From positions 186,001 through 250,000 of the forward strand of contig NZ_JAYEZN010000001.1 of NCBI RefSeq assembly GCF_037031225.1: DNA of 64,000 bases, read 5' to 3'. Positions within the stretch are counted from its first letter, which is position 1. Each line of letters starts with the position of its first letter. Below the pieces are notes generated by a model. The model searched no databases. It worked only from the letters and a program-made list of their open reading frames with translations, and was not told where the DNA came from. Of the stretch, positions 1 through 64,000 are shown piece by piece. Both the position numbers and the translations under genes were made by a program. The DNA comes from Halorientalis sp. LT38 (GTDB taxonomy: Archaea; Halobacteriota; Halobacteria; Halobacteriales; Haloarculaceae).

Positions 1-457
1 CACGCTCGAAGAGGTGTTCGTTGGCGACCTCGTGGTCGTCCTCGCGCTCGACGATCCGCTGGACGAGCAACGGGCGGACGGTCGACCGCGCCACGTTTTT
101 CGCCGTGCTGCCGATCAATCGCCGTTCGAGCGGGCTCTGTCCCCGCGAGCCGACGATCACCAGATCGGCGTCCACCCGCTCGGCCAGTCCGTTGATTCGC
201 CGGTGTGGCGTCCCCCGTACGACGTGGGTCTGGACTTCGAATCCCTCTGCCTCGAGGAGGCCACGCTGCCGATCGAGCGCGGCGCGCGTCCGCCGACTCA
301 CGTCGCTTCCCGGCATTCCCGCCGTGACGTTCGGGCTCGTGACGGTGACGAGATCAAAAGTGCCGATCCCGTATCGTTCGAGACACTCGAGACAGGTCTC
401 GGTGCCCATCGCCGCCTCGATCGCCGCCGACAGGTCGGTCGCGTACACTGCGCGCAT
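1..457 (-). CDS. Universal stress protein (UspA) domain, 3' end beyond window
   Basis: At least 152 residues are visible, starting MRAVYATDLS with ATG at 457, and no stop occurs before the window edge. The C-terminal nucleotide-binding signature of UspA proteins is clear: ADLVIVGSRGQSPLERRLIGS followed by a VARSTVRPLLVQ strand, the G-2x-G-9x-G(S/T) ATP-binding pattern. Usp proteins are soluble and usually linked to stress survival. The frame stays open past the usual end of a single Usp domain, so a second domain or a C-terminal extension may continue outside the window. It is separated by about 150 bp from the next gene, which lies on the same strand. Confidence 0.8.
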   Translation of the reverse strand, partial: MRAVYATDLSAAIEAAMGTETCLECLERYGIGTFDLVTVTSPNVTAGMPGSDVSRRTRAALDRQRGLLEAEGFEVQTHVVRGTPHRRINGLAERVDADLVIVGSRGQSPLERRLIGSTAKNVARSTVRPLLVQRIVEREDDHEVANEHLFER

Positions 458-605
458 GCGTCGACCTACGAGCGCCGCGGTAATTAGTATTGCGTATATT
501 TCACAAGACAATAACGACGGAACGCCACAGCCGTCGGTCCGGGTGTCGAGGCCTGCGAAGTGAACGAGCCCCACCGAGCGGAGTGGGAGAAACGGGAGCA
601 GACGG

Positions 606-998
606 TCAGCGGTCGCCGGGGGACCGGGCCAGGCAGGTGACTTCTAGCCCCGACCCGCCGTCGCTGCCGAGCGACACGACCACGTCGTCGACGGCCCGGA
701 CGTACTCGCTGCTGTGCTTGCCGGTCGCGGAGAGCCGCGTTCGCTCTTCGAGCAGTCCGGCGTCGGTCAGCAGTTCGAGTTTCCGGTAGGTCGTCGAGAG
801 CGGGAGGTCACAGGCGTCGGACAGTTCGTTCGCCGAGCGCGCGTCCTCGCTGGCCGCGTCGAGGATGGCGCGGCAGTCGGTGTCGTCGAGGGCGTCGAGG
901 ACGTGCTGGATCTCGGCCGCGCGGTCGACGGCCGTCGCGTCTGTCGCGGTCTCGTCGCCGAACTTCCCGGTCGCAATTGCGGACGGTGATTGGCTCAT
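606..998 (-). CDS. Winged helix-turn-helix transcriptional regulator (ArsR-like)
   Basis: A 130-aa protein. I start it at MSQSPSAIATG (ATG at 998); an upstream in-frame extension of 28 residues looks non-coding. After a charged N-terminus, about residues 25-100 form a winged helix: ILDAASEDARSANELSDACD is helix 2 and the turn, LPLSTTYRKLELLTDAGLLEE is the recognition helix leading into the wing. This is the haloarchaeal ArsR/DUF7342-type layout. No metal-binding cysteine pair is present, so metal sensing is unlikely. It sits between a stress protein and a NarO-like regulator; its target is unknown. Confidence 0.75.
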   Translation of the reverse strand: MSQSPSAIATGKFGDETATDATAVDRAAEIQHVLDALDDTDCRAILDAASEDARSANELSDACDLPLSTTYRKLELLTDAGLLEERTRLSATGKHSSEYVRAVDDVVVSLGSDGGSGLEVTCLARSPGDR

Positions 999-1103
999 AC
1001 TACTGCCGAGGGCTTCGGGGGTGAGGAACCGATAGCCCGGATAACGGGGCGGGTTTATACGTGAGCCGAACCGGTTCGGCATCTGGCGGTCGGGCGATCC
1101 CGG

Positions 1104-1739
1104 TCAGAGCACGTCTCCGAGCAGTTTCGTCTCCGCCGCGGAGAGGTGTTCCCGGAGCGTCGACGGGTCGATGTCGAGTTCCGCCGCGATCTCGGTCGCG
1201 TTGGCCCGCCGCGGATGCTCGAAATACCCCATCTCGTGGGCTCGTTCGAGGACCTGCAACTGTCGTTCGGTGAGCTTGCTCCGGTCGACGAGTACCGTGT
1301 CCTGGTCGGACTCGCCGGCCGGCGCTCGCACGAACCGCTTGATGTCGACGTCCGGGAACCGATCGCGGAGTTCCGCGACGACGGTCTGGAGTTCGTCGTA
1401 GTCGGCGGCGTGGAACACGACCGTGAGCCGCCCCTCCCTGGCGACGTATCGGGTGACTGGACACCCGAACTGTCCGAGACACTCGCAAGGGCAGGACACA
1501 CCGTCCTCGTGGGTGAGACGGTACCGCTGGGTCGATCCGTGGGAGAACACCGGCGTCAGATCGGTCTCGGTTTCGACCGCCTCGTCGATAGCGAACTCCG
1601 TGGCACTCCGGGCGTCGGCGGATGGACGAACGCTGGTCACCACCGAATCGACCGTCGCCCCTGCCGCTGTCGCGTGTTCGACGATCGGACAGATGTCGGG
1701 CGTCGAAAATGTGACCGTCGCTCTGATCCCGGACGACAT
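1104..1739 (-). CDS. narO: NarO-like HTH-10 (Bat-type) regulator with Cys cluster
   Basis: A 211-aa regulator. The C-terminal part (about residues 150-205) is the bacterio-opsin-activator HTH: LTERQLQVLERAHEMGYFE, then ATEIAAELDIDPSTLREHL. The N-terminal part has Cys17 and a cluster Cys83-P-Cys85-E-Cys87 with Cys93, so Cys17...Cys83-x-Cys85-x7-Cys93 fits the CXnCXCX7C motif described for NarO, the haloarchaeal activator of denitrification genes. The cluster probably binds an Fe-S centre that senses oxygen, nitric oxide or redox state. It lies directly downstream of a truncated hemoglobin gene on the same strand, 41 bp away, so the two are likely co-expressed. DmsR-type paralogues share this layout, so identity as NarO itself is inferred. 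Confidence 0.75.
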   Translation of the reverse strand: MSSGIRATVTFSTPDICPIVEHATAAGATVDSVVTSVRPSADARSATEFAIDEAVETETDLTPVFSHGSTQRYRLTHEDGVSCPCECLGQFGCPVTRYVAREGRLTVVFHAADYDELQTVVAELRDRFPDVDIKRFVRAPAGESDQDTVLVDRSKLTERQLQVLERAHEMGYFEHPRRANATEIAAELDIDPSTLREHLSAAETKLLGDVL

Positions 1740-1780
1740 CGGTATCGAGCGTTTCCCCGGGAGTCACTTGAGTGTACAGG

Positions 1781-2152
1781 TCACTCCGGGGGCCCGTCCA
1801 GTAACTCGTCCTCGTAGGCGGCGACGGCCTCGACGACTGCCGCCGCGTCGTCCTCTGGAACCTCGAACGCGTCGAGACTCTCCATGAGCAAGGCGACCGC
1901 CCGGTTGATGTCCGCCGGTTCGAAGGGGACGTCGAGGTGTGCCTCCCGGACCGGTGGCGCGTCGTAGGTCTCCGGTCCGCCCGCGGCCTCACAGAGGAAA
2001 TCCGTCTGCGTCCGGCGCAACTGCTCCATATCCGCGGTCTCGAAGAACGGCCCGAGCCGTTCGTCGGCGACAAGCCGGTCGTAGAAGTCGTCGACGACGG
2101 CTCGAATGCCGTCTCGCCCGCCCAGTCGCTCGTACAGTGTCGTCTCGGACAT
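1781..2152 (-). CDS. glbN: Group I truncated hemoglobin (trHbN-like)
   Basis: A 123-aa protein with the family opening LYERLGG near residue 6, the B-helix block ending in Tyr24 (expected B10 tyrosine, ligand contact) and His72 in VREAHLDVPF, the expected proximal haem ligand. The length matches group I truncated globins. Such proteins bind O2 and NO and often detoxify NO. It directly precedes a NarO-like regulator gene on the same strand, which supports a role in nitrosative or low-oxygen metabolism. Start is ATG at 2152; the gap to the UbiB gene behind it is only 67 bp. Confidence 0.9.
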   Translation of the reverse strand: MSETTLYERLGGRDGIRAVVDDFYDRLVADERLGPFFETADMEQLRRTQTDFLCEAAGGPETYDAPPVREAHLDVPFEPADINRAVALLMESLDAFEVPEDDAAAVVEAVAAYEDELLDGPPE

Positions 2153-2219
2153 GTTCGGTACTTAGGGCACCCCCAGCAAAAGGCGATCCCTCGTTCTCAC
2201 TCCCTGGAAACAGCGGCGG

Positions 2220-3788
2220 TCAGGTGACTCGGCGGGCCACCAGATACGCGAGGAGGAAGATGGCACCGAGCCCACCCGCGAGGGCCGCGAACGGACCGTT
2301 CTGGACGGTCAGGATCGCCGCCGTGATAGCCAGTGCGCCCGCGAGAACGGCGTACCCGAGATTTCGGTCCCCTCGCGACTGGCCGTCCACAGGGTTCGTT
2401 CGGACGACCAGTTCCTCGCGTTCGAGGCGGTCCAGCGTTCGATCGAGCCTCGCGGGGAGCCGCGTGAGGGCGGGGAGTGACCGCTGGACGTCCGTCCAGG
2501 TCTCCTCCGCCAGTGCCTGGAGTTCGTGTTCGATGAACCCCTCCTCGACGAGAAACCGACGGATGACGACCAGGAAGTCGAACTCCGGATCGAGCTGTCG
2601 ACAGACGCCCTCACCGACGGTGCCGACTCTGACGAGCAACATCACGTCCGGCGGGATTCTGAACGGGAAGTCACGGAGCATCGTCGTCAACTCGGTAACG
2701 ATCGCCCGCCAGGTGATCTCCGGGCGGCCTTCGAGATTCTGGACCACGAGTTCCAGCACGCGCCCGACCTCGGCGCGGTCGACGTCGGGTTCGAGCACGT
2801 CCAGTGCGATCAGGGCGTCGACCAGCCCGTGAACGTCACGCCGGACGAGCGCGCGATAGAGTGAGACGAGGTCCGCCTGCACGGTCTCGGGGAGGCGCTC
2901 GCTCATGCCGAAATCGTACAGCAACAGCGAGCCGTCGGCCGTGACGGCGAGGTTCCCCGGGTGTGGGTCGGCGTGGAACACGCCGTCGACGAGCCCCATC
3001 TTCAGATAGACCGTCGCGATCCGTTCCGCCATCTGGTGTGGCGTCACGTCCAGCTCCTCGAAGGCGTCCTCGTCGGTGATCTTGCGCCCGGGCAGGTACT
3101 CCATCGCCAGTATTCGCTCCGACGACAGTTCCTCGTGGGCGGCCGGGACGGTGACGCCGTCGTCGTCGGCGAGGTTCTCGCGCACGTCGGCCATGACCGT
3201 TCGCTCGCGATCGAAGTCGAGTTCGTCGAGGATGATCTCCTCGAAGTCGTCTGCTGCGTTCCGGATCGAGTACGCCTGCCGGTCCGGGACGAAGGCGCCG
3301 ATCACTGGGACCAGTGCCCGAACGACCCGGAGGTCGCGCTCGATGACGGGTTTCAGCCCGGGACGACGGACTTTCAGCGCGATCCGCTCGCCGCGATACC
3401 GGACGGTGTAGACGTACGCGAGTGATCCGCCCGCGACGGTCTCGAGCGTCGAGAGATCGAGGTCGTCCCCGAGTTCGGCCTCGACTATCGACCGCGGATC
3501 ACCGCCCGCGTCCTCCGGTACCTCGTCCTGGAGCGTCGCGAAGACGTCCGCGTAGGTGGGCGGGACGATGTCCGGACGCGTCGAGAGCACCTGGCCGACT
3601 TTGACGAACGCCGGGCCGAGTTCGAGCATCGTATCGCGAATCCGCTCGGCGCGGCGACGGTGGGCCGACTCGTCGAGTCGTCGCGGCCCGCCGAACAGCA
3701 GATACCGTCGGCGGTCCCTGAGGAAGGCGACGGCGAACGGGAGAAACCGTACGACGACGGACAGGTATCGCCGGAGGAACCCGTTCAT
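2220..3788 (-). CDS. ABC1/UbiB-family atypical kinase
   Basis: A 522-aa protein of the UbiB/AarF/ADCK family. Visible are the family-specific KxGQ region (AFVKVGQVLSTRPDIVP, about residue 60), a modified A-rich loop (GGSLAYV), the lysine strand ERIALKVRRPG, the catalytic block VFHADPHPGNLAV and the metal-binding DFG in LLLYDFGMSE. Two hydrophobic helices end the protein (about residues 470-515), giving a membrane anchor. Family members are ATPases/kinases needed for isoprenoid quinone or other lipid metabolism at the membrane; haloarchaea use menaquinones, so the substrate here is unproven. Only 67 bp separates its start of transcription side from the globin gene on the same strand. Confidence 0.88.
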   Translation of the reverse strand: MNGFLRRYLSVVVRFLPFAVAFLRDRRRYLLFGGPRRLDESAHRRRAERIRDTMLELGPAFVKVGQVLSTRPDIVPPTYADVFATLQDEVPEDAGGDPRSIVEAELGDDLDLSTLETVAGGSLAYVYTVRYRGERIALKVRRPGLKPVIERDLRVVRALVPVIGAFVPDRQAYSIRNAADDFEEIILDELDFDRERTVMADVRENLADDDGVTVPAAHEELSSERILAMEYLPGRKITDEDAFEELDVTPHQMAERIATVYLKMGLVDGVFHADPHPGNLAVTADGSLLLYDFGMSERLPETVQADLVSLYRALVRRDVHGLVDALIALDVLEPDVDRAEVGRVLELVVQNLEGRPEITWRAIVTELTTMLRDFPFRIPPDVMLLVRVGTVGEGVCRQLDPEFDFLVVIRRFLVEEGFIEHELQALAEETWTDVQRSLPALTRLPARLDRTLDRLEREELVVRTNPVDGQSRGDRNLGYAVLAGALAITAAILTVQNGPFAALAGGLGAIFLLAYLVARRVT

Positions 3789-3995
3789 CGGCCTTGGCCG
3801 TCCGTCTCCCCCCTACGTCGACGGTTCATGATTTCACCTTCGGGTGACCGACTCATATCTGTGTGGGACAGCCTCCAGAAATCGGTCGGCCGCTCGGGCT
3901 CCCTGGGTCGTTCGTACGGACGCCCCGCCTCAGTCACTCCCCCAGTACCGGTCCCGCGGATCGAGACGGCGCCGTCGGCGTTCGATCGGTCCCTC

Positions 3996-4457
3996 TCAGG
4001 CCGATTCGAGCGTCTCGTCGATTTCGACGCGTCGGCCGCTCAGCTCGTCCGGAACGAGTTGATACAGCCGAACGTCGAGATCCCGTTTCGACTCGCCCCA
4101 GATCTCGAACAGTGGGCGTTTCGCGTCGCCGTACTGCTCCAGGTGTTCGACCGTCAACTCGGACCGTGGGATCTCTTCGAGCGTGCCGACTGCGACGACG
4201 CTGCGGTACACCCCGTTTTCGTTCTCGTAGACGACGAGGCGCACCTTCGGTGTGGAACCCAGAAACTGCCGTTTCTCGCTCCCCGGCGTCGAGACGAGTC
4301 GAAGATAGAACTGCCGTTGGTCGCTATCGTAGCCGTAGGAAATCGGAATCGCGTACGGCTCGTCGTCACGAGCGAGAGACAGCACCCCGGTTTCGTGGCG
4401 GGCGAGAACCCGATCGGTCTCGTCTGCCGACAACGACGTCTGCTGATCCAGAGCCAT
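3996..4457 (-). CDS. Pyridoxamine 5'-phosphate oxidase-like flavin split-barrel protein
   Basis: A 153-aa protein of the PNPOx-like FMN-binding split-barrel family, close to the usual length for the single-barrel haloarchaeal type. Strands are recognisable in ETGVLSLARDDEPYAIPISYGY (about residues 22-43), FYLRLVSTPGSEKRQFL and VRLVVYENENGVYRSVVAVG. The latter half (EEIPRSELTVEHLEQYG) is the typical helical segment. Members bind FMN, F420 or haem and act as small redox enzymes; the substrate cannot be told. Start is ATG at 4457, with an AT-richer intergenic region upstream shared with the divergent zinc-ribbon gene at 4715. Confidence 0.82.
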   Translation of the reverse strand: MALDQQTSLSADETDRVLARHETGVLSLARDDEPYAIPISYGYDSDQRQFYLRLVSTPGSEKRQFLGSTPKVRLVVYENENGVYRSVVAVGTLEEIPRSELTVEHLEQYGDAKRPLFEIWGESKRDLDVRLYQLVPDELSGRRVEIDETLESA

Positions 4458-4714
4458 TTTGTTCGCACCCCCACTACAGCGGTTGCCGATTAATAGTTGT
4501 CCGTCCCAGAACGTGTGCCGGCCGATCCAGCCAGAGTACCGCTAACCGAGTAACTGCCGTTTCCGCCCTCCAGCGTACTGTGATACGGAATACACAGATC
4601 CACAGGCCGTGCGAAATCCGGGATTTCCCCGCTGGGGATGGGACCGAGGGAATTCCCGTTCGGCTGGAAACAGAGAGGTTCATTTAACCCTCTCTCACAT
4701 AGACACCGATACGG

Positions 4715-4867
4715 ATGGTCGACAACGGGGCCGCAGAGTATCTGTTCGTTTGCGAAGAGTGCGGCGAGTCCCTGGAAGTCAACGCCGCGATGCGAGACAC
4801 CCTCATCGAAAAGGGCTGTGTGATCTGTAGCGCCCCCGTGACTACCGGCGAATTCTCGGCGGAGTGA
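4715..4867 (+). CDS. Small zinc-ribbon protein (DUF7560-like)
   Basis: A 50-aa protein beginning MVDNGAAEYLFVCEECGESL. Two Cys pairs, CEEC near residue 13 and CVIC near residue 38, form a single zinc ribbon. This CxxC...CxxC layout with a short acidic tail matches small haloarchaeal zinc-ribbon proteins of the DUF7560 kind; their role is unknown. ATG at 4715 follows an AT-rich stretch (catttaaccctctcac). It is divergent from the flavin split-barrel gene at 4457. Confidence 0.75.
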   Translation: MVDNGAAEYLFVCEECGESLEVNAAMRDTLIEKGCVICSAPVTTGEFSAE

Positions 4868-5406
4868 CACACCCCCAAGAGCGACCAGAAGTGATTGAGT
4901 GGTGACACAAATCTGCGTTCGACGAGGGTCGCTAACCTATAGCGACATGGGATTTACGCGACTGGTTCACGACGGACGGAGCAATTCCAGCAGTCCGCGT
5001 CGAACTCCGATCGCTTCTCTGGCCTCCCAGTAACTCGACTGCGACAGGAGTCGATGGTGGCCGGTCATCTCGAGCCGATGGCTTCGATAATCTAGAGCGT
5101 GACCGGAAACGGACCCCTACTCGAGCACCGAAACCCGGCACCGATCTAGAAGGGCAACTTCACCACGTCGACCCCAGGGGTCAGGGTCGGCAAATGGCCC
5201 CGCACCCAGTTCCGGTCTAACGCACACCATTGTTCCACGCTGTGATTAATATTCTGGCTGGTGGGTATCGTCCACTGGTATTAGGGTACTATCAGACCAA
5301 ATATTCTTATCATCACCGCGTTCTTGCAGTAGCACAGACCCAAATAAGATAGTTTATTCTCGAATCTGGGGATACACTTTTGGGCCCGGCGTGCGAGCGT
5401 CGAAAC
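4868..5406. other. 539-bp intergenic region, no convincing gene
   Basis: I see no ORF with haloarchaeal character here: the short reading frames are Arg/Ser-rich, as expected of shadow frames. The last 180 bp are distinctly AT-rich (for example attaatattctgg near 5246 and aagatagtttattctcg near 5347), which suits a promoter for the DUF5805-recombinase pair at 5407. No clear dyad, tRNA or attachment-site duplication was found by eye. Confidence 0.5.
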
Positions 5407-5787
5407 ATGTCCGCCGACGGTGACGTCGACACGTCGCGAACCAGTGTCCGGACCTACGTGCCGGCCTACCAGAAATCCGAGTGGGAGCGAGCGGCCGACC
5501 GCATGGACATGAGTCTCAGCGAGTTCGTTCGCTCGATGGTGCAGGCCGGCCGACGCGGTTTCGAAGGCGGTCTCGACGACGAGGCTGGCGCCGAGGCCGA
5601 CCACAGCGGTGCGGACCTGGAATCCGAGGTCGTCACAGCGCTACGCGACGCCGAGTGTCTCTCGTGGGAAGAACTCGTGACGAGCGTGACCGACGACGTC
5701 GAGTCGGAGCTAGAGCGGACGCTCCAGGAGAGTCCGCGAATTCAGCACAGTCCCCGTCGCGGCGGGTACGTTCTGGAGGACGTATGA
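5407..5787 (+). CDS. DUF5805 protein, partner of tyrosine recombinase
   Basis: A 126-aa acidic protein starting MSADGDVDTSRTSVRTYVP at an ATG; an upstream TTG would add nine unlikely residues. The segment VRTYVPAYQKSEWERAADRM followed by DMSLSEFVRSMVQAGRRGF (residues 16-53) resembles a ribbon-helix-helix-like N-terminus: a basic strand, then two helices. The C-terminal half (about residues 75-125) looks like a small winged domain ending GGYVLEDV. Its stop overlaps the recombinase start by 4 bp (ATGA), so both are translated together. This is the DUF5805 layout I know from haloarchaea. A DNA-binding accessory role for the recombinase is inferred. Confidence 0.7.
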   Translation: MSADGDVDTSRTSVRTYVPAYQKSEWERAADRMDMSLSEFVRSMVQAGRRGFEGGLDDEAGAEADHSGADLESEVVTALRDAECLSWEELVTSVTDDVESELERTLQESPRIQHSPRRGGYVLEDV

Positions 5788-6821
5788 GCCAGGCACAGAC
5801 GGCAGAACGGCCGGACGATCCGGTTGCGTACTTCCTGCAGGACATCGAGTTCCAGGGCAAGTCGACCCGGACGCGCGACTCCTACGCGCGCGTGCTCCGG
5901 CAGTTCGAGCGGTACCTCACTGCGAACGACGTGGATGGCCTCGACGCCGCGTCCTACCGCGATTGCATGTCCTGGATCCACACGCTCCGGGGCGCACACG
6001 CCGAGAGTACGATCGCAACGTACGCGTCCTATCTCCACCGGTTTTACTCCTACATGGTCCAGGTCGGCGTCTTCGAGTCCAACCCGATGACCGTGGTGAT
6101 CGAGGAGATGGACGAGTCGATCCACACCGACCCCACCAGACGCGACCTCTCGATCGAGGAGATGCGGGGCTTCGTGAACACGATCGCCCACCCGCTCGAC
6201 GAAGCCATCGTGACGACGCTGCTCAAGACCGGCATGCGGTCCGGGGAGCTCTGTAATCTCGACGTCCGCGACGTGAACGTCGAGGGCCTCTCACTGGACG
6301 CCAGCGGGTTCGAGACGGTCAGACCCCAGCTCCAGGGCCGGCCGGACTCGATCTACGTCGACGACGAACCGGCGCGAGACGAGACCATCAACGGTGAACG
6401 ACGATCCGCTTCGAACAAGCGCAAGCGAGCGACCGTCGTCCCGGTCGATTCGGAGCTCAAAGCGGCGCTCGAACGCTGGCTCGCCGTGCGACCGGATCCA
6501 GCGTCCCCGGCCGAGCCGCTGTTCGTGAGCACGAGCCGCAACTGGGGTGAGCGAGTCACGATCGACACCGTCCACCACGTCGTCGCCTCCAACGCTGAAC
6601 GAATGGGCTGGTACCGGACCGGCGGCGGCGCCGACGAGAACGTCACGCCCCACTACTTCCGGCACTTCTTCACCACGCATCTCCGGGATCGGACCGGCGA
6701 CCGCGGCATCGTCAAGTACCTGCGTGGCGACGTGGCCTCGGACATCATCGACACCTACACGCACGACTGGGGCAGTAGAGTCCGAGAAACCTACGAGCGA
6801 CACATCTACTCGCTGGTCTGA
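5784..6821 (+). CDS. Site-specific tyrosine recombinase (XerC/D-like)
   Basis: A 345-aa integrase. Residues 14-105 are a SAM-like N-terminal core-binding domain (KSTRTRDSYARVLRQFERYL). The catalytic domain has Arg152 in GMRSGELCNL, candidate lysines 212-215, and the H-x-x-R block His290-Y-F-Arg293-His294. The position of the second conserved His/Trp (LGH in Xer proteins) reads LRGD, with Asp316. The likely nucleophile is Tyr325 in IDTYTH. It overlaps the DUF5805 gene by 4 bp. With no phage or plasmid genes around it and no flanking tRNA, it is either a resident chromosome-maintenance recombinase or the remnant of an element. Confidence 0.88.
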   Translation: MSQAQTAERPDDPVAYFLQDIEFQGKSTRTRDSYARVLRQFERYLTANDVDGLDAASYRDCMSWIHTLRGAHAESTIATYASYLHRFYSYMVQVGVFESNPMTVVIEEMDESIHTDPTRRDLSIEEMRGFVNTIAHPLDEAIVTTLLKTGMRSGELCNLDVRDVNVEGLSLDASGFETVRPQLQGRPDSIYVDDEPARDETINGERRSASNKRKRATVVPVDSELKAALERWLAVRPDPASPAEPLFVSTSRNWGERVTIDTVHHVVASNAERMGWYRTGGGADENVTPHYFRHFFTTHLRDRTGDRGIVKYLRGDVASDIIDTYTHDWGSRVRETYERHIYSLV

Positions 6822-7030
6822 GGCCGTTTTCGCGCCTTTATCATCATGTTAGTTTAGTATAAAATATTACATACCCCGCCCCGGCACCGACACATAAACT
6901 GTATGTCGCTATATCGAAGATCGAGTTAGATCTTGCGGATGGCGGGCCCGTAACTCGCATATTCTCTCCGTCGAACCGATTTCGGTGAGCGGACGCCACT
7001 CATTTACTCCGCGAGGTGGAACGGTCGGGT

Positions 7031-7462
7031 ATGTACGATTCGATCCTCGTGCCGACCGACGGCAGTGACGCGGCACGGGCAGCGGTCGATCACGCCATCG
7101 ACCACGCCGAGCGGTACGACGCGACCCTGCACGTGCTCTACGTGATCGAGGCGCCGCCGACGGACGAGGCGACCACTGGGGACGTGCTGGATTCCCTGGA
7201 AGCCACGGGCAAGCGGGCGATCCAGGAGGTGACCGACCAGGCACGGGCCGCTGACGTGGGCACAGTCGAAGGGATGGTCGCGGAGGGACAGCCCCACCGG
7301 GCGATCCTCACGTACGTCGAGGACAACGGGATCGATCTCGTTGTGATGGGCACTCACGGCCGGACCGGACTCGATCGCTACCTGCTGGGGAGCGTGACCG
7401 AGAAGGTCGTCCGGACGTCGCCGGTGCCAGTGCTCACGGTTCGGTCGGAGGAGTCGGACTGA
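7031..7462 (+). CDS. Universal stress protein UspA, single domain
   Basis: A 143-aa protein starting MYDSILVPTDGSDAARAAV, the canonical first strand and ATP-loop of UspA. The C-terminal nucleotide-binding motif is intact: LVVMGTHGRTGLDRYLLGSV (G-2x-G-9x-G-S/T), then VVRTSPVPVLTVR. The full ATP-binding signature suggests an ATP-binding Usp. ATG at 7031 was preferred over a GTG five codons upstream. A strongly AT-rich segment at 6840-6870, with a TATA-like gtataaaat, lies between the recombinase and this gene. Confidence 0.92.
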   Translation: MYDSILVPTDGSDAARAAVDHAIDHAERYDATLHVLYVIEAPPTDEATTGDVLDSLEATGKRAIQEVTDQARAADVGTVEGMVAEGQPHRAILTYVEDNGIDLVVMGTHGRTGLDRYLLGSVTEKVVRTSPVPVLTVRSEESD

Positions 7463-7475
7463 GCGCCTGCCCGGA

Positions 7476-8408
7476 TCAGATCTCGATCCGATCGCCCAGG
7501 CGTTCGAGCGCGTCCCGTCCGTAGGCTTCGGGCCCCAGGTCCGGAAGCGTCTGGATCTCCCGATTCGGGAATTCCTCGCGGATGCGGTCGAGCTGGCGCA
7601 GATGGCTGTCGCGCCGCTCCAGACAGCGAGCGCAGTCACCGTCGACGGATTCGAGGACCCTGTTGACGAGCAGCGTTTCGACCGGGACCTCGAACTCGGA
7701 GAGTCGGTCGACGAGCCGTCGAGTCTCGTCGATCGCGAGCGTTTCGGGGAGGAGCACGACACGGAAGTCCGTGCGCTCGGGGTCACGCAGTAATTCGGCA
7801 ACCTGGTGCATCCGATCGCGGAATGCGGTGATCTCGTCGTTCTCGTCGCCGGTCCGCCAGAACGCCGCCGGACCCATCACCATGCTCCGGGCGGTCGAGA
7901 CGAGTCGTCTGACCTCGCCCCTGACCTTCACCGCCGTCGACAGCGACTCCTCGAGGACGTCCGGCAGCGTCAGCAGCCGAAGCGTGTGACCGGTCGGCGC
8001 CGTGTCGAAGACCACGCGGTCCCACTCGTCGCCGCCGTACTCGAGGAAGAACTGCAGGGACGCCACCTCGTCGCTCCCCGGGACGAAGCCGGCCTGGAAC
8101 AGGCGTTCGACGTCCTCGTCGGTGAGGGAGATGCCGGCGTCCCTGAACTCGGCCGCCAGCGACGAGACGATCCCCTGGTAGGCCTCCTGTCCTCGCTCCG
8201 GATCGGCCTCGACGCCCCAGAGGTTCTCCTCGATCGACGTCGGTTCGCCACCGAGCGAAACACCGAACGCGTCGCCCAGCGAGTGCGCCGGGTCCGTCGA
8301 AACCATGAGGGTCCGCTCCCCGCGCCCGGCGAGTTGCAACGCTGTCGCGGCCGCGCACGTCGTCTTGCCGACCCCGCCCTTGCCGCCGTAGAGGAGGAAC
8401 TTCGTCAT
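7476..8408 (-). CDS. ArsA/Get3-family ATPase
   Basis: A 310-aa single-domain ATPase. The deviant Walker A GKGGVGKTT is at residues 9-17, switch I DPAHS at 39-43, and the switch II region is DTAPTGHTLRLL. A CxxC pair (Cys259, Cys262, in DCARCLERR) lies near the C-terminus, as in Get3/TRC40 proteins where it coordinates the dimer zinc. Such proteins deliver tail-anchored membrane proteins or act in arsenite export; with no arsenic genes nearby, the Get3-like targeting role fits better. Start MTKFLLYGG at ATG 8408, divergent from the GT2 gene at 8551 across a 142-bp region that carries an iron-box-like dyad. Confidence 0.88.
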   Translation of the reverse strand: MTKFLLYGGKGGVGKTTCAAATALQLAGRGERTLMVSTDPAHSLGDAFGVSLGGEPTSIEENLWGVEADPERGQEAYQGIVSSLAAEFRDAGISLTDEDVERLFQAGFVPGSDEVASLQFFLEYGGDEWDRVVFDTAPTGHTLRLLTLPDVLEESLSTAVKVRGEVRRLVSTARSMVMGPAAFWRTGDENDEITAFRDRMHQVAELLRDPERTDFRVVLLPETLAIDETRRLVDRLSEFEVPVETLLVNRVLESVDGDCARCLERRDSHLRQLDRIREEFPNREIQTLPDLGPEAYGRDALERLGDRIEI

Positions 8409-8502
8409 GGTGCAACGAACGGCCGAGGAACACAAAAGGAGATGTCGGACCGCGCTGACACGTCCGCACGGGCGTCGCTCGGAGACGCGATCGCCCCCTA
8501 GT

Positions 8503-8516
8503 TTTGGCGAACCTAA
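8503..8516. promoter_or_regulatory. Iron-box-like dyad (1 mismatch) before the GT2 gene
   Basis: The site reads TTTGG-CGAA-CCTAA, one mismatch from the TTAGG-N4-CCTAA dyad found at the iron-transport genes in this window. It lies 34 bp upstream of the GT2 start (8551) and 94 bp from the divergent ATPase start (8408). Regulation by a DtxR-type iron repressor is inferred from the core sequence only. Confidence 0.5.
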
Positions 8517-8550
8517 AAGTTCAAGATGCTGCCGTTCCGACCCGTATCCA

Positions 8551-9261
8551 ATGAGTCAGCAGCGACACCGAGAGGACGAGGATCGGTTCACGTTCGACGA
8601 TCTGAGCGTCGTTATGGGGACCTACAACGAGGAGGAAGCGATCGGCACAGTATTAGCGGACGTCGACGACGTGACCGGGGGACGCGCCGAGGTCGTCTGC
8701 GTCGACGGCTCGGACGACCGGACGCCTGAGATCGCCCGCGACCACGGCGCCCGCGTGATCGAACAGGAGCCCCAGGGGTACGGCGTCGCGGTCAGGGAGG
8801 CACTGCTCGCGGCCGAGAACCCCGTGATCGTCACCACGGACTGCGACGACACCTACCCGATGGAGCGATTGCCCGACTTCCTCGACCGGATCAACGAGGG
8901 CTACGACGTCGTCAGCGGCGATCGACTCTACTACGGAGCGGAGACGATGCCGGCGTTCAACCGCTTCGGAAACCACGCCTTCGCGGCGCTTTCGAGCCTC
9001 CTCATGGGCGACCGCGTCCACGACACGACGACGGGGATGCGGGCCTACCGGCGCGAACTGATCGAGAAGATCGAGTGGACCGAGAACACCGGCCTCTCCG
9101 CCGAGTTGCTGATCCGACCGCTGATGCGCGAGTACGACGTCTGCGAGATTCCCATCGAGTACGGCGAACGCGCCGGCGAGACGAAACTGGATCCCATCAG
9201 CGGCGGGTACGCCATCGCGAAGTCGATCGTCACGGTCTGTCTCGAAGAGCGGTTCCGCTGA
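8551..9261 (+). CDS. GT2 glycosyltransferase, dolichyl-phosphate sugar synthase type
   Basis: A 236-aa soluble GT-A enzyme. Key parts are VVMGTYNEEEAIGTVL (first strand and loop), VCVDGSDDRT (residues 50-58), the nucleotide/metal region TDCDDTYP (96-103) and the acceptor-side block VHDTTTGMRAYRRELIEKI. The size, and the lack of C-terminal membrane helices, resemble DPM1/AglJ-like enzymes that load a hexose from a nucleotide sugar onto dolichyl phosphate. I chose ATG 8551 because the upstream in-frame stretch is Arg/Ser-rich. It faces the PMT-like transferase gene end to end, 9 bp apart, which suggests a donor-and-user pair. An iron-box-like dyad precedes it. Confidence 0.85.
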   Translation: MSQQRHREDEDRFTFDDLSVVMGTYNEEEAIGTVLADVDDVTGGRAEVVCVDGSDDRTPEIARDHGARVIEQEPQGYGVAVREALLAAENPVIVTTDCDDTYPMERLPDFLDRINEGYDVVSGDRLYYGAETMPAFNRFGNHAFAALSSLLMGDRVHDTTTGMRAYRRELIEKIEWTENTGLSAELLIRPLMREYDVCEIPIEYGERAGETKLDPISGGYAIAKSIVTVCLEERFR

Positions 9262-9270
9262 GGGCCCGCA

Positions 9271-11433
9271 TCAGGGCGACCGGGTAGCGTTTTCCGTCGA
9301 CAGATTCTGTACCAGCGAGACGCCGGTGACGTAGTCGTCCGCCCCGCGAACGTACGTCCCTTCGGTCCCGCACTCGGTGACCAGCCGACAGACGCTCGTC
9401 TTCCCGGGCCAGAGGAGACGGACCCCGTCGCTGGTCTGGGAGACCGCAACTTCCTGCCGATAGGTGAGCGTGGCGCCACCGGTCTGGGAGAAGGTGACCG
9501 TCAGCACGAGCGTCGTCGGCGCCCCGAAGCGGACCGACTCCCGATCGCTCAGTCGCGTCAGATTCTCGTCGACCACGCGTGCGCGCCCGTCGGCCACGAC
9601 CCAGTCGACGGCGACGGTCTCCGTCAGCGCGTCGACCTCGTAGGTGACGGCGTCGGTCGGTCCGGCGAGGCGGACGCTCGCGGAGATCGGATTCCGGATC
9701 CGACCCGCCTCGAGCGTCACCCGGTGGCGGTCGCCTGTCCGGTCCTCGAGCGGGGTGAGCGTCGGGTGGATCTCGTCGTTCCAGCCGTCGAACGAGGAGT
9801 CCCACTCGCCGCGGTAGGTGTAGCGGTAGGGCTGGCGGTCTGGGTAGGTATCCAGCACCCGGAAGTTCGCTTCGGCGTCGCGGTCGAGCGCGTACACGAC
9901 CGGCCCGTCGAAGCCGGGGTCGTTGCGCAGCGACTGGAAGGGGTGGTTCATCCAGTCGCCGTACGGCGTGGGGACGAACACCAGGGCGTTCTCGAACGAT
10001 TCGTTCTCGATCGGTTCGTACGCCTGCTCGTATCGCTCGGTGTAGGGCTGGCTGCGGTCGAGCGCCGGTCCGAGCGCCGCCGCCTGGGCCAGTCCGGCCA
10101 CGGCGAGCAAGACGACCAGTGCGAGGGCGACGGAGCCACGAGCGGCTCGCCGGGAGGCTCGGGCCCGGACGAAACCGTAGAGCCGCCGGGCGAGCAGGAG
10201 TACTCCCGCCGCGCCGAAGGCCGAGAGCGGGACCAGGAGGTCGAAGTGGTAGTACGGCCCGAGTATCATTATCAGCCCGTCGGTCGGGTCCTCGAGCGCG
10301 GCGAGGACGTTCAGGTTCCCCCAGAAGAAGACGTTCCCGACGGGTACGGAGACGAAGAGGCCGGCCAGCAGCGCCTGGGCTCCGCGGTCCGAGAGGCCGT
10401 CGGGTGCGACGCGGCGCGGGAATGATTCGAGGACCGATCGAACGAACGCCCCGACGCCGAGCAGGGCGGCGAGGACGCCCACCGGTGGCGCGACGGACCA
10501 GTTCGTCACCAGTTGCCAGAGGACGCGGGCGTTGGCTTCGAGCGCGAGTTGGGGGGTGTACTCCCGTTCGTAGCCGAGGATGCTGCGGGTGCCGAAGCCG
10601 GGGCCGTCCCGGGGCGCGAACGCCTCGTAGGGGAAGACAAGCGGATCGCCGGTCACGACCCAGTTGTAGCCGAGCGCGACGCCGACGAACGCGAGGCCGA
10701 GGCCCGCGACGATCCCGTTGCGTTCGAGCACCGACCGCGCGACGCCGAGCAGGCGACGGGTCCCGCCCCCGTCGTCGCCGGATCGCTGCCGCCACGACGC
10801 CCCGAGCGTGAGCAGCGCGTGGGCGATGAACGGTAGTGCGAACAGCACGGCGGTGAACGGCCGGGCGAAGAAGGCCAATCCCACCGCGACGCCGGCGAGG
10901 ACGGCGTAGCGACGACGGGACCCGACGTCGTCGGCGCGACAGGCGCGCAGGTACCCGTAGGCGAACGCGAGATTCAGCGCGGTCGTCGGCGCGTAGGGGA
11001 GAAAGACCGCCGAGTCGAGCAGGAAGAGCGGCGACGCGACGAACAGGGAGACGGCGACGAGTCCTGTGCGTTCGTCGAAGGCCTCCCTCGTGACCAGACC
11101 CAGGAGGCCGGCGTTTAGCGTCGCGACTACCAGCAGGGCCAGTCGGGGGATCCCGACGAGCAGCCCGAGTGCGAAGATTCCGGCGGGGACGGGCGAGTAC
11201 TTGGGATAGAGACGCTCGCCGTCCTGGACGAAGAACCAGGGATGGACGGACTCGGGGACCGGGCTCTCCATCTGGACCTGCCCGTCGAGCAGGAGTTCGG
11301 CCTGCTGGAGGTAGACGCCCTCGTCGTGGTTCGAGGAGTGGTGCGGAAAGACGGTCACCGCGATGGCGAACGTGAGCAGGCCGGCGAGGACCGCCAGGCA
11401 GACGAGCGCGACCGTGAAGCGCCGGTTATCCAT
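9271..11433 (-). CDS. PMT/ArnT-like GT-C membrane glycosyltransferase
   Basis: A 720-aa membrane protein. After TM1 comes the loop SSNHDEGVYLQQAELLLDGQ (from about residue 27), whose Asp-Glu pair is the catalytic hallmark of GT-C transferases of the PMT/ArnT class. Around eleven further hydrophobic segments follow to about residue 455. The C-terminal 260 residues form an extracytoplasmic beta-rich domain (DUF7846-like). Such enzymes transfer sugars from polyprenyl phosphates to proteins or lipids outside the membrane. Its ATG lies inside the end of fbpC (8-bp overlap, ATGGATAA), so it is very probably the fourth gene of the fbpABC operon. A GTG 42 bp upstream is a less likely start. Confidence 0.85.
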   Translation of the reverse strand: MDNRRFTVALVCLAVLAGLLTFAIAVTVFPHHSSNHDEGVYLQQAELLLDGQVQMESPVPESVHPWFFVQDGERLYPKYSPVPAGIFALGLLVGIPRLALLVVATLNAGLLGLVTREAFDERTGLVAVSLFVASPLFLLDSAVFLPYAPTTALNLAFAYGYLRACRADDVGSRRRYAVLAGVAVGLAFFARPFTAVLFALPFIAHALLTLGASWRQRSGDDGGGTRRLLGVARSVLERNGIVAGLGLAFVGVALGYNWVVTGDPLVFPYEAFAPRDGPGFGTRSILGYEREYTPQLALEANARVLWQLVTNWSVAPPVGVLAALLGVGAFVRSVLESFPRRVAPDGLSDRGAQALLAGLFVSVPVGNVFFWGNLNVLAALEDPTDGLIMILGPYYHFDLLVPLSAFGAAGVLLLARRLYGFVRARASRRAARGSVALALVVLLAVAGLAQAAALGPALDRSQPYTERYEQAYEPIENESFENALVFVPTPYGDWMNHPFQSLRNDPGFDGPVVYALDRDAEANFRVLDTYPDRQPYRYTYRGEWDSSFDGWNDEIHPTLTPLEDRTGDRHRVTLEAGRIRNPISASVRLAGPTDAVTYEVDALTETVAVDWVVADGRARVVDENLTRLSDRESVRFGAPTTLVLTVTFSQTGGATLTYRQEVAVSQTSDGVRLLWPGKTSVCRLVTECGTEGTYVRGADDYVTGVSLVQNLSTENATRSP

Positions 11434-12595
11434 CGTCGGCGGGCTGCCCGCCGTCTGCCACGCGCCGCGCGCCACGGGGGAACCAGGCGAGTTCGTGGTC
11501 GGCGGCCAGTTCCACTCGAATGGGTTCGTCCAGGGGCACCTCGTCGGCGTGGTTGTGCATGCAGCCGAGCACGTCGCCGCTGTCGAGTTCGATCCGATAG
11601 AGGATCGTCGGCCCGAGGAAGCGCCGGTTCACGACGGTCCCGTTCGCCCCGTGCCCGTCCACCGGGCGGACCCGCACGTCGTCGGGACGGACCAGCACGT
11701 CGATGTCCGACCCGTCGTAGGCCTCCGCGAGCCCGTTGATCCGCTCGCGAGGGATCGCCCCGACGCCGGTCTCGACGGTGTCGCCGTCGACGTGGCCCGA
11801 GAGGAAACTCGCGTGGCCGAGGAAGCTCGCGACGAATCTGGATTCGGGCCGCTGGAAGACGTCCTCCGGCCGCCCGACCTGTTCGATCTGCCCGGAACGC
11901 ATCACCGCGACCCGGTCGCTGATGGACATGGCCTCCTCCTGGTCGTGGGTGACCGAGATGGCCGTCACGCCGGTCTCCTTGAGGATGCGGCGGACCTCCT
12001 GTCGCATCTCGACCCTGAGGTCGACGTCGAGGTTGGAGAACGGCTCGTCGAGCAGGAGGACGGAGGGCTCGGGGGCGAGCGAACGGGCCAGCGCGACCCG
12101 CTGTTGCTGTCCGCCCGATAGCTCCTCGGGGTACTGGTCGCGGTGTTCGGTCAGGCCCACCAGTTCCAGCAATTCGTCGACACGGCGGTCGCGCGCGTCG
12201 GCGTCGAGATCCTTCAGCCCGAACGCGACGTTCTCGGCCGCGGTCTTGTGCGGGAAGAGGGCGAACTCCTGGAAGACGACGCCCACGTCGCGCTCCTCGG
12301 GCGGCACCGCGTTCTCGGCGGTCGCGACCGCCTCGTCGCGCAGCCGGACGGTCCCGCCGTCGAGGCGTTCGAGGCCGGCGACGAGGCGCAGCGTGGTCGT
12401 CTTTCCGCAGCCCGAGGGCCCCAGCAGGGTCAGCAGCTCGCCGTCGCGGACCCGGAGGTCCAGGTCCTCGATGACGCGCGTCCCACCGAAGACCTTCTCG
12501 ACCCCGTCCAGCTGAAGGACGGTGTCGTCGTCGGCCGCGGCGTCGGTCTCTGCGTCTGTGCGATCGGTCGAGGACGTAAGTGAGCTATTCGACAT
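11426..12595 (-). CDS. fbpC: Fe(III) ABC transporter ATPase (FbpC-like)
   Basis: A 389-aa protein. After a low-complexity acidic N-terminus (residues 1-25) come Walker A GPSGCGKTT (about 59-67), the Q-loop VVFQEFALFPHK, the ABC signature ELSGGQQQRVALARSLA, Walker B VLLLDEPFSNLD and the switch His in SVTHDQEEAM. A C-terminal TOBE-like regulatory domain covers about 270-375. This is the FbpC/PotA importer type. It overlaps the permease gene by 11 bp and the PMT-like gene by 8 bp. With the FbpA-like binding protein upstream, ferric iron is the likely substrate. Confidence 0.92.
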   Translation of the reverse strand: MSNSSLTSSTDRTDAETDAAADDDTVLQLDGVEKVFGGTRVIEDLDLRVRDGELLTLLGPSGCGKTTTLRLVAGLERLDGGTVRLRDEAVATAENAVPPEERDVGVVFQEFALFPHKTAAENVAFGLKDLDADARDRRVDELLELVGLTEHRDQYPEELSGGQQQRVALARSLAPEPSVLLLDEPFSNLDVDLRVEMRQEVRRILKETGVTAISVTHDQEEAMSISDRVAVMRSGQIEQVGRPEDVFQRPESRFVASFLGHASFLSGHVDGDTVETGVGAIPRERINGLAEAYDGSDIDVLVRPDDVRVRPVDGHGANGTVVNRRFLGPTILYRIELDSGDVLGCMHNHADEVPLDEPIRVELAADHELAWFPRGARRVADGGQPADDG

Positions 12596-14222
12596 CGTAT
12601 CCCTCCACTTTCAGCAGGACGAACATCGAGAGGCCGGACACCACGAGCAGGACGATCGCGGGGATGGCGGCCAGCCCGAACTCGGCGGAGCGCTCGGCCC
12701 GCCAGACGGCGGTCACGAGCGTGTTGAACCCCGGCGGGCGGAGCAACAGCGTCGCCGGGAGTTCCTTCATCGTCGTCAGGAAGACCAGGGCCGCGCCAGC
12801 TAGCAGGCTCGGCGCGACCAGCGGCAGCGTCACGGACCGGAACGCCTGCCCGGGCGACTGCCCGAGCGTCCGTGCCGCCTCCGGCAGCGACCGGCTTACC
12901 TGCAGGAAGCCCGCCCTCGTCGAGCCGACCGCCTGTGGAATGAACCGAACGACGTACGCGAAGATCAACAGTGGGAAGGCGAGCAGCCCCTGCCGGTAGA
13001 GGACGCCGCCGTACTGCGCGCCCAGGAAGACGAGCGCGAGGCCGATGACGACGCCCGGGACCGCGTACCCGACGTAGGTGGCCTGTTCGACGACCGACGT
13101 CAGCCGGGAGGAGCGGTGTGCGGCGACGTACGCGACCGGGAGCGCGAACAGGGTGGCGAGCAGCGCGGCCGCACCCGACACGCCCACGGAGTTGAGACTC
13201 ATGCTCACCAGATCGATGTTGTACGCACCGGTCCCGGTACCACGAACCAGCCACATCCGGAGGATTCCGACGGGGACCGCGAGCGAGAGCGCCGGTAACG
13301 CCAGACAGGCGAGTGCGGCGGGCCAGCGCCACTTCCCGAGGTGCAGGGACGGGTCGCTCCCGCCGACGTAGCCGCCCTCCGTCCCGATGTTGTCCCCGCC
13401 CCGGACCCGCGACTCGATGGCGAGGATGAACACGGTCAGGACGACGAGTTTCAAGGAGAGCAGGGCGGCCATGTCCGGCCCGTTGCCGAAGGAGTGGAAC
13501 TCGACGTAGATCACCCGGGTGAACACGTCGTAACGCATGATCTGTGGCGTCCCGAAATCGGAGAGGGCGTAGAGGGCGACCAGCAGCGCGCCGGCGGCGA
13601 CGGCGGGCTTGATCTGCGGGACGGTGACGCGCTTGAACGCCTCCCACCGGTCGTGTCGGAGCGTCCGGGCGGCGTCGAACAGCGTCGTGTCGATCGACTT
13701 CAGGGCGGCCCTGGTCGTCAGGAAGACGTACGGATACGTGTACAGCGTGATGATCATGACGGTGCCCGTCAGGCCGTAGATGCTGGGGAGTTGCTCGACG
13801 CCGAGGGGGGCGAGCAGTTCCTGGAACTCCCCGCGCGGGCCGAACGCCGAGACGAACGTGATCGCACCGATGTAACTGGGGACGACGAGCGGCAGGGCGA
13901 GCAGGACCGTGAGGGGGCGTCGGAGGGGCAGGTCCGTGCGGACCGTGAGGTAGGCGAGCGGGACGCCGATCAGGATCGAGATGGCCGTCACGGCGGTCAT
14001 CATCACGATACTGTTGACGACGACCTGGATCGTCCGGGGCTGGGTGACGATCTCGAGCCCGCTCGCGAACCCGATGCGGTTCGAGGCGATGAAGAGCCAG
14101 GTCAGCGGCAGGAGTACGAGCACGGCCACGGCGCCGGCGAGCAGCGTCAGGCCGACCGAGCGTCCGGACCGGCCGCTGGTGACGCCCTCGTCCGCCGTCG
14201 CCGCGTCCGTGCCCGTTACCAT
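12585..14222 (-). CDS. fbpB: Fe(III) ABC transporter permease (FbpB-like, fused two halves)
   Basis: A 545-aa permease with about 12 membrane helices arranged as two homologous halves. Each half carries an EAA-like loop for contact with the ATPase: LFDAARTLRHDRWEAFKRVTVP in the first, LPEAARTLGQSPGQAFRSVTLP in the second. That internal duplication is typical of FbpB/AfuB iron permeases. ATG 14222 leaves a 16-bp gap to fbpA; a GTG at 14249 would overlap fbpA by 11 bp and is possible. The 3' end overlaps fbpC by 11 bp. Confidence 0.92.
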   Translation of the reverse strand: MVTGTDAATADEGVTSGRSGRSVGLTLLAGAVAVLVLLPLTWLFIASNRIGFASGLEIVTQPRTIQVVVNSIVMMTAVTAISILIGVPLAYLTVRTDLPLRRPLTVLLALPLVVPSYIGAITFVSAFGPRGEFQELLAPLGVEQLPSIYGLTGTVMIITLYTYPYVFLTTRAALKSIDTTLFDAARTLRHDRWEAFKRVTVPQIKPAVAAGALLVALYALSDFGTPQIMRYDVFTRVIYVEFHSFGNGPDMAALLSLKLVVLTVFILAIESRVRGGDNIGTEGGYVGGSDPSLHLGKWRWPAALACLALPALSLAVPVGILRMWLVRGTGTGAYNIDLVSMSLNSVGVSGAAALLATLFALPVAYVAAHRSSRLTSVVEQATYVGYAVPGVVIGLALVFLGAQYGGVLYRQGLLAFPLLIFAYVVRFIPQAVGSTRAGFLQVSRSLPEAARTLGQSPGQAFRSVTLPLVAPSLLAGAALVFLTTMKELPATLLLRPPGFNTLVTAVWRAERSAEFGLAAIPAIVLLVVSGLSMFVLLKVEGYDVE

Positions 14223-14238
14223 GGCAGATAGATCGCGT

Positions 14239-15405
14239 TCAGAGGACACCCACCTCCTCCAGCAGATCCTCAGACTGGGCCTGGTCGGCCAGTTGGGAGA
14301 GGTCGATGTCCGGAACTGACAGCTCCGTTACCGAGGGCAATCGGCCGACGGGGTTAACACCGTCGACTAGCGGGTACTCGAAGGTCCTGATGGCGAAGTA
14401 CTCCTGGGCCTCCGCCGACAGGAGGTGCCGGACGAACAGGTCCGCCAGTTCGGGGTTCCCCGAGGACTGGAGGCGGGCCGCGCCGGCGACGTTGAAGATG
14501 GTCCCCGCGTCGTTGCGCGTGAACGCGGTTCCGAGGGGCTCGTTGGGGTTGACCGCCAGTTCGCGCTGGATGTAGTAGTGATTGGTCAGCCCCATCGCGA
14601 GTTCGCCGTCGGCGACGGCGCGGGCGACCTGGGCCTCGTCGCTGTACTCTTGTGTGTTCAGGTCCTGCATCCCCTGCAGCCACTGGCGCGTCGGGTCCTC
14701 GCCCTCGATGATCCGCATCGCAGTGATGAACGCCTTGAACGACCCGTAGGTCGGCGCCCAGCCGATCTCTCCCTCGTACTGGCTGAGGTCCGGGAAGGAC
14801 ATGATGCTCTCGGGGACGTCCGACGCCGAGAGTCGGTCCGTGTTGTACGGGACCGTTCGCGCACGGCCGGAGGTCCCGATCCACTCGTCGTCGCTATCGC
14901 GGTAGGCCTCGTCGACGAGCGAGGCCGTCTCGGAGGTGAGCGCCTGCGTCGCGTCGATGCTCTTGACCTGGCCGAGCGTCCCGGCGTTGACGGTGAAGAA
15001 GACGTCCGCCGGGCTGTTTCCGCCTTCCTCCCGGATGGTCGCCGCCAGGTCCGCCGCAGGAGCGAAGTTCGTGTCGATCGTCAGGTTCGGGTACCGCGTC
15101 TCCTGGAGGTAATCGAAGAGGTCCTTCACCAGGCTCTCGCCACGACCGGAGTAGACCGTGATCTCACCGCTCAGGTCGGGCATGTCACCCATCGAGGTGC
15201 CACCGGGTTCAGGCCGGTCGCCGAACTCACCGGGCCCCGATCCGATCCACTCGGGCGAGACGCCCGTGTCCTCCGCGTCGGCCGTCGCCTGATCGTCGCT
15301 CAACAGTCCACACCCCGCGACGGCGGCGGTCCCCGCCACCGCACCGCTCTGGAGGAGCCGCCGCCGCGATACGAGCCGTCCGTCGGTGTCGCGTGTGTCC
15401 TTCAT
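14239..15405 (-). CDS. fbpA: Fe(III)-binding lipoprotein (FbpA-like)
   Basis: A 388-aa extracellular solute-binding protein. The N-terminus has a Tat signal with twin arginines (SRRRLLQ, residues 13-19) and a lipobox AVAGC with Cys32, so it is exported folded and lipid-anchored. The mature part opens with EITVYSGRGESLVKDLF, the start typical of ferric-iron-binding proteins (ITVYSGR), and includes ADVFFTVNAGTL and GWAPTYGSFKAFI. A later tyrosine pair (NHYYIQRE) matches the usual Fe-ligand YY site. It is the first gene of fbpA-fbpB-fbpC-PMT and has an iron-box dyad 8 bp before its ATG. Confidence 0.93.
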   Translation of the reverse strand: MKDTRDTDGRLVSRRRLLQSGAVAGTAAVAGCGLLSDDQATADAEDTGVSPEWIGSGPGEFGDRPEPGGTSMGDMPDLSGEITVYSGRGESLVKDLFDYLQETRYPNLTIDTNFAPAADLAATIREEGGNSPADVFFTVNAGTLGQVKSIDATQALTSETASLVDEAYRDSDDEWIGTSGRARTVPYNTDRLSASDVPESIMSFPDLSQYEGEIGWAPTYGSFKAFITAMRIIEGEDPTRQWLQGMQDLNTQEYSDEAQVARAVADGELAMGLTNHYYIQRELAVNPNEPLGTAFTRNDAGTIFNVAGAARLQSSGNPELADLFVRHLLSAEAQEYFAIRTFEYPLVDGVNPVGRLPSVTELSVPDIDLSQLADQAQSEDLLEEVGVL

Positions 15406-15413
15406 ATATGGAT

Positions 15414-15427
15414 TTAGGTCTGCCTAA
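15414..15427. promoter_or_regulatory. Iron-box dyad at fbpA promoter
   Basis: TTAGG-TCTG-CCTAA, perfect half sites, lies 8 bp upstream of the fbpA ATG. A TATA-like element (gtataa on the minus strand, 15433-15438) sits just upstream, so the dyad overlaps the expected transcription start. This is where a repressor would block initiation. The core equals the bacterial DtxR box; haloarchaea carry DtxR-family regulators (Idr, SirR). Confidence 0.8.
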
Positions 15428-15446
15428 AACACTTATACCTGCCGAT

Positions 15447-16610
15447 TCAGTCGTCCGCCGTCGCGGGGACGGGGTCCGTGACGGTGCCGGGCTGGAGCTC
15501 CTCGAGACAGGCGAGCCAGTCGCGCATGTACTCGCCGCAGAAGTTCAGGAAGGCGTCGTTCTCGTAGTCGAAGTCGCCCTCGGCGAGCGCGTCGGCCATC
15601 GCGGCCATCACGCCGGCGTAGGTGTCGGCGTCGCCGCCGACCTCGTCGACGATCTCCCAGACGTGTTCGTTCAGTTCCAGCCCGGGGACCTCGTTGTTCA
15701 GGTCGCCGAACGTCGAGCGGGGTGCCTTGTTGTGCTCGCAGAGCGGGTAGCCGTTGATAATGCGCTTGTCGAGCACGTCGCAGGCGCGCTTGAGGAACAG
15801 GCCGCTCCAGATGTCGTCGAACCGGCCAACGTCCCACTCGTTGTCGTCCATCGGGAGCTGGTAGAACGCGGGGACGACCTCCCGGCGGAAGGCCAGGTTC
15901 ATCGAACAGACGGTGAGGTAGTCGCCGCGCTCGGCGACGAAGTTGCCGTCGTAGTCGTCCGTCGAGGTTCGGGTCTGGGCCTGGCCCTGCAGGTCGCCGT
16001 CCATCAGGATGCGGACCGCGTCGAGGTCGGGGACGTTCGTCCAGAGCCCCTGCGAAGCGACCACGTCGTCGACCTCGGCCTCGCCGATCTCGATCTCCTC
16101 GTCCATCGCGCTGTAGGGATAGCCACGGGGATAGAGTCCGTGTTCGTCGACGTTCTGGTAGAGGACGTTCACCCAGGACTCGTCGGAGCCGACCGACTCG
16201 ACGGTGCCCTCGAAGGCGAGATTCTCGAAGTGGCTACCGAAGAAGTCGAAGTCCGGGTGGGGGAGCGTGTCGTCGTCGATGAACAGACCGTACTCGAAGT
16301 CGTTGGCCCACAGGTAGAGGAGGCCGAAACTCGTCTGGGCGTGGCTGGCCGCCGGAATGAGGTCTGCGTACTCGGAGAGGCCCTGGCGTTCGAACCAGGC
16401 CTCGCGGTCGCTGCCGTCGAAGACGCGGCCGGACACACCCTCTTCGTCCAGCATCGCCCGCATCTCCTCGGTGTCACAGAAGTCCTCCGTGACCAGCGTC
16501 ACGTGGAGGCGGTCGAGGTCGAACCCGTGGTCGCGTGCGTTCTCGAAGTACGCCCGCATGCACTCGAACTCCCGAATCGTCGGCACGATTACGCAAACGT
16601 CCTCGGTCAT
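15447..16610 (-). CDS. RGP / UDP-arabinopyranose mutase-like protein (GT75)
   Basis: A 387-aa protein resembling plant reversibly glycosylated polypeptides, annotated in archaea as alpha-1,4-glucan-protein synthase. The N-terminus VCVIVPTIREFECMRAYFE and the triple aspartate FIDDDTLPHP (Asp112-114, nearly the same position as the essential DDD of plant UAM) are clear. A later basic/Trp-rich block (WDVGRFDDIWSGLFLKRACD) also fits the family. Plant members convert UDP-arabinopyranose to the furanose form and self-glycosylate; other members may act as transferases. The gene lies just upstream of fbpA on the same strand, with its own perfect iron box 17 bp before its ATG, and the fbpA promoter follows its stop. 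Confidence 0.78.
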   Translation of the reverse strand: MTEDVCVIVPTIREFECMRAYFENARDHGFDLDRLHVTLVTEDFCDTEEMRAMLDEEGVSGRVFDGSDREAWFERQGLSEYADLIPAASHAQTSFGLLYLWANDFEYGLFIDDDTLPHPDFDFFGSHFENLAFEGTVESVGSDESWVNVLYQNVDEHGLYPRGYPYSAMDEEIEIGEAEVDDVVASQGLWTNVPDLDAVRILMDGDLQGQAQTRTSTDDYDGNFVAERGDYLTVCSMNLAFRREVVPAFYQLPMDDNEWDVGRFDDIWSGLFLKRACDVLDKRIINGYPLCEHNKAPRSTFGDLNNEVPGLELNEHVWEIVDEVGGDADTYAGVMAAMADALAEGDFDYENDAFLNFCGEYMRDWLACLEELQPGTVTDPVPATADD

Positions 16611-16627
16611 TGCCTTGTTCCATCTCT

Positions 16628-16641
16628 TTAGGCCGCCCTAA
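16628..16641. promoter_or_regulatory. Iron-box dyad at the RGP gene
   Basis: TTAGG-CCGC-CCTAA, perfect half sites, 17 bp upstream of the RGP start. The same 14-mer occurs at 21045 before the siderophore ATPase gene, which argues strongly that the same regulator binds both. Confidence 0.78.
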
Positions 16642-16688
16642 AATACCTGTCGTGTTCGCCCGGCCGCCGCGCCGAATCCGGGGAAGGT

Positions 16689-16726
16689 CCTTATACACAG
16701 GTAGTTCTGGATAACGTAGTATAAGG
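16689..16726. promoter_or_regulatory. Inverted TATA-like repeats between RGP and fabG
   Basis: An 8-bp inverted repeat, CCTTATAC at 16689-16696 and GTATAAGG at 16719-16726, sits in the 234-bp divergent intergenic region. Each arm reads as a TATA box in one direction. The plus-strand arm would start transcription near 16750, giving fabG (start 16845) a leader of about 95 nt. The minus-strand arm could give the RGP gene a promoter upstream of its iron box. Confidence 0.4.
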
Positions 16727-16844
16727 GGAACTATTATCTGCGAGTGCATGGGCACAGATACGTGAAGACAGGGGCGTGGCCGCACAGTCTGGCGGTTGAC
16801 AGACGAGGGGCCGGGTACGGCGGCCACCCCGGAGTTCAGTAACC

Positions 16845-17585
16845 ATGCTCGAAAATCAGACCTGTGTGGTAACCGGTGCATCGAGGGGTATCGGCCGCGG
16901 TATCGCCGAAGAGTTGGGCCGCCACGGCGCGAACGTCGTCGTCAACTACCGGTCCTCGGAGGCGGCGGCCCACGAGGTCGCCGACGCGGTGGACGAGGCG
17001 GGCGGCAACGGCGTCCCGCTCCAGGCCGACGTCTCCGACGCCGACGAAGTCGACGCGATGGCCGACCGCGTTCGGGAACTCTACGGCCCGGCGGACGTGC
17101 TCGTCAACAACGCCGGGATCACGATCGACAAGAAGTTCGAGAACATGACCAAGTCGGACTGGGAGACGGTCATGGACGTCAACCTGGGCGGCGTCTTCAA
17201 CGCGACCAACGCCTTCTTCGAAGACCTGAAACGCGCCGACGACGGCCGCCTGATCAACATCTCGTCGGTCGTCGGCCAGCAGGGCAACTACGGGCAGGCC
17301 AACTACGCCGCGACCAAGTCCGGCCTGTTCGGCTTCACGCGCACGCTCGCGCTCGAACTGGCGTCCTCCGGCTCCACCGCCAACTGCGTCGCCCCGGGGT
17401 TCGTCGAGACCGACATGCTCGACGAGGTGCCAGAGCGCGTCCAGCAGAAGATCCTCGACCGCATCCCGCTCAGCCGCTTCGCGACGGTCGACGACGTCGC
17501 CGGCATCGTCCGCTTCCTGGCCGGTCCGGACTCCGGGTACATGACCGGACAGGTCCTGGCGGTCAACGGCGGGATGGAGTGGTGA
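16845..17585 (+). CDS. fabG: 3-oxoacyl reductase, FabG/PhaB type SDR
   Basis: A 246-aa short-chain dehydrogenase with the cofactor motif GASRGIG (residues 11-17), NNAG at 88-91 and the catalytic triad Ser140, Tyr154, Lys158. The C-terminal MTGQVLAVNGGMEW is typical of FabG/PhaB. The RS after the second strand (NYRSS) suggests NADPH preference. Haloarchaea lack fatty-acid synthesis as a main lipid route, and FabG-like proteins there can serve as acetoacetyl-CoA reductase for polyhydroxyalkanoate. One base separates it from pccB, so it is in that operon. Confidence 0.9.
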   Translation: MLENQTCVVTGASRGIGRGIAEELGRHGANVVVNYRSSEAAAHEVADAVDEAGGNGVPLQADVSDADEVDAMADRVRELYGPADVLVNNAGITIDKKFENMTKSDWETVMDVNLGGVFNATNAFFEDLKRADDGRLINISSVVGQQGNYGQANYAATKSGLFGFTRTLALELASSGSTANCVAPGFVETDMLDEVPERVQQKILDRIPLSRFATVDDVAGIVRFLAGPDSGYMTGQVLAVNGGMEW

Positions 17586-17586
17586 G

Positions 17587-19167
17587 ATGAGTCAGCAAGA
17601 GGAACCCGATTCCGAGCAAGACACGCGATCGGCGATCGAAGAACTCCGCGAGCGTCGCCGCGAGGCCGAACTCGGCGGCGGCGAGGCGCGCATCGAGCGC
17701 CAGCACGAGAAGGGAAAGATGACCGCCCGCGAGCGCGTCGACTACCTCCTCGACGACGGGACCTTCCGCGAGGTCGACGCGTTCGTCGAACACCGCTCGC
17801 AGGCCTTCGGCATGGACGAGAAGCAGTTTCCCGGGGACGCGGTCGTCACCGGCTACGGCGAGGTCGACGGGCGGAAGATCTTCGTCTTCGCCCACGATTT
17901 CACCGTCCTCGGCGGCTCCGTCGGCGAGACCGTCGCCGACAAGATCTGCAAGGTGATGGACAAGGCCATCGAGAACGGCGTGCCCGTCGTCGGCCTGAAC
18001 GACTCCGGCGGCGCGCGCATCCAGGAGGGGGTCGATTCCCTCGTGGGCTTCGCCAAGATCTTCAACCGAAACACCGAGGCCTCCGGCCTGATTCCGCAGA
18101 TCTCGGCGATCATGGGCCCCTGTGCCGGCGGCGCGACCTACTCGCCCGCGCTGACGGACTTCACGTTCATGGTCCAGGACACCAGCCACATGTTCATCAC
18201 CGGCCCGGACGTCATCGAGACGGTCACCGGAGAGCAGGTCTCGAAGGCCGAACTCGGCGGCGCGAAGACCCACGCCACCAAGTCCGGCGTCGCGCACTTC
18301 GCCGAGCAGTCCGAGGAGGCGGCCCTCGACGACATCCGCAAACTCCTCTCCTACCTCCCGCAGAACAACATGGCCGACCCGCCGCGGGTCCAGCCCTGGG
18401 ACGACCCCACCCGGCAGTGTGACGAACTCGTCGACATCGTCCCCGAGGAACCGCGCAAGCCCTACGACATGAACGACGTGATCGACCGGATCGTGGACGA
18501 GGACTCGTTCTTCGAGGTCCACGACGGCTTCGCGCGCAACGTCGTCACCGGGTTCGGTCGGATGGACGGCCGGGTCGTCGGCGTCGTCGCCAACCAGCCC
18601 CGCGTCTCGGCCGGGACGCTCGACATCGACGCCTCCGAGAAAGCCGCCCGGTTCGTCCGCTTCTGTGACTCCTTCAACGTCCCCATCGTCACCCTCGTCG
18701 ACGTCCCCGGGTTCATGCCCGGTACCGACCAGGAGCACAACGGTATCATCCGCCGGGGCGCGAAACTCATCTACGCGTACGCGGAGGCGACGGTGCCACT
18801 GCTCTCGGTCGTCGTCCGGAAGGCCTACGGCGGGGCCTACATCGTCATGTCCTCGAAGTTCCTTGGCAGCGACGTCAATTACGCCTGGCCCGGCGCGGAG
18901 ATGGCCGTCCTCGGCCCGCGCGGCGCGGTCAACATCCTCTACCGGAAGGAGTTGGCAGAAGCCGACGACCCCGACGCCCGCCGGCAGGAACTGATAGACG
19001 AGTTCCGCGAGGAGTTCGCCCACCCCTACGGGCCCGCGAAACGCGGGTACCTCGACGACGTGATCGAGCCCCAGCAGACGCGCAAACGACTGATCGACGA
19101 CCTCGAACTGCTCGAGCGCAAGCGCGAGGACACGCCCCCCAAGGACCACGGCAACATCCCTCTATGA
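17587..19167 (+). CDS. pccB: Acyl-CoA (propionyl-CoA) carboxylase carboxyltransferase subunit
   Basis: A 526-aa beta subunit with both carboxyltransferase halves. N-terminal half: GLNDSGGARIQEGVDSL and the oxyanion region IMGPCAGGATYSPAL. C-terminal half: VDVPGFMPGTDQEHNGIIRRGAKL and VVVRKAYGGAYIVMSSK. Length and motifs match PccB/AccB of the propionyl/methylmalonyl type. It needs a biotinylated alpha subunit (BC-BCCP), which is not in this window. It sits between fabG and a pccX-like gene with minimal spacing, and the biotin genes lie about 16 kb away in the same window. Confidence 0.93.
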   Translation: MSQQEEPDSEQDTRSAIEELRERRREAELGGGEARIERQHEKGKMTARERVDYLLDDGTFREVDAFVEHRSQAFGMDEKQFPGDAVVTGYGEVDGRKIFVFAHDFTVLGGSVGETVADKICKVMDKAIENGVPVVGLNDSGGARIQEGVDSLVGFAKIFNRNTEASGLIPQISAIMGPCAGGATYSPALTDFTFMVQDTSHMFITGPDVIETVTGEQVSKAELGGAKTHATKSGVAHFAEQSEEAALDDIRKLLSYLPQNNMADPPRVQPWDDPTRQCDELVDIVPEEPRKPYDMNDVIDRIVDEDSFFEVHDGFARNVVTGFGRMDGRVVGVVANQPRVSAGTLDIDASEKAARFVRFCDSFNVPIVTLVDVPGFMPGTDQEHNGIIRRGAKLIYAYAEATVPLLSVVVRKAYGGAYIVMSSKFLGSDVNYAWPGAEMAVLGPRGAVNILYRKELAEADDPDARRQELIDEFREEFAHPYGPAKRGYLDDVIEPQQTRKRLIDDLELLERKREDTPPKDHGNIPL

Positions 19168-19466
19168 TAACCGTGAACGTCGACGCGAACACCCTCAACG
19201 GCGGTCTCGTCCAACTCGACATCGAGCACCTGCTCGCCACCCTCGAGTTCGACGGTACCGTCCCGACGGAACACGAAGCTGCGGCCCTGGCCACCGCCTT
19301 CGGCGCGCACCTGGCCGATCGAGGCGTCACCGAGTCCGACGAACCGGAGACGGTCCCCGAGTGGAAACTCGCGGACCGGTTCGAGAAGGGCGGCGTCTAC
19401 GCGCGCGAGCTGCCGCGGAACGTCGAGCGGGGGCGGGAGTGGCAAGCCGCGAGGCGGGCGCGTTGA
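19164..19466 (+). CDS. pccX: Small carboxylase-associated protein (PccX-like)
   Basis: A 100-aa acidic protein overlapping the end of pccB by 4 bp (ATGA). It opens MITVNVDANTLNGGLVQLDI and ends with a basic tail. In Haloferax mediterranei a third small subunit, PccX, is essential for propionyl-CoA carboxylase; size and position fit that role. I recall no sequence motif that would settle it, so the assignment rests on context. The biotin-bearing alpha subunit is not adjacent. Confidence 0.55.
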   Translation: MITVNVDANTLNGGLVQLDIEHLLATLEFDGTVPTEHEAAALATAFGAHLADRGVTESDEPETVPEWKLADRFEKGGVYARELPRNVERGREWQAARRAR

Positions 19467-19469
19467 AAA

Positions 19470-19922
19470 TCAGTTTAGGTCGACCGTCGCGGCGTCGACC
19501 GCCGGTCGCTCTGCGTGCAGGTGAGTTTCGATCTCTTCCGGGAGCGTCACCTGCTCGTAGACGGACCGGTAGCCGTCCTCGCCGAAGACGCCGTTCCGGT
19601 CGAGGATTTCCCGGGCGGCGTCGGTGAGGTAGTAGAATGCCTTCGGAGCCGTGGCGTCCCGACCCTCGGCGGTCCAGCGGACGACGTCGACGACGCCGGC
19701 GGCCCGGAGACGGTCGAGGTGCTCCGAGACCGTGGAACTGGCCAGCGAGGGGTTCATGTGGTCGATTTCCTTGAACGAGGGCATCCCCTTCGGGTGGCCG
19801 ACGACGGTGCCGACGATGTTCTTTCGGCTGGGCTGGTCGACGGCCGACAGGACCTCCGTCGGCGTCGGCCCGGCGTCGTCGCCCGCGTCGTAGCGGAGGG
19901 ACATCTCGGTTCGAACTACCAT
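19470..19922 (-). CDS. Winged-helix transcriptional regulator (ArsR/MarR-like)
   Basis: A 150-aa protein. Residues about 25-100 form a winged helix: VLSAVDQPSRKNIVGTVV, MPSFKEIDHMNPSLASSTV, then SEHLDRLRAAGVVDVVRW as the recognition helix and wing. The segment APKAFYYLTDAAREILD is the usual C-terminal helix of this haloarchaeal group. No cofactor site is visible. It is convergent with the fabG-pccB-pccX operon (3 bp between stops). I start at ATG 19922; 19904 (MSLRYDAG) is also possible. Confidence 0.75.
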   Translation of the reverse strand: MVVRTEMSLRYDAGDDAGPTPTEVLSAVDQPSRKNIVGTVVGHPKGMPSFKEIDHMNPSLASSTVSEHLDRLRAAGVVDVVRWTAEGRDATAPKAFYYLTDAAREILDRNGVFGEDGYRSVYEQVTLPEEIETHLHAERPAVDAATVDLN

Positions 19923-20004
19923 CTCGGGCGACAAAACCTCTTCGGCCGCGACCGAACGGGTCGGGCGCGACGGGGAGTCCCTCGCCAGAGTCGCCGATCG
20001 GTCA

Positions 20005-20331
20005 TCACTTGCGCTCGTCGTTCCCCTCGTGGAGCCGACGGACGGCCTTCTCCCACCGATCCTTGGCCGCCTGCCCGGGGTCCGCGTATGGATCGTACGT
20101 GACGTCTTCGAGGGACCCGAGGTGCGTCGCGCCGTCCTCGCCAGTTCGCGCCCGCCACAGACCGACCGCCATCGCGAGGATCAGGACCGCGAACAGGAGA
20201 GCGAGCAGGAGGTCGGTGGAACTGCCGAACGGACCGACCACGAACAGCAGCGCAAGCACCACCGCTCCCAACTGGAACGCGTAGAGGACGAATTTGAGCG
20301 AGTCACCCGAGAGGTCGATCGTCCGCCCCAT
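20005..20331 (-). CDS. Small two-helix membrane protein
   Basis: A 108-aa protein with two hydrophobic segments (about residues 13-34 and 39-60), joined by a short FGSST turn, and an acidic-basic soluble C-terminal half of about 48 residues (GSLEDVTYDPYADPG...). It looks like a real haloarchaeal gene by composition, but I do not recognise a family. ATG 20331 is followed upstream by an AT-rich stretch (atagtatcacgtt), a likely promoter. A cytoplasmic C-terminus is inferred from charge. Confidence 0.65.
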   Translation of the reverse strand: MGRTIDLSGDSLKFVLYAFQLGAVVLALLFVVGPFGSSTDLLLALLFAVLILAMAVGLWRARTGEDGATHLGSLEDVTYDPYADPGQAAKDRWEKAVRRLHEGNDERK

Positions 20332-20444
20332 CGTTCGTTCATAGTATCACGTTCCAGCGAGATAATATTTCGGCTCCGACGGATCGCCGGCGGGGCATTG
20401 GAGACCCAACAGAGTTCTACCGGGGTCCTGCGTACGGCACGCGC

Positions 20445-21011
20445 ATGGCAGATCCGGGGGCGATCCTCGACCGGTCGAGCGAGTACCCGGGCGAGGAGTT
20501 CACGAACGAGGACTTCGAGGCGGTGCAGGACGCGATCCACGGGGGGCGACTCGGCGACGTCGTCGACCGACCGAGCGCGCTCGTCCTGGGCAGTTACGAC
20601 GACGCCGAGCGCCAGCGCCTGGACGAGGTCCGTGCGGGCCTCGACGACCACATCGAGGCGGTGATCATGGACGAGGTACTCGAGGTCTGGACCTACTGGA
20701 CCTCGAAGTTCAAACTCCTCGTCGCCAACAGCGACCTCGTCGTGGGCGTCTACGAACACAGCGACGGCGGGCACGAGTGGGAGGCCGGCTACCTCGACGC
20801 CAGACCCCATCGGGAGCAGACGGTCGTCCTCAGGCGCAACTACCCCGACGTCGACGCGCCCGAGGACGAACCCTTCGACGCGATGTTGGCCCACTGGATC
20901 GAGACCATGCGCTACGTCGACTCGGTCTACGACTGGACCCTCGAAGCCGACGACGCCCCGTCGCTGGACGACGCCGTGGGCGCCGTCGTAGCCAACCACG
21001 TGGACTTCTGA
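20445..21011 (+). CDS. Uncharacterised protein, deoxyribosyltransferase/TIR-like fold possible
   Basis: A 188-aa acidic protein with no family I can name. The central part looks like a Rossmann-type repeat of strands and helices: SALVLGSYDDAERQRLDEVR, then AVIMDEVLEVWTYW, then KLLVANSDLVVGVYEHSDGG followed by HEWEAGYLDA. The order strand - ER helix - strand - SDLVVGVY - xHEWEAGY resembles nucleoside 2-deoxyribosyltransferase-like folds, in which a Glu before a Gly-rich turn is catalytic. That is a fold guess only. It stands alone between a membrane-protein gene and the iron ABC genes, with its own start ATG 20445. Confidence 0.6.
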   Translation: MADPGAILDRSSEYPGEEFTNEDFEAVQDAIHGGRLGDVVDRPSALVLGSYDDAERQRLDEVRAGLDDHIEAVIMDEVLEVWTYWTSKFKLLVANSDLVVGVYEHSDGGHEWEAGYLDARPHREQTVVLRRNYPDVDAPEDEPFDAMLAHWIETMRYVDSVYDWTLEADDAPSLDDAVGAVVANHVDF

Positions 21012-21044
21012 ACCCCTCTCCGGTCCCGGGTGGGAAGATTCAAG

Positions 21045-21058
21045 TTAGGCCGCCCTAA
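21045..21058. promoter_or_regulatory. Iron-box dyad before siderophore ATPase gene
   Basis: TTAGG-CCGC-CCTAA, perfect half sites and identical to the box at 16628. It lies 11 bp before an ATG (21070) that opens an 18-codon reading frame, and 57 bp before the GTG of the ATPase gene. Confidence 0.78.
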
Positions 21059-21069
21059 ACCTGCTGGCA

Positions 21070-21126
21070 ATGAACGAGGCGGTCGGTCGGACACGGCACG
21101 GCGAGGTGACCCGAGGTGGGCGCTAA
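21070..21126 (+). CDS. Possible 18-aa leader ORF overlapping fepC
   Basis: An ATG 11 bp after the iron box opens a reading frame of 18 codons (MNEAVGRTRHGEVTRGGR) that ends 11 bp inside the ATPase gene. In the other iron genes the box is followed within 4-17 bp by the real ATG, so this ATG is where the ATPase would be expected to start. It may be a leader peptide coupled to fepC, or a sign of a one-base indel that splits the true N-terminus. Confidence 0.3.
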   Translation: MNEAVGRTRHGEVTRGGR

Positions 21127-21973
21127 CACCGACGCCGGCCAGGTCGATCGGTCGCGAGAGATCCGATCGTCGGTGGACGATGCGGCCGCGGCCGACAGCC
21201 ACCTGTTCGCCGAGGATCTCGAGGTCGGGTATTCGAGCGGCGAGGAACCGGTCGTGACCTGCGACCGGATCGACCTGCCGCGGGGGGAGATCACAGCCCT
21301 CGTCGGCCCCAACGGGAGCGGGAAGAGCACGCTGCTGAAGTCCCTCTCGAACCACCTCGACCCGTCGGCCGGATCGGTCGTGCTCGACGGGGCGTCGATC
21401 CACGAATACGACCAGAAGGAACTCGCACAGGAACTGGGCTTCCTCTCCCAGGAGCACGCCTCGCCCGAGAGCATCAGCGTCGAGGAGCTGATATACCACG
21501 GTCGCTACCCGCACCGCGGGTTCTTCGAGTCCGTCTCCGAGGACGACCGGGCGGCGGTCGAGCGCGCCATCGACCTCACCGGGATCGATCACCTGCGCGA
21601 CCAGCACGTCGGGAGCCTCAGCGGCGGCCAGAAACAGCTCGTCTGGATCGCGATGGTCCTCGCCCAGGAGACGGACGTCCTCCTGCTCGACGAGCCGACG
21701 ACGTTCCTGGACCTGCACCACCAGTTGCAGGTTCTGGAAGTGATCCGGTCGCTGAACGAGCGGGAGGACGTGACCGTCGGCGTCGTCCTCCACGACATCG
21801 AACAGGCCGCCCGCTTCGCGGACTACGTCGTCGCGCTGGAGGACGGGAGCGTCTACGACTGGGGCCCGCCGCGGGAGGTCGTCACCGAGGAACTGCTCGC
21901 GGACGTGTTCGACGTCGACGCCGCCGTGACCACCGACGCCGACGTCCGGATCCTCCCGAAACAACCCCTCTGA
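21116..21973 (+). CDS. fepC: Siderophore/cobalamin-type ABC transporter ATPase (FepC-like)
   Basis: A 285-aa ATPase with Walker A GPNGSGKST (about residues 63-71), Q-loop FLSQEHASPE, signature SLSGGQKQLVWIAMVLAQ, Walker B VLLLDEPTTFLDLHHQ and switch HDIEQAARFADYV. The TTFLDLHHQ after Walker B is characteristic of FepC/FhuC/BtuD type ATPases. Its only in-frame start is the GTG at 21116, just after an in-frame stop; see the leader frame at 21070. It is followed by an iron-box-controlled permease gene and binding-protein gene on the same strand. Confidence 0.9.
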   Translation: MGANTDAGQVDRSREIRSSVDDAAAADSHLFAEDLEVGYSSGEEPVVTCDRIDLPRGEITALVGPNGSGKSTLLKSLSNHLDPSAGSVVLDGASIHEYDQKELAQELGFLSQEHASPESISVEELIYHGRYPHRGFFESVSEDDRAAVERAIDLTGIDHLRDQHVGSLSGGQKQLVWIAMVLAQETDVLLLDEPTTFLDLHHQLQVLEVIRSLNEREDVTVGVVLHDIEQAARFADYVVALEDGSVYDWGPPREVVTEELLADVFDVDAAVTTDADVRILPKQPL

Positions 21974-22009
21974 ACGACCCGCCGGAAATCGTAACCCCTT
22001 TGCGTTGGT

Positions 22010-22023
22010 TTAGGCCAACCTAA
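22010..22023. promoter_or_regulatory. Iron-box dyad before permease gene
   Basis: TTAGG-CCAA-CCTAA, perfect half sites, 4 bp before the ATG of the permease gene. It lies in a 54-bp gap, so the permease probably has its own promoter rather than only read-through from fepC. Confidence 0.78.
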
Positions 22024-22027
22024 AGTA

Positions 22028-23137
22028 ATGGGAACGTCGGATCGCGTCGCATCTGCTGGGGAGAGCCGCGTGGGCGGTGCCTGGGTGACGCGCTCGCTCG
22101 TCGGGTTCTGTCTCGCCTGTACGCTCGTCACGGCCGTCGCGGCGCTGCTCCAGGTGCGCTACGGCTCCTACCCGATGACCTGGTCGGAGACGATCACCGC
22201 GGTGTTCGACCGGAACGTGCTCCTCGACCCCGCGGTCTGGAACGCCTTCCTGCTGGACGGGGACCTTCCAGAGCTAGACACCCGGAGCCTGGTCGTCTGG
22301 ACCATCCGGATGCCCCGCGTGATCGTGGCGATTCTCGCGGGCGCGGCGCTCGCGGTCTCGGGAGCCATCTTCCAGGCGGTGACGCGGAACGAACTCGCGA
22401 GTCCCTTCGTCCTCGGCGTGAGTTCCGGCGCGGGCTTCGCCGTCCTCCTGACCCTCGTGGTCTTCAGCGGCCTCGCGCCCTTCCTCCCGTTCGTCGCCGT
22501 GCTGGGCGGGGCGACCGCGTTCCTGCTCGTCTACGCGATCGCCTGGAAAGGGGGCACGAGCCCGCTTCGGCTCGTCCTCGCGGGCGTCGTCGTCAACATG
22601 ATCTTCCACTCCCTGCAGCGCGGACTGTACTTCTTCGCCGACGACATCGGCACCGTCCAGTCGGCGATGGCGTGGATCACCGGGTCACTCACCGGCGTGG
22701 GGTGGGCACAGGTCCGGATCGCGCTGCTCCCGACCGTCGCCTCGGTCGCGCTGGCGCTGATCGCCGCCCGCCAGTTGAACGTCCTGTTGCTCGGGGAGAC
22801 GACCGCGCGGTCGCTCGGGATGCGCGTCGAGCGCGTCCGACTCCTCCTCTCGGGCGTGGGCATCCTCGCGGCCAGCGCCGCGATCGCCGTGGCGGGGATC
22901 GTGGGCTTCTTCGGCCTCGTCGTCCCGCACGTCGTCCGCAACGTCGTCGGCACCGACTACCGCCAGCTGATGGTCGGCTGTCTGTTCGCCGGGCCGGCGC
23001 TGATGGTCGCCGCCGACGTCGGCGCCCGCCTCGCGCTCCAGCCCGCACAGATCCCCGTCGGCGTCGTCACCGGCCTGCTCGGCGGGCCCTACTTCCTCTA
23101 CCTGATGCGCCGACGCGATTCGATGGGGGAGCTGTGA
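22028..23137 (+). CDS. fepD: Iron-siderophore ABC transporter permease (FecCD/BtuC family)
   Basis: A 369-aa permease with about ten membrane helices. Family marks: TIRMPRVIVAILAGAALAVSGAIFQ (about residues 94-118), NELASPFVLGVSSGAGFAV with its helix-breaking Gly-Ser stretch, and the ATPase-contact loop ARSLGMRVERVR. The segment GIVGFFGLVVPHVVRNVVG closes the second half, as in FecCD/BtuC proteins. The C-terminus PVGVVTGLLGGPYFLYLMRRR is also typical. It would work with fepC and the binding protein downstream. Confidence 0.93.
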   Translation: MGTSDRVASAGESRVGGAWVTRSLVGFCLACTLVTAVAALLQVRYGSYPMTWSETITAVFDRNVLLDPAVWNAFLLDGDLPELDTRSLVVWTIRMPRVIVAILAGAALAVSGAIFQAVTRNELASPFVLGVSSGAGFAVLLTLVVFSGLAPFLPFVAVLGGATAFLLVYAIAWKGGTSPLRLVLAGVVVNMIFHSLQRGLYFFADDIGTVQSAMAWITGSLTGVGWAQVRIALLPTVASVALALIAARQLNVLLLGETTARSLGMRVERVRLLLSGVGILAASAAIAVAGIVGFFGLVVPHVVRNVVGTDYRQLMVGCLFAGPALMVAADVGARLALQPAQIPVGVVTGLLGGPYFLYLMRRRDSMGEL

Positions 23138-23164
23138 GGAGCGAACCGAAGCGGTTTTGTAATT

Positions 23165-23178
23165 TTAGGCTGGCCTAA
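23165..23178. promoter_or_regulatory. Iron-box dyad before binding-protein gene
   Basis: TTAGG-CTGG-CCTAA, perfect half sites extended to TTTTAGG and CCTAAAA, 4 bp before the ATG of the binding protein. It is the best-conserved box in the window. Confidence 0.8.
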
Positions 23179-23182
23179 AAAT

Positions 23183-24298
23183 ATGGCAAGCGACACGCAG
23201 ACGAGACGGACGGTACTCCAGACGAGCGCGGCGATCGCCGGGGGCGGTCTGCTCCCCGGCTGTACAGCGTTCGACGACGAGGAATCCGTGGAGACCGACC
23301 CCTATACGGTCTCCATGGAGCCGGTGGGTGAGGTGGAGTTCGACGGCGTGCCCGAGACGTGGGTCGCCAACAACGGCAGCTGGGCCGACATGGCCGTCGC
23401 GCTCGGCGTCGATCCGCCGGAAGGAGTCTACCTCACCTCGCGGTATCACACCCAGTACTACGACGACATCCCGGGCGTCAGCGTCGACGAGAGCGACATG
23501 GTCGCCCTCTGGGAGGGCGAACTCGACCAGGAGGAGTTCCTGGCCATGGGCGAGGACGCCGACGTGTTCGTGATGGACCCGAACTTCATCGTCAGCCGGA
23601 GCGACAACTGGAACCAGGAGAAGATCGACGAAGTCGAGGCCGCGGGGACGCCCTTCTTCGGGAACAGCATCTTCTCGCGGGGCTACGACTTCCACGAGGA
23701 CTACCGCTACTACACTCTCTACGAGGCCTTCGAGAAGCTCTCGCAGGTCTTCCAGCGCGAGGACCGCTACGAGGCGTTCGCCTCGCTGCACGAGGAGTTC
23801 CAGGCCGAGGTCGAGGACGTCGTGCCAGCCGAGAGCGAGCGACCGTCGGTCGCCATTCTCTGGCCCCAGCCGGTCGACGAGCCAGAGCGGTTCTCGCCCT
23901 ACCTGATCGGCGACGGGACCAGTTTCAAGCAGTGGCGCGACCTCGGCGTCGAGGACGCCCTCGCCACGACCGACGTGAAGGACTTCCACGAGAACCGCGG
24001 TCGCATCGACTACGAGACGCTCCTGCAGGTCGACCCCGACGTCCTGCTGATTCGCGGAAACGAGGCCAAGACCGCCGCCGAGTTCCGGGACATCGTCGTC
24101 TCGTTCATGGAGAACCACGACACCGCGAGTCAGCTGCGTGCGGTCGAGAGCGGCGACGTCTACCGCGGCGGCTCGCTCTACCAGGGCCCGATCACGAACA
24201 TGGTGCTGACCGAACGCGCCGCAGGGCAACTCTACGACGTGGATCGCGAGCTGTTCGACCGGCAGGCCGTCAGCGACGTCGTGAACGGCGACTTCTAG
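23183..24298 (+). CDS. fepB: Iron-siderophore-binding lipoprotein (FepB-like)
   Basis: A 371-aa periplasmic-binding-type protein. Tat signal with Arg8-Arg9 (TRRTVLQTS) and lipobox LPGC with Cys27. The mature sequence is rich in acidic residues and includes ALGVDPPEGVYL, DVFVMDPNFIV and LLQVDPDVLLIRGN, the usual PBP-fold-III pattern (...DPDVLLI...). It is the third gene of the fepC-fepD-fepB set, each with its own iron box. The substrate is probably an iron chelate; cobalamin cannot be ruled out from sequence alone. Confidence 0.88.
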   Translation: MASDTQTRRTVLQTSAAIAGGGLLPGCTAFDDEESVETDPYTVSMEPVGEVEFDGVPETWVANNGSWADMAVALGVDPPEGVYLTSRYHTQYYDDIPGVSVDESDMVALWEGELDQEEFLAMGEDADVFVMDPNFIVSRSDNWNQEKIDEVEAAGTPFFGNSIFSRGYDFHEDYRYYTLYEAFEKLSQVFQREDRYEAFASLHEEFQAEVEDVVPAESERPSVAILWPQPVDEPERFSPYLIGDGTSFKQWRDLGVEDALATTDVKDFHENRGRIDYETLLQVDPDVLLIRGNEAKTAAEFRDIVVSFMENHDTASQLRAVESGDVYRGGSLYQGPITNMVLTERAAGQLYDVDRELFDRQAVSDVVNGDF

Positions 24299-24390
24299 GC
24301 AGGGACGGTAACGGCGGGACCGCCGGAGCGACCTCGAATACCGCCCGTTCAGCCAGATTTACAATACCGCCCGTGGCAGTTTCAGGTGAT

Positions 24391-25548
24391 ATGGAACGGG
24401 AGGTTGCAATCATCGGTGGGTCGATGACGAAGTTCGGCCAGCGCGACGCCTGGATCAGGGAGTTGCTCTCCCAGGCGGGCGAGGCGTGTCTCGAGGACGC
24501 GGGCGTCCACCCGGACGACGTCGAGCACGTCTACGTGTCGAACATGGCCAGCGGGGAGTTCGAGGGACAGACTGGCGTCATGAACGCTCTAGCACACGAC
24601 CTGGGCCTCATGCCGGCGTACACGAAGCGGATCGACCAGACCAGTTCGAGCGGCGGGGCCGGCATATACGGCGCCTGGCAGTCCGTCGCCTCGGGCGTCA
24701 GCGACATGACCCTGCTCGTGGGCGGTGAGAAGATGACCCACAAGGGAACCGGCGGCGCGACCGACATCATCGCGTCGTGTACCCATCCGGCCGAGTACAA
24801 ACACGGGATCACGCTCCCCTCTTTCGCCGGGTTGGCCGCGCGGCACTACCTCGAGCGGTTCGACGCGCCGCGGGACAGCCTGGCGAAGGTGGCGGTGAAG
24901 AACCACGAGAACGGCACCCGGAACCCGAAGGCGCAGTTCCAGAAGACGATCACGGAGGAAGACGCGCTGGAGAGTCCGATCATCGCAGACCCACTCCGAC
25001 TGTACGACTTCTGCCCGATCACCGACGGCAGTTCGGCGCTCATGTTCTGCCCGGTCGAGGTCGCCGAGGAGTACGCCGACGAGTACGTCGTCGTCTCCGG
25101 CGTCGCCGGCGCGACCGACACCCACGTCGTCCACGAGCGCGACGACCCGACGACGATGGGCGGCGTCGTCGAATCGGGGAAAGAGGCCTACGAGATGGCC
25201 GGCCTCGGCCCCGAGGACATCGACGTGGCGGAACTGCACGACATGTTCACCATCCTCGAGTTCCTCCAGATGGAGGGCCTGGACTTCGCCCCGAAGGGCG
25301 AGGCCTGGCAGCACGTCGCGGAGGGGCGCACGGAGATGGACGGGGAACTCCCGATCAACACCTCCGGCGGGCTGAAGTCCAAGGGGCACCCGCTGGGGGC
25401 CAGCGGCGTCGCACAGGGCTACGAGATTTACGAGCAGCTGGTCGGCGAAGCCGGCGACCGCCAGGTCGAGGCCGAGACGGGCCTGGCCTGCAACGTCGGC
25501 GGGTTCGGCAACTGCGTCATCACCACGATCATGGAGGCTGGACAATGA
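24391..25548 (+). CDS. Thiolase-fold acyltransferase (acetyl-CoA acetyltransferase-like)
   Basis: A 385-aa thiolase of the SCP2-thiolase-like archaeal kind. MEREVAIIGGSMTKFGQ opens the fold; the nucleophile region is DQTSSSGGAGIYGAWQSVASG, where the usual Cys position is occupied by Ser/Gly residues, and the C-terminal part has INTSGGLKSKGHPLGASGVAQ with the catalytic His, and CNVGGFGNCVIT with the second Cys. In archaeal operons with a DUF35 partner, such thiolases work with an OB-fold protein and HMG-CoA synthase in the mevalonate pathway or act on other acyl-CoAs. It overlaps the DUF35 gene by 4 bp. Confidence 0.85.
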   Translation: MEREVAIIGGSMTKFGQRDAWIRELLSQAGEACLEDAGVHPDDVEHVYVSNMASGEFEGQTGVMNALAHDLGLMPAYTKRIDQTSSSGGAGIYGAWQSVASGVSDMTLLVGGEKMTHKGTGGATDIIASCTHPAEYKHGITLPSFAGLAARHYLERFDAPRDSLAKVAVKNHENGTRNPKAQFQKTITEEDALESPIIADPLRLYDFCPITDGSSALMFCPVEVAEEYADEYVVVSGVAGATDTHVVHERDDPTTMGGVVESGKEAYEMAGLGPEDIDVAELHDMFTILEFLQMEGLDFAPKGEAWQHVAEGRTEMDGELPINTSGGLKSKGHPLGASGVAQGYEIYEQLVGEAGDRQVEAETGLACNVGGFGNCVITTIMEAGQ

Positions 25549-25916
25549 CGATGGAAGCGATGCGCTGTCCGAACGGACACCTGGCGTACCCGACGCACCC
25601 GCGCTGTCCGGACTGCGGCGAGGAACCGACCGAGACGATCGACCTCAGCGACCGCACGGGCGAGGTCGTCACCTGGACCAAGAGCACGGCCACGCCGCCC
25701 GGCGTCCGCGAACCGAACGTGCTGGCGTTCGTCGAGTTCGACGTCGACGGCACGCCGGTCCGCGCGCTGGGCCAGGTCGCGGACAACGCCGACGTCGAGA
25801 CCGGCGACACGGTCGAGCCGGTCTACGTCGAGGAACTACGTGAACCAGGCGTCGGGCTCAAGCCGGAGGATGCGGATCAGGAGTGGGACGGGTATCGCTT
25901 CCGGCTCTCTCAGTGA
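25545..25916 (+). CDS. DUF35 zinc-ribbon/OB-fold protein, thiolase partner
   Basis: A 123-aa protein. The N-terminal zinc ribbon has Cys8 (RCPNGH) and the pair CPDC at residues 21-24; then an OB fold follows (EVVTWTKSTATPPGV, LAFVEFDVDG, RALGQVADN, VEPVYVEEL). This is the classic two-domain DUF35 (ChsH2/YgjD-like) protein that bridges thiolase and HMG-CoA synthase in archaea. The CxxC pair replaces one cysteine of the first ribbon half with His, so the site may be Cys-His. Translationally coupled to the thiolase. Confidence 0.85.
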   Translation: MTMEAMRCPNGHLAYPTHPRCPDCGEEPTETIDLSDRTGEVVTWTKSTATPPGVREPNVLAFVEFDVDGTPVRALGQVADNADVETGDTVEPVYVEELREPGVGLKPEDADQEWDGYRFRLSQ

Positions 25917-26032
25917 GGACGCCGTCCGAACCGAGAGCCGGATGCGAAGGTTCGAACTCTCCCAGTGAGAGCTCCGCTCGAAGAGAGTTCGTATCGGAGC
26001 TTCGAACTCGCGGAGTAGTTTCGGGAGTCCGC

Positions 26033-26533
26033 TCAGACGCGAGGCGGCCGGTTACTGGCCGGCCGCGGCGCAGCGATCGGCTCGCTCTCTGCTTCGAGAA
26101 CCGAGATACCGTCGAGCACCGTCCTGACGCCGTGCGGGCCGGAGTGGGGGTAGACCGCGAGCAGGTCGTCCTCGTCGTAGAGCGCCAGACAGATGACCGG
26201 CAGGACGGTCGTCGTGTAGCGAGTGTTCGTATAGCTGTTGTGGCAGTCGTGGCTCTCGAACGCCGGCGCGAGGCGGACGTCGCGGTCGTCGGCCCAGGCC
26301 TGGAACTCCCGGCAGAGGGCGAACTCGCACCGCGCGAGGTCGTCCCCCGTGGTCACCCGGTCGGGCCAGGTCCGGACCGTCAGGTCCGCCAGCACGCCCG
26401 CCTCGGCGAGCGACCGCAGGCGTCCCAGCACCCGCGACTGTTCGGTTGCGGCCCCCATCGGCACGGAGTCCCGGCAAAAGAGCTCCGCTCGCGTGGCTCG
26501 GGTCATTGGGTCCGTGACGCTCCCGATCGGCAT
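26033..26533 (-). CDS. HTH-domain protein, first of tandem paralogues
   Basis: A protein of about 166 aa (starting at MPIGSVTDPMTR; a GTG 21 bp upstream is possible). It is clearly paralogous to its neighbour at 26607: both share TR-x-ELF-x-R, a V-x-x-RL-x-x-L helix, W-D/E-x-x-V, FxxWA and a C-terminal VL..LALY/VY-x-D/E-x-DL-x-x-YPHS followed by VLD-x-x-x-x-LE. This matches a haloarchaeal HTH-domain family of unknown targets. It has a two-cysteine Asp-Cys-His stretch (SHDCHNSY) not shared by its neighbour. Confidence 0.7.
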   Translation of the reverse strand: MPIGSVTDPMTRATRAELFCRDSVPMGAATEQSRVLGRLRSLAEAGVLADLTVRTWPDRVTTGDDLARCEFALCREFQAWADDRDVRLAPAFESHDCHNSYTNTRYTTTVLPVICLALYDEDDLLAVYPHSGPHGVRTVLDGISVLEAESEPIAAPRPASNRPPRV

Positions 26534-26606
26534 AGCTGTTTGGGAACGTGTCACATGGCAGGGGGTGAAGTCCGTGGCCGGTCCGGACCCTCCAGGGTCG
26601 CCCCGC

Positions 26607-27107
26607 TCAGTCGGAGACTTCGACGGCGTCCCGCGGCTCGGAGCGGTCCGCGTCCACCGCCCCGGAGATGCGGCCCCGGGCGGCCTCGATCGCGCGCAGG
26701 CAGTCGAGCACGGACCGTGAGCCGTCGCCGGTCGAGTGCGGGTAGATCGCGTCGAGGTCGCCCTCGCGGTAGACGGCGAGACAGAGCACCGGGCGGACCA
26801 GCCACTCGCCGCGCTCGCCGGTCTCCATCGAGTAACAGGACCGGACGTCGAAGAAGGGCGCGAGGGAGACGCCGGTCTCCTCGGCCCAGGCGGTGAAACG
26901 GTCGTGGCGGTCGTCGGACTCGCTCGCGTCCGCCAGCGGCACTTTCTTCTCCCAGGAGTGAATCGCCACGTCGTCCACGTGCCCGTCGTCGGCCAGGCGC
27001 TGTAATCGGCCGGCCACCTCGTCGCGACGCCGCGCCGCGACCTCGGGCAGCGACGATCGGGCGAACAGTTCGATCCGCGTCCCCTCAGTACTCCCGTTCC
27101 CGGGCAT
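26607..27107 (-). CDS. HTH-domain protein, second of tandem paralogues
   Basis: A 166-aa protein paralogous to 26033-26533, in the same orientation and 73 bp upstream. RIELFARSSLPEVAARRRDEV and LQRLADDGHVDDVAIHSWEKKV form the N-terminal helical part; PVLCLAVYREGDLDAIYPHS leads to the C-terminal RSVLDCLRAIEAAR. Family function is unknown; a DNA-binding role is suggested for the family but the key recognition helix is weak. The 27108-27226 gap upstream contains AT-rich promoter-like sequence (taaataaaacctgc). Confidence 0.7.
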   Translation of the reverse strand: MPGNGSTEGTRIELFARSSLPEVAARRRDEVAGRLQRLADDGHVDDVAIHSWEKKVPLADASESDDRHDRFTAWAEETGVSLAPFFDVRSCYSMETGERGEWLVRPVLCLAVYREGDLDAIYPHSTGDGSRSVLDCLRAIEAARGRISGAVDADRSEPRDAVEVSD

Positions 27108-27226
27108 TGCTATTCTACCGTACGACAGTGCGTTAAATAAAACCTGCTATGTTCGGCATTATTGGCAAGGTAGTGCTCCCGAGTCCTCGGTAGCCGACCC
27201 GTCGGTCCGTAGACTGGTGGCGCCAG

Positions 27227-27814
27227 TCAGTCGGGGTCGTCGTCTTCGCCGTCGCCATCCTCGTCGTCGAGGTCGTCTCTGATCGACCGGAGTTCGGCGT
27301 CCACGTCCACGGGAACGTCGGCGCCCGCGTCGAGTTCCTCAGCACCGGCGCCACCCTCGGGCGGCGACGAGTCCGCGGCCGCCAGGCGCTCGTCGATCTC
27401 GTCGCGCAGCGACCGTGCCTCCGCGAGGACGCGCTCGGCCTCGTCGTTCGATGGGCGGCCTTCGAGCGCCCCCTGGACGTCCGCAAGCACGTCGTCCAGT
27501 TTCTCGACGGTGGTTCGACTGAGGTCGACCGCGCGGTCACGCACCTGGCTCGCGCCCTCGCCCACCTGATCGCGCTCCGGATCGGCGAGGCGGATCGCCC
27601 GCTGGAGCAGTCTGAGTGCCCGGACGTTCGTCTCCAGGACGAGGATCGCGGCCGGAATCGCCACTTCGTCGGTGAACCGGAGGAGTTCACGCGGCGTCGG
27701 CGGTCGCGGTGGCCCCCTGCGGTCGGGTTCCAGTTCCCGCTGGAGTCGCCGGAGGGACCGCGCGAGGTCCGCCGCCAGCCGCGCGAGGTCCTCGTCACCG
27801 GTCGAATCGCTCAT
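27227..27814 (-). CDS. DUF7547-like helical acidic protein
   Basis: A 195-aa protein beginning MSDSTGDEDLARLAADLA. Residues 8-28 and 95-150 are predicted amphipathic helices (LARSLRRLQRELE; VEKLDDVLADVQGALEG), with a short hydrophobic stretch EVAIPAAILVLETNVRALRLL in between (about 50-70). The last 40 residues are Asp/Glu-rich. PTPRELLRFTDE is a family signature I associate with haloarchaeal DUF7547. Function unknown; a membrane-associated coiled-coil protein is likely. Confidence 0.65.
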   Translation of the reverse strand: MSDSTGDEDLARLAADLARSLRRLQRELEPDRRGPPRPPTPRELLRFTDEVAIPAAILVLETNVRALRLLQRAIRLADPERDQVGEGASQVRDRAVDLSRTTVEKLDDVLADVQGALEGRPSNDEAERVLAEARSLRDEIDERLAAADSSPPEGGAGAEELDAGADVPVDVDAELRSIRDDLDDEDGDGEDDDPD

Positions 27815-27893
27815 ACGTCTCCTTGACGCCCTCGGGCCTTAAGCCCACGCGACCGGACGCCGGCGCCGAGACGGCCGCGATCGATCGGCACGT

Positions 27894-27907
27894 CTAGGCC
27901 AACCAAA
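27894..27907. promoter_or_regulatory. Degenerate iron box, upstream of second box
   Basis: CTAGG-CCAA-CCAAA has one mismatch in each half of TTAGG-N4-CCTAA. It lies 26 bp upstream of the perfect box at 27920, so the small gene at 27943 would have tandem sites. Confidence 0.5.
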
Positions 27908-27919
27908 ACCCTTTTAGAT

Positions 27920-27933
27920 TTAGGCCCGCCTAA
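27920..27933. promoter_or_regulatory. Iron-box dyad before small gene at 27943
   Basis: TTAGG-CCCG-CCTAA, perfect half sites, 9 bp before the ATG of a 52-aa protein. It belongs to a gene rather than to the opposite-strand protein at 27814, whose start is 106 bp away. Confidence 0.75.
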
Positions 27934-27942
27934 GCTCCGGTA

Positions 27943-28101
27943 ATGAGTCACGCGCCGGATACCGTCGACGAGGTGGCGGCAACCGAAGACGTCCCGGGCA
28001 TCAAACACCACAGGGCGACCGACGAGCGGACCGTCTTCACGGAAGAGGGCAACACCGACGGCTGGATCGCGACCGATCTCACCGTCGAGTGCGAAGAATA
28101 G
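27943..28101 (+). CDS. 52-aa acidic haloarchaeal protein with iron boxes
   Basis: A 52-aa protein, MSHAPDTVDEVAATEDVPG..., containing KHHRATDERTVFTEEGN and a C-terminal WIATDLTVEC. I do not recognise a family with certainty, though the ERTVFTEEGN-DGWIATD pattern is reminiscent of the small conserved haloarchaeal DUF7331 type. Its promoter has two iron-box dyads, and it is convergent with dpsA (27 bp between stops), so it is probably iron-starvation induced. Too short for enzymatic function; a small regulator or partner protein is more likely. Confidence 0.65.
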   Translation: MSHAPDTVDEVAATEDVPGIKHHRATDERTVFTEEGNTDGWIATDLTVECEE

Positions 28102-28128
28102 CGGATTCGGTTTTTCGGAGCCGGTCTC

Positions 28129-28674
28129 TTACTCTGCGCTGGTCTCGAAGACGAGCGTGTCGCCCTCGAGGTAGTGGTCGATGTGGTGGGCGTCTTCCTC
28201 GGTCTGGACCAGGATCTCCCGGAGGATCTCCGCCGTCGCGTGGTCGCCGAGTTCGGTCGCCAGCTCGATGTGCTCGCGGAGGCTCTCGATGACGTCGCCG
28301 TAGATCTCGAGGTCGTTCTTCAGCGAGGACCGGATCGGGTAGACGTCACCGTCCTCGTGGGGGACGCCGGCCCGCTCCGAGAGGTTGGGCATGCTGGACA
28401 CCGGCGTGCCGCCGATGGCCTGCAGACGCTCCGCGATCACGTCGGCCGCTTCTTCGGCGTTCTCGGCCGCCTCGCCGAGGAAGATGTGAAGGTCGCGGAA
28501 CTCCGCCCCCTCGACGTTCCAGTGGTGCTTGCGAAGCTGGTGGTAGAGGACGAACGTGTCCGCCAGGTCGTCGTTCAGGGCCTCCACGATCTGCTCGGCC
28601 TTCTCCCGTTCCAGGCGCAGGTTGTTGTCTTCGACTTCTCCGAACTCTTTCAGAACTGTCTTCTCAGTGCTCAT
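28129..28674 (-). CDS. dpsA: DpsA ferritin-like protein
   Basis: A 181-aa Dps protein. The ferroxidase signature His51-x11-His63-x3-Glu67 (HHWNVEGAEFRDLHIFLGE) is intact. Residues 75-110 include the typical AADVIAERLQAIGGTP turn. DpsA of Halobacterium stores iron without typical DNA protection. It lies between an iron-box gene and the archaetidylserine decarboxylase region. A TATA box 28 bp upstream of ATG 28674 suggests a near-leaderless transcript, and two dyads lie just upstream of it. Confidence 0.95.
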   Translation of the reverse strand: MSTEKTVLKEFGEVEDNNLRLEREKAEQIVEALNDDLADTFVLYHQLRKHHWNVEGAEFRDLHIFLGEAAENAEEAADVIAERLQAIGGTPVSSMPNLSERAGVPHEDGDVYPIRSSLKNDLEIYGDVIESLREHIELATELGDHATAEILREILVQTEEDAHHIDHYLEGDTLVFETSAE

Positions 28675-28701
28675 CTCGATTCTACCTTGGTTCGGATGTG
28701 G

Positions 28702-28767
28702 TATAAAATCTGCGATCGGAAAACAATCTTTCCGATTTCAAAACCCGATTTCGGGCTGCCGAAAATC
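28702..28767 (-). promoter_or_regulatory. dpsA promoter: TATA box plus two upstream dyads
   Basis: On the minus strand a TATA box (ttttata, 28702-28708) sits about 28 bp from the dpsA ATG. Upstream of it is a perfect dyad with 8-bp arms ATCGGAAA and TTTCCGAT separated by 6 bp (28715-28736). Then comes an imperfect dyad, GATTTCGG and CCGAAAATC, around GCTG (28747-28767). The two share the TCGGAAA/TTTCGG core but differ from the TTAGG iron box, so a different regulator is implied. Confidence 0.6.
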
Positions 28768-28775
28768 CTGTCGCG

Positions 28776-29150
28776 TTATCCGGGACGTTGGAGGACCATC
28801 GCGCGCTCGTCGCCTTCGAAGGCAGCGCCCGTCACCCGTCGGGTCTGTTCCTCGTGGGCGTCGAGGACTGCGTCGAGGTCGACTTCGGCGAGATCCAGCG
28901 CCTCGGCGAACTCGTCCCAGACGTGGGCGCGCAATCGGAGGTAGTAGGCGTCGTCGGTCCGCTGGAGGACGGGCTGTTCGTGGAACTGCGAGCGCCACTC
29001 GTAGACGATGTCCTCGACGCCCGGGTTGTCCCGGACCTGTCGCTGGTGGGCGTCGAGAAGTTCCCGGAGCCGTGCCTCGTCGAGGTCGTGTCGGCCCACG
29101 ACGGTCGCGAGCAGGTCGTCGTCGAACGGCTCGAGGCGGTCGTCGGTCAT
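28776..29150 (-). CDS. Uncharacterised acidic haloarchaeal protein
   Basis: A 124-aa protein starting MTDDRLEPFDDDLLATVVG. It is helical throughout: LDEARLRELLDAHQRQVRDN, VEDIVYEWRSQFHEQPVL, and the C-terminal AEVDLDAVLDAHEEQTRRV, which repeats the LLDAHQ/VLDAHEE pattern and suggests an internal duplication of a helical hairpin. I do not recognise a family. It is divergent from the archaetidylserine decarboxylase gene at 29229. Confidence 0.6.
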   Translation of the reverse strand: MTDDRLEPFDDDLLATVVGRHDLDEARLRELLDAHQRQVRDNPGVEDIVYEWRSQFHEQPVLQRTDDAYYLRLRAHVWDEFAEALDLAEVDLDAVLDAHEEQTRRVTGAAFEGDERAMVLQRPG

Positions 29151-29228
29151 CGTTCCCACGTCGGCGGCGAGGGGCAAAAGCCTCGCGACGTCCGATAGCT
29201 TCATTCGCACGGGACCGAACGGGAGGGT

Positions 29229-29822
29229 ATGTGCGCTCGCTTCGCCCGTGGCTCCTGGCGCTACGCGCTGCCCCCGGCGCTCGTCGGGCTCTTTCTGTTG
29301 CCGTTCTCGCTCGGTGCCGCCGCCGTCGCGTTCCTGACCGGCGGGGCTGCCCTGGGCTTCCACCGCGACCCCGAGCGGTCCCCGCCCGCCGATGGCCTCC
29401 TCGCCCCCGCAGACGGCAAGGTCTCGGTCATCCGCGAGGAGGAGGGACGCCTCCGCGTCGGCGTGTTCATGAACCTCACCGACGTCCACGTCAACCGCGC
29501 GCCGCTGTCCGGGGAGGTCGTCGACGTGACCCACTCGCCGGGCAAACACTGGCCGGCGTTCACCAAGGAGTCCGACCGCAACGAGAAGGTCCGGATCGAG
29601 TTCGAGGAGTACGCCGTGATCCAGATCGCCGGCGCGGTCGCGCGCCGGATCCACCCCTACGTCGAACCCGGCGACGCCGTCGCCCGGGGACAGCGGATCG
29701 GGCACATCTCCTTCTCCAGCCGCGTGGACATAGTGATGCCTGCTGACGTAACGCGGGCCGATCTCGCCGTCGAGAAAGGCGACGCGGTGACCGCGGGCGA
29801 GACTCGACTGGTCGATCGCTGA
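29229..29822 (+). CDS. asd: Archaetidylserine decarboxylase (Psd family)
   Basis: A 197-aa short-form decarboxylase with an N-terminal membrane helix (about residues 13-40), ADGLLAPADGKVSVI, GVFMNLTDVHVNRAPLSGEV (the Asp-Val-His-x-Asn core) and GHISFSSRVDIVMP near the C-terminus. In archaeal Psd proteins the corresponding site contains a Gly-Ser pair that self-cleaves to form the pyruvoyl group; here the pair reads Ser-Ser. The enzyme makes archaetidylethanolamine and is linked to the archaeosortase pathway. Start ATG 29229. Confidence 0.85.
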   Translation: MCARFARGSWRYALPPALVGLFLLPFSLGAAAVAFLTGGAALGFHRDPERSPPADGLLAPADGKVSVIREEEGRLRVGVFMNLTDVHVNRAPLSGEVVDVTHSPGKHWPAFTKESDRNEKVRIEFEEYAVIQIAGAVARRIHPYVEPGDAVARGQRIGHISFSSRVDIVMPADVTRADLAVEKGDAVTAGETRLVDR

Positions 29823-29899
29823 GCCGACGCTCCGGAACGTGGACCCCGGCGTGACCGGTTTCCGGAACTATATCAGGCGCGCCGGCGAACCCGGGGACG

Positions 29900-32005
29900 A
29901 TGGGCGAGCTAGCTACGATGTTCGCGCCCGACCGGGTGGCGGTCGTCGGCGCGACGGAGAGCGAGGGGTCGGTCGGCCGCGCCGTCACGTCGAACCTCGC
30001 CGCCGACTTCGAGGGCGAGGTGGTCCCCGTCAACCCGAACGCCGACTCGGTACTCGGGATCCACTGTTACCCCGACGTGGGGTCGGTCCCGGGCGAAGTC
30101 GACGTGGCGGTGGTGGTCGTCCCGGCCGCCATCGCCGTCGACGTGGTCGAGGGCTGCGGCGAGACGGGCATCGAGAACGTGGTCGTGATCACGGCCGGGT
30201 TCGGCGAAGCCGGCAGCGAGGGCGCCGGCCGCGAGCGCCGCCTCCGCGAGGTCGCGGCCGAGTACGACCTCAATCTGGTCGGGCCCAACAGTCTGGGCAT
30301 CATGAGCACGGGCGTGAACATGAACGCCACGTTCGGGCCGGAGAACGCCCAGCCCGGGCCGATATCCTTCATGAGCCAGTCCGGGGCGTTCGTGACTGCC
30401 GTGCTCGACTGGGCCAACGACCGCGACGTGGGCTTTCGCGACGTGGTCTCGCTCGGGAACAAGGCCGTCCTCGACGAGCGCCACTTCGTCGCCGAGTGGG
30501 GCGACGACCCCCACACTGACGTCGTCCTGGCGTACCTGGAGGGGATCGAGAACGGGGGTGAGTTCATTCGGACCGCTCGCAAAGTGACCCAGGAGACCCC
30601 GATCCTGATGGTGAAATCGGGCCGGACGGAGGCCGGGGCGTCGGCGGCCGCCTCCCACACCGGGACGATGGCCGGCAGCGAACGCGCCTACGAAGCCGGC
30701 CTCGAACAGGCCGGCGTCCTCCGGGTCGAAACGGTCCAGGAACTGTTCGACTACGCCGGCATCCTGGCGGGCCAGCCGTTGCCCGAGAGCGACGGGGTCG
30801 CCATCGTCACCAACGCGGGCGGTCCGGGGGTGATGACGACCGACGCCATCGGCGACGCCGACCTCGACCTGGCCTCCTTTAACGACGAGACGATCGACCG
30901 GCTGACCGAGGCGCTCCCCGGGGGCGCGAACGTCTACAACCCGATCGACGTGATCGGTGACGCCGACGTCGAGCGGTTCCGGGAGGCCATCGACGTGACG
31001 CTCGCCGACCCGAACGTCGGCGCAGCCATCGTGCTGGCCTGTCCGACGGCGACCCTCTCGTTCGAGGAACTGGCCGAGGCGACGGTCGAAATCCAGGCCG
31101 AACACGAGTTGCCCGTCGCGGCCTCCCTGATGGGCGGCGACTCCACGCGGGAGGCCCAGGGAATCCTCAGTGAGGCGGGCATCCCGACCTACTTCGACCC
31201 CGCGCGGGCCGTCCGGAGTCTCGACGCGCTGCGGGAGTACCGCGAGATCCGGGCCCGCGACTACACCGAGCCGACCGAGTTCGACGTGGACCGCGAGCGC
31301 GCCCGCGAGGTCCTCGAATCCGCCCGGCGCCGGAACACCAACAGCCTCGGCGTCGAGGCGATGGACCTGCTCTCGGCCTACGGCATCCCGACGCCGGCGG
31401 GCGAGATCGTCGACGGGCGGACCGAGGCTCGCGAAGCGGTCGAGCGGCTCGACGACGGCGACGGCGTCGTGATGAAGATCGTCAGCCCCGACATCCTGCA
31501 CAAGTCCGACATCGGCGGCGTCGAAGTCGGCGTGTCGGCCGCCGAGGCCGAGGACACCTACGAGGACCTGATCACGCGGGCGCGCAACTACCAGTCCGAC
31601 GCGACGATCCTGGGCGTGCAGGTCCAGGAGTTGCTGGACCTCGAAGATGCAACCGAGACCATCGTCGGCACGAACCGCGACCCGCAGTTCGGGCCCCTCG
31701 TCCTCTTCGGCCTGGGGGGCATCTTCGTCGAGGTTCTGGAGGACACCACCGTCAGGGTCGCGCCGGTCAGCGAACCGGAGGCGAAGAGTATGATCGACGA
31801 CGTCGAGTCCGCGCCGCTGTTGCGGGGGGCGCGGGGGCGCGAACCCGTCGACGAAGCGGGTGTCGTGGAGACGATCCAGCGGCTCTCGCAGCTGATGACG
31901 GACTTCCCCATGATACTGGAACTGGACGTCAACCCGCTCGTCGCGACGCCCGACGGCGTCTCGGCGGTCGACGTGCGACTCACCATCGACCAGGAGGAGC
32001 TATGA
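29900..32005 (+). CDS. acd: ADP-forming acetyl-CoA synthetase, fused alpha-beta
   Basis: A 701-aa fused enzyme. Alpha part: CoA-binding Rossmann (VAVVGATESEGSVGRAV), ligase-CoA region with the phosphorylated-His motif ASHTGTMAGSERAYEAG (about residues 252-268). Beta part: ATP-grasp domain from about residue 470 (LLSAYGIPTPAGEIVDG, VVMKIVSPDILHKSDIGGVEVGV). The reaction is acetyl-CoA + ADP + Pi to acetate + ATP + CoA, reversible and used for ATP formation in archaea. It overlaps the phosphotransacetylase-like gene by 4 bp. Confidence 0.93.
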   Translation: MGELATMFAPDRVAVVGATESEGSVGRAVTSNLAADFEGEVVPVNPNADSVLGIHCYPDVGSVPGEVDVAVVVVPAAIAVDVVEGCGETGIENVVVITAGFGEAGSEGAGRERRLREVAAEYDLNLVGPNSLGIMSTGVNMNATFGPENAQPGPISFMSQSGAFVTAVLDWANDRDVGFRDVVSLGNKAVLDERHFVAEWGDDPHTDVVLAYLEGIENGGEFIRTARKVTQETPILMVKSGRTEAGASAAASHTGTMAGSERAYEAGLEQAGVLRVETVQELFDYAGILAGQPLPESDGVAIVTNAGGPGVMTTDAIGDADLDLASFNDETIDRLTEALPGGANVYNPIDVIGDADVERFREAIDVTLADPNVGAAIVLACPTATLSFEELAEATVEIQAEHELPVAASLMGGDSTREAQGILSEAGIPTYFDPARAVRSLDALREYREIRARDYTEPTEFDVDRERAREVLESARRRNTNSLGVEAMDLLSAYGIPTPAGEIVDGRTEAREAVERLDDGDGVVMKIVSPDILHKSDIGGVEVGVSAAEAEDTYEDLITRARNYQSDATILGVQVQELLDLEDATETIVGTNRDPQFGPLVLFGLGGIFVEVLEDTTVRVAPVSEPEAKSMIDDVESAPLLRGARGREPVDEAGVVETIQRLSQLMTDFPMILELDVNPLVATPDGVSAVDVRLTIDQEEL

Positions 32006-33069
32006 ATCCGATACTCGTCAGTTCGACCGAGGAGAGCACAGGGAAGACGGCCGTCGCGCTCGCGCTGGCACGGCACGCCGCCGAGGGCGGCAAAACCGTC
32101 GGCTACATGAAGCCGAAGGGAACCCGACTGCAGAGCGCGGTCGGGAAGACCCTCGACCAGGATCCGATGCTGGCCCGCGAACTACTGGACCTGGACGAGC
32201 AGATGCACGAGATGGAGCCCATCGTCTACTCGCCGACCTTCGTCCAGGAGGCCGTCCGGGGCCGGGAGGACGTCGACGCGCTCCACGAGAGCGTCACGGA
32301 CAACTACGCGACCGTCGCGGACGGGAAGGACGCGGTCGTGATCGAGGGCGCCGACGAGTACACCACCGGCGGCATCATCGACCTGACCGACCCGGACATG
32401 GCCGACCTGCTCGACGCGCGGGTCCTCCTCATCGCGAACTACGACGAACCGGCGGACCTGGACGAGGTGCTGGCCGCCGCCGAGGCCTTCGGCGACCGCC
32501 TCGGGGGCGTCCTGTTCAACGCCGTCTCCGACGCCGAGTTCGACGAACTCACTGAGGACGCCATCCCGTTCCTCGAAGCGCGAGGCGTGACGGTCTTCGG
32601 TGCCATCCCGGAGGTGCAGGAACTCTCGGGCGTCACCGTCGGCGAACTCGCCGACGAACTCGGCGCGGACGTCCTCACGGGCGAGGCGCCGACCGACGCC
32701 TACGTCGAGCGGTTCCTCGTCGGCGCGATGGGCCGGGAGGCAGCCCTCTCGGGCTTCCGGCGAGCACGGGAGGCCGCGGTCATCACGGGGGGCGATCGCT
32801 CGGAGATCCAGACGGCCGCCCTCGGCGCACCCGGCGTGAAGTGCCTGCTCCTGACCGGCGGCCACCGGCCAAGCGGTGCGGTCCTGGGCCGCGCCGAGGA
32901 GGCCGGAAAGCCCATCCTGCTCGTGCAGGGTGACACCCGGACGACCATCGACCGCGCCGAGGCGGTCGTCCGGAGCGGCCGCACCCGCGACCCGCAGACG
33001 GTCGAGCGGATGGGTGACCTCCTCGCGGACGCCGTCGACGTCGAGGGACTGCTCGCGCTCGGGGCGTGA
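32002..33069 (+). CDS. Phosphotransacetylase N-terminal-like protein (BioD-like + DRTGG)
   Basis: A 355-aa protein. An N-terminal P-loop-type domain (ILVSSTEESTGKTAVALALA, residues 4-23) resembles the dethiobiotin-synthase-like part found at the N-terminus of phosphotransacetylases. A C-terminal DRTGG domain (about 215-320; EAAVITGGDRSEIQTAAL) follows. The catalytic PTA domain itself is missing. Such proteins usually accompany ADP-forming acetyl-CoA synthetase in archaea; a regulatory or nucleotide-sensing role is likely. Translationally coupled to the synthetase gene. Confidence 0.82.
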   Translation: MNPILVSSTEESTGKTAVALALARHAAEGGKTVGYMKPKGTRLQSAVGKTLDQDPMLARELLDLDEQMHEMEPIVYSPTFVQEAVRGREDVDALHESVTDNYATVADGKDAVVIEGADEYTTGGIIDLTDPDMADLLDARVLLIANYDEPADLDEVLAAAEAFGDRLGGVLFNAVSDAEFDELTEDAIPFLEARGVTVFGAIPEVQELSGVTVGELADELGADVLTGEAPTDAYVERFLVGAMGREAALSGFRRAREAAVITGGDRSEIQTAALGAPGVKCLLLTGGHRPSGAVLGRAEEAGKPILLVQGDTRTTIDRAEAVVRSGRTRDPQTVERMGDLLADAVDVEGLLALGA

Positions 33070-33073
33070 GCGG

Positions 33074-34759
33074 TCAGGAACCGGCTCCGGCTGACTCGCA
33101 GTCGGCCGGGAGCGCGTCGTCCGGGACGACGCCGTCGTTCCAGCCGCGCTCGTCGTAGTACTCGTCCAGCGCCGCCTCGAGGTCCGGCAGGTCGTAGGGG
33201 AGCCGGTCGTCGTCGCGGTCGAAGCCCCGCTGATTGTTGAAGTGCCGTTCCAGCGTGACGGTGCGAGCGCCCACCGCGAGCAGCTCCTCGAACGACGCAT
33301 CGAACAGCGCCTCGTAGCGCTCGCGGTTCATGAAGTCCCGGGAGAACTTGCAGACGACGCCGCAGTCGTTGAGCGCCATGAGGTTCTCTCGATGGACCAG
33401 TTCCTCGGCCTTCCCGAGGGTGCCCTCGGGGTCCAGCGCCTCCTCCTCCGGGACGAGCGGGTACTCCACGGAGTAAAACGTCGCGTACATGTGATCCGCA
33501 CCCCGGTTCGAGACCGCGTAGGAGAGTCCCTGGCCGTTGAGGACACGCCCCTCGTGGGCGGCGAAGTCCATCCCCTTGACCGACCAGTTCTCGACGCCCA
33601 GGTCGTCGTGGACGCGGTCGACGCCCTCGGCCAGTCGGTCGCCGATCCCCTCGCGACGGGCGATCTTCTCGACGGTCTCGTGGATCAAGTCGGTGTTGCC
33701 GAACTCGTCCTCGGCGGCGAGGTAGGCGGCCACCGTGTTCCCGGCGGAGATTGCGTCGAGCCCGTACTGGTCGCACAGTTCGTTGGACTGCATCACTTCC
33801 ACGACGTCGTCGACGCCCGAATTCGATCCGAAGGCCATCGCCACCTCGAACTCCGGGCCCTCCGTCTCGACGCCGCTCGCCTCGTCCCGGGTCGGGAGCT
33901 TGCAGGCGAACGCGCAGGCCGAGCAGGTCCCTTTCTTGTATTTCTTGTCCTCGACCGCGTCGCCGTTGATCCCCTCCACGCCCTCGAACTGCTGTTCGCT
34001 GAAGTAGTAGGAGGGCAGCCCGTTCACCTCGTTGGCGAGATCCATCACGGAGACGGTCCCCTGCCGTTTCATGATGTGGTCGTCGGTCGCGGCCTCCCGG
34101 TGGACGTCCCGCTGGATCCCGTCGATCTCGATCTCGGGTGCGGAGTCGCCCCCGACGGTGAGCGCCTTGACGTTCTTCGCGCCCAGGACGGCGCCCAGTC
34201 CGCCCCGGCCGAACGCCCGCGACTCGGAGGTCATGATCGAGGCGAACCGGACCTCGTTCTCGCCCCCGGGCCCGATCACGCCCGTCTGGTCGGCGCTGAT
34301 CCCGCGTTCGTCCTCGAAGTATTCGACGGTCTCGGAGACGGTCGCGCCCGCCAGTTCGGACACGTCCTCGAACTCGACGCCGTCGTCGCGGACGTGAATC
34401 GCGAGCAGGTCGTCGCTCGCGCCGGTAACCTCGACCGCGCCGTACCCCGTGTCCGCGAAGTTCCTGGACATGAACCCGCCGGCGTTCGAGGAGAGCAGGC
34501 CGTCGGTCAGCGGCGACAATCCTGTGCAGTTCATCCGCCCCGTGAAACTCATGGTCGAGGCCTGCATCGGCCCGGTCGAGAAGAAGAGGCTGTTCTCGGG
34601 GCCGAACGGGTCGGCGTCGAAGGGAATCCGCTCGTGTGCGAGCCGTGTTCCGACGCCGCGCCCTCCGATGTACCGTTCGTGGACCGATTCGACGTCCGTC
34701 TCCTCGACCGCCCGCCGATCCAGGTCGAGCGTCAACAGCGGACCGCGATTCCGGAGCAT
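33074..34759 (-). CDS. aor: Aldehyde ferredoxin oxidoreductase (AOR family)
   Basis: A 561-aa tungsten/molybdopterin enzyme. N-terminal pterin-binding domain (YIGGRGVGTRLAHERIP; FGRGGLGAVLGAKNVKAL) and the 4Fe-4S cluster ligands CSACAFAC (about residue 282) with the distal Cys in LNDCGVVCKF. AOR-family enzymes oxidise aldehydes to acids with ferredoxin. It is convergent with the acetyl-CoA synthetase/Pta-like pair (4 bp between stops), which is a sensible neighbourhood for acetate/aldehyde metabolism. The substrate cannot be told. Confidence 0.9.
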   Translation of the reverse strand: MLRNRGPLLTLDLDRRAVEETDVESVHERYIGGRGVGTRLAHERIPFDADPFGPENSLFFSTGPMQASTMSFTGRMNCTGLSPLTDGLLSSNAGGFMSRNFADTGYGAVEVTGASDDLLAIHVRDDGVEFEDVSELAGATVSETVEYFEDERGISADQTGVIGPGGENEVRFASIMTSESRAFGRGGLGAVLGAKNVKALTVGGDSAPEIEIDGIQRDVHREAATDDHIMKRQGTVSVMDLANEVNGLPSYYFSEQQFEGVEGINGDAVEDKKYKKGTCSACAFACKLPTRDEASGVETEGPEFEVAMAFGSNSGVDDVVEVMQSNELCDQYGLDAISAGNTVAAYLAAEDEFGNTDLIHETVEKIARREGIGDRLAEGVDRVHDDLGVENWSVKGMDFAAHEGRVLNGQGLSYAVSNRGADHMYATFYSVEYPLVPEEEALDPEGTLGKAEELVHRENLMALNDCGVVCKFSRDFMNRERYEALFDASFEELLAVGARTVTLERHFNNQRGFDRDDDRLPYDLPDLEAALDEYYDERGWNDGVVPDDALPADCESAGAGS

Positions 34760-34968
34760 GTTCCGTCGAGAGCAGCGTGGGGATTATAAATGGTAACTAC
34801 TGTCAAGGGTGGGGACGGAACGCGACCGAAATTAACCCATTTCGCGGGTTGCAGACGGATACAGGATCGGACCCGACCGATGTCCGGAGCCAGTTGGCTC
34901 CGTCGTGTCACACGCCCGGGGGCACACGACCACCGGTTTCCCCCTGGTCTCGCCGGCGAGCGACGACG

Positions 34969-35637
34969 CTACGCTGTCGGCAGTAGAGAGCGCGGCAGGT
35001 GCTCACCGATCCCGCGCACTGCCGCGCTGGGTTCGTCCAGCGATAGCGGCGGCACCGTCTCGACAGGGAGATCCGTCATCCGTGCCAGCACGTCGGGGTT
35101 CGACCGCTCGGCGGTGGTCTCGCCCGCGTACTCGTTTAACACGATCCCAGCGACGGGCACGTCCCGCCGTCGCAGGGCCTCGACGGTCAGCGCGGTGTGA
35201 TTGAGCGTCCCGAGCCCGGACCGGGCGACCACGAGCGCGGGCACCTCGAGGTCCGTCACGAGGTCGATGACCTCCCGCTCGTCGGCCAGCGGTACCCGCA
35301 GACCGCCGATTCCCTCGACAACACCGACCTCGGCTTCGGCGAGTTCCTCCCGACAGCCCCGGAGTATCTCGTCGTAAGAGAGTGCGGCACCCACCTCGTC
35401 GGCAGCCACTGCGGGCGCGAGCGCGGGTTCCAGCCGGCGGAGACAACTCGCGGCGGCCGCGTCGTCGCAGGCCTCGACGACGAATCCCGCATCGTCGTCC
35501 GCCGGGTACCCGGTCTGGCAGGGTTTGATCGCCCGGGCGTCGACGCCGTCCTCGCGAAGCCGGCCGACCAGCCCGGCGGTGACGACGGTCTTGCCGACGC
35601 CGGTGTCGGTGCCGACGACGGCGAAATCCCGCGTCAT
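34969..35637 (-). CDS. bioD: Dethiobiotin synthetase
   Basis: A 222-aa P-loop enzyme with GTDTGVGKT (residues 9-17) and the conserved AIKPCQTGYP strand, then VEGIGGLRVPLADEREV and LVVARSGLGTLNHTALTVEAL, which bind substrate and nucleotide. It carboxylates 7,8-diaminopelargonate to dethiobiotin with ATP. It overlaps bioF by 4 bp, at the 3' end of the biotin operon. Confidence 0.93.
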   Translation of the reverse strand: MTRDFAVVGTDTGVGKTVVTAGLVGRLREDGVDARAIKPCQTGYPADDDAGFVVEACDDAAAASCLRRLEPALAPAVAADEVGAALSYDEILRGCREELAEAEVGVVEGIGGLRVPLADEREVIDLVTDLEVPALVVARSGLGTLNHTALTVEALRRRDVPVAGIVLNEYAGETTAERSNPDVLARMTDLPVETVPPLSLDEPSAAVRGIGEHLPRSLLPTA

Positions 35638-36899
35638 ATCACGCCCACCTCACGACCGGCCTCGCGAAACGCCGTCAGACAGCGGTCGATCGCCGAGTCG
35701 GAATGGGTCGCCATCGGCGCGACGCGAATCCTGCTCGTGCCCTCCGGGACCGTCGGCGGTCGAATTCCGGGCGCGACGACGTTGCGCTTCCGGAGTTGCT
35801 CGTCCAGCGCCATCGCGTCCTCACGGTCGTCGACGACGACTGGGAGGATCTGCGTCTCCCCCCACACCTCGTAACCGGCGTCTGCAAGCCCCTCGCGGAG
35901 GCGGGCGACGTTCTCCCAGAGCCGGTCCCTGTGTTCGTCGTCCTCGCGGGCGATCCGCAGGGCCTCACGGGCGGCGCCGGCGGCCGGCGGTGCCAGTCCG
36001 GTCGAGAAGACGAACGAGCGCGCGGCGTTCAGGACGTGCTCGATCAGCGGTTCGCTACCGGCGACGTAGCCGCCCTGGCTGCCGAGCGCCTTCGAAAGCG
36101 TCCCCATCTGGACGTGAACGCGATCGGCCAGTCCCTCGCGCTGGACGATCCCGCCACCGCCCTCGTAGAGCCCCGTGGCGTGGGCCTCGTCGACCATGAG
36201 CCACGCGCCGAAGGCCTCGACCACGTCGCAGATCGATTCGAGCGGTGCCACGTCGCCGTCCATGCTGAACACCGAGTCGGTGAGGACGAGCCAGGACTCC
36301 CCGGTGGCCCCGTCCTCCGTCTCCGCTCGCTCACGCATCCGCGCCCGGAGGGCGGCCGGGTCGCAGTGATCGTAGACGACGGTCTCCGCGCCGGCCAGTC
36401 GGCAGCCGTCGACGATGCTCGCGTGGTTCAGTTCGTCGGAGAAGACCACGTCCGGTCCGAGCGCGTCGATCACGCCCACGTTCGTCGCGTAGCCCGACGA
36501 GAAGACGAGCGCGCGCGCTGTGCCCTTCGCGTCGGCGAGGTCACGCTCCAGCGCGCGATGGGCGGTGGTGTCCCCCGTGACGAGCCTGCTGGCGCCCGAC
36601 CCCGTCCCGACCTCGCGGGCCGTCTCGGCCGCTGCCCGCTGGACGCGGTCGTCGCCGGCCAGCCCCAGGTAGTCGTTCGCCGCGAACAGCAGCCGCTCGT
36701 CGCCCTCGAAGGAAACGCGATCGGCGCCGGGATCCTCGGCGATCCGGGTCCGCGGCTGTACGGCCTCGGCCGGGGTCAGATCACGGCGGAGGCCACTCGT
36801 CTCACGTTCGCCGAGGCGAGCGACCGGGTCGAACCCGCGGTCAAGGTCTCCGCCCGCGTCGGACCCCTCGGGACCGTCGAGGGAGGCGTCACCGCGCAT
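35634..36899 (-). CDS. bioF: 8-amino-7-oxononanoate synthase
   Basis: A 421-aa PLP-dependent acyltransferase of the AONS/KBL family. FAANDYLGLAGDD (N-terminal), LVFSSGYATNVGVIDAL, DEAHATGLYEGGGGIVQ and the PLP-lysine motif MGTLSKALGSQGGYVAGS are present. It joins alanine and pimeloyl-CoA. The first 48 residues are low-complexity and extra to the family. It overlaps its upstream neighbour at the stop/start, so is co-translated with the BioU-like gene. Confidence 0.92.
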   Translation of the reverse strand: MRGDASLDGPEGSDAGGDLDRGFDPVARLGERETSGLRRDLTPAEAVQPRTRIAEDPGADRVSFEGDERLLFAANDYLGLAGDDRVQRAAAETAREVGTGSGASRLVTGDTTAHRALERDLADAKGTARALVFSSGYATNVGVIDALGPDVVFSDELNHASIVDGCRLAGAETVVYDHCDPAALRARMRERAETEDGATGESWLVLTDSVFSMDGDVAPLESICDVVEAFGAWLMVDEAHATGLYEGGGGIVQREGLADRVHVQMGTLSKALGSQGGYVAGSEPLIEHVLNAARSFVFSTGLAPPAAGAAREALRIAREDDEHRDRLWENVARLREGLADAGYEVWGETQILPVVVDDREDAMALDEQLRKRNVVAPGIRPPTVPEGTSRIRVAPMATHSDSAIDRCLTAFREAGREVGVI

Positions 36900-37993
36900 C
36901 AGAACCCTGGCATGAGGTCCGCGGGGCCGAACACGCCGTACTCGCCCGCGCGGTTGCGGCGGACGCCGGCTTTCAGATACCCCAGCCCCGGGCCGTTGAC
37001 GTTCGCCGCCATGCTCGTGTCGTCGTCCAGCTCGAAGGTGTTCGTGCCCCGTTCGCCGTCGAAGGTAATCCCGGTGACGCGGACGGTCGTCGTCCGCGGC
37101 TTCTCGTCGCTGGTCAGGTCCAGCACGCCGCCGACGGTCACGTCCTCGGCGTCGCAGACGCCGGCCCGTTCGAGCAGCACGTCGTCTGCGTGTTCCATGT
37201 CCTCGAACTCGATGACGCCGTCGTGCTCGTCGATGACCGCTTCGATCTGAGCGTCGCTCATCTCGCGGGCGTCGTCGATGTCGTACTCGGCGAGGTGTGC
37301 GATGTCCTCCCTGACCGTCCCGCGGTTGTCCTCGTAGCCGGACTTCAGCCCGACGCCCCACCGGATCTCGACCGATTCGACCTCGACGAACGACTGGGCG
37401 GCGACCGTCGCCGCACCGGTCAGGAAGCCGGGCGTCGCGCCCGCGCCGCAGACGAAGGTGATCCCTCGCTCCTGGAACGTCTCCGTCCGCTCGTCGAGCA
37501 TCCCGATGACCCGCGAGCGCTTGAGCACGTCGACGAGGACGCCCTGGTAGCCGGCGTCGGCGAAGCGGTCGGCGACCCGCGGAACGAAGTCGTGCTCGAA
37601 GTTCGGGAGCGCGATCAGGACGGCGTCCACGCGCTCACTCTCGGCGATCACGTCGTCGATGGGCGTCTCCGTCGGCTCGGCCTGCGCGGAGGCCACGACG
37701 CCGGCGTTTTCGCCGGTCTGTTTGACGCCGGAGTCGCCGGTCGCGGAGGCCGCCGTCCCACCGTCCGCTCGCGGTTCAGTGTCGCTCGCCCGGGCCCGAT
37801 CCGCCGGGTCGCTGTCGATGTTACCTTCCGTCGCTGCCAGCAGTTCGTCGACGTCGAGACCGTCGTGATCTACGGCGACGCCGTGGCGGTCACACGCCGC
37901 GACCGGCGTCAGATGGTCCTTCTCTTCGGAGACTTCGAGCGTTCGTCGGCCGATACCACCGCATCCCAGTACCGCGAAGTTCACGTGATCCAT
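36899..37993 (-). CDS. bioU: Rossmann oxidoreductase, candidate BioU (BioA replacement)
   Basis: A 364-aa protein with a Rossmann start (FAVLGCGGIGRRTLEVS, about residues 6-22) and saccharopine-dehydrogenase-like body (ALPNFEHDFVPRVADRFADAG; GAGATPGFLTGAATVAAQ). About 50 residues of acidic low-complexity (56-109) are inserted after the first strand-helix units. It lies between bioB and bioF. The operon lacks bioA, and in cyanobacteria BioU replaces it, using an internal lysine as amino donor; K158 in VDVLKRS is a candidate equivalent here. The identification rests on position and fold. Confidence 0.6.
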   Translation of the reverse strand: MDHVNFAVLGCGGIGRRTLEVSEEKDHLTPVAACDRHGVAVDHDGLDVDELLAATEGNIDSDPADRARASDTEPRADGGTAASATGDSGVKQTGENAGVVASAQAEPTETPIDDVIAESERVDAVLIALPNFEHDFVPRVADRFADAGYQGVLVDVLKRSRVIGMLDERTETFQERGITFVCGAGATPGFLTGAATVAAQSFVEVESVEIRWGVGLKSGYEDNRGTVREDIAHLAEYDIDDAREMSDAQIEAVIDEHDGVIEFEDMEHADDVLLERAGVCDAEDVTVGGVLDLTSDEKPRTTTVRVTGITFDGERGTNTFELDDDTSMAANVNGPGLGYLKAGVRRNRAGEYGVFGPADLMPGF

Positions 37994-38073
37994 TGTCGTG
38001 TATCGAATCCGTGCTCACGGCGCCGAGGGCGCCGTTCGCTCTTCCGGAGACACTCCTGCGGTCGTGTCTCCCG

Positions 38074-39216
38074 TCAATCGTCCAGTTCCGCGTTGCTCGT
38101 GGCGGTTCCCGCTGCAGTCTCCGGTTTCTCGGCACCGTCGGCCGGGTCCCCGTCGGCGCGGGCCTTCACCGCCTCCGCGTCGAACTCGTTTTGCGCAATG
38201 TTGGGCTCCATCCCGGCGCGTTCCATCACCTCGATGTCCTCGCCGGGCGACTGCCCGCCCGTGGTGAGGTAGTCGCCCGTCAGGATGCCGTCCGCGCCCG
38301 CCTCGAAGGGCAGGTGCTGTTCGTCGGCGTCGAGGTTGACTTCGCGCCCACCCGTGAGTCGAACGCGCGCGTTCGGGTGGAGGAACCGGTAGACGGCGAC
38401 CGTCTTCACGATCCCTTCGGTGGAGATGGCGGCCGAGTCACCCAGTTTCTCGCCCAGTGCCGTCCCTGCGACGGGGTTGAGCACGTTCACCGGGAGCGAG
38501 GAGACGCCGATATCCTGCAGCGCGATCGCCGCGTCGACCCGATCGGTCGGCGTCTCGCCCATCCCGAGGATGACGCCGGCACAGAGGTCCATCCCCACGT
38601 CCTTCGCGAGTTCGAGCGTCTCCACCCGATCCTCGAAGGAGTGGGTGTCGACGATCTCCGGGAAGAAGCGAGGGGAGGTCTCGATGTTGTGGTTGTAGTG
38701 GTTGATACCTTCGTCGGCGAGAATCTCGGCTTCCTCGCGAGTGAGGATGCCGAGGCTGGCGTCGACCTCGACGTCGGTCTCGTCGCGGACCAGCCTGATC
38801 GCGCGCAGCACCTCCTGCCACTCCTCGGGGCGGTGCTCCTTCGAGACGCCCTTCTCGGCGACGACGATGCCGAACCGCTGGGCACCGTCCCGTTCCGCGC
38901 GTTTCGCCGCCTCGAGGATCGCTTCCGGATCGAGGAAGCCGTAGGTCTCGATGCCGGTGTCGAAGTGGACCGACTGGGCGCAGAAGCCGCAGTCCTCGGC
39001 GCAGTCGCCCGCCTTCGCGTTCACGATGGAACAGGCGTCGACGGTGTCGTCGCCCAGCTGTGAGCGCACGTAGTCCGCACCGGCCGCGAGGTCCCCCACC
39101 GGCTGTGCCAGCAGGGCCAGTCCGTCGCGGCGGTCGAGCCGTTCGCCCGCGAGGACCCGCTCGACGGCGTCGTCGATCGTCCGGTTTCCAGTCTCGTAAA
39201 CCACGCTAGCCGTCAC
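38074..39216 (-). CDS. bioB: Biotin synthase
   Basis: A 380-aa radical SAM enzyme with CxxxCxxC at Cys72, Cys76, Cys79 (DCAEDCGFCAQS), plus YGFLDPEAIL and NHNIETSPRFFPEI, which fit BioB. It inserts sulfur into dethiobiotin. A GTG start at 39216 gives the best N-terminus. The C-terminal 40 residues are an acidic, Ala/Gly-rich extension. It opens the biotin operon; the 80-bp gap to the next gene is the largest inside it. Confidence 0.95.
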   Translation of the reverse strand: MTASVVYETGNRTIDDAVERVLAGERLDRRDGLALLAQPVGDLAAGADYVRSQLGDDTVDACSIVNAKAGDCAEDCGFCAQSVHFDTGIETYGFLDPEAILEAAKRAERDGAQRFGIVVAEKGVSKEHRPEEWQEVLRAIRLVRDETDVEVDASLGILTREEAEILADEGINHYNHNIETSPRFFPEIVDTHSFEDRVETLELAKDVGMDLCAGVILGMGETPTDRVDAAIALQDIGVSSLPVNVLNPVAGTALGEKLGDSAAISTEGIVKTVAVYRFLHPNARVRLTGGREVNLDADEQHLPFEAGADGILTGDYLTTGGQSPGEDIEVMERAGMEPNIAQNEFDAEAVKARADGDPADGAEKPETAAGTATSNAELDD

Positions 39217-39341
39217 GGTTTACGGTGTGATAAATCAGGGGGTCGCTCGGCCCCGTGGCTCCGGGTCGATGGGCCGTCTCGTCGCGATGCAGACCGGTCG
39301 CTATCGAACGGGTCGCACTCGGCGAGTTGCTGGACGTCGAA

Positions 39342-39746
39342 TCAGGCGTACTGCTCGATCAGGGTCACGAGCGTCCCCTCGTCCTGGACGCCCACGACCT
39401 GTTCGACCGACTCGCCGTCGGCGAAGAGGACGAGCGTGGGCACGCCCTGGACGCCGAAATCCTGGGCGATGGCCTGGTGCTGATCCACGTCGACCTTCGC
39501 GACGGTCGCCGAAGTGTTCGCGGCCACCGATTCGACGGTGGGTTCGAGCATCTGACAGGGGCCACACCAGTCGGCGTAGAAATCCACGAGGACCACGCCG
39601 TCGGCCGTCAGGTCGGCGAAGTGGTCGCGGCTCTCGACGTGAATCGGTTCGTCGCCGCCGGCTGCACCCGAGAGCTCCGCCTTCAACTCCTCTTTCTTCC
39701 GTTCGCGGATCGCGTCGATGTCCTCCGGGTCGCTCGCGTCACTCAT
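39342..39746 (-). CDS. trxA: Thioredoxin
   Basis: A 134-aa protein with the active site WCGPC (Trp60, Cys61, Cys64) in FYADWCGPCQMLEP, and GVQGVPTLVLFADG with the cis-proline. The first 35 residues are an acidic helical extension typical of haloarchaeal thioredoxins. It lies beyond bioB on the same strand, which may be chance. Confidence 0.95.
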   Translation of the reverse strand: MSDASDPEDIDAIRERKKEELKAELSGAAGGDEPIHVESRDHFADLTADGVVLVDFYADWCGPCQMLEPTVESVAANTSATVAKVDVDQHQAIAQDFGVQGVPTLVLFADGESVEQVVGVQDEGTLVTLIEQYA

Positions 39747-39815
39747 ACGGATACGTACGCAAGCGTGCCGTATAATCGCGTTGGCTGTGCGCAGGCGGAC
39801 CAGTTCGCCGCCGCG

Positions 39816-40106
39816 TCACTCCGCGGGATCGACGTCCACGTCGCCGTCGGCGTCGACGGTCACGTCGTGGTCCTCGACCGCGAACGTGATCTCGTCGGCA
39901 TCGCCGTCGAGGACGGCCGCCAGGTCGTCGCGGTCGACGTACGCGTCGAGGTCGTCGAAGTCGTCGACGTCGGCGTCCGCGGCGTCCGCCACTGCCCCCA
40001 GGACGACCCGGCTCACCGGTTGCGGACTGACCCAGGCCGCCTCGTCGTCGGTGTCGCCCGCCTCGTCCGGTCGGAGGACGTACACCTCGCCGTCGTTTGC
40101 GCCCAT
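39816..40106 (-). CDS. HalOD1-type output-domain protein
   Basis: A 96-aa very acidic protein. The core VSRVVLGAVADAADADVDDF, DDLDAYVDRDDLAAVLDG and the C-terminal FAVEDHDVTVDADGDVDV match the halobacterial output domain HalOD1 (usually xVSxxVxxAVADAxxVDPxEL...). It is a stand-alone HalOD1, otherwise found fused to response regulators. Function unknown. Start ATG 40106. Confidence 0.7.
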   Translation of the reverse strand: MGANDGEVYVLRPDEAGDTDDEAAWVSPQPVSRVVLGAVADAADADVDDFDDLDAYVDRDDLAAVLDGDADEITFAVEDHDVTVDADGDVDVDPAE

Positions 40107-40205
40107 GGACCTCCTTTCATCACACGTGCTTATATAAATACGACAGTAGTTTCAGGCTCTGAATAAACGGACGGATTCGGGCGCCCGCCGGGGGAAAAGC
40201 AATTA

Positions 40206-40218
40206 GGTGCCTGGCACC
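40206..40218. promoter_or_regulatory. GGTGCC/GGCACC dyad before lutC
   Basis: A perfect 6-bp dyad, GGTGCC-T-GGCACC, lies 14 bp before the lutC ATG, near the expected transcription start. It could be an operator for the lactate-oxidation genes. The next upstream gene is divergent and its start is 100 bp away. Confidence 0.45.
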
Positions 40219-40232
40219 AGAGACGAACGGAT

Positions 40233-40730
40233 ATGAGTACAGATTCGCTATCGACGTTCGAGACCGCCGTGCCCGGGACGGTCCACCGGACGGCGGCCGC
40301 CGACGCGAGCGAGGCACTCGCCGAGGCCATCGAACCCCCCGCCATCGGGACGGCGATCCCCCACGACGGCGTCTCTCTCCCTGACTCGGTCGAGACCGAC
40401 CTGTCGCCTTCGGACCTCGAGTCGGCCGCCACCGGCGTCACGCCGGCGGCGCTCGGAATCGCCGAGTACGGGACCGTGACCATCCCCTCCGGCGCGGCGG
40501 GCGACGAACTGGTCAGCCTCTATACCCCCCGACACGTCGCGGTCGTCGCGGCCAGTGACGTCGTCCCGGACATGGCGGCGGCCTACGAGCGCCTGAGCGA
40601 GGACTTCGCTGCGGGCGCCGACACCCAGATCCTCTCGACCGGTCCGAGCGCGACGGCCGACATGGGCACACTGGTACAGGGCGTCCACGGCCCCTCCGAA
40701 ACGCACGTCGTGCTCCTGGAGGACCGATGA
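40233..40730 (+). CDS. lutC: LUD-domain lactate utilisation protein C
   Basis: A 165-aa LUD protein. The family pattern is visible in AIGTAIPHDGVSLPDSVE, GVTPAALGIAEYGTVTIP and DTQILSTGPSATADMGTLVQGVHGP, the last being the conserved LUD end (GPS-TAD). LutABC oxidise lactate to pyruvate with quinones or flavoprotein electron carriers. It overlaps the lutB gene by 4 bp. Confidence 0.9.
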   Translation: MSTDSLSTFETAVPGTVHRTAAADASEALAEAIEPPAIGTAIPHDGVSLPDSVETDLSPSDLESAATGVTPAALGIAEYGTVTIPSGAAGDELVSLYTPRHVAVVAASDVVPDMAAAYERLSEDFAAGADTQILSTGPSATADMGTLVQGVHGPSETHVVLLEDR

Positions 40731-42919
40731 GTTCCCGCCGCGAGAAGGCCGACGCGCTGCGGCGGCTGATGAACTCGGAGGGCGAGACGGTCGGCCGGAA
40801 CACCCGGAACGTCAACCAGCTCTCCGACTACGCCATCCAGCGCTTCGACGACTACGACGAGGCGCGGAGCGCTGCCCGCGGGATCAAGGAGTCGGCCATC
40901 GAGAACCTCCCGGAACTGATCGACCGCGTGGACGAAGCCGTCGAGGAGAACGGCGGCCAGGTCCACGTCGCCCAGACGGCCGCGGACGCGAACCGGATCG
41001 TCGAGGGGATCATGGCCGACCGCGACGCAGAGAAACTGGTCAAGAGCAAGTCGATGACCACCGAGGAGATCGAGGTCAACGACCACCTCGAAGAAGCGGG
41101 CTACGAGGTCTTCGAGACGGACCTCGGCGAGTTCGTGGTCCAGATCGCCGACGAAGCGCCCTCCCACCTGATCGCGCCGGCGATCCACAAGTCGCCAGAC
41201 GAGATCGCCGCGCTGTTCAACCACGCCTTCGATCTGGAGACGGACCTCTCGGGAGACCCGAACGAACTCACCGAATTCGCCCGCGAGCGCGTCGGCGAAC
41301 ACATCCGGGAGGCCGACGTCGGCATGACCGGTGCGAACTTCGTCGTGGCGGAGTCGGGGACCCTGATGCTCGTGACCAACGAGGGCAACGCCCGGAAGAC
41401 GGCGTCGACGCCCGACACCCACATCGCCGTCGCAGGGGTGGAGAAACTGGTGCCGAGCCTCGCCGACCTCCAGCCGTTCACGGAGCTGATCGGGAAGACG
41501 GGGACGGGCCAGGACATCACCTCTTACGTGTCGCTCATGACGCCGCCGGTCGACACCCCCATCCCGGACTTCGAGGCCGACGAGTTCCGCGACGCCGAGG
41601 AACGGGAGTTCCACCTGATCCTCCTCGACAACGGCCGGATGGGGATGCGCGAGGACGACGACCTGCGGGAGACGCTGTACTGCATCCGCTGTGGCGCCTG
41701 CAGCAACGCCTGCTCGAACTTCCAGTCGGTCGGCGGGCACGCCTTCGGCGGCGAGACCTACACCGGCGGCATCGGTACCGGTTGGGAGGCGGGCGTCCAC
41801 GGTCTCGACAGTGCGAGCGGCATGAACGATCTCTGTACCGGCTGTTCGCGCTGCGTCCCGAAGTGCCCGGTCGAGATCGACATCCCGTGGATCAACACGG
41901 TCGTCCGCGACCGGCTGAACCGGGACGCGGAAAGCGACGAGTTCGACTTCCTCGTCGAGGGACTGGCCCCCGACGAGGAACCGGGCGGGCTGGACCTCCA
42001 GAAGCGGCTCTTCGGTAACGTCGGAACCCTCGCGAAAGTCGGCTCGCTCACGCCCGGCCTCGCCAACGCGGTCGCGGGCAGTCGGCCGGGGAAGTGGCTG
42101 CTGGATCAGGCGTTCGGCGTCGACCCGCGTCGCGATCTCCCCGAGTTCGCCGACGAGACCTTACGGGAGTGGTACGGCGCCCGCGGCGCGCAGGTGTCCG
42201 ATCCCGACCGGGACGTGGTGCTGTACCCCGACGTGTACACGGACTACTTCGACCCCGAGCGCGGGAAGGCAGCCGTGCGAACGCTCGAGGCACTCGGCGT
42301 TCGCGTCCACATCCCCGCGGTCCCCGAGAGCGGTCGCGCGCCGCTCTCCCAGGGGATGGTCGAGACGGCCCGGGAGAAGGCCGAGGCGGTCCACGCTTCC
42401 CTCGTGACGCACATCGACGACGGCCGGGACGTGGTCGTGATCGAGCCCAGCGACCTGGCGATGTTCCGCCGGGACTACGAGCACCTCCTGCCCGAACGGT
42501 CGGCGGACCGGCTGGCAGAGAACAGTTACGAGGTGCTGGAATACGTCTACGGGTTGCTCGACAACGGCGCCGACGCCGACGCGCTCTCCTCGCCAGCCGA
42601 CGGCGACGGTGAACTCGCCTACCACAGTCACTGTCAGCAGCGGACGATGGACCTGGACGAGTACACCGAGACCGTCCTCTCGGACCTGGGGTACATCCTC
42701 CGAACCTCCGACGTCGAGTGCTGCGGCATGGCCGGCAGCTTCGGCTACAAGCGCGAATACTACGAGGTGAGCGTCGACGTCGGCGAGCATCTCCGGGACG
42801 ACCTCGGCGACGTCTCTGATCGACAGCTGATCGCGAGCGGGACCTCCTGTCAGGACCAGCTCGACGCGCTCTACGAGCGCGAGGTCCCCCACCCGATCGA
42901 AGTGATCGCGCCGCGCTAG
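40727..42919 (+). CDS. lutB: Fused LutB/LutA-type iron-sulfur lactate oxidation protein
   Basis: A 730-aa protein. N-terminal LUD domain (about residues 70-280; GMTGANFVVAESGTLMLVTNEGN is the family signature). Then two 4Fe-4S clusters: CIRCGACSNACSNF and CTGCSRCVPKCPVEI (about residues 318-390). The C-terminal 250 residues resemble LutA with a CCG motif (VECCGMAGSFGYKREYYEVS). In bacteria these are separate proteins; the fusion is normal for haloarchaea. It oxidises lactate, passing electrons to the membrane. Confidence 0.9.
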   Translation: MSSRREKADALRRLMNSEGETVGRNTRNVNQLSDYAIQRFDDYDEARSAARGIKESAIENLPELIDRVDEAVEENGGQVHVAQTAADANRIVEGIMADRDAEKLVKSKSMTTEEIEVNDHLEEAGYEVFETDLGEFVVQIADEAPSHLIAPAIHKSPDEIAALFNHAFDLETDLSGDPNELTEFARERVGEHIREADVGMTGANFVVAESGTLMLVTNEGNARKTASTPDTHIAVAGVEKLVPSLADLQPFTELIGKTGTGQDITSYVSLMTPPVDTPIPDFEADEFRDAEEREFHLILLDNGRMGMREDDDLRETLYCIRCGACSNACSNFQSVGGHAFGGETYTGGIGTGWEAGVHGLDSASGMNDLCTGCSRCVPKCPVEIDIPWINTVVRDRLNRDAESDEFDFLVEGLAPDEEPGGLDLQKRLFGNVGTLAKVGSLTPGLANAVAGSRPGKWLLDQAFGVDPRRDLPEFADETLREWYGARGAQVSDPDRDVVLYPDVYTDYFDPERGKAAVRTLEALGVRVHIPAVPESGRAPLSQGMVETAREKAEAVHASLVTHIDDGRDVVVIEPSDLAMFRRDYEHLLPERSADRLAENSYEVLEYVYGLLDNGADADALSSPADGDGELAYHSHCQQRTMDLDEYTETVLSDLGYILRTSDVECCGMAGSFGYKREYYEVSVDVGEHLRDDLGDVSDRQLIASGTSCQDQLDALYEREVPHPIEVIAPR

Positions 42920-42976
42920 CGCGCGGTTTGGCCCCCGGGCCAACGAAAAGGCCTTTGCGTATGCGTTCACCACAGG

Positions 42977-44317
42977 GTGGCAGTGTCGCACGAGGACGAC
43001 GACCGCGTCTACTACGTGATCAGCGACCTCCACGTCGGCGGCGACGAGCAACTGGGCGAGGTGGAGTTCCTGCCGGAGTTGCTCAGGTTCCTCGAACGAC
43101 TCGAACGGACCGACGAGAACGCCGAACTCGTGATCAACGGCGACGCCTTCGGGCTCTGGGAGATCACGAGCGTCGACGGGACGGCGAAGTTCGACCACCT
43201 GGTGGAGACGTACCCGGACCTGTTCGAGCAGTTGCGCAAGACCGGCGAGAACGTGCGAATCACCCTGTTGCCCGGCAATCACGACCACGAACTCGCCGCC
43301 TACGACGAGTACGTCGACCGGTTCGCCGACTACAACGTGATCGTGGTCCAGGATGGGTCCCTCACCCGCCGGGTCGGCGACAGCGTCGTCTACTTCGAGC
43401 ACGGCCACCAGCAGGACCCCAACAATCGCATCGAGGACTGGGGCAACCCCAACGCCTCGCCGCTTGGTTACTACTACAACACGCTCGTGACGAGTCGGGC
43501 CGGCCAGCTATCGGACCGGGGACGGTACAACTGGCTGAAGGACGTCCAGGCGGTCACCCCGACCGAACGGATGCCGGTCTGGATCCTCTCGAAGTACTTC
43601 TACCGGGAGATGAATCCGCTGATCCGGTACGCGCTGGTCCCCTTCCTCCTCCTGTTCAACGTCAGCGCCGTGGGGGCGGTGCTCGCGGGCCTGTCGCTGA
43701 CGGGCGTCTGGTCGGCGCCCATCGACCTGGGCACGGCGTTTCTCGGGCAGTTCGGCACGGCCGGGACGGCGCTCTGGTTCATTCTCGCCGTGAACGTCGC
43801 CGTCACCGGCCTCCTCCTGCTCGTGGGCATCCCGCTGTACTTCCTCAGACGGGACGTGCGAAAGACCATCGACCGCTTCGGCGTCTTCGAGACGGCGCTC
43901 ACGGTCGACGCCGAGCGACCGTACGCAGAGGCCGCTCGCGAGGTCTTCTCGGAGAATCCGGAGACGGCCCTCTTCTGCTACGGCCACACGCACCGACCGG
44001 CGGCCCACGAGATCGACGGTCGGTTGCTGGTCAACAGCGGGACGTGGCTCAAGCGCCTCCACCGCCGCGACGGCCCGATCGGCGTCCTCCCGCCGGTGTT
44101 CTACCCCTCCTACCAGCTCTGTGCCGTCCGCATCACGGCGGCACCGGAGGGGGTCGCCGTCGAGTACGAAGAGGTCCAGAAGCCGAGTCCGGGCACGGAC
44201 GAACTCACGCTCACCGAACGACTGCTCACCCTGGGCCGGAAACCGAATCCCGAACTTCCAGACCGGACGGTCGTCGCCACCGAGTCGACCGCGGCCACGC
44301 CGGAACCGGCCGAGTGA
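42977..44317 (+). CDS. Metallophosphoesterase with membrane helices
   Basis: A 446-aa phosphoesterase (calcineurin-like). Metal motifs: SDLHVGG (Asp17, His19), NGDAFG (54-59), GNHDHE, and the late GHTHRP plus NSGTWLK. Between about residues 210 and 300 are two hydrophobic segments (LIRYALVPFLLLFNVSAVGAVL; LWFILAVNVAVTGLLLLVG), so this is a membrane-anchored enzyme; the layout resembles UDP-diacylglucosamine hydrolase-type proteins. Start is a GTG at 42977. Alone in the lut-cdpB1 neighbourhood, role unknown. Confidence 0.8.
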   Translation: MAVSHEDDDRVYYVISDLHVGGDEQLGEVEFLPELLRFLERLERTDENAELVINGDAFGLWEITSVDGTAKFDHLVETYPDLFEQLRKTGENVRITLLPGNHDHELAAYDEYVDRFADYNVIVVQDGSLTRRVGDSVVYFEHGHQQDPNNRIEDWGNPNASPLGYYYNTLVTSRAGQLSDRGRYNWLKDVQAVTPTERMPVWILSKYFYREMNPLIRYALVPFLLLFNVSAVGAVLAGLSLTGVWSAPIDLGTAFLGQFGTAGTALWFILAVNVAVTGLLLLVGIPLYFLRRDVRKTIDRFGVFETALTVDAERPYAEAAREVFSENPETALFCYGHTHRPAAHEIDGRLLVNSGTWLKRLHRRDGPIGVLPPVFYPSYQLCAVRITAAPEGVAVEYEEVQKPSPGTDELTLTERLLTLGRKPNPELPDRTVVATESTAATPEPAE

Positions 44318-44375
44318 ATCGGTCGCTACCTTCGGCCCGGAAGGCGTACCGTCTGTTCGTCGACTCCCACGATCG

Positions 44376-44885
44376 TCAAACGGGAACGAGCACCAGCAGT
44401 AACACCAGGCCCGCGACGCCGGCGGAGCCGGGGATCACGGTGAACAGCCGCAGCGGCGCGGCCAGCAGGTAGCCCGCGGGACGGACCGTGCGGGGGAGAC
44501 TGCCGGCCGTCTCCATGAGCGTCTCGGTATCGCCGACGCTGGGGAAGGCCGTCAGTGCAAAGCACGCACCGAGCCAGTAGAGTGGAACGGCGACGACCGG
44601 CGAGGAAACTGCGGGTGCGAGCGCGAACGCACCGACCGCGAGGAGCGTGTTGCAGAGCAGGGGCGCGACGGCGATGAGGAGGTCGGCGGGGAACGACTCG
44701 ACGCGCTCGTGATCCAGATACGCCTCGGAGGCGAAGGGATTCAGCCCGCTCGTTCCGAGGACTTCGACGCCGGCGAGTCGACAGGCCAACAGGTGGGCGG
44801 CCTCGTGGGCGGCGATGCCGGGAGCGACGAGGGCGGTCTCCGCGGCGTAGTACAGGTCCCGGAGTGAGCGCTGCCGGTCGGTCAC
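44376..44885 (-). CDS. Membrane protein with HEAAH zinc-protease motif (M50-like)
   Basis: A protein of about 169 aa starting at GTG 44885. The HExxH metal motif His27-Glu-Ala-Ala-His31 is followed by several hydrophobic segments (DLLIAVAPLLCNTLLAVGAF, VAVPLYWLGACFALTAFPSVGD, LFTVIPGSAGVAGLVLLLVL). It resembles small site-2-protease-like haloarchaeal proteins (DUF3267-like). An upstream in-frame stretch is Ser/Arg-rich and judged non-coding. It faces the CdpB1-like gene divergently. Confidence 0.7.
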   Translation of the reverse strand: MTDRQRSLRDLYYAAETALVAPGIAAHEAAHLLACRLAGVEVLGTSGLNPFASEAYLDHERVESFPADLLIAVAPLLCNTLLAVGAFALAPAVSSPVVAVPLYWLGACFALTAFPSVGDTETLMETAGSLPRTVRPAGYLLAAPLRLFTVIPGSAGVAGLVLLLVLVPV

Positions 44886-45033
44886 GTACTGGGGAACCTC
44901 GTTCGCGAGCGACGTATCTCCACCGGTCGGTGTCGAGGTCGAGCGACCCCAGCGGCGAACTGCGGCGTCTCGGCGACTGACGCCCGTCAGACGCCTGCCA
45001 AAAGTTAAGAGGGAGGCTGTGCTGGGGGTTCGT

Positions 45034-45330
45034 ATGGACGGACCAACGCAGGAAATTACTGCCCTCGTGGGGCGGGAAGTGTACTCGAGCAACGGCGTCT
45101 TCGTCGGCGAAGTCGAGGACGTGCGACTGGACCTGGACGACGTGCAGGTCACCGGCCTGGCGCTGCACGACATCAACCGCGACCTCTTCGGCGAGCGCGT
45201 CTCGGGCAACCGCGGCGTCATCCTGCCCTACGACTGGGTGCAGGCCGTCGGCGACGTCGTGCTCGTCAGCGACATCATCGAACGGCTCCGCAAGCCCGAG
45301 GAAGAGCAGGAAGAAGAGCTGGCGGCCTGA
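45034..45330 (+). CDS. cdpB1: PRC-barrel protein, CdpB1-like cell-division factor
   Basis: A 98-aa protein that is essentially one PRC-barrel: ITALVGREVYSSNGVFVGEVEDVRLD, then DVQVTGLALHDIN, RGVILPYDWVQAVGDVVLVSDII. In Haloferax the protein CdpB1 (HVO_1691) is a PRC-barrel protein that works with SepF and CdpB2 to regulate FtsZ-based division, and it is encoded beside a DHH/TrkA protein and near ludBC. The gene order here (lutC-lutB ... PRC-barrel ... DHH/TrkA) agrees, which is why I name it. ATG 45034. Confidence 0.7.
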   Translation: MDGPTQEITALVGREVYSSNGVFVGEVEDVRLDLDDVQVTGLALHDINRDLFGERVSGNRGVILPYDWVQAVGDVVLVSDIIERLRKPEEEQEEELAA

Positions 45331-45341
45331 GACTCTCGGTT

Positions 45342-46769
45342 CTAGCTCCCGTTACTGCCGCCCTCGCTGCCGTCGACGCCCATCGCCTGGAAGAGTTTCC
45401 CCTTCACTGCCTGCTCGGTGAGCTGGAGGAGCGTGTCGCGGTTGTCCTCGTTCGTCTCGATGCCGGTGAAGATGCCCAGCGGGATCTCCGCGCTCGCGTC
45501 GGTGGAGTGGCCCGCCGTCTCGCCCATCTCGCTGAAGGCGTCCTCGAGGACGTTCCCGATGTCCATGCGGATGTCCTTCGAGCGGGCGGCCAGGTAGATC
45601 GTCTCGTCGGCGATAGCGAACACGGCGGTCGTGGTGATCCCCTCCAGGTTGAGGAGGTGCTGGGCGGCCTGCGAGAGCGCGTCGCGGTCGCGGATGAAGC
45701 CGGCGTTGGAGATGAGATGTGAGCCCTTGACCTCGCGGTTGCGGATGGCCTCGGCGAGGACGTCGAGCGTCTCGGGTGACATCGAGGGCGACTCAACCTG
45801 TTCGAGCGTGTCGTGGTCGGCGAAGGGATAGAGATAGGCCGCGGCGGTCAGGTCGGCGGGCGTCGTGTCACGCTTGAAGTCGAGCGTCTCGGCGCGGATG
45901 CCGTAGAGCAGCGCGGTCGCGACGTGCTGGTCCAGGCCGAGGTCGAGTTCCTGGATATACTTCGTGAGGATGGTGGAGGTGGCGGAGACGTTGGGGCGGA
46001 CGTCGACGAACGCGGCGTCGTGGTCGTGTTCGGGCTCGAAGTGGTCGACGACGATGTCGACGTGGTGGTCCACCTCGGGTTCGCCGCCCTTGGCGTGGTC
46101 GACCATCGCGAAGGTGTCGTAGTCCTCGAGGTCGACGTCACTGCGGGAGCGGAGTTCGATGCCCAGCAGGTTGACGAACGCCCGGTTCTCCTGGTGGCCG
46201 ATCTCGCCCTGATAGATGATGTCCGCGGTCACGTCGAGACTGTCGGCGATCAGCTGGAGGGCGGCCGCGCTCGCGATGGAGTCGGGGTCGGGACTGCGGT
46301 GGATCAGGATGGCCATCCGGTCGTCGGTGTCCTCGATGACGTCGGCGAGCTGGGTGGCCTTGAACTCGAGTTCACCCGTCTCCAGCGCCCGGAGCGCGGA
46401 GTCGGCGATGACGGCCGAGGGGTTGATGACCACGTCGGCCCCGGCGTCGGTGAGTTCGTCCGCCGAGACGGGGTCGGAGGCGCGGGCGACGATGAACTGC
46501 TCGCCGCCGCGCTCGCGGACGTTGCGGACGGCCTCCAGGTTCGCCTCGACGTCCGAGGAGAGGATCAGGAGGACGTCGCGGTCCTGAATGTCGTCGGCGG
46601 TGGCGGCCTCGCGGATGTCGGCGGTGCGCGCGTCGAGGTCCTGGTCGCGGAGGGCTTCGACGCGGCCCTCGTCCTTGTCGAGGATGAGGACGTCTTTGCC
46701 TTCGGTTTCGAGTTCCTCCGCGACCGCGTGCCCCACGCTCCCACACCCGAGAATCGCATACGTAGACAT
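45342..46769 (-). CDS. DHH phosphoesterase with N-terminal TrkA-N domain
   Basis: A 475-aa protein. N-terminal Rossmann domain (AILGCGSVGHAVAEELE, residues 4-20) then the DHH domain: RSPDPDSIASAAALQLIADSL (about 160-180), FAMVDHAKGGEPEVDHHVDIVVDHFE with the catalytic DHH, and the C-terminal DHHA1 part containing GSHLISNAGFIRDRDALSQAAQ. Such fusions are typical of haloarchaea; activity may be nucleotide or cyclic-dinucleotide hydrolysis linked to ion transport control, unproven. It is convergent with cdpB1 (11 bp between stops), matching its Haloferax neighbourhood. Confidence 0.85.
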   Translation of the reverse strand: MSTYAILGCGSVGHAVAEELETEGKDVLILDKDEGRVEALRDQDLDARTADIREAATADDIQDRDVLLILSSDVEANLEAVRNVRERGGEQFIVARASDPVSADELTDAGADVVINPSAVIADSALRALETGELEFKATQLADVIEDTDDRMAILIHRSPDPDSIASAAALQLIADSLDVTADIIYQGEIGHQENRAFVNLLGIELRSRSDVDLEDYDTFAMVDHAKGGEPEVDHHVDIVVDHFEPEHDHDAAFVDVRPNVSATSTILTKYIQELDLGLDQHVATALLYGIRAETLDFKRDTTPADLTAAAYLYPFADHDTLEQVESPSMSPETLDVLAEAIRNREVKGSHLISNAGFIRDRDALSQAAQHLLNLEGITTTAVFAIADETIYLAARSKDIRMDIGNVLEDAFSEMGETAGHSTDASAEIPLGIFTGIETNEDNRDTLLQLTEQAVKGKLFQAMGVDGSEGGSNGS

Positions 46770-46911
46770 CGAGGCCATCGTAATGGCGCTGCTCATTTGA
46801 ATTGAGGCTCAGGTCGGGAAGCACTTATAACACGTCCCTTTTCTCTTTCACAAATCCCGCCGCGTCGCGCCGAGACGTCGCGTACGCCCGTGTGACGGCA
46901 TCTACCCGCCG

Positions 46912-46931
46912 TCAGGCCAACCTATTTATAC
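46912..46931 (+). promoter_or_regulatory. Promoter region of 3-hydroxyacyl dehydrogenase gene, weak iron-box-like dyad
   Basis: TCAGG-CCAA-CCTAT (46912-46925), two mismatches from the iron box, runs straight into a TATA element (ctatttata). With the ATG at 46949 the transcript would be leaderless or nearly so. The dyad is too degenerate to claim regulation. Confidence 0.35.
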
Positions 46932-46948
46932 AGGCCACTCGTCTTCAG

Positions 46949-48022
46949 ATGGTAGCAGATGATAGCAATGTCCATGATAGAAATTGTCTCAGGAGAACGC
47001 ACTCCTCGAGTCGATTCCCGGACCGTTTCGACGGGGCGGGTCGCTCGACACCTGGGGGTGGTACGCTGACCGTCCCCGACGACATAGAGACGGTCGCCGT
47101 GATCGGCAACGGGAACGTCGGCCACGGTATGGCACAGGTGTTCGCGACCGCCGGGACGCCAGTGGTGATGATCGGGCGGAACGAGGACAGTCTCGCCGAG
47201 GCCATAGACCGTATCGACCGGAGCCTCGAACAGTTCGTCGGGCGAGGCGTCGTGAGCGAGGGCGAGCACGCAGAGGCCCTCGACCGCATCCGAACCACGA
47301 CCGACATGGGCGAGGCCGCCGGGGCTGAACTGGTCCTCGAAGCCGTCCCAGCCGACCGCGAGATTCAAAACGAGGTGTACGCCCAACTCGACGACATCTG
47401 TGAGCCGCCCACCGTCATCGGGTCCGGGAGCGGCCAGCCGGTGAGCGACCTTGTCGGACCGTTCTCGAACCCCCAACAGGTCGTGGCGACCCACTTCTGG
47501 TACCCACCCCAGCTCATCCCGCTCGTCGAGGTGTGCGCCGGGCCGGAGACCGACGACGACGTCGTCCCGTGGGTGTGCGACGTGCTGTCCGACGTCGGGA
47601 AGGAGCCGGTGGTCATCGATCAGGAGATACCCGGCTTCATCGGGAACCGTCTGCAGTTCGCGATGCTCAGAGAGGCGTGGTCCCTCTGGACGTCGGGCGT
47701 CGCTTCCGCGGAAGCCATCGACGCGGTCACGCGACTCTCGCTCGGTCGACGTCTCGCGGTCACGGGCCCCATCGAGTCCGCCGACGTCGCCGGGCTGGAG
47801 ACGATGTACTCCTTCGCGAAGTACCTCCAGCCCGACCTCGACGCCGACCCGAATCCCCCGGAGGCGGTCGGTGACCTGGTCGAATCGGGCCACGACGGGC
47901 CGTCGAGCGGTCAGGGCATCTACGACTGGACCGACAGGGACGCGGACGCGCTGCTCGAAGCGCGCGAGGCGGAACTGTTTCGACACCTGCTGCGAGACGA
48001 GGACGTCACGGGGTCCGACTGA
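46949..48022 (+). CDS. 3-hydroxyacyl-CoA dehydrogenase family protein
   Basis: A 357-aa protein whose recognisable part begins about residue 45: TVAVIGNGNVGHGMAQVFATAG (NAD-binding). Then ADREIQNEVYAQLDDI, HFWYPPQLIPLVEVCAGPET and PGFIGNRLQFAMLREAWSL, with C-terminal GIYDWTD, all typical of the family. ATG 46949 was chosen because a TATA box lies about 24 bp upstream. The first ~42 residues are Ser/Arg-rich and unlike haloarchaeal proteins, so a downstream CTG/GTG start near residue 40 is possible. The usual SNTSS motif reads GSGSGQPVSD. It is 2 bp from a flavin oxidoreductase gene. Confidence 0.72.
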   Translation: MVADDSNVHDRNCLRRTHSSSRFPDRFDGAGRSTPGGGTLTVPDDIETVAVIGNGNVGHGMAQVFATAGTPVVMIGRNEDSLAEAIDRIDRSLEQFVGRGVVSEGEHAEALDRIRTTTDMGEAAGAELVLEAVPADREIQNEVYAQLDDICEPPTVIGSGSGQPVSDLVGPFSNPQQVVATHFWYPPQLIPLVEVCAGPETDDDVVPWVCDVLSDVGKEPVVIDQEIPGFIGNRLQFAMLREAWSLWTSGVASAEAIDAVTRLSLGRRLAVTGPIESADVAGLETMYSFAKYLQPDLDADPNPPEAVGDLVESGHDGPSSGQGIYDWTDRDADALLEAREAELFRHLLRDEDVTGSD

Positions 48023-48024
48023 GG

Positions 48025-49185
48025 ATGCAGGACCACGCGTCCATCGTCGTCGTCGGCGGCGGCATCATCGGGGTCAGCATCGCGAACGCGCTCACGAAGG
48101 CGGGCGTCGAGGACGTGCTGGTGCTCGAGAAGGACTCGCTCGCGTCCGGGTCGACGGGGCGGTCCGCAGGCGTCATCGAGACCCAGTACTTCACGGACTT
48201 CGACGTCGCCATCCGGGCGTACTCGCTGCGGGCGTTCGAACGGGTCGCCGACGAGACCAGGGCGGAGTTCCCACAGGTCGGCTACGTCCGGTTGCTCATG
48301 GACCCGGACGACGAAGAACGGTTCAGGGAGAGCATCCGTATCCAGCGTCGCCACGGCGTCGACGACGCTCGCTTTCTCGATCCGTCCGAGGTCGCTACCG
48401 TCGTCCCGGACCTGAACGTCGAGGACGTCCACGGCGCGATCTACGGCCCCAGCGACGGGTACGCCGACCCGTACACGATGACCCAGATTTTCGCCGAGCG
48501 CGCGCGGACGAACGGGGCGACCGTTCACACCGGGGTCGCCGCCGAGTCGGTGGCCGTCGACGACGGGGAGGTGCGGGCCGTCGAGACGAGCGAGGGACGG
48601 GTCGAGTGCGAGACGGTGGTGAACGCCGCTGGACCGTGGGCCCCGAGGCTCGCCGCCCAGACCGGGCTGGAGCTACCCGCAGCGCCGTACCGTCGACAGG
48701 TCATCGTCGCGGAGCCGCCCGAGGAGGACGCCCCCGACTACACGATCCCGACTGTGATGGAGTACGTGCCCGGTGGGTCGAAGGCGGGCGTGTACTTCCG
48801 CGGGGAAGGAGCGAACCAGGTGCTACTCGGACTCCACCAGGAGGTCGGCACGGACGAGGAGCCCTCGGACCCGGACAGATACTCTACGGACTACGACGAA
48901 TCGGTCGTCCTGGAGATTTCGGACCTCCTCGACCACCGTGCGCCGGCCTTTTCCGACCTCTCGGTGGTGAACGGTTGGAGCGGCCTCTACACGATAACGC
49001 CGGACACCCAGCCTATCATCGACACTCACCCGTCGATCGACGGCTACGTCCTGGCCGCCGGCTTCAGCGGCAAGGGGTTCCAGATCGGCCCGGCCGTCGG
49101 GGAGATCGTCTCGGACCTCGTCCTCGACGGCGAGACCGATCTGGTCCCGGACCTCTCCCCGGTCAGTCTGAGCCGATTCGAGTGA
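48025..49185 (+). CDS. FAD-dependent DAO-family oxidoreductase
   Basis: A 386-aa flavoprotein with the dinucleotide-binding start IVVVGGGIIGVSIANALTKAG (residues 7-27) and the second FAD contact STGRSAGVIE. The C-terminal GFSGKGFQIGPAVGEIVSDLVL is typical of sarcosine oxidase/D-amino-acid dehydrogenase-like enzymes. Middle residues PYRRQVIVAEPPEED are the usual substrate-domain boundary. It oxidises an amine or amino acid; the pairing with a hydroxyacyl dehydrogenase gene 2 bp upstream suggests a small catabolic unit. Confidence 0.85.
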   Translation: MQDHASIVVVGGGIIGVSIANALTKAGVEDVLVLEKDSLASGSTGRSAGVIETQYFTDFDVAIRAYSLRAFERVADETRAEFPQVGYVRLLMDPDDEERFRESIRIQRRHGVDDARFLDPSEVATVVPDLNVEDVHGAIYGPSDGYADPYTMTQIFAERARTNGATVHTGVAAESVAVDDGEVRAVETSEGRVECETVVNAAGPWAPRLAAQTGLELPAAPYRRQVIVAEPPEEDAPDYTIPTVMEYVPGGSKAGVYFRGEGANQVLLGLHQEVGTDEEPSDPDRYSTDYDESVVLEISDLLDHRAPAFSDLSVVNGWSGLYTITPDTQPIIDTHPSIDGYVLAAGFSGKGFQIGPAVGEIVSDLVLDGETDLVPDLSPVSLSRFE

Positions 49186-49366
49186 CGAACCGCTCCCTGT
49201 GGTGACGGCCGCGTTCGTTTCATCGTTCGGATCGTCACCTCTCGCGTCGAGAGGACGGCGCTCGGGATAGAAGCACGCTTCGGGTCTGAAATCGGGTGAC
49301 GCCGACGGGAGGCTGACACAGGAAAGGAAACGTATTTCAATACGACCCCGTTACCTTGAATCGCCA

Positions 49367-49440
49367 GGGCCGATAGCTCAGTCCGGCAGAGCGACGGCCT
49401 CTTAAGCCGTCGGTCAAGGGTTCAAATCCCTTTCGGCCCG
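49367..49440 (+). tRNA. tRNA-Lys (anticodon CTT)
   Basis: A 74-nt tRNA. Acceptor stem GGGCCGA pairs with TCGGCCC, discriminator G at 49440; the anticodon stem closes loop CTCTTAA, giving anticodon CTT for the AAG codon. The T arm reads GGGTTCAAATCCC. No intron. The 3' part is repeated 171 bp downstream; see the repeat entry. Confidence 0.95.
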
Positions 49441-49640
49441 TAATTCCTGGCGTCGCTCACTCACGAGCGACGCCGAATTTCGATAGAAAGGATTTGAACG
49501 AGACTGGCTGGAGTCCGAGCGTAGCGAGGAAGCAGCCAGGCGTAGTTCAAATTCCGACCGACGGAGTCGGTCGACGTGCGCGACAGTGGTCGCGCACTCC
49601 CTTTCGGCCCGTAATTCCTGGCGCTCGCAACTCGCGAGCA
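49427..49640. repeat. Duplicated tRNA-Lys 3' segment with nested hairpins
   Basis: A 26-bp direct repeat occurs at 49427-49452 (tRNA 3' end plus 12 bp) and 49598-49623. Each copy is followed by a hairpin (9-bp stem 49450-49473; 6-bp stem 49623-49639). Between them lies an inverted copy of the T arm (gaaaggatttgaac, 49486-49499), inverted pair CTGGCTG/CAGCCAG (49504-49510, 49533-49539), then another T-arm start (gttcaaat, 49545-49552) split from its continuation by 45 bp holding two perfect hairpins (8-bp stem 49555-49573; 9-bp stem 49576-49597). It looks like the scar of repeated insertions at a tRNA attachment site. Confidence 0.75.
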
Positions 49641-49709
49641 CCGGTACCTGAGTTCCGTTGAGCGACAGGGCCGCCGAAGGGATTTCCGACGGCCGCCCGA
49701 AGTCGGGGT

Positions 49710-51032
49710 ATGAGACGCAGACGCGACTTCCTCCGCGTGGGCGCGGTGACGGTGGGCGCCACGCTCGCGGGCTGTTCGTTCCTCGACAGTAACTCACAGC
49801 CGGAAACGAACGTCGGCACCGAAGCGATCGCGACCGGGTTCACGGCGCCGCTGGGGATGGAGCCGATACCGGACAGTAACGGGTTCTTCGTCGCGGACCA
49901 GGCCGGCCAGATCCATCTGGTGGGTTCGAGTGGCCGGCGCGAACGGCCGGTACTGGACCTGACCGACCGCATGGTCGACCTCAATCCGGGGTACGACGAG
50001 CGGGGGCTGCTCGGCATCGCTACGGGGCCGAACTTCGCGGAGCGCAGACGGCTGTTCGTCCGCTACAGCGCGCCGCTGCGGTCCGGGATGCCGGAGGACT
50101 ACAGTCACACCTTCGTCCTGTCGTCGTTCGCGGTGGACGCGGAAGGACGGTCGAATCCGGACAGCGAACGGATCGTACTGGAGATCCCGCAGCCACAGGC
50201 GAACCACAACGCCGGGTCGATCACGTTCGGCCCGGACGAGTTCCTCTACGTCGGGGTGGGGGACGGCGGTGGGGGCAACGACGTCGGGACGGGACACGTC
50301 GAGGACTGGTACGACGGGAATCCGGGCGGGAACGGGCAGGACGTGTCCGAGAACCTGCTCGGCAGCGTCCTCCGCATCGACGTTCGTGAGGGCGCCGGCG
50401 GGGCAGGCGACAGTCGCGCGTACGGCATTCCGGACGACAACCCTCTCGTGGGACGCGACGGGTTGGACGAGCACTTCGCGTGGGGCTTCCGCAACCCCTG
50501 GCGCTTCTCGTTCACCGACGGGCGCTTCTTCGTCGCGGACGTGGGCCAGAACCTGTACGAGGAAGTCAGCATCGTCGAATCGGGAGGCAACTACGGGTGG
50601 AACGTCCGCGAGGGGGCCCACTGCTTCGACGCTGGCGCGCCGGGATCGCCGCCCGAGGACTGTCCGGCCGAGACGCCCGACGGGTCACCCCTCCGGGAGC
50701 CGATCGTCGAGTACGCACACGAGGGCGACGAGATCAGCGGCATCTCGGTCATCGGCGGGTACTTCTACACCGGGGGTATCGGGCCCCTCGCGGATCGCTA
50801 CGTGTTCGGCGACTATCGGGCCGATGGGACGATCTTCACCGCCAGCGAACCCGACGACGGCGGGCTGTGGGATCTCTCGCGGGTCGCGCTGGATGACGGC
50901 GAGGGTGAGCCGCCGGGGGAGTTCCTGCTGGCGTTCGGTCGCGACGCCGACGGGGAACTGTACGTCCTGACGACCGACGAGGGCGGGCCCCGGGGCAGTT
51001 CCGGGGCGGTACACCGGCTGGTCGCGGTGTAG
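49710..51032 (+). CDS. PQQ-dependent soluble aldose dehydrogenase-like lipoprotein
   Basis: A 440-aa exported protein. Tat-type N-terminus RRRRDFLRVG and lipobox LAGC with Cys22. The six-bladed propeller of soluble glucose/aldose dehydrogenase is seen in DERGLLGIATGPNFAERRRLFVRYS, NHNAGSITFGPDEFLYVGVGDGG, FAWGFRNPWRFSFTD and GQNLYEEVSIVESGGNYGWNVREG, typical of PQQ-binding Asd. It oxidises sugars outside the cell with PQQ; haloarchaea usually lack PQQ synthesis, so PQQ would have to come from the environment. ATG 49710. Confidence 0.88.
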   Translation: MRRRRDFLRVGAVTVGATLAGCSFLDSNSQPETNVGTEAIATGFTAPLGMEPIPDSNGFFVADQAGQIHLVGSSGRRERPVLDLTDRMVDLNPGYDERGLLGIATGPNFAERRRLFVRYSAPLRSGMPEDYSHTFVLSSFAVDAEGRSNPDSERIVLEIPQPQANHNAGSITFGPDEFLYVGVGDGGGGNDVGTGHVEDWYDGNPGGNGQDVSENLLGSVLRIDVREGAGGAGDSRAYGIPDDNPLVGRDGLDEHFAWGFRNPWRFSFTDGRFFVADVGQNLYEEVSIVESGGNYGWNVREGAHCFDAGAPGSPPEDCPAETPDGSPLREPIVEYAHEGDEISGISVIGGYFYTGGIGPLADRYVFGDYRADGTIFTASEPDDGGLWDLSRVALDDGEGEPPGEFLLAFGRDADGELYVLTTDEGGPRGSSGAVHRLVAV

Positions 51033-51087
51033 CTCGGTGGCTAGTTCGCCGACAATTACTTGGGTCGATAACGCGCAGTCACGCCCG

Positions 51088-51213
51088 ATGTCCGACTTCC
51101 AGCGGTACACCTGCGACACGTGTTCGGAGGAGTACAGCGCGCATCCGGCGTCGAACGCCGCGGCGAACGCGTACTGTAGTCCGGCGTGTGAGACGAACGG
51201 GAAGGGACTCTAA
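51088..51213 (+). CDS. 41-aa zinc-finger protein
   Basis: A 41-aa protein, MSDFQRYTCDTCSEEYSAHP..., with two Cys pairs, CDTC (9-12) and CSPAC (about 30-34), forming one zinc site. It belongs to the group of tiny haloarchaeal zinc-finger proteins of unknown function (DUF7563-like). Its ATG follows a short gap after the sugar dehydrogenase gene. Confidence 0.65.
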   Translation: MSDFQRYTCDTCSEEYSAHPASNAAANAYCSPACETNGKGL

Positions 51214-51236
51214 CTGAGAGACGGCTGCCGGGGCGT

Positions 51237-52724
51237 CTACTCGCCGGGGCTGTAGTTGGGCGCCTCGTCCGTGATGACGACGTCGTGGGGGTGGCTCTCC
51301 TGCTGGCCGGCCGAGGAGACCCGGACGAACTCGGCGCGCTCCTTGAAGCCTGGGATCGTCTCCGCGCCGACGTAGCCCATCCCGCTCTTCATACCGCCGA
51401 CGAGCTGGTGGAGTTCGTCCTCCAGCGGACCCTGATAGGGTGTGGCGGCCTCGACGCCCTCGGGGACGAAGTCCTCGTCTTCGTCCTCCTCGACGTCCTT
51501 GAGGTAGCGGTCGCCACCACCCGACTTCATCGCGCCGACCGAGCCCATCCCGCGGTACTGCTTGTACTTCTTGCCGTTCATCGTGATGACCCGGCCGGGG
51601 GCCTCGGCGGTCCCGGCGAAGTAGGAACCGAGCATCACGGCGTCGGCGCCTGCGGCGATGGCCTTGATCGCGTCGCCGGAGTAGCGGATGCCGCCGTCGG
51701 CGATGACGGGCACGTCGTGCTCGCTGGCGACGTCGGCGACCTGCGCGACGGCCGTGATCTGGGGCATCCCGGAGCCGGTGACGACCCGGGTCGTACAGAT
51801 CGAACCGGGGCCGATGCCGACTTTGACGCCGTCGGCGAAGTCGACGACGGCCTCCGCGGCCTCGCGGGTCCCGATGTTGCCGACGACCACGTCCGCGTCG
51901 ACGAGGGACTCGATCTCGCGGGCGCTGTCGATCACGTTGCGGTTGTGGGCGTGGGCACAGTCGATGAACAGCACGTCCGCGCCGGCCTCGTCGGCCGCGG
52001 TCGCGCGGTCGGTCTCGAACGGGCCGACGGCGACGCCGGCGCGGAGCTTCCCGTCCTCGTCGCGGGCGGCGTCGTCGTACTGGCGACGCTGGAGGATGCC
52101 CTGCATCGTCACCAGCCCGACGAGCCGGTTCCCGTCGTCGACGATGGGGACGCGCTCGATCTTGTTGTCGTACATCAGCTCCAGGGCCTCGCGGGCGGTG
52201 ACGTCCTCGGGCGCCGTGATGACTTCGTCGGTCATCGCTTCGGTCACCTCGTCGCGCTCGCCGACCTCCAGGTACGGGCGGATGTCGGTGCCGGAGATGA
52301 TGCCGAGCACTTCGTCGTCGTCGTCGACGACCGGGGCGCCGGAGACGCCCGCCTTCTCCATCATCTCGTCGACCTCGCGGACGGTCTGGCCGGGGCTGGC
52401 CGTGACCACGTCGCGGATGATGAGCTCGTCGGCGCGTTTGATCCGCTCGATCTCGGTGACCATCTGGTCGATGGTCATGTTGCGATGGAGGACGCCCAGT
52501 CCACCCTGGCGTGCCATCGCGATGGACATGTCGCTCTCCGTGACGGTGTCCATCGCCGCCGAGAGCACCGGCACGTTGAGATCGACGGTCTTCGAGACGC
52601 GGGTCGTCGTGTCGGCGTCGTCGGGCTCGACGCGACTCTCCTTGGGTCGCAGGAGGACGTCGTCGAACGTCAGCGCCTCCGGAACCCGGAGTTTCTCCGA
52701 GAAGAACTCGTTGTCGTTCGCCAT
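51237..52724 (-). CDS. guaB: IMP dehydrogenase
   Basis: A 495-aa IMPDH. TIM-barrel with two CBS domains inserted at about residues 105-220 ([21 protein letters not shown] and [21 protein letters not shown]). The catalytic loop GPGSICTTR with the active-site Cys is at about residue 300, and the flap [13 protein letters not shown] follows. It makes XMP for GMP synthesis. Start ATG 52724 with an AT-rich promoter region upstream. Confidence 0.97.
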
Positions 52725-52968
52725 GTAAATCGTGGAACCGGCCGGGGGAAAAACGTTGCGAGACGCCCCGTCCGCGGGGACCGGTCACAGGTCGAATCCG
52801 CCCCGTCCCCGGTTCTCGATTGGTGCCCGAGAAACTGGTCGTTTGAACCGTATCTGCGCCGATAGTGGACCATTCACCGAATGGTCGCAGTCGAGGCTGG
52901 ACGATTCGTGGTGCATGAGGCGGTATCCCACACAACGTTTATGGCTCCGTCAATACTTGATACGAGTA

Positions 52969-53171
52969 TGCACTCCGCCAGCCAATCGAACGTGCGTGTC
53001 GCGTGCGAACCGCCCGTGGTCACGGGTGGGGACAACACATTCTGCGACACTCGCACATTCGGCGTGGCGGAGATCGCGGCCACGACGGACGCGGCCGACG
53101 GCCGACGTCGGTCCGCCCCGGTATATCGTGGACACCACCCGATGGCCACGGGAGAGGGCCGCTCGCACTGA
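52969..53171 (+). CDS. Possible 66-aa protein coupled to DUF5794 gene
   Basis: The frame from ATG 52969 (MHSASQSNVRVACEPPVVTG) ends in a TGA at 53169-53171 that directly abuts the ATG of the downstream gene. Two in-frame cysteines are present. A TATA-like gtttatgg lies near 52937, about 30 bp upstream. The protein is rich in Arg/Ser/Thr and less acidic than its neighbours, so it could equally be a leader region. Coupling is suggestive but not proof. Confidence 0.35.
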
Positions 53172-54026
53172 ATGAGTAAATCTCAGCATCCGGTCGCGCT
53201 CCGCATCGAGCAGCGCGTGGGCGGTGCGACGCGCCTGCTCGCGACCGTCATGTGCCTCCCGCTGCTCGACGGGATCTTCCCGGCCCTCGTCCTCGCCGGT
53301 GCCCTGTCCGATCCGGCGGGCATCCTCGAAGTCGGCCTGCTGATCTTCGGCGGGAGCGCGACCGTCGCGGTCATCCTCGCCGACATTGACGGCTCGCCGA
53401 CCGAGCAGGCCAAGTCCGTCTTGCTCGTCGGGAGCGTCCTCGTCGTCGGCGCCGTCGTCGAGGCAGCGCTGGCGCCGACCATCGCCGGCGTGCTCGATCT
53501 GGCGGTGTTCGAGCGCTTCGCCGCACTCGTGATCCTGGCCGTCGCGGCCCAGACCGCGAGCGCGCGCATCGGCGACTTCCTCCCCCGGCCGGCGATCATC
53601 ATCGGCCTGGGGCTCGTCGCCAGCGTCGACCCGTCGGGCACCGGCCTCGTAGTCCAGGTCGACCCCGAGCTGATGGTCCGCGCGGCCGCTGCGGCGCTCG
53701 TGGCGGTGCTCTTCGCGCTCCACCTCGCGCTGTTCGGCCCGTGGCTCCGCGACGTGGTCGACATCGACCGGTTCCGGTTCGGGAGCGCCGTCGCGCTCGG
53801 GGTCCTCCCCCTGGGCCTGTTCGGCCTCGTCCCCGGCGACGCGCCGCTGGCGCTGGCCGTGCTCGGGATGACCTTCCTGTTCGCCTTCGACCCGCAGCGG
53901 TCGGTCGAGGACGTCTGGCCGCCCGGCGGCGGGGACGACGACGCAGACGGCGACGACGAGTACGACTCGGTCGGACCCGCCAGCGCCGACACCGTCTCGG
54001 AGGAGGATCGCGCCCCCTGGCTGTAG
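53172..54026 (+). CDS. DUF5794 membrane protein
   Basis: A 284-aa protein with about six membrane helices (LLATVMCLPLLDGIFPALVLAG; VGLLIFGGSATVAVILADI; SVLLVGSVLVVGAVVEAAL; FAALVILAVAAQTA; PRPAIIIGLGLVASV; AAAALVAVLFALHLALFG) and an acidic C-terminal tail. The opening MSKSQHPVALRIEQRVGGATRLLATVMCLP matches haloarchaeal DUF5794. Function unknown. It follows a possible small gene with zero spacing. Confidence 0.8.
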   Translation: MSKSQHPVALRIEQRVGGATRLLATVMCLPLLDGIFPALVLAGALSDPAGILEVGLLIFGGSATVAVILADIDGSPTEQAKSVLLVGSVLVVGAVVEAALAPTIAGVLDLAVFERFAALVILAVAAQTASARIGDFLPRPAIIIGLGLVASVDPSGTGLVVQVDPELMVRAAAAALVAVLFALHLALFGPWLRDVVDIDRFRFGSAVALGVLPLGLFGLVPGDAPLALAVLGMTFLFAFDPQRSVEDVWPPGGGDDDADGDDEYDSVGPASADTVSEEDRAPWL

Positions 54027-54074
54027 TGTCGCGTCGAAGGGAAGGCTTAGGGGGGTGACCGCGCGAGTGAGGAT

Positions 54075-54302
54075 ATGGCCGACAACCGCGTGGTCCAGGG
54101 CCGGATGGTCACGCCCGGCAAGCTGGCCGAGATCATCGAAGGCGAGAGCGTGATGGACGCCGAGGCGATCGCCGAGGCAGACAGGGACTGCCCCGACTGC
54201 GGCGGGAACGTCCTCGAAGTGGGCTACATGCCCTCGGTGACGGAGTTCGTCACCGGCCAGAAGTGCCAGGACTGCGACTGGGCGAGTACCGATCGGGACT
54301 GA
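54075..54302 (+). CDS. DUF5795-type zinc-ribbon protein
   Basis: A 75-aa protein with a zinc ribbon formed by CPDC (39-42) and CQDC (64-67) in RDCPDCGGNVLEV and TGQKCQDCDWAS. The N-terminal MADNRVVQGRMVTPGKLAEII and EGESVMDAEAIAEAD are typical of haloarchaeal DUF5795. Function unknown. Preceded by a TATA-free GC-rich gap; ATG 54075. Confidence 0.8.
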   Translation: MADNRVVQGRMVTPGKLAEIIEGESVMDAEAIAEADRDCPDCGGNVLEVGYMPSVTEFVTGQKCQDCDWASTDRD

Positions 54303-54347
54303 CCGAATCGAAATCCCTTTAGGGAGACTGATCCAAGCGACTACTGC

Positions 54348-54525
54348 GGGGTCGTGGCCAAGTCCGGCATGGCGACTGACTCCAGAGGCACCGCGCCCGG
54401 TGACGAAACTCCAGACTGATATACTGAGCGGCCGACTGATCATCGACCGCGCTGATGACCCTCTGGAGTTCCGAGGCGCGACCGGAGATATCAGTCGATC
54501 GGGAGTTCAAATCTCTCCGACCCCA
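54348..54525 (+). tRNA. tRNA-Trp (CCA) with 104-nt intron
   Basis: Acceptor GGGGTCG (54348-54354) pairs with CGACCCC, discriminator A at 54525. Exon 1 is 54348-54385, ending at position 37 after anticodon CCA (54382-54384); exon 2 is 54490-54525, restarting at position 38. The 104-nt intron (54386-54489) fits the roughly 103-nt intron of Haloferax tRNA-Trp, which acts as a C/D-box guide for 2'-O-methylation of C34 and U39. C-like boxes (ctgatgacc at 54451, cggtgacg at 54398) and D-like ctga elements are present. Confidence 0.93.
54386..54489 (+). ncRNA. C/D-box-like guide RNA inside tRNA-Trp intron
   Basis: The intron carries tgatgacc (C-like), cggtgacgaa (C'-like) and ctga elements (D/D'-like), the composition of the haloarchaeal tRNA-Trp intronic box C/D RNA. 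It would guide methylation of the same tRNA and be excised by the splicing endonuclease at the bulge-helix-bulge. The role is by analogy with Haloferax. Confidence 0.7.
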
Positions 54526-54612
54526 CTTCCTGACGAACCGACGTCACCGAGCACCGCCCATACCGTGCGGTGATTCAGATACTCGAACGGGGACGCTGGG
54601 GCCGAACCGGCC

Positions 54613-54756
54613 TCAGTCGTCGGTCTCGATCAGTTCGAACGTCGTTCCTCCACAGCTCGGACAGTCGTCTCCGCCGACCGGTGCCAGCGTCGAAACGATC
54701 CCGAAAACGACGCTCCCACAGGAGCTACAGCGGATATTTTCTGGCACGGCGGCCAT
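54613..54756 (-). CDS. 47-aa CPxCG zinc-finger protein
   Basis: A 47-aa protein on the minus strand starting MAAVPENIRCSSCGS. Its two Cys pairs, CSSC (10-13) and CPSC (about 34-37, in DDCPSCGGTTFEL), form a single zinc ribbon of the small haloarchaeal CPxCG kind. The upstream region on this strand has a half iron box (ttttaggcacacc) but no second half. Confidence 0.7.
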   Translation of the reverse strand: MAAVPENIRCSSCGSVVFGIVSTLAPVGGDDCPSCGGTTFELIETDD

Positions 54757-54862
54757 TGGGCTGCAACCCAGATTACTGGTGTGCCTAAAACATTAGATCG
54801 GAACCTCCTTCGTCACGATCGAATCCTCGATCGGTCGCCGGACGCGGGCTTCGGCCCGCGAA

Positions 54863-55201
54863 TCAGGGCCACTCGCTCGCGGGTTCGTCCTCGCGTTCGG
54901 ACACGAGTTCGATCAGGGGTCGGATCTCCTCGAAGTTGGGGCCGCGCCTGATCGCGTCGGCCTCCCGATCCCAGGAGACGACCCCGGCGGCGTCGAGTCT
55001 GGGGAGATGGCGGTGGTAGAGTTCCGATTCGAACCGCTGGGCTGCGTTCTCGTCGCTTCGCAGTTCGTCGGGCGTGAACTCTGATGCCTCCCGGGGGCTG
55101 CACTCTGCGATCGTCGTGAGGACGTGACGCCGCGTCTCGTCGCTCAGCACGCTGAACAACCCGTCGAGGCCGACCGTCGATTTGGTATCCGACTGTGCCA
55201 T
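54863..55201 (-). CDS. DUF7344-type winged-helix protein
   Basis: A 112-aa protein starting MAQSDTKSTVGLDGLFSVLS. DETRRHVLTTIAECSPREASEFTPDEL is the helical start and YHRHLPRLDAAGVVSWDREADAIRRG the recognition helix and wing of the haloarchaeal DUF7344 winged helix, normally near 100 residues. Probably a transcription regulator; target unknown. An upstream extension of 20 residues is judged non-coding. Confidence 0.75.
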   Translation of the reverse strand: MAQSDTKSTVGLDGLFSVLSDETRRHVLTTIAECSPREASEFTPDELRSDENAAQRFESELYHRHLPRLDAAGVVSWDREADAIRRGPNFEEIRPLIELVSEREDEPASEWP

Positions 55202-55309
55202 ATCGATACCTGTAGGGAGACGCCCTAACGGGTGCTGCCTAAAATTTTGGTCCCATGCCACGCGGTCACGAGCGTCGGTCCGGCGGGTTCCATGGGAGGC
55301 AGTCCCCGC

Positions 55310-55708
55310 CTACCCCTCGTACTCGTGTTCGTTGAGCGTCGTGAACATGACGTCCTCCAGTACGGCGTCGCTGGTCGCCTCGAGGACGACGGGCGGCGCG
55401 ACGCCCGCTTCTTCGGCTTCGAGCCATCGGCCGACGCAGAGACACCACCGATCGCCGGGTTCGAGTCCGGGGAAGTCCAGTTCCGGCCGGGGCGTGACGA
55501 GGTCGTTGCCCCGGCGGGCGCTGAACTCCAGGAACGTCTCGGTCACGACGGCGCAGATCTCGTGTCGGCCGCCGTCGGCCGGGTGGGGTCGACAGCAGCC
55601 GTCGCGCTCGAAGCCGGTCGTCGGCTCCTCGCTGCAGGGCTCCAGTTCCATGTCGAGGACGTTCCGTTCGTCGGACGCGCCCGTCGCGCTGCGGTCGTCG
55701 TCGCTCAT
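55310..55708 (-). CDS. DUF2237 protein
   Basis: A 132-aa protein with the full DUF2237 pattern: VLDMELEPCSEEPTTGFERDGCC, HEICAVVTETFLEFSARRGNDL, DFPGLEPGDRWCLCVGRWLEAEEAG and APPVVLEATSDAVLEDVM. Conserved cysteines at the CSEEP, GCC and WCLC positions suggest a metal or redox site. Function unknown. It overlaps the malic-enzyme gene by 4 bp at its start. Confidence 0.9.
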   Translation of the reverse strand: MSDDDRSATGASDERNVLDMELEPCSEEPTTGFERDGCCRPHPADGGRHEICAVVTETFLEFSARRGNDLVTPRPELDFPGLEPGDRWCLCVGRWLEAEEAGVAPPVVLEATSDAVLEDVMFTTLNEHEYEG

Positions 55709-57978
55709 AGGCTCTCACCGTCGTTCGCGTCGTCGTTCTGCTGGGCGTCGACGACCGCGACGGCCGCCAGGTTCACGATGTCGTTCACTTCGTCGCCCCG
55801 CTGGAGCACGTGGACTGGCTCGTCCATGCCGACGAGCATCGGGCCGATGGCCTCGGCGCCGCCGAGGCGCTGGAGGAGCTTGTAGCCGATGTTGCCGGCC
55901 TCGAGGTTCGGGAACACGAGGACGTTCGCGGGGCCGTCGAGGTCCGTGAACTCGTAATCGTCGGTCAGCAGATCCTCGACGACGGCGGTGTCGGCCTGCA
56001 TCTCACCGTCGACCGGGAAGTCCACAGTGGGGTCGGCACGGAGGCGATCAGCGGCGACGCGGGGTTTGCGCGTGCCTTCGTTGTCGACGCTCCCGAAATC
56101 GGAGTAGGAGAGCAGGGCGGCCCGGGGCTCGACGTCGAACCGGCGGGCCAGTTCGGCGGTGTGGCGCGTGACCTCTTCGAGGACGTCGGCGTCGGGGTTC
56201 TGGTTGACGGTGGCGTCGGCGACGAAGACGACGCGGTTCTTGAACGTCAGCATGTACACCCCCGCCGCGTACTCGGCGTCGTCGGCGGTGCCGACGACCT
56301 GCAGCGGCGGCTTGAGGGCGGAGGGATAGTTGTGGGTCAACCCCGTCAGCATGACGTCGGCGTCGCCCATCTCGACCATGACGCTGGCGAGGTAGTTGCC
56401 GTCCTCGACGAGCTCCTCGGCCTCCGTCCGGGTGATGCCGTTGCGCTTTCGCAGTTCGTACAGCCGCTCGGCGTAGGGGTCGAGCTGGTCGTCCTCCGGG
56501 TCGACGACGACGGGGTCGAAGTCCAGGCCGAGGTCGTCGATCGACCGCCAGATCTCCTCGCGGTCGCCGATCAGGATGGGCTCGGCGATGCCCTCGGCGA
56601 CGAACTGGTGGCCCGCGCGAACGATCTTCTCGTCGTCGCCCTCGGCCAGCACGACCCGCTTTGGCTCGTTCGTGGCCCGGTTGAGGACGACGCGCATCAT
56701 CTCCCGCGATTTGCCGAGGCGGGCTTCCAGTCGCTCGCGGTATTCGTCGAGGTCGAGTTCTCGGCGGGCCGCGCCGCTGTCCATGGCCGCCTCGGCGACG
56801 GTGGTGGCGACCTCGAACAGGACTCTGGAGTCGAGTGGCTTGGGGATGATGTAGTCGGGGCCGAACTGGAGCGGTTCGTCGTCGTAGGCCTTCCGCACGG
56901 CGTCGGGGACGTCGGTCCGGGCGAGACGGGCGATGGCCTCGGCGGCGGCGACTTTCATCTCCTCGTTGATCTCGGTCGCGCGGGCGTCCAGCGCCCCGCG
57001 GAAGATGAAGGGGAACCCCAGGACGTTGTTCACCTGATTGGGGTAGTCCGAGCGACCGGTCGCGACGACGACCGTGTCCTCGCGGGCGCTCTTGGCTTCC
57101 TCGTAGCCGATCTCGGGTTCGGGGTTTGCCATGGCGAACACGACGGGGTCGTCGGCCATCGACCGGACCATCTCCGGGGAGACGATGCCGCCGACCGAGA
57201 GGCCGACGAACACGTCAGCGCCCTCCATGGCGTCCGCGAGGTCGCCGCTCTCCCCTGGCGAACTGGCGAAGGGCTCGACGAACTCGTCGAGGGCCTCGCG
57301 CTCGGTCGTGATGATCCCGTGTTCGTCGCACATGGTGATCTGTTCGCGCGGGACGCCCAGCGAGACGTAGAAGCGAGCCGTGGCGGTCGCGGCCGCGCCC
57401 GCTCCGGCGAAGGTGATCTGGAGGTCGTCGAGGTCCTTGTCGAGGATGTGGCTGGCGTTCAGGAGGGCAGCACCGGTGATGATCGCGGTGCCGTGCTGGT
57501 CGTCGTGGAAGACCGGGATCGACATGCGCTCGCGGAGGCGCTCCTCGATCTCGAAGCACTCGGGGGCCTTGATGTCCTCCAGATTGATGCCGCCGAAGGT
57601 CGGTTCCATCCCCGCGACGGCTTCGACGAACGCGTCGGGGTCGTCGAAGTCGTACTCCACGTCGAAGACGTCGATGTCGGCGAAGCGCTTGAAGAGGACG
57701 CCCTTGCCCTCCATCACAGGCTTGGAGGCCTGCGCGCCGATGTCACCCAGGCCCAGGACGGCGGAGCCGTTCGAGACGACGCCGACGAGGTTGCCCTTCG
57801 CGGTGTAGGTGTAGGCGTCGGTCGGGTCGTCGTCGATGGCCCGGCAGGGGGCGGCGACGCCCGGTGAGTACGCGAGGCTGAGATCCCGCTGCGTGTTCGT
57901 CGGTTTCGTGGTGTCGATCTCGATCTTCCCGGGTGGATCGGCCCGGTGGTACTCCAGTGCGTCCTCGTCCAGTCCCAT
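55705..57978 (-). CDS. maeB: NADP-malic enzyme with C-terminal phosphotransacetylase-like domain
   Basis: A 757-aa protein. Malic domain ([41 protein letters not shown] in part), NAD(P)-binding [15 protein letters not shown], then a PTA-like domain from about residue 430 ([52 protein letters not shown]). The C-terminal domain in MaeB proteins is regulatory (acetyl-CoA). It decarboxylates malate to pyruvate. ATG 57978 was chosen because the upstream frame is Arg/Ser-rich. It overlaps the DUF2237 gene. Confidence 0.93.
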
Positions 57979-58108
57979 ACAGAGGGCAGTCTCCCCGGCG
58001 ACAAAAATCGTGCCCGACCCGCGCGGGCAGGTCCCACACCCCTGGTGGGCGTCGCCGAGGGCCTGCCCGTCGCCGGAACCGGGACGTTTTCGCCCCTCGC
58101 GTCCCTCG

Positions 58109-58951
58109 ATGCACGCGATGGACGCCGATACCCCCGGTGGCACTCGGCTCCGCGGCGTCGACCTGGCGCTGATCGCTGCCGTCGCGGTGGCACTCGTCGC
58201 GATCCACGTCGTCGTCCCGCCGAGTGCGCGATCGGGGCTGGCCCTCCACCACGACGCGGTCGACCCGCTGGCGCTGTACACCGGGGCGTTCGTCCACCTC
58301 GATCTGGCACACCTGCTCGGCAACGTCGGCGGGTTCGTCGCCGCGGCGCTCGTGGCCTACGGCCTCTGCGTCCAGGCCGGCCGTCGCCGCTGGTTCCTGG
58401 TCACGTTCGCCGGCTTCCTCCTCGTCCTCCCCGTGGCCGTGAGCCTCACGAGTTACGCAGTACTCGGGGCGTTCTACCCGTGGATCGACCCGGTGAGCCG
58501 CGGCTTCTCCGGCGTCGGCGCCGGCTTCGCCGGCTTCGTCTTCGTCGCCCTGCTGGCCGTCCTCGGTCGACGGTACGGCTTTCGGATCGTGGGCTTCGTC
58601 GGCCTCGGCGTCTGGCTGCTGCTGCTGCTCGAGGTGTACCTCATCTACGCCGGCCGCGTCTCGCTGGCAGTTGGCGGACTCGTCGTTATCGGCTGGACGG
58701 CCTGCCTCTGGGGGCTCAGGCGGGAGCTCGCGGGCCCACCGGAATCGCTCCGGCGACGGATCGAGGACGAACTCCCACACCTGCTGCAGGTGGGCCTGGT
58801 CGTCCTCCTGCTCGTGAGTTTCGTCTCGGTCCTGTTCCCCGCGACCATCGTCGACGACGGCGCCGTCACCGACGTGTTCGCCCACGCCGCGGGCTTCCTC
58901 TACGGCCTCGGCGGCGCGACGCTGACCCACCGGTACGTGTCCGAACGCTGA
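58109..58951 (+). CDS. Rhomboid-type intramembrane serine protease
   Basis: A 280-aa membrane protein with about seven helices. Second helix region FVHLDLAHLLGNVGGFVAA contains the rhomboid His-Asn (H68, N72). The catalytic serine is in GFSGVGAGFAGF (Ser134, GxSG motif) and the catalytic histidine in FAHAAGFLYGL (about His259). It cuts membrane proteins within the bilayer; substrates unknown. Start either ATG 58109 or 58118. Confidence 0.88.
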   Translation: MHAMDADTPGGTRLRGVDLALIAAVAVALVAIHVVVPPSARSGLALHHDAVDPLALYTGAFVHLDLAHLLGNVGGFVAAALVAYGLCVQAGRRRWFLVTFAGFLLVLPVAVSLTSYAVLGAFYPWIDPVSRGFSGVGAGFAGFVFVALLAVLGRRYGFRIVGFVGLGVWLLLLLEVYLIYAGRVSLAVGGLVVIGWTACLWGLRRELAGPPESLRRRIEDELPHLLQVGLVVLLLVSFVSVLFPATIVDDGAVTDVFAHAAGFLYGLGGATLTHRYVSER

Positions 58952-59195
58952 TCGGGGAAAGAGTTATGTGTGGCACTGACTAACACGGAAGTGGAGCCCC
59001 ACGACGCTGGGGGTTCCCGACGGGAACGACCGTCGTATCCGTTCGGGAATTGGCATCGGCGACAGAGCAGGACTCCCGGAACACGGCTGGCCAGCCGACG
59101 TACGCCCGGGATCCGGTTTTTCAGGTACCCCTACCCAGAGAGGACGCAGTCGCGTCCCCGGTGCAGTTTTCACGCCACGCGACACATCGGGAGCC

Positions 59196-60851
59196 ATGTC
59201 CGACCGCGACCTGAGTTTCTGGGGGTGGGGCTACGCCGAGAAGTTCCCCGACGAGGACGAGCGCCGCGAACTCAAAGACCGGCTGGAGACCATGCTGGGG
59301 TTCCCCGAACGCGAACTCCGGGACCCGCCCGCCCTCGACGAGGTGTCGATCCCCGACTCGACCGTGTCGGTCCCCGAAGACCTCGCCGGCGTCTGTTCCA
59401 CCGCCATCGAAGACCGGATCAGGCACGCCTACGGCAGCGGGTACCGCGACATCGTCCGCGGGTTTCGCGGCGAGTTCGAGAGCGCGCCTGACGTGGTGGC
59501 CGAACCGGAGACCGAAGATGAGGTCCGCGCCCTCCTCGACTGGGCGACCGAGAACCGGGTCGCGGTCGTCCCCTACGGCGGCGGGACGAGCGTCGTCGCG
59601 GGCGTCGAGTGTGACCCGGACGGCGACGACGCGGGGTACGCGGGCGTCTGCTCGCTCGACCTCCGGGCGATGGACCGGGTGCTGGAGGTCGACGAGCACT
59701 CACGGACCGCGCGGATCCAGGCCGGCGCGACGGGGCCCCAGATCAACGACCAGTTGCGCGAGCACGGCCTCCAGCTACGACATTACCCCCAGTCCTACGA
59801 GTTCTCGACGCTGGGTGGCTGGATCGCCACCCGCGCAGGGGGCCACTTCGCCACCGTCTACACCCATATCGACGACTTCGTCGAGAGCGTCCGGATGCTC
59901 ACGCCCTCCGGGGAGTTCGAGTCGCGGCGACTCCCGGCCTCCGGCGCCGGCCCGGACCCGAACCGATTGGTTCTGGGCTCCGAGGGGACGCTCGGCGCCA
60001 TCACTGAGTCCTGGGTACGCGTCCAGCCTCGCCCGTCCCACCGGGCGAAGGCCTCGGTGCGGTTCGCTGACTTCGACGCGGCCGTCGACGCCACCCGCGA
60101 GATCGTCCAGGCCCGGCTCTACCCGGCGAACTGCCGCCTGCTGGACAGCCGCGAGGCCATGATGAACGAGGTCGCGATGGACGGCAGCCACGTCCTCGTG
60201 CTGGGCTTCGAGTCCGTGGACCACCCCGTCGACGACGAACTGGACCGGGCCATCGAAATCGCCGAGGCCCGTGGCGGGACCGTCTCCAGTGGTCCGCGCT
60301 ACGAGGGGCCACACCGGGACGACGCCGAGGCCGGCGGGAGCGATGGTGGTGACGAGGACGACGAGAACGACGACGCCGGGGAGTGGCGTTCGGCCTTCTT
60401 CGAGGCGCCCTACAAGTTCAACGCGCTGGTGAGCATGGGCGTGATCGTCGACACGTTCGAGTCCGCGGTCACCTGGGACCAGTTCGATCGGCTCCACGCC
60501 GAGATCACCGAGCAGGTCACCGCGACGATGCAAGAGGAGTGCGGCGCGGGCTTTCTCTCCTGCCGGTTCACGCACGTCTACCCCGACGGGCCAGCGCCGT
60601 ACTACACCCTGCTCGCGCCCGCCGATGTCGGCCGGGAACTCGAACAGTGGCGCGAGATCAAGGCCACCGCTTCGGACGTGATCGAGGAGTACGGCGGCAC
60701 GATCACCCACCATCACGCCGTCGGGCGCACCCACCGCGAGTGGTACGAGGCGGAGTCCCCCGACGAGTTCCGCGACGCCCTCCGCGCCGCGAAGGAGAGA
60801 CTGGATCCCGAGGGGATCATGAACCCCGGTGCGTTGCTGGAGTCGGAGTGA
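59196..60851 (+). CDS. FAD-binding oxidase, alkyl-DHAP synthase-like
   Basis: A 551-aa flavoenzyme. FAD_binding_4 domain from about residue 90 (APDVVAEPETEDEVRALLDWATENRVAVVPYGGGTSVVAG), then the cap domain with YPQSYEFSTLGGWIATRAGGHFATVYTHIDDFV and GSEGTLGAITE. Acidic low-complexity insertion around residue 390. The C-terminal AKERLDPEGIMNPGALLESE is typical of the group. The similarity to AGPS is notable because haloarchaeal lipids have ether bonds made by other enzymes, so the real substrate is uncertain; lactate- or glycolate-oxidase-like activity is also possible. Confidence 0.85.
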   Translation: MSDRDLSFWGWGYAEKFPDEDERRELKDRLETMLGFPERELRDPPALDEVSIPDSTVSVPEDLAGVCSTAIEDRIRHAYGSGYRDIVRGFRGEFESAPDVVAEPETEDEVRALLDWATENRVAVVPYGGGTSVVAGVECDPDGDDAGYAGVCSLDLRAMDRVLEVDEHSRTARIQAGATGPQINDQLREHGLQLRHYPQSYEFSTLGGWIATRAGGHFATVYTHIDDFVESVRMLTPSGEFESRRLPASGAGPDPNRLVLGSEGTLGAITESWVRVQPRPSHRAKASVRFADFDAAVDATREIVQARLYPANCRLLDSREAMMNEVAMDGSHVLVLGFESVDHPVDDELDRAIEIAEARGGTVSSGPRYEGPHRDDAEAGGSDGGDEDDENDDAGEWRSAFFEAPYKFNALVSMGVIVDTFESAVTWDQFDRLHAEITEQVTATMQEECGAGFLSCRFTHVYPDGPAPYYTLLAPADVGRELEQWREIKATASDVIEEYGGTITHHHAVGRTHREWYEAESPDEFRDALRAAKERLDPEGIMNPGALLESE

Positions 60852-60901
60852 CAGGTACGTCGGGCGAGGGACTTAGGTGGGGCGGGTCCGAACCGCGGGT
60901 C

Positions 60902-62176
60902 ATGGACGGGCGGCTGCCGGGCGTGGCGCGGGACCGTCGCGAGCAGGTGATCTGCCACGTCGACATGGACTGCTTCTACGCCGCCTGCGAACGTCTCCGG
61001 GAACCTGCCCTCGAAGGCGAGCCCCTCGTCGTCGGCATGGGCTACGAGTCCGGCGACACTCACGGCGCCGTCGCGACCGCCAGCTACGAGGCCCGCGAGT
61101 TCGGCGTCGAGAGCGCGATGGCCATCTCCCAGGCCCTCGAACTGCTGCCCCGGAGAGCGGACGCCGACCCGGACGACGAGGACATCCCCGACCCCGAGGA
61201 GTCGGGCTTCTACCGCACGGTCGACCTGGAGTACTACGAGTCGGTCGCCAGCGAGGTGAAAGACGTGCTCCACGACACTGCCGACACGGTCCGGGAAGTC
61301 AGCGTCGACGAGGCCTACCTCGACGTCACCGACACCGTGGACTGGGACGAGGCCGAGCAGTTCGGCGACGACCTGAAATCGCGGATCGAATCCGAGGTGG
61401 GCGTGGCCGCCAGCGTGGGCGTCGCGCCGGCGATGAGCGCGGCCAAGATCGCGAGCGACCACGACAAACCGGACGGCCTCGTCGTCGTCGAACCCGGCGA
61501 GGTCCGATCCTTCCTCGCGCCGCTCCCCGTCGAGGAGGTCCACAACGTCGGCCCCGTGACGGCCCGGGAACTGCGCTCGATGGGCGTCGAGACTGCCGGC
61601 GACCTGGCCGAGGCCGACGTGGACCGGCTCGCCGATCGGTTCGGCGAGCGCGGCCGCGAGATCTGGTCCTACGCCCGCGGGGAGGACGAGCGACCCGTAG
61701 AACCCGTCGGGAAGCCGAAGAGCCTCTCGCGGGAGTCGGCGTTCACCGACGCGACCGCGGATCCGGAGCGAAAACGCGACCGGGTCCGCGCGCTGGCCGG
61801 CGACGTCGCCGAGCGAGCGCGCGGCAAGGACGCCCTCTACCAGACGATCGGTATCAAAGTGGTCACGCCGCCGTTCGACGTGCACACGCGGGCCGAATCG
61901 CTCCCCGGGCCCGTTCAGGACGGCGCCCTCGTCGAGGACGTGGCGCTGGATCTGTTAGAGGAGTTCCGGGGCGACGAGGTCAGGAAGGTCGGCGTCCGCG
62001 TCTCGAACCTGGACTTCTCGGACTCGGAGCAGACCAGCCTGACGGGGTTCGAGGGCGCCGACACCGGTTCGTCAGCGGACCAGTCGAACCACTCACTCGG
62101 CGAGTTCGCCGGCTCCGAGGCGGACGGGGACGACGGTCCGAGCGCCGGACAGACGTCGCTGGGCGAGTTCGAGTAG
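60902..62176 (+). CDS. dinB: Y-family DNA polymerase (DinB-like)
   Basis: A 424-aa lesion-bypass polymerase. Catalytic acids Asp21/Asp23 (VDMDCFYAACE) and Asp136/Glu137 (SVDEAYLD). VEEVHNVGPVTARELRSMGV is the HhH region and ARGKDALYQTIGIKVV the little finger. The C-terminal 50 residues hold three PIP-box-like motifs: QTSLTGF (377-383), NHSLGEF (396-402) and QTSLGEF (417-423), which should bind the PCNA clamp. Preceded by a flavoenzyme gene on the same strand. Confidence 0.95.
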   Translation: MDGRLPGVARDRREQVICHVDMDCFYAACERLREPALEGEPLVVGMGYESGDTHGAVATASYEAREFGVESAMAISQALELLPRRADADPDDEDIPDPEESGFYRTVDLEYYESVASEVKDVLHDTADTVREVSVDEAYLDVTDTVDWDEAEQFGDDLKSRIESEVGVAASVGVAPAMSAAKIASDHDKPDGLVVVEPGEVRSFLAPLPVEEVHNVGPVTARELRSMGVETAGDLAEADVDRLADRFGERGREIWSYARGEDERPVEPVGKPKSLSRESAFTDATADPERKRDRVRALAGDVAERARGKDALYQTIGIKVVTPPFDVHTRAESLPGPVQDGALVEDVALDLLEEFRGDEVRKVGVRVSNLDFSDSEQTSLTGFEGADTGSSADQSNHSLGEFAGSEADGDDGPSAGQTSLGEFE

Positions 62177-62195
62177 CGGCGGGGAGCCCCGTCGG

Positions 62196-63887
62196 TCACC
62201 GCTCGATCTGCACGCCGGACACCTCGAACCGCGCCCCGCCGGAAGACGACTTCTGGTCGTCTTCCGAGCCCCCACTCGCTTCGCTCGCGGGGACGCCCGC
62301 CTCGCTCTCGGTCACGGCGATCGACCAGTCGTGGGCGTCGGCGATCTCCTGCACGATCGCCAGCCCGAACCCGGTCCCCGACTCGTTGGTCGTGAACCCG
62401 GACTCGAACACGTGCTCTCGCACGTCTTCGGGGATGCCCCGACCGTCGTCTTCGACGTAGAACCCGGCCGCGTCGTCGAGGGGGCCGACGCGGATCGTGA
62501 GGTCGTCACCGCCGTGCTCGATCGCATTTCGAAAGAGGTTCTCGAGGAGCTGCTGGAGGCGGTCGGAATCGGCCTGCAGGACGAGATCCCCGTCGACGAC
62601 GAGTTCGGCGTCGCCTGTCTCGACGAGGTCCCAGCACGCCTCCACGAGCGACCGTAACTCGACGCGCTCGGTTTCGTCGATCGGCTGGCCCTGGCGAGCG
62701 AGCGTGAGCAAGTCGTCGATGAGCGCCTCCATACGGCCGTGCGCACCGGCGATCGCTGTCAGGTGTTCGTTGTCCCCGGCGGCGCGGGCGAGTTCGAGCC
62801 GCGAAGTGGCCACGTTGAGGGGGTTCCGCAGGTCGTGGGAGACCATGTTCGCGAACTGATCCAGGCGCTCGTTCTGGCGTTCCAGTTCCCGGCGGTACTG
62901 CTCGCGGTGCGTGACGTCGGTCAGTGTGATCAGCCGGCCGAGTTGCCCCTGATCGACGCCGAACGGGTTCTCGGTGAGGCGGAAGTAGCGCGTGTTCCCG
63001 TCACGCTCCATCTCGACGATCTCCGTCCCGTCCGCGAGCGAGTCGTCGACGACGGGCAACACCGCGGCGAGCGGTTCGCCGGTCGTCTCCGGCAGCCGTA
63101 GCACGGGGAACAACTGGGCCGCGCTTTCGTTGTAGTCGCGGATCCGGTCGTCCTCGTTGAGGAGGACAACTGGCTCGTCGTGTCCCGCCGCGAGCTGGAT
63201 GAGTCGGAAGTGATCGAGGTAGACGTACGAAAACCCGACGGCGAAGATGGCCACACCGAGCGGCTCGTAGGTGATGTCGACCAGATACGTGCTCTCGTAC
63301 CCGAGCACGTCGAGGACGATCGGCAGGCCCGTGACCCCGAGCAGGGCGACGAACGGCTTCGTGTCGTAACTGATCTGCATGAACAGCTCGAGGAGCATGA
63401 AGTAGCCCACGAGCGCCAGCGCGTAGGAGAGGCCCATCACCAGCCAGTGAAACAGCCCGGTCTCGACGGCGAGGTGTGGGAACGGCGTCGCGACGGCCCG
63501 GGTCGTGAAGTAGTAGCCGTGGAGCGGGTTCGTCAGTTTCACCAGGACGATCGCCAGGAAGACGGCGATGGCCGTGTGGCGGATCGTCACGTTCCGGTGC
63601 AGCGAGCGGCCGGTGAAGGCCGAGCAGAAGTAGAGCCACGGCCCGACGGTCGCGAAGCCGACGACCAGACCGAGCATGTAAAATGCGGTCTTCAGCGCCG
63701 GCGAGGGCGCGAGGAGGAAGCCGACGTGGGCGGCCGCCCAGGCGCCACTCAGGAGGAGGAGCCAGACGACGCCGCGTCGCGTGTCGGGGTCGTCGATACG
63801 CCGTGCGCGGCCGGCGCTCGCGATACAGGCGATCGCCGCCGCACCGAACACGAGGACGTAGCCCAGAAAGAGCCCGTCAACCGCCAA
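62196..63887 (-). CDS. Histidine kinase with 7TM sensor, PAS and HATPase domains
   Basis: A 563-aa sensor. The first ~225 residues have seven hydrophobic segments (histidine-kinase 7TM sensor domain), then a PAS domain (about 235-340; ...NPFGVDQGQLGRLITLTDVT), the HisKA H-box FANMVSHDLRNPLNVA with its phospho-accepting His, and the ATPase motifs NAIEHGG, VEDDGRGIPEDV and GTGFGLAIVQEIADAH. No response regulator gene is adjacent, which is common in haloarchaea. The ligand is unknown. Confidence 0.93.
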   Translation of the reverse strand: MAVDGLFLGYVLVFGAAAIACIASAGRARRIDDPDTRRGVVWLLLLSGAWAAAHVGFLLAPSPALKTAFYMLGLVVGFATVGPWLYFCSAFTGRSLHRNVTIRHTAIAVFLAIVLVKLTNPLHGYYFTTRAVATPFPHLAVETGLFHWLVMGLSYALALVGYFMLLELFMQISYDTKPFVALLGVTGLPIVLDVLGYESTYLVDITYEPLGVAIFAVGFSYVYLDHFRLIQLAAGHDEPVVLLNEDDRIRDYNESAAQLFPVLRLPETTGEPLAAVLPVVDDSLADGTEIVEMERDGNTRYFRLTENPFGVDQGQLGRLITLTDVTHREQYRRELERQNERLDQFANMVSHDLRNPLNVATSRLELARAAGDNEHLTAIAGAHGRMEALIDDLLTLARQGQPIDETERVELRSLVEACWDLVETGDAELVVDGDLVLQADSDRLQQLLENLFRNAIEHGGDDLTIRVGPLDDAAGFYVEDDGRGIPEDVREHVFESGFTTNESGTGFGLAIVQEIADAHDWSIAVTESEAGVPASEASGGSEDDQKSSSGGARFEVSGVQIER

Positions 63888-63929
63888 TAGTGATCACCCG
63901 GGGTGGCAACCCGTACATCGAGGAGCGCA

Positions 63930-64000
63930 CTAGTCGAGCCCGCTCTCGAGGTTCTCGAGCAGTTTTCCGACGAACAGGCCCATCCGCGGCGAGAGGGCAT
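63930..64000 (-). CDS. C-terminal end of a gene continuing past the window
   Basis: Reading from the window edge, the minus-strand frame gives ALSPRMGLFVGKLLENLESGL and one final residue before a TAG at 63930-63932. Composition is typical of a real haloarchaeal C-terminus, and it sits 42 bp upstream of the histidine kinase start on the same strand. Too little is visible for identification. Confidence 0.55.
   Translation of the reverse strand, partial: ALSPRMGLFVGKLLENLESGLD

Follow-up and report, generated by a model that had tools for sequence, protein, structure and literature searches.

Why should a haloarchaeal gene for a protein of the RGP type, known from the UDP-arabinopyranose mutases of plants, stand under an iron box? 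An earlier note raised this question for the window, the whole stretch of 64,000 nucleotides of Halorientalis sp. LT38 analysed here, in which all coordinates are counted. Comparison across haloarchaeal genomes places the gene in what is predicted to be a class-wide iron-controlled glycosylation module, whose component enzymes all belong to known kinds. The earlier interpretation is correct in outline and too narrow: it recognised the iron-boxed rgp, and missed its obligate partners, a GT-C glycosyltransferase and a dolichyl-phosphate sugar synthase, as well as the ferric transporter, with which an odd regulated gene becomes a pathway.

The gene rgp (15447..16610, minus strand, ATG start) encodes a GT75/RGP-type protein of 387 aa, a predicted NDP-pyranose/furanose mutase. 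The assignment as an RGP homologue with a DDD motif at residues 112-114 was confirmed, the match to PF03214 (Pfam RGP) scoring 64.5 bits (cut-off 23.8). Its iron box TTAGGCCGCCCTAA at 16628..16641 is an exact match that lies 17 bp upstream of the rgp ATG, and the same 14-mer is, as had been claimed, repeated identically at 21045-21058 upstream of a FecE-like siderophore ATPase gene. The term "perfect iron box" holds for an exact and conserved site; the perfect inverted repeat within the 14-mer is TTAGG-N4-CCTAA only, not its whole length. Apart from these two sites, both correctly located, the inventory of the note lacked an exact box at 15414..15427, between rgp and the gene of a substrate-binding lipoprotein (SBP), which belongs to the ferric transporter/GT-C operon, and the box TTTGGCGAACCTAA at 8503..8516, a 9/10 match before the GT2 gene. 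Other exact boxes in the window, at 21045, 22010 and 23165, precede siderophore ATPase, permease and binding-protein genes. With up to two mismatches, the window contains 19 matches to TTAGGCNNNCCTAA compared to 2.24 expected, a number reached in no shuffle, and a chance origin of the motif in the window is excluded. Exact TTAGGN4CCTAA sites number only 10 in the whole 3.58-Mb genome, where the reversed control pattern does not occur at all; one exact site elsewhere in the genome adjoins a SufC-like ATPase (L119), identified from sequence.

Two short frames were observed beside boxes. The exact box at 27920 precedes an ORF of 52 aa (27920-28101 region) adjoining a ferritin-like (Dps-like) gene. 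Between the box at 21045 and the siderophore ATPase, which starts with GTG at 21116, a short ATG frame begins at 21070 and overlaps the ATPase start (21045-21130); it may be a leader peptide or a mis-called start.

The second exact box leads into the transporter genes. The first of these encodes the SBP, an FbpA-type ferric-binding lipoprotein (14239..15405, minus strand) with a Tat/lipobox signal read from the sequence. It matches solved ferric-binding proteins (best 7w3w at 2e-82), and its NHYY motif with the Tyr pair is unchanged throughout the SBP alignment. By Pfam domains, a permease with two BPD_transp_1 domains (12585..14249, minus strand) and an ATPase with ABC_tran and TOBE_2 (11426..12595, minus strand) complete the transporter, followed by the GT-C membrane glycosyltransferase of 720 aa with PMT_2 and DUF7846 (9271..11433, minus strand), whose start overlaps the ATPase stop. 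The fold of the GT-C model (pLDDT 82.5) matches those of AglB/OST, ArnT, Pmt4 and ALG9 with E below 1e-3. Convergent to GT-C, the GT2 gene (8551..9261, plus strand) encodes a predicted dolichyl-phosphate hexose transferase of 236 aa, which scores 409 bits against the NF041391 equivalog (cut-off 375) and has dolichol-phosphate mannose synthase (DPMS) and ArnC as nearest solved relatives.

The order rgp, SBP, permease, ATPase, GT-C with a convergent GT2 recurs in the orthologous loci. In Halorubrum, part of Natrinema and others, permease and ATPase are absent from between SBP and GT-C. A permease orthologue was found in 18/18 genomes tested, beside or away from rgp and usually a few kilobases past GT2; in G017 it lies near a detached GT2, 64 kb from rgp. 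An integrase gene at 5481-6821 led us to consider a recent mobile insertion, which we reject since conservation of the locus extends over the class. In loci of the Halorubrum and Natrinema type, a UPF0104/PF03706 membrane protein is encoded upstream of rgp (L083:4815-5945, plus strand, and 25 similar), with an own box in 26/26 cases; possibly, it is a flippase for the dolichyl-phosphate sugar. We regard it as accessory and not as a core member, strong orthologues occurring in only part of the RGP-positive genomes. Matches of about 370 bits elsewhere are mostly longer frames of 600 aa or more, resembling AglD fusions.

RGP, DUF7846 and NF041391 were searched for in the same set of 292 Halobacteria genomes, with NF041391 positives counted over the cut-off. 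All three occur in 232/292 genomes and none in 60/292, the identity of the three 232-genome sets having been judged by comparing the listings by eye. The 60 negative genomes are scattered, and 12 genera (g4, g11, g17, g21, g27, g34, g35, g37, g39, g55, g59, g66) hold both states, pointing towards a three-gene set that was probably lost or gained jointly many times. One genome (G206) contains each of the three genes twice, as two sets. The co-occurrence goes beyond mere linkage, since GT2 is retained and keeps its box in 20/20 genomes selected because it lies elsewhere than rgp.

From these data we propose, with somewhat more confidence than doubt, an iron-repressed glycosylation pathway of Halobacteria around the ferric-iron ABC transporter, running from RGP via GT2 to GT-C. 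An iron-loaded DtxR-family repressor would occupy TTAGGN4CCTAA at the core promoters of rgp, the transporter/GT-C operon and GT2, and would be released from all three under iron scarcity. RGP would then convert an NDP-hexopyranose to the NDP-hexofuranose, FAD-free and via Arg162, using a divalent metal that DDD and His293 would bind. GT2 would load this sugar onto dolichyl phosphate inside the membrane, and GT-C would move it from dolichyl phosphate to an acceptor outside the cell, probably a cell-surface or iron-uptake protein. Comparative genomics gives good support to the predicted iron regulation and to the linkage of the three genes, showing the conserved boxes, the strict co-occurrence, the kinds of protein and the active-site residues. 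Binding of the repressor, the response to iron, the activity as a mutase, the sequence of the steps and the nature of sugar and acceptor are inferred.

One candidate for the acceptor is found in the SBP itself. After the lipobox, a linker of the form GSG...R...GT[S/P] is conserved (residues about 54-80), and its Thr is present in 67/73 rgp-linked SBPs; none of the eight closest SBPs from RGP-less genomes showed it. The hint towards this Thr is weak because of the six exceptions and the shared ancestry. That iron starvation induces a cell-surface furanosylation via mutase, dolichyl-phosphate-furanose and GT-C, possibly of the FbpA-type lipoprotein itself, is a tentative suggestion that we consider doubtful; no precedent for such a route was found in this literature search. 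Alternatively, the product could be an exported glycan, a glycosylated iron chelator or an exopolysaccharide, instead of a protein modification. In Haloarcula hispanica, the dolichyl-phosphate-type GT2 AepG works for exopolysaccharide instead of S-layer glycosylation (PMC9943897), and the fold of GT-C finds matches among protein as well as lipid and glycan transferases. The set, however, contains a single GT-C beside the mutase, and neither a polymerase nor an exporter is conserved alongside it. We take this possibility seriously, and still judge it doubtful.

The proposed route to a furanose depends on the chemistry of RGP. The reading as RGP/UAM-like stands with regard to the GT75/RGP type and a near-complete mutase active site, but not with UDP-arabinose and a plant-type cell wall as specifics. 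Nor is plant UAM the closest kin: the bacterial GDP-sugar mutase MtdL is nearer to the rgp product with 84.8 vs 28.7 bits (phmmer, 5e-23 compared to 6e-6 for the UDP-arabinopyranose mutase). MtdL is also the top PDB fold match of the AlphaFold model (E 1e-16, TM about 0.7), the model itself having a moderate pLDDT of 68. The best orthologues, 84-87% identical, place the window close to Halorientalis, and within the phylum sample its RGP branch was found in Halobacteria only. Among the characterised GT75 members are plant and two bacterial proteins, and the archaeal entries are uncharacterised (PMC9937993).

Catalytic residues were taken from MtdL (PMC9937993) and mapped onto an alignment of 79 RGP orthologues. 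D109-111 of MtdL correspond to D112-114, R159 to R162, D195 to D195, S228 to S236, R257 to R263, D260 to D266 and H287 to H293, all of which are unchanged across the 79 sequences. Q229 is replaced by Met and R289 by Lys, both shared with the plant-like sequence L002. The sugar-contacting position D87 of MtdL (S91 in plants) is His90 in 79/79 orthologues and matches neither known branch. This position already differs between these branches, with Asp in MtdL and Ser in plants, and substitutions at it kill MtdL and AtRGP2 (PMC9937993). Residues for nucleotide preference are mixed, S89 being MtdL-like and P10 plant-like. As judged by alignment, the predicted MtdL/UAM catalytic residues are all conserved except for one variable position, and from these residues we infer mutase chemistry. 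FAD-type UDP-galactopyranose mutase (UGM, PF03275) was not found in 45 RGP-positive genomes, which leaves the RGP-like protein as the sole candidate for an NDP-sugar ring mutase found there. The plant-like protein mentioned above, L002:1492-2472 (minus strand), occurs in the haloarchaeon G010 alongside the iron-boxed RGP; it is very near the plant RGP/UAM profile (452 bits), and its gene is flanked by other glycosyltransferase-like genes.

His90 in place of the catalytic Asp or Ser could also mean that the RGP-like protein is a glycosyltransferase or a self-glycosylated carrier within an iron-controlled pathway in which the sugar stays a pyranose, and the plant members AtRGP5, OsUAM2 and HvUAM4 indeed show no activity (PMC9937993). 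Yet AtRGP5 partly lacks the catalytic residues in question (PMC9937993), whereas every other one of them, including the autoglycosylated Arg, the Mn-binding His and the phosphate-binding Arg, is unchanged in the 79 orthologues. We therefore regard a role other than that of a mutase as unlikely.

For the control by iron, the box before rgp was followed through orthologous loci. Among the 80 nearest orthologues in named genomes it is present in 76, with 70 boxes at 10/10 and six at 9/10, and box start and rgp ATG are separated by 25-37 nt in nearly all of them. In 20 further loci, chosen for spread from other haloarchaeal genera and families, 19 have the box; only L188 lacks it, an additional copy of rgp that is not accompanied by the other genes. 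In the window, the promoter reads GGTATTTTAGGGCGGCCTAAAGAGATGGAACAAGGCAATG on the rgp strand. A TATA-like stretch some 30 nt from the rgp ATG is overlapped by the box, so that a repressor bound there would keep transcription factors from loading or obstruct the start site of a leaderless transcript. DtxR-family regulators are encoded in the same genome (PF01325 matches of 70 and 62 bits), and with a conserved iron box in its promoter, control of rgp by iron, presumably through a regulator of this family, is very likely. It is not universal, as the box is degenerate in L051, L072 and L188, where no SBP lies beside rgp, and decayed or absent in the two MAG loci L104 and L106. Loss of the link to the transporter may result in loss of the iron control of rgp.

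These degenerate boxes, together with the position of the sugar genes next to the transporter, would also fit a box that serves the ferric transporter only, with rgp and the other sugar genes as bystanders. Against this, rgp, SBP and GT2 have separate boxes. The own box of the SBP gene is exact in 70/78 orthologous loci, and that of GT2 is found in 24/26 linked loci as well as in all 20 detached genes, one of which (in G017) does lie beside the transporter permease. GT-C has no box of its own (0/75) because it sits within the operon. Mere neighbourhood is thus a very improbable explanation. Control neighbours in the same loci have no box (PCC 0/26, GalE 0/13), and GalE, a neighbour in these 13 loci, was rejected as a module member. 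Control of the divergent short-chain dehydrogenase (SDR)/carboxyl transferase genes (16845-19167) instead of rgp by the 16628 box, which does lie in the shared intergenic region, can practically be dismissed, as the box is separated from the start of rgp by 17 bp and from that of SDR by about 200 bp, stays with rgp where the divergent gene differs or is missing, and has a counterpart at SDR in 5/27 cases and at PCC in none of the 26.

The preferred reading, an iron-repressed pathway from RGP via GT2 to GT-C, is testable in the genetically tractable Haloferax volcanii. This species contains RGP and DUF7846, and one control genome, very probably H. volcanii, passes the GT2 cut-off. RGP, GT-C and GT2 were not recognised among the more than 10-fold induced proteins named in the accessible part of the H. 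volcanii iron-starvation paper, the locus tags there being unmatched to our genes. The same part reports HVO_1859 (UPF0104) and HVO_0655 (GalE) as more than 10-fold up without iron in Haloferax. We did not use either as support, their orthology to genes of the rgp locus being unestablished; for HVO_1859 it is doubtful because strong UPF0104 orthologues beside rgp were seen in other genera only. If the proposal is true, iron limitation is tied to cell-surface sugar chemistry in archaea. A job would be given to a GT75 branch for which we know of no characterised archaeal member, as well as to a domain of unknown function, DUF7846, and a dolichyl-phosphate hexose synthase, and furanose could be made without FAD in organisms in which UDP-galactopyranose mutase was not found.

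A link between iron and glycosylation in haloarchaea was not found in the literature searched, and the primary regulon papers may already list these genes as members. The iron regulators of H. volcanii and the FerR regulon signal have been described (PMC11349517). Haloarchaeal DtxR-family iron regulons (FerR signal; Idr, SirR, TroR) share the same box at siderophore, ferric transporter and SufC-like genes; in contrast to these regulons as compared, glycosylation genes would be members here, which the 2015 FerR prediction may already list. With FbpABC-type ferric transporters the operon has in common the ferric-binding SBP, the fused two-domain permease and the ATPase with TOBE, but it differs in containing a GT-C glycosyltransferase and in having rgp ahead of it. 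The GT75 mutases MtdL/Hyg20 of actinobacteria and RGP/UAM of plants show the same fold, DDD motif, autoglycosylated Arg and Mn-binding His, as well as common phosphate-binding Arg and sugar-binding Asp residues. Unlike them, the haloarchaeal branch has His at the position of MtdL D87 and plant S91, and its gene is accompanied by an iron box and by a dolichyl-phosphate sugar synthase and a GT-C as partners. Finally, loading by a GT2 and transfer outside by a GT-C would be the same in the bacterial polyprenyl-phosphate aminoarabinose route (ArnC-ArnT) and in the dolichyl-phosphate-mannose route of Haloferax Agl (AglD/AglS), whereas the haloarchaeal set described here would place a GT75 mutase before GT2, carries the iron box and bears DUF7846 on its GT-C.

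Follow-up and report, generated by a model that had tools for sequence, protein, structure and literature searches.

Integron cassettes usually carry a gene, and the core site of attC reads GTTRRRY / RYYYAAC. MITEs combine a short target duplication with transposon-related ends, and REP elements have GTAG at the foot of a hairpin. The bulge-helix-bulge motif consists of two 3-nt bulges on opposite strands with a 4-bp helix between them. The available portion of a paper on archaeal integrons (PMC9668308) contains no mention of tRNA or Halobacter. In PMC7923331, as far as its available text goes, IntegronFinder was applied to 47 halophilic archaeal genomes, and CALIN were reported, among 104 genomes, only in the bacterium Halorhodospira halochloris. 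No description of the units presented below was found in the open-access literature, including the available parts of PMC3119063, PMC9897764, PMC8371274, PMC9668308, PMC7923331, PMC7714728 and PMC6333295. The unit family appears to be undescribed, although absence from print is unproven because the search was restricted to open-access sources.

The locus under study lies in a window of 64,000 nt, the whole stretch of DNA that was analysed, from Halorientalis sp. LT38 (contig NZ_JAYEZN010000001.1, positions 186,001-250,000, labelled G000:C1; assembly of 3.58 Mb in two contigs). Coordinates are those of the window unless labelled otherwise. The host gene, tRNA-Lys(CTT), is predicted by ARAGORN at 49367-49440 on the forward strand (Rfam RF00005, 71.8 bits; T54-N73 at 49421-49440), and nothing besides RF00005 exceeds the Rfam gathering score in 48801-50400. 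It is followed on the same strand by a trailer (49441-49485) with a first hairpin (hp1, stem inside 49442-49479; DNA fold z -5.2, 0/200 shuffles as good); a hairpin is also present at this place in units of other tRNAs. An inverted T-arm half on the reverse strand comes next (GAAAGGATTTGAAC, 49486-49499; R''-like arm). Its core, GGATTTGAA (49490-49498), is generic across units, and the inverted copy at 49487-49499 is 92% complementary to 49420-49432. A variable hairpin module (49499-49545, forward strand) has a predicted outer stem of CTGGCTG (49504-49510) and CAGCCAG (49533-49539) and is 90% identical to a unit in the congener G390 (locus L008). Homology to the host tRNA begins, on the basis of sequence and junction statistics, with a direct T-loop copy, GTTCAAAT (R'-like arm; 49545-49552, forward strand).

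The T-loop copy is followed on the forward strand by a 45-bp second element (49553-49597) with two perfect hairpins, one of 8 bp with a 3-nt loop (49555-49573) and one of 9 bp with a 4-nt loop (49576-49597; DNA fold z -5.8). The remainder of the tRNA tail, TCCCTTTCGGCCCG (49598-49611), then resumes on the same strand and, with 12 nt of trailer, forms an exact 26-bp direct repeat (49598-49623) of 49427-49452, at a spacing of 171 and extendable to 42 nt at 83%. This is the repeat claimed by the preliminary description, which had been made from the sequence alone; sequence and DNA fold also agree with its account of a second copy split in the T loop by 45 bp with two perfect hairpins, and of an inverted T-arm copy between both copies. 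The displaced distal trailer (49612-49642, forward strand) begins with the same TAATTCCTGGCG as the tRNA-proximal one and has its own weaker hairpin (z -2.6, 4/200 shuffles as good). Hairpins thus stand after each copy as that description held, but "terminator-like", its word for them, describes their shape only. The entire stretch 49482-49610 folds as DNA at z -6.3. Ahead of the insert, the predicted fold joins the inverted arm to GTTCAAAT; past the insert, it joins the GAAAGG of that arm to CCTTTC. This indicates that the 45-bp insert sits inside an older palindrome whose pairing it leaves intact.

A BLAST search of the region against its own genome returned five further places. The split T-arm copy recurs behind tRNA-Gly(TCC) (93%) and tRNA-Asp(GTC) (85%), each time closing with the tail of that tRNA, and so the structure at tRNA-Lys(CTT) is not a chance arrangement; the tRNA-Lys(TTT) locus has the same architecture. 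The tRNA set of this genome comprised 43 places by RF00005, from which 43 ARAGORN genes were read (the tRNA-Leu in L092, 533-625, looks spurious, and one Rfam place has no ARAGORN gene). With the best ungapped match of G53-N73 in the next 450 bp as the measure and a threshold of at least 16/21, at least 18 of the 43 tRNAs have their own tail repeated downstream, against 0/43 for a reversed-sequence control and 90/1806 for the tails of other tRNAs. An inverted copy of at least 12/16 is also present in 8 of these 18. The tRNA-Lys(CTT) gene itself scores 15 because its tail copy is split.

The preliminary description would have been refuted had the sequence occurred only once, away from every other tRNA. 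The same parts occur behind many tRNAs of this genome and of most haloarchaeal genomes, and its proposal that a structured, non-autonomous element exploits tRNA ends fits them well. Repeated recombination at the tRNA, offered there as the other reading, is probably the mechanism of this element. The "scar" of a single event at tRNA-Lys must be abandoned, as the locus is instead one member of a clade-wide family of array-forming units.

The spread of this family was followed with a strict pattern, GATTTGAA-N(25-55)-GTTCAAATCCC, with the backwards pattern as control. Within the order, 301 of 392 sampled genomes contain it, with no backwards hit among the matches listed. In a phylum sample of 294 genomes it was found in 45, namely 43/53 of the order and 2/241 others (split counted by hand), and among the 80 loci listed in a scan of named genomes, 61 have haloarchaeal titles, as judged by reading them. 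Placement was examined in 60 regions around listed matches from 15 genomes, in which merging of palindromic double matches left 88 units. For all but two of these (86/88), a tRNA on the same strand precedes the unit by less than 700 bp; the exceptions are a unit 63 bp from a tRNA on the wrong strand (L274) and one for which no tRNA was found (L283). A unit measures about 100-170 bp and consists of a trailer hairpin, the inverted T-arm half GGATTTGAA, a variable hairpin module and a copy of the host T54-N73. The median distance from the tRNA end or the previous unit to the inverted arm is 52 bp, and arm plus module have a median of 61 bp. Location downstream of a tRNA on its strand is also what would be expected if the units were functional RNA that selection maintains as parts of the tRNA transcript (processing signals, tail decoys or alternative 3' ends), with the similarity among loci reflecting convergence on one RNA motif.

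Junctions were analysed in a wider collection of 228 tRNAs and 209 units, a biased sample in that most loci were fetched because they bear units. Arrays of one, two, three, four and five units number 122, 25, 8, 2 and 1, the longest being five units behind tRNA-Ser(TGA) of one genome (G039, L260), each of which closes with the host tail. Over T54-N73 the direct copy matches the host tRNA at 0.86-1.00 per position, whereas other tRNAs agree with it at only 0.22-0.60 at the variable positions 64-68, 70 and 71; at positions 48-51 the own tRNA matches no better than others. This profile places the block common to unit and tRNA at G52-N73, with its left edge at the G before TTC. The true crossover point is hidden in this 22-nt block and may lie anywhere inside it. 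Copying of the inverted arm from the host tRNA was considered and dropped: the arm is mostly generic (complement of TTCAAATCC), with a weak own signal only at positions 64 (0.44 vs 0.23) and 65 (0.41 vs 0.29). T-loop variants are followed by the arms in places, as behind tRNA-Lys(TTT), where the loop is TTCAACT and the arms are GTTGAA or ATTGAA. No clear T-loop preference emerged (44/90 TTCAAA and 11/27 TTCGAA tRNAs filled). The tail is exact at positions 63-72 in 118 of 158 first units, a point in favour of a function in the transcript. In multi-unit arrays the last copy has a mean agreement of 0.881 (23/36 exact) and the other copies 0.976 (41/51 exact). This modest effect, seen in sequence comparison, fits an old tail that would have been pushed to the far end. 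Insertion at the tRNA-proximal end could not be upheld: last copies are somewhat more decayed, yet unit order between congeners is not polar.

The inner modules (192 distinct) each consist of a spacer, a short stem and a tip, with 79 distinct stem boxes. Their spacer pairs fall into the classes CCCT/TCCGG, NTAGA/GCGTGG, TCAGGGA/GACCGTGG, CTACG/AGGTGG and TCACGG/GCATCGGG, the right side being mostly one base longer. Left and right stems score at least 5 with their own partners in 128/192 cases and with shuffled partners in 263/958. By class, paired cells number 130/140 (shuffled mean 91, maximum 103) and 164/180 (mean 78, maximum 97), and in further classes 54/60 (mean 41, maximum 51) and 82/116 (mean 44, maximum 58). 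The fifth class has no pairing excess (21/66; shuffled mean 18, maximum 22), probably because fixed windows misalign it.

Strong covarying hairpins are again compatible with a functional RNA. The G-U bias expected of a transcribed RNA is missing from the module helices. In an unbiased fold of 80 distinct units, 42 G-T and 51 A-C pairs occur inside stems. A stricter count found, in the modules, 6 G-T against 37 A-C pairs, 34 of the latter being C-A, next to 36 T-T mismatches. The spacers of hp1 gave 15 against 24, and tRNA genes, which served as control, 46 against 23. Nothing here suggests that G-U is tolerated on the transcribed strand; since the counts are not independent, this is a pointer and not proof. 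A single recurrent position in one of the module classes is taken to be the main source of the C-A excess, so the argument from pair counts is weak. Two further points stand against an RNA function: many orthologous tRNAs of congeners have no units, and the facing spacers do not form the bulge-helix-bulge needed by the splicing endonuclease of H. volcanii (according to the available part of PMC7714728). Selection on the transcript is judged an unlikely account of the family.

The palindromes also recall non-autonomous relatives of IS200/IS605 (Y1) transposons or REP-type palindromes, which would insert as single strands next to a short T-arm motif. One module class begins NTAG, to be set beside the GTAG of REP elements; the left spacers vary (CCCT, NTAGA, TCAGGGA, CTACG, TCACGG), which does not suit such an origin. 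Many palindrome-associated elements and small mobile repeats (PATE and SMR, Haloquadratum) are known in haloarchaea, but, as far as the available part of PMC3119063 states, they lack target duplication, and here a 20-nt tail, often with trailer, is repeated. A Y1- or REP-type origin is regarded as quite improbable.

Gain and loss were compared among G000 and the congeners G098 and G390. At tRNA-Lys(CTT), 12 other loci of the family have different modules, other insert types or none, and one is empty (G206, L049). From the congeners, 45 loci each (15 + 30) were taken; 61 non-array tRNA places had been planned, and one in G390 was omitted. The Lys(CTT) region occurs at both ends of one congener contig with identical scores (G098:C1 10858-11717 and 3372588-3373447), probably a circularisation overlap. 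Thirty-six tRNAs have an orthologue in all three genomes, the loci L464, L477, L478 and L483, which lie within tandem tRNA clusters, having been excluded beforehand. In the 108 pairwise comparisons, only one of the two sites is filled in 40 (filled/empty) and neither in 36; both are filled in 17 without a common module, and 15 have one in common. A regular expression made the calls, and inspection by eye exposed three errors: units were wrongly called at tRNA-Tyr of G000 and at tRNA-Asn of G390 and missed at tRNA-Lys(TTT) of G098. If all three tRNAs are removed, filled/empty pairs make up 34 of the remaining 99 comparisons. The cleanest difference is at tRNA-Cys, where two units (112 and 100 bp) are present in G098 and none in G390, and the G098 sequence after the last copy aligns with G390 directly after the tRNA and into the next reading frame. 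As an alignment of two congeneric species and not a direct observation, this pair is the nearest evidence for a putative precise excision. Unit order in the congeners gives no clear polarity of insertion, which counts against a mobile cassette.

Such patterns could arise with no special mobility, by template switching at tRNA 3' ends followed by homologous recombination between tails or strains that duplicates, deletes and swaps units and modules. The units are direct repeats, arrays contain near-identical neighbours (L281, L260), and the unit at tRNA-Lys(CTT) combines the first hairpin of one G390 unit with the module of a second, the expected product of a deletion between inverted T-arm halves. 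Tandem homologous recombination could account for growth and loss of arrays without a special enzyme, which also weighs against mobile cassettes. This account is possible but doubtful, in that 100 of the 130 pairs of modules with at least 90% similarity stand at different tRNA types with different tails, the module stems stay paired while their sequence changes, and the junctions fall at the same tRNA position in 209 units.

The 45-bp piece is a real two-hairpin structure, as first described, but it is not part of the unit proper: it is a second, separately recurring insert within it. A search of all collected loci for TTC(A/G)A(A/T)T(T/C)CC followed by two perfect hairpins found 15 instances, each with a tRNA 89-470 bp upstream; in 14 an inverted T-arm half lies within the preceding 100 bp. 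Stem 1 has 7, 8 or 12 bp with a 3-nt loop and stem 2 has 7-9 bp, after which the T stem and acceptor resume. Stem sequences vary freely among instances, so this too is a structure-bearing insert. Its use as a mark of array ends was not established (14/15 have no later unit, but 158/209 units are last anyway). A third kind of insert is seen after some tail copies: a CTCCCTGCGGTCG-like hairpin, a second hairpin and then the T-stem/acceptor end of the same tRNA (L071 and L078, at tRNA-Gly(CCC) and tRNA-Arg(CCT) of the LT38 genome; L289, L318). A conserved stretch, CCACnTTTTT..CGTGGGCGAAAAAA..GGTGAACCGCGCTCGC..GCGCGGATGC, occurs behind several tRNAs and inside the G098 Lys array (L072, L085 and L125, at tRNA-Ala(CGC), -Arg(CCG) and -Pro(GGG) of LT38; L039, L045).

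No pointer to an enzyme came from the PF00589 integrase profile, which is present in 24/24 genomes with and without strict matches. In the window, PF00589 (Phage_integrase) matches a 465-aa open frame at 6195-6767, with no tRNA nearby in the window. The LT38 genome has two integrase-bordered elements, one of about 15.5 kb at tRNA-Ala(GGC) (G000:C1, about 564200-579900) and one of about 21 kb at tRNA-Pro(TGG) (about 2184900-2206060). The far ends of both have a copy of the tRNA tail and no module; ordinary tRNA integration thus coexists with the units, and the missing modules count against mobile cassettes. On a plasmid of Haloarcula halophila (NZ_CP119561.1; L442, about 1440-1570), a tRNA cluster includes a tRNA-Cys-like gene (identity by eye) whose T arm is split by a short hairpin together with a CCCTGCCAG-type module and which lacks an intact tail ahead of them; this case speaks for mobile cassettes. 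A TROVE gene lies beside this cluster, but nothing was found tying TROVE to the units, and a Ro60/Y-RNA link was dropped. TROVE in haloarchaeal tRNA clusters has already been published (PMC6333295, seen in part). On the haloarchaeal plasmids L439, L441 and L443, a conserved GC-rich stretch with GCGCGCAGCGAAGCGAGCACG lies near position 401, just upstream of "DNA-binding protein" genes; the same stretch in L440 is beside other genes.

Homology searches with a 61-nt module query led nowhere, as the phage search gave 26 weak non-haloviral records (the best 15 of 26 with E-values of at least 2) and the plasmid search 48 records, two of which cover most of the query. Among the matches listed, the other plasmid records share no more than a 22-mer from the inner hairpin, which there has other surroundings. 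A pattern scan of viral contigs gave at least 120 stretches; of the 80 loci viewed, 9 have a GC content above 0.53 and none is a haloarchaeal unit by eye. Two prophage contigs (L176 1095-1180 and L196 2314-2400) have a near-perfect palindrome of two inverted tRNA 3' ends, adjoined in L196 by a reading frame resembling a tyrosine recombinase (by eye); an attP of similar design is possible.

The preferred reading, held at about even odds (a probability of roughly 0.5), is that the structure behind tRNA-Lys(CTT) belongs to a family of small, gene-less mobile cassettes on haloarchaeal tRNA 3' ends. What was observed in its favour is the anatomy, the clade-wide spread, the strict place downstream of tRNAs, tails cognate to the host, arrays, whole units gained and lost between species, and covarying stems. 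Exchange by recombination within G52-N73, with an enzyme acting in trans, is inferred; no enzyme was found, and no circular form or excision event was seen. The proposed model is as follows. One cassette would run from the host T54 through the tRNA 3' end, trailer hairpin, inverted T-arm half and module to the next T54. It would enter by recombination inside the G52-N73 block that it has in common with the host tRNA, restoring a complete tRNA and displacing the previous tail downstream. As the cassette encodes no enzyme, a trans-acting recombinase (most likely a tyrosine recombinase) or host recombination must move it. The folded palindrome of arm, unpaired spacer, short variable stem and variable tip would be read as DNA and not as RNA. 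At tRNA-Lys(CTT), the array may have shrunk to a single unit carrying the two-hairpin insert in its T-arm copy. Only as a tentative extension can the family be seen as a second, integron-like haloarchaeal system in which tRNA genes are capture sites, gene-less attC-like cassettes are inserted at the T arm by an unidentified recombinase, the tRNA is rebuilt each time and arrays extend across most of the tRNA set.

If mobile cassettes are the correct explanation, an overlooked element is present in tens of copies on the tRNA genes of most haloarchaeal genomes, and the 3' ends of these genes are rewritten repeatedly with function kept. The units would then be a natural assay for T-arm recombination, relevant to the long-standing question of why integrases favour tRNA genes, would bear on pre-tRNA 3' end formation in haloarchaea and would lead annotation to report false "tRNA fragments" and to misplace attachment sites.

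Among known systems, REP/RAYT elements match the units poorly: only some modules have the GTAG start, five spacer classes exist and the criterion is unmet. The bulge-helix-bulge criterion of archaeal tRNA introns is not met either, since the opposed spacers measure 4-7 and 5-8 nt (by eye). The SMRs and PATEs of Haloquadratum walsbyi, as far as the available part of PMC3119063 describes them, resemble the units in being about 110 bp long, palindromic and gene-less, with a strong target preference and unexplained mobilisation; they target other mobile elements without target duplication, whereas the units target tRNA T arms and repeat the tail. The SMR/PATE/MITE criterion of no or a short target duplication is thus unmet by units that repeat a 20-nt tail, often with the trailer. 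The units differ from integrons in their arms (GTTCAAAT / GGATTTGAA and not GTTRRRY / RYYYAAC, so that the core-site criterion is unmet), in being gene-less, in the absence of a demonstrated intI (only the broad PF00589 was searched) and in having a tRNA gene as "attI". The likeness to attC appears, by this comparison, to be one of anatomy and not of sequence, and without a core match or a demonstrated integron integrase the units are not classed as an integron. That likeness comprises a palindrome with paired outer arms, unpaired spacers and paired variable inner boxes (a criterion met, with pairing far above shuffled partners in three spacer classes), a right spacer one base longer in the commonest classes (offsets 5/6, 4/5 and 7/8), a short variable stem, a variable tip and a break in homology after a G before TT. 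Arrays of discrete units are likewise formed by attC x attI cassettes (PMC9668308, in the part available). Integrative elements at tRNA sites, in the available account of PMC8371274, carry an integrase and kilobases of genes, for which the units are too short, and the units carry a conserved inverted arm and module. In both, the tRNA is rebuilt, a tail copy is left at the far end and tandems are possible, and the criterion of a duplicated tRNA 3' end is met by the units.
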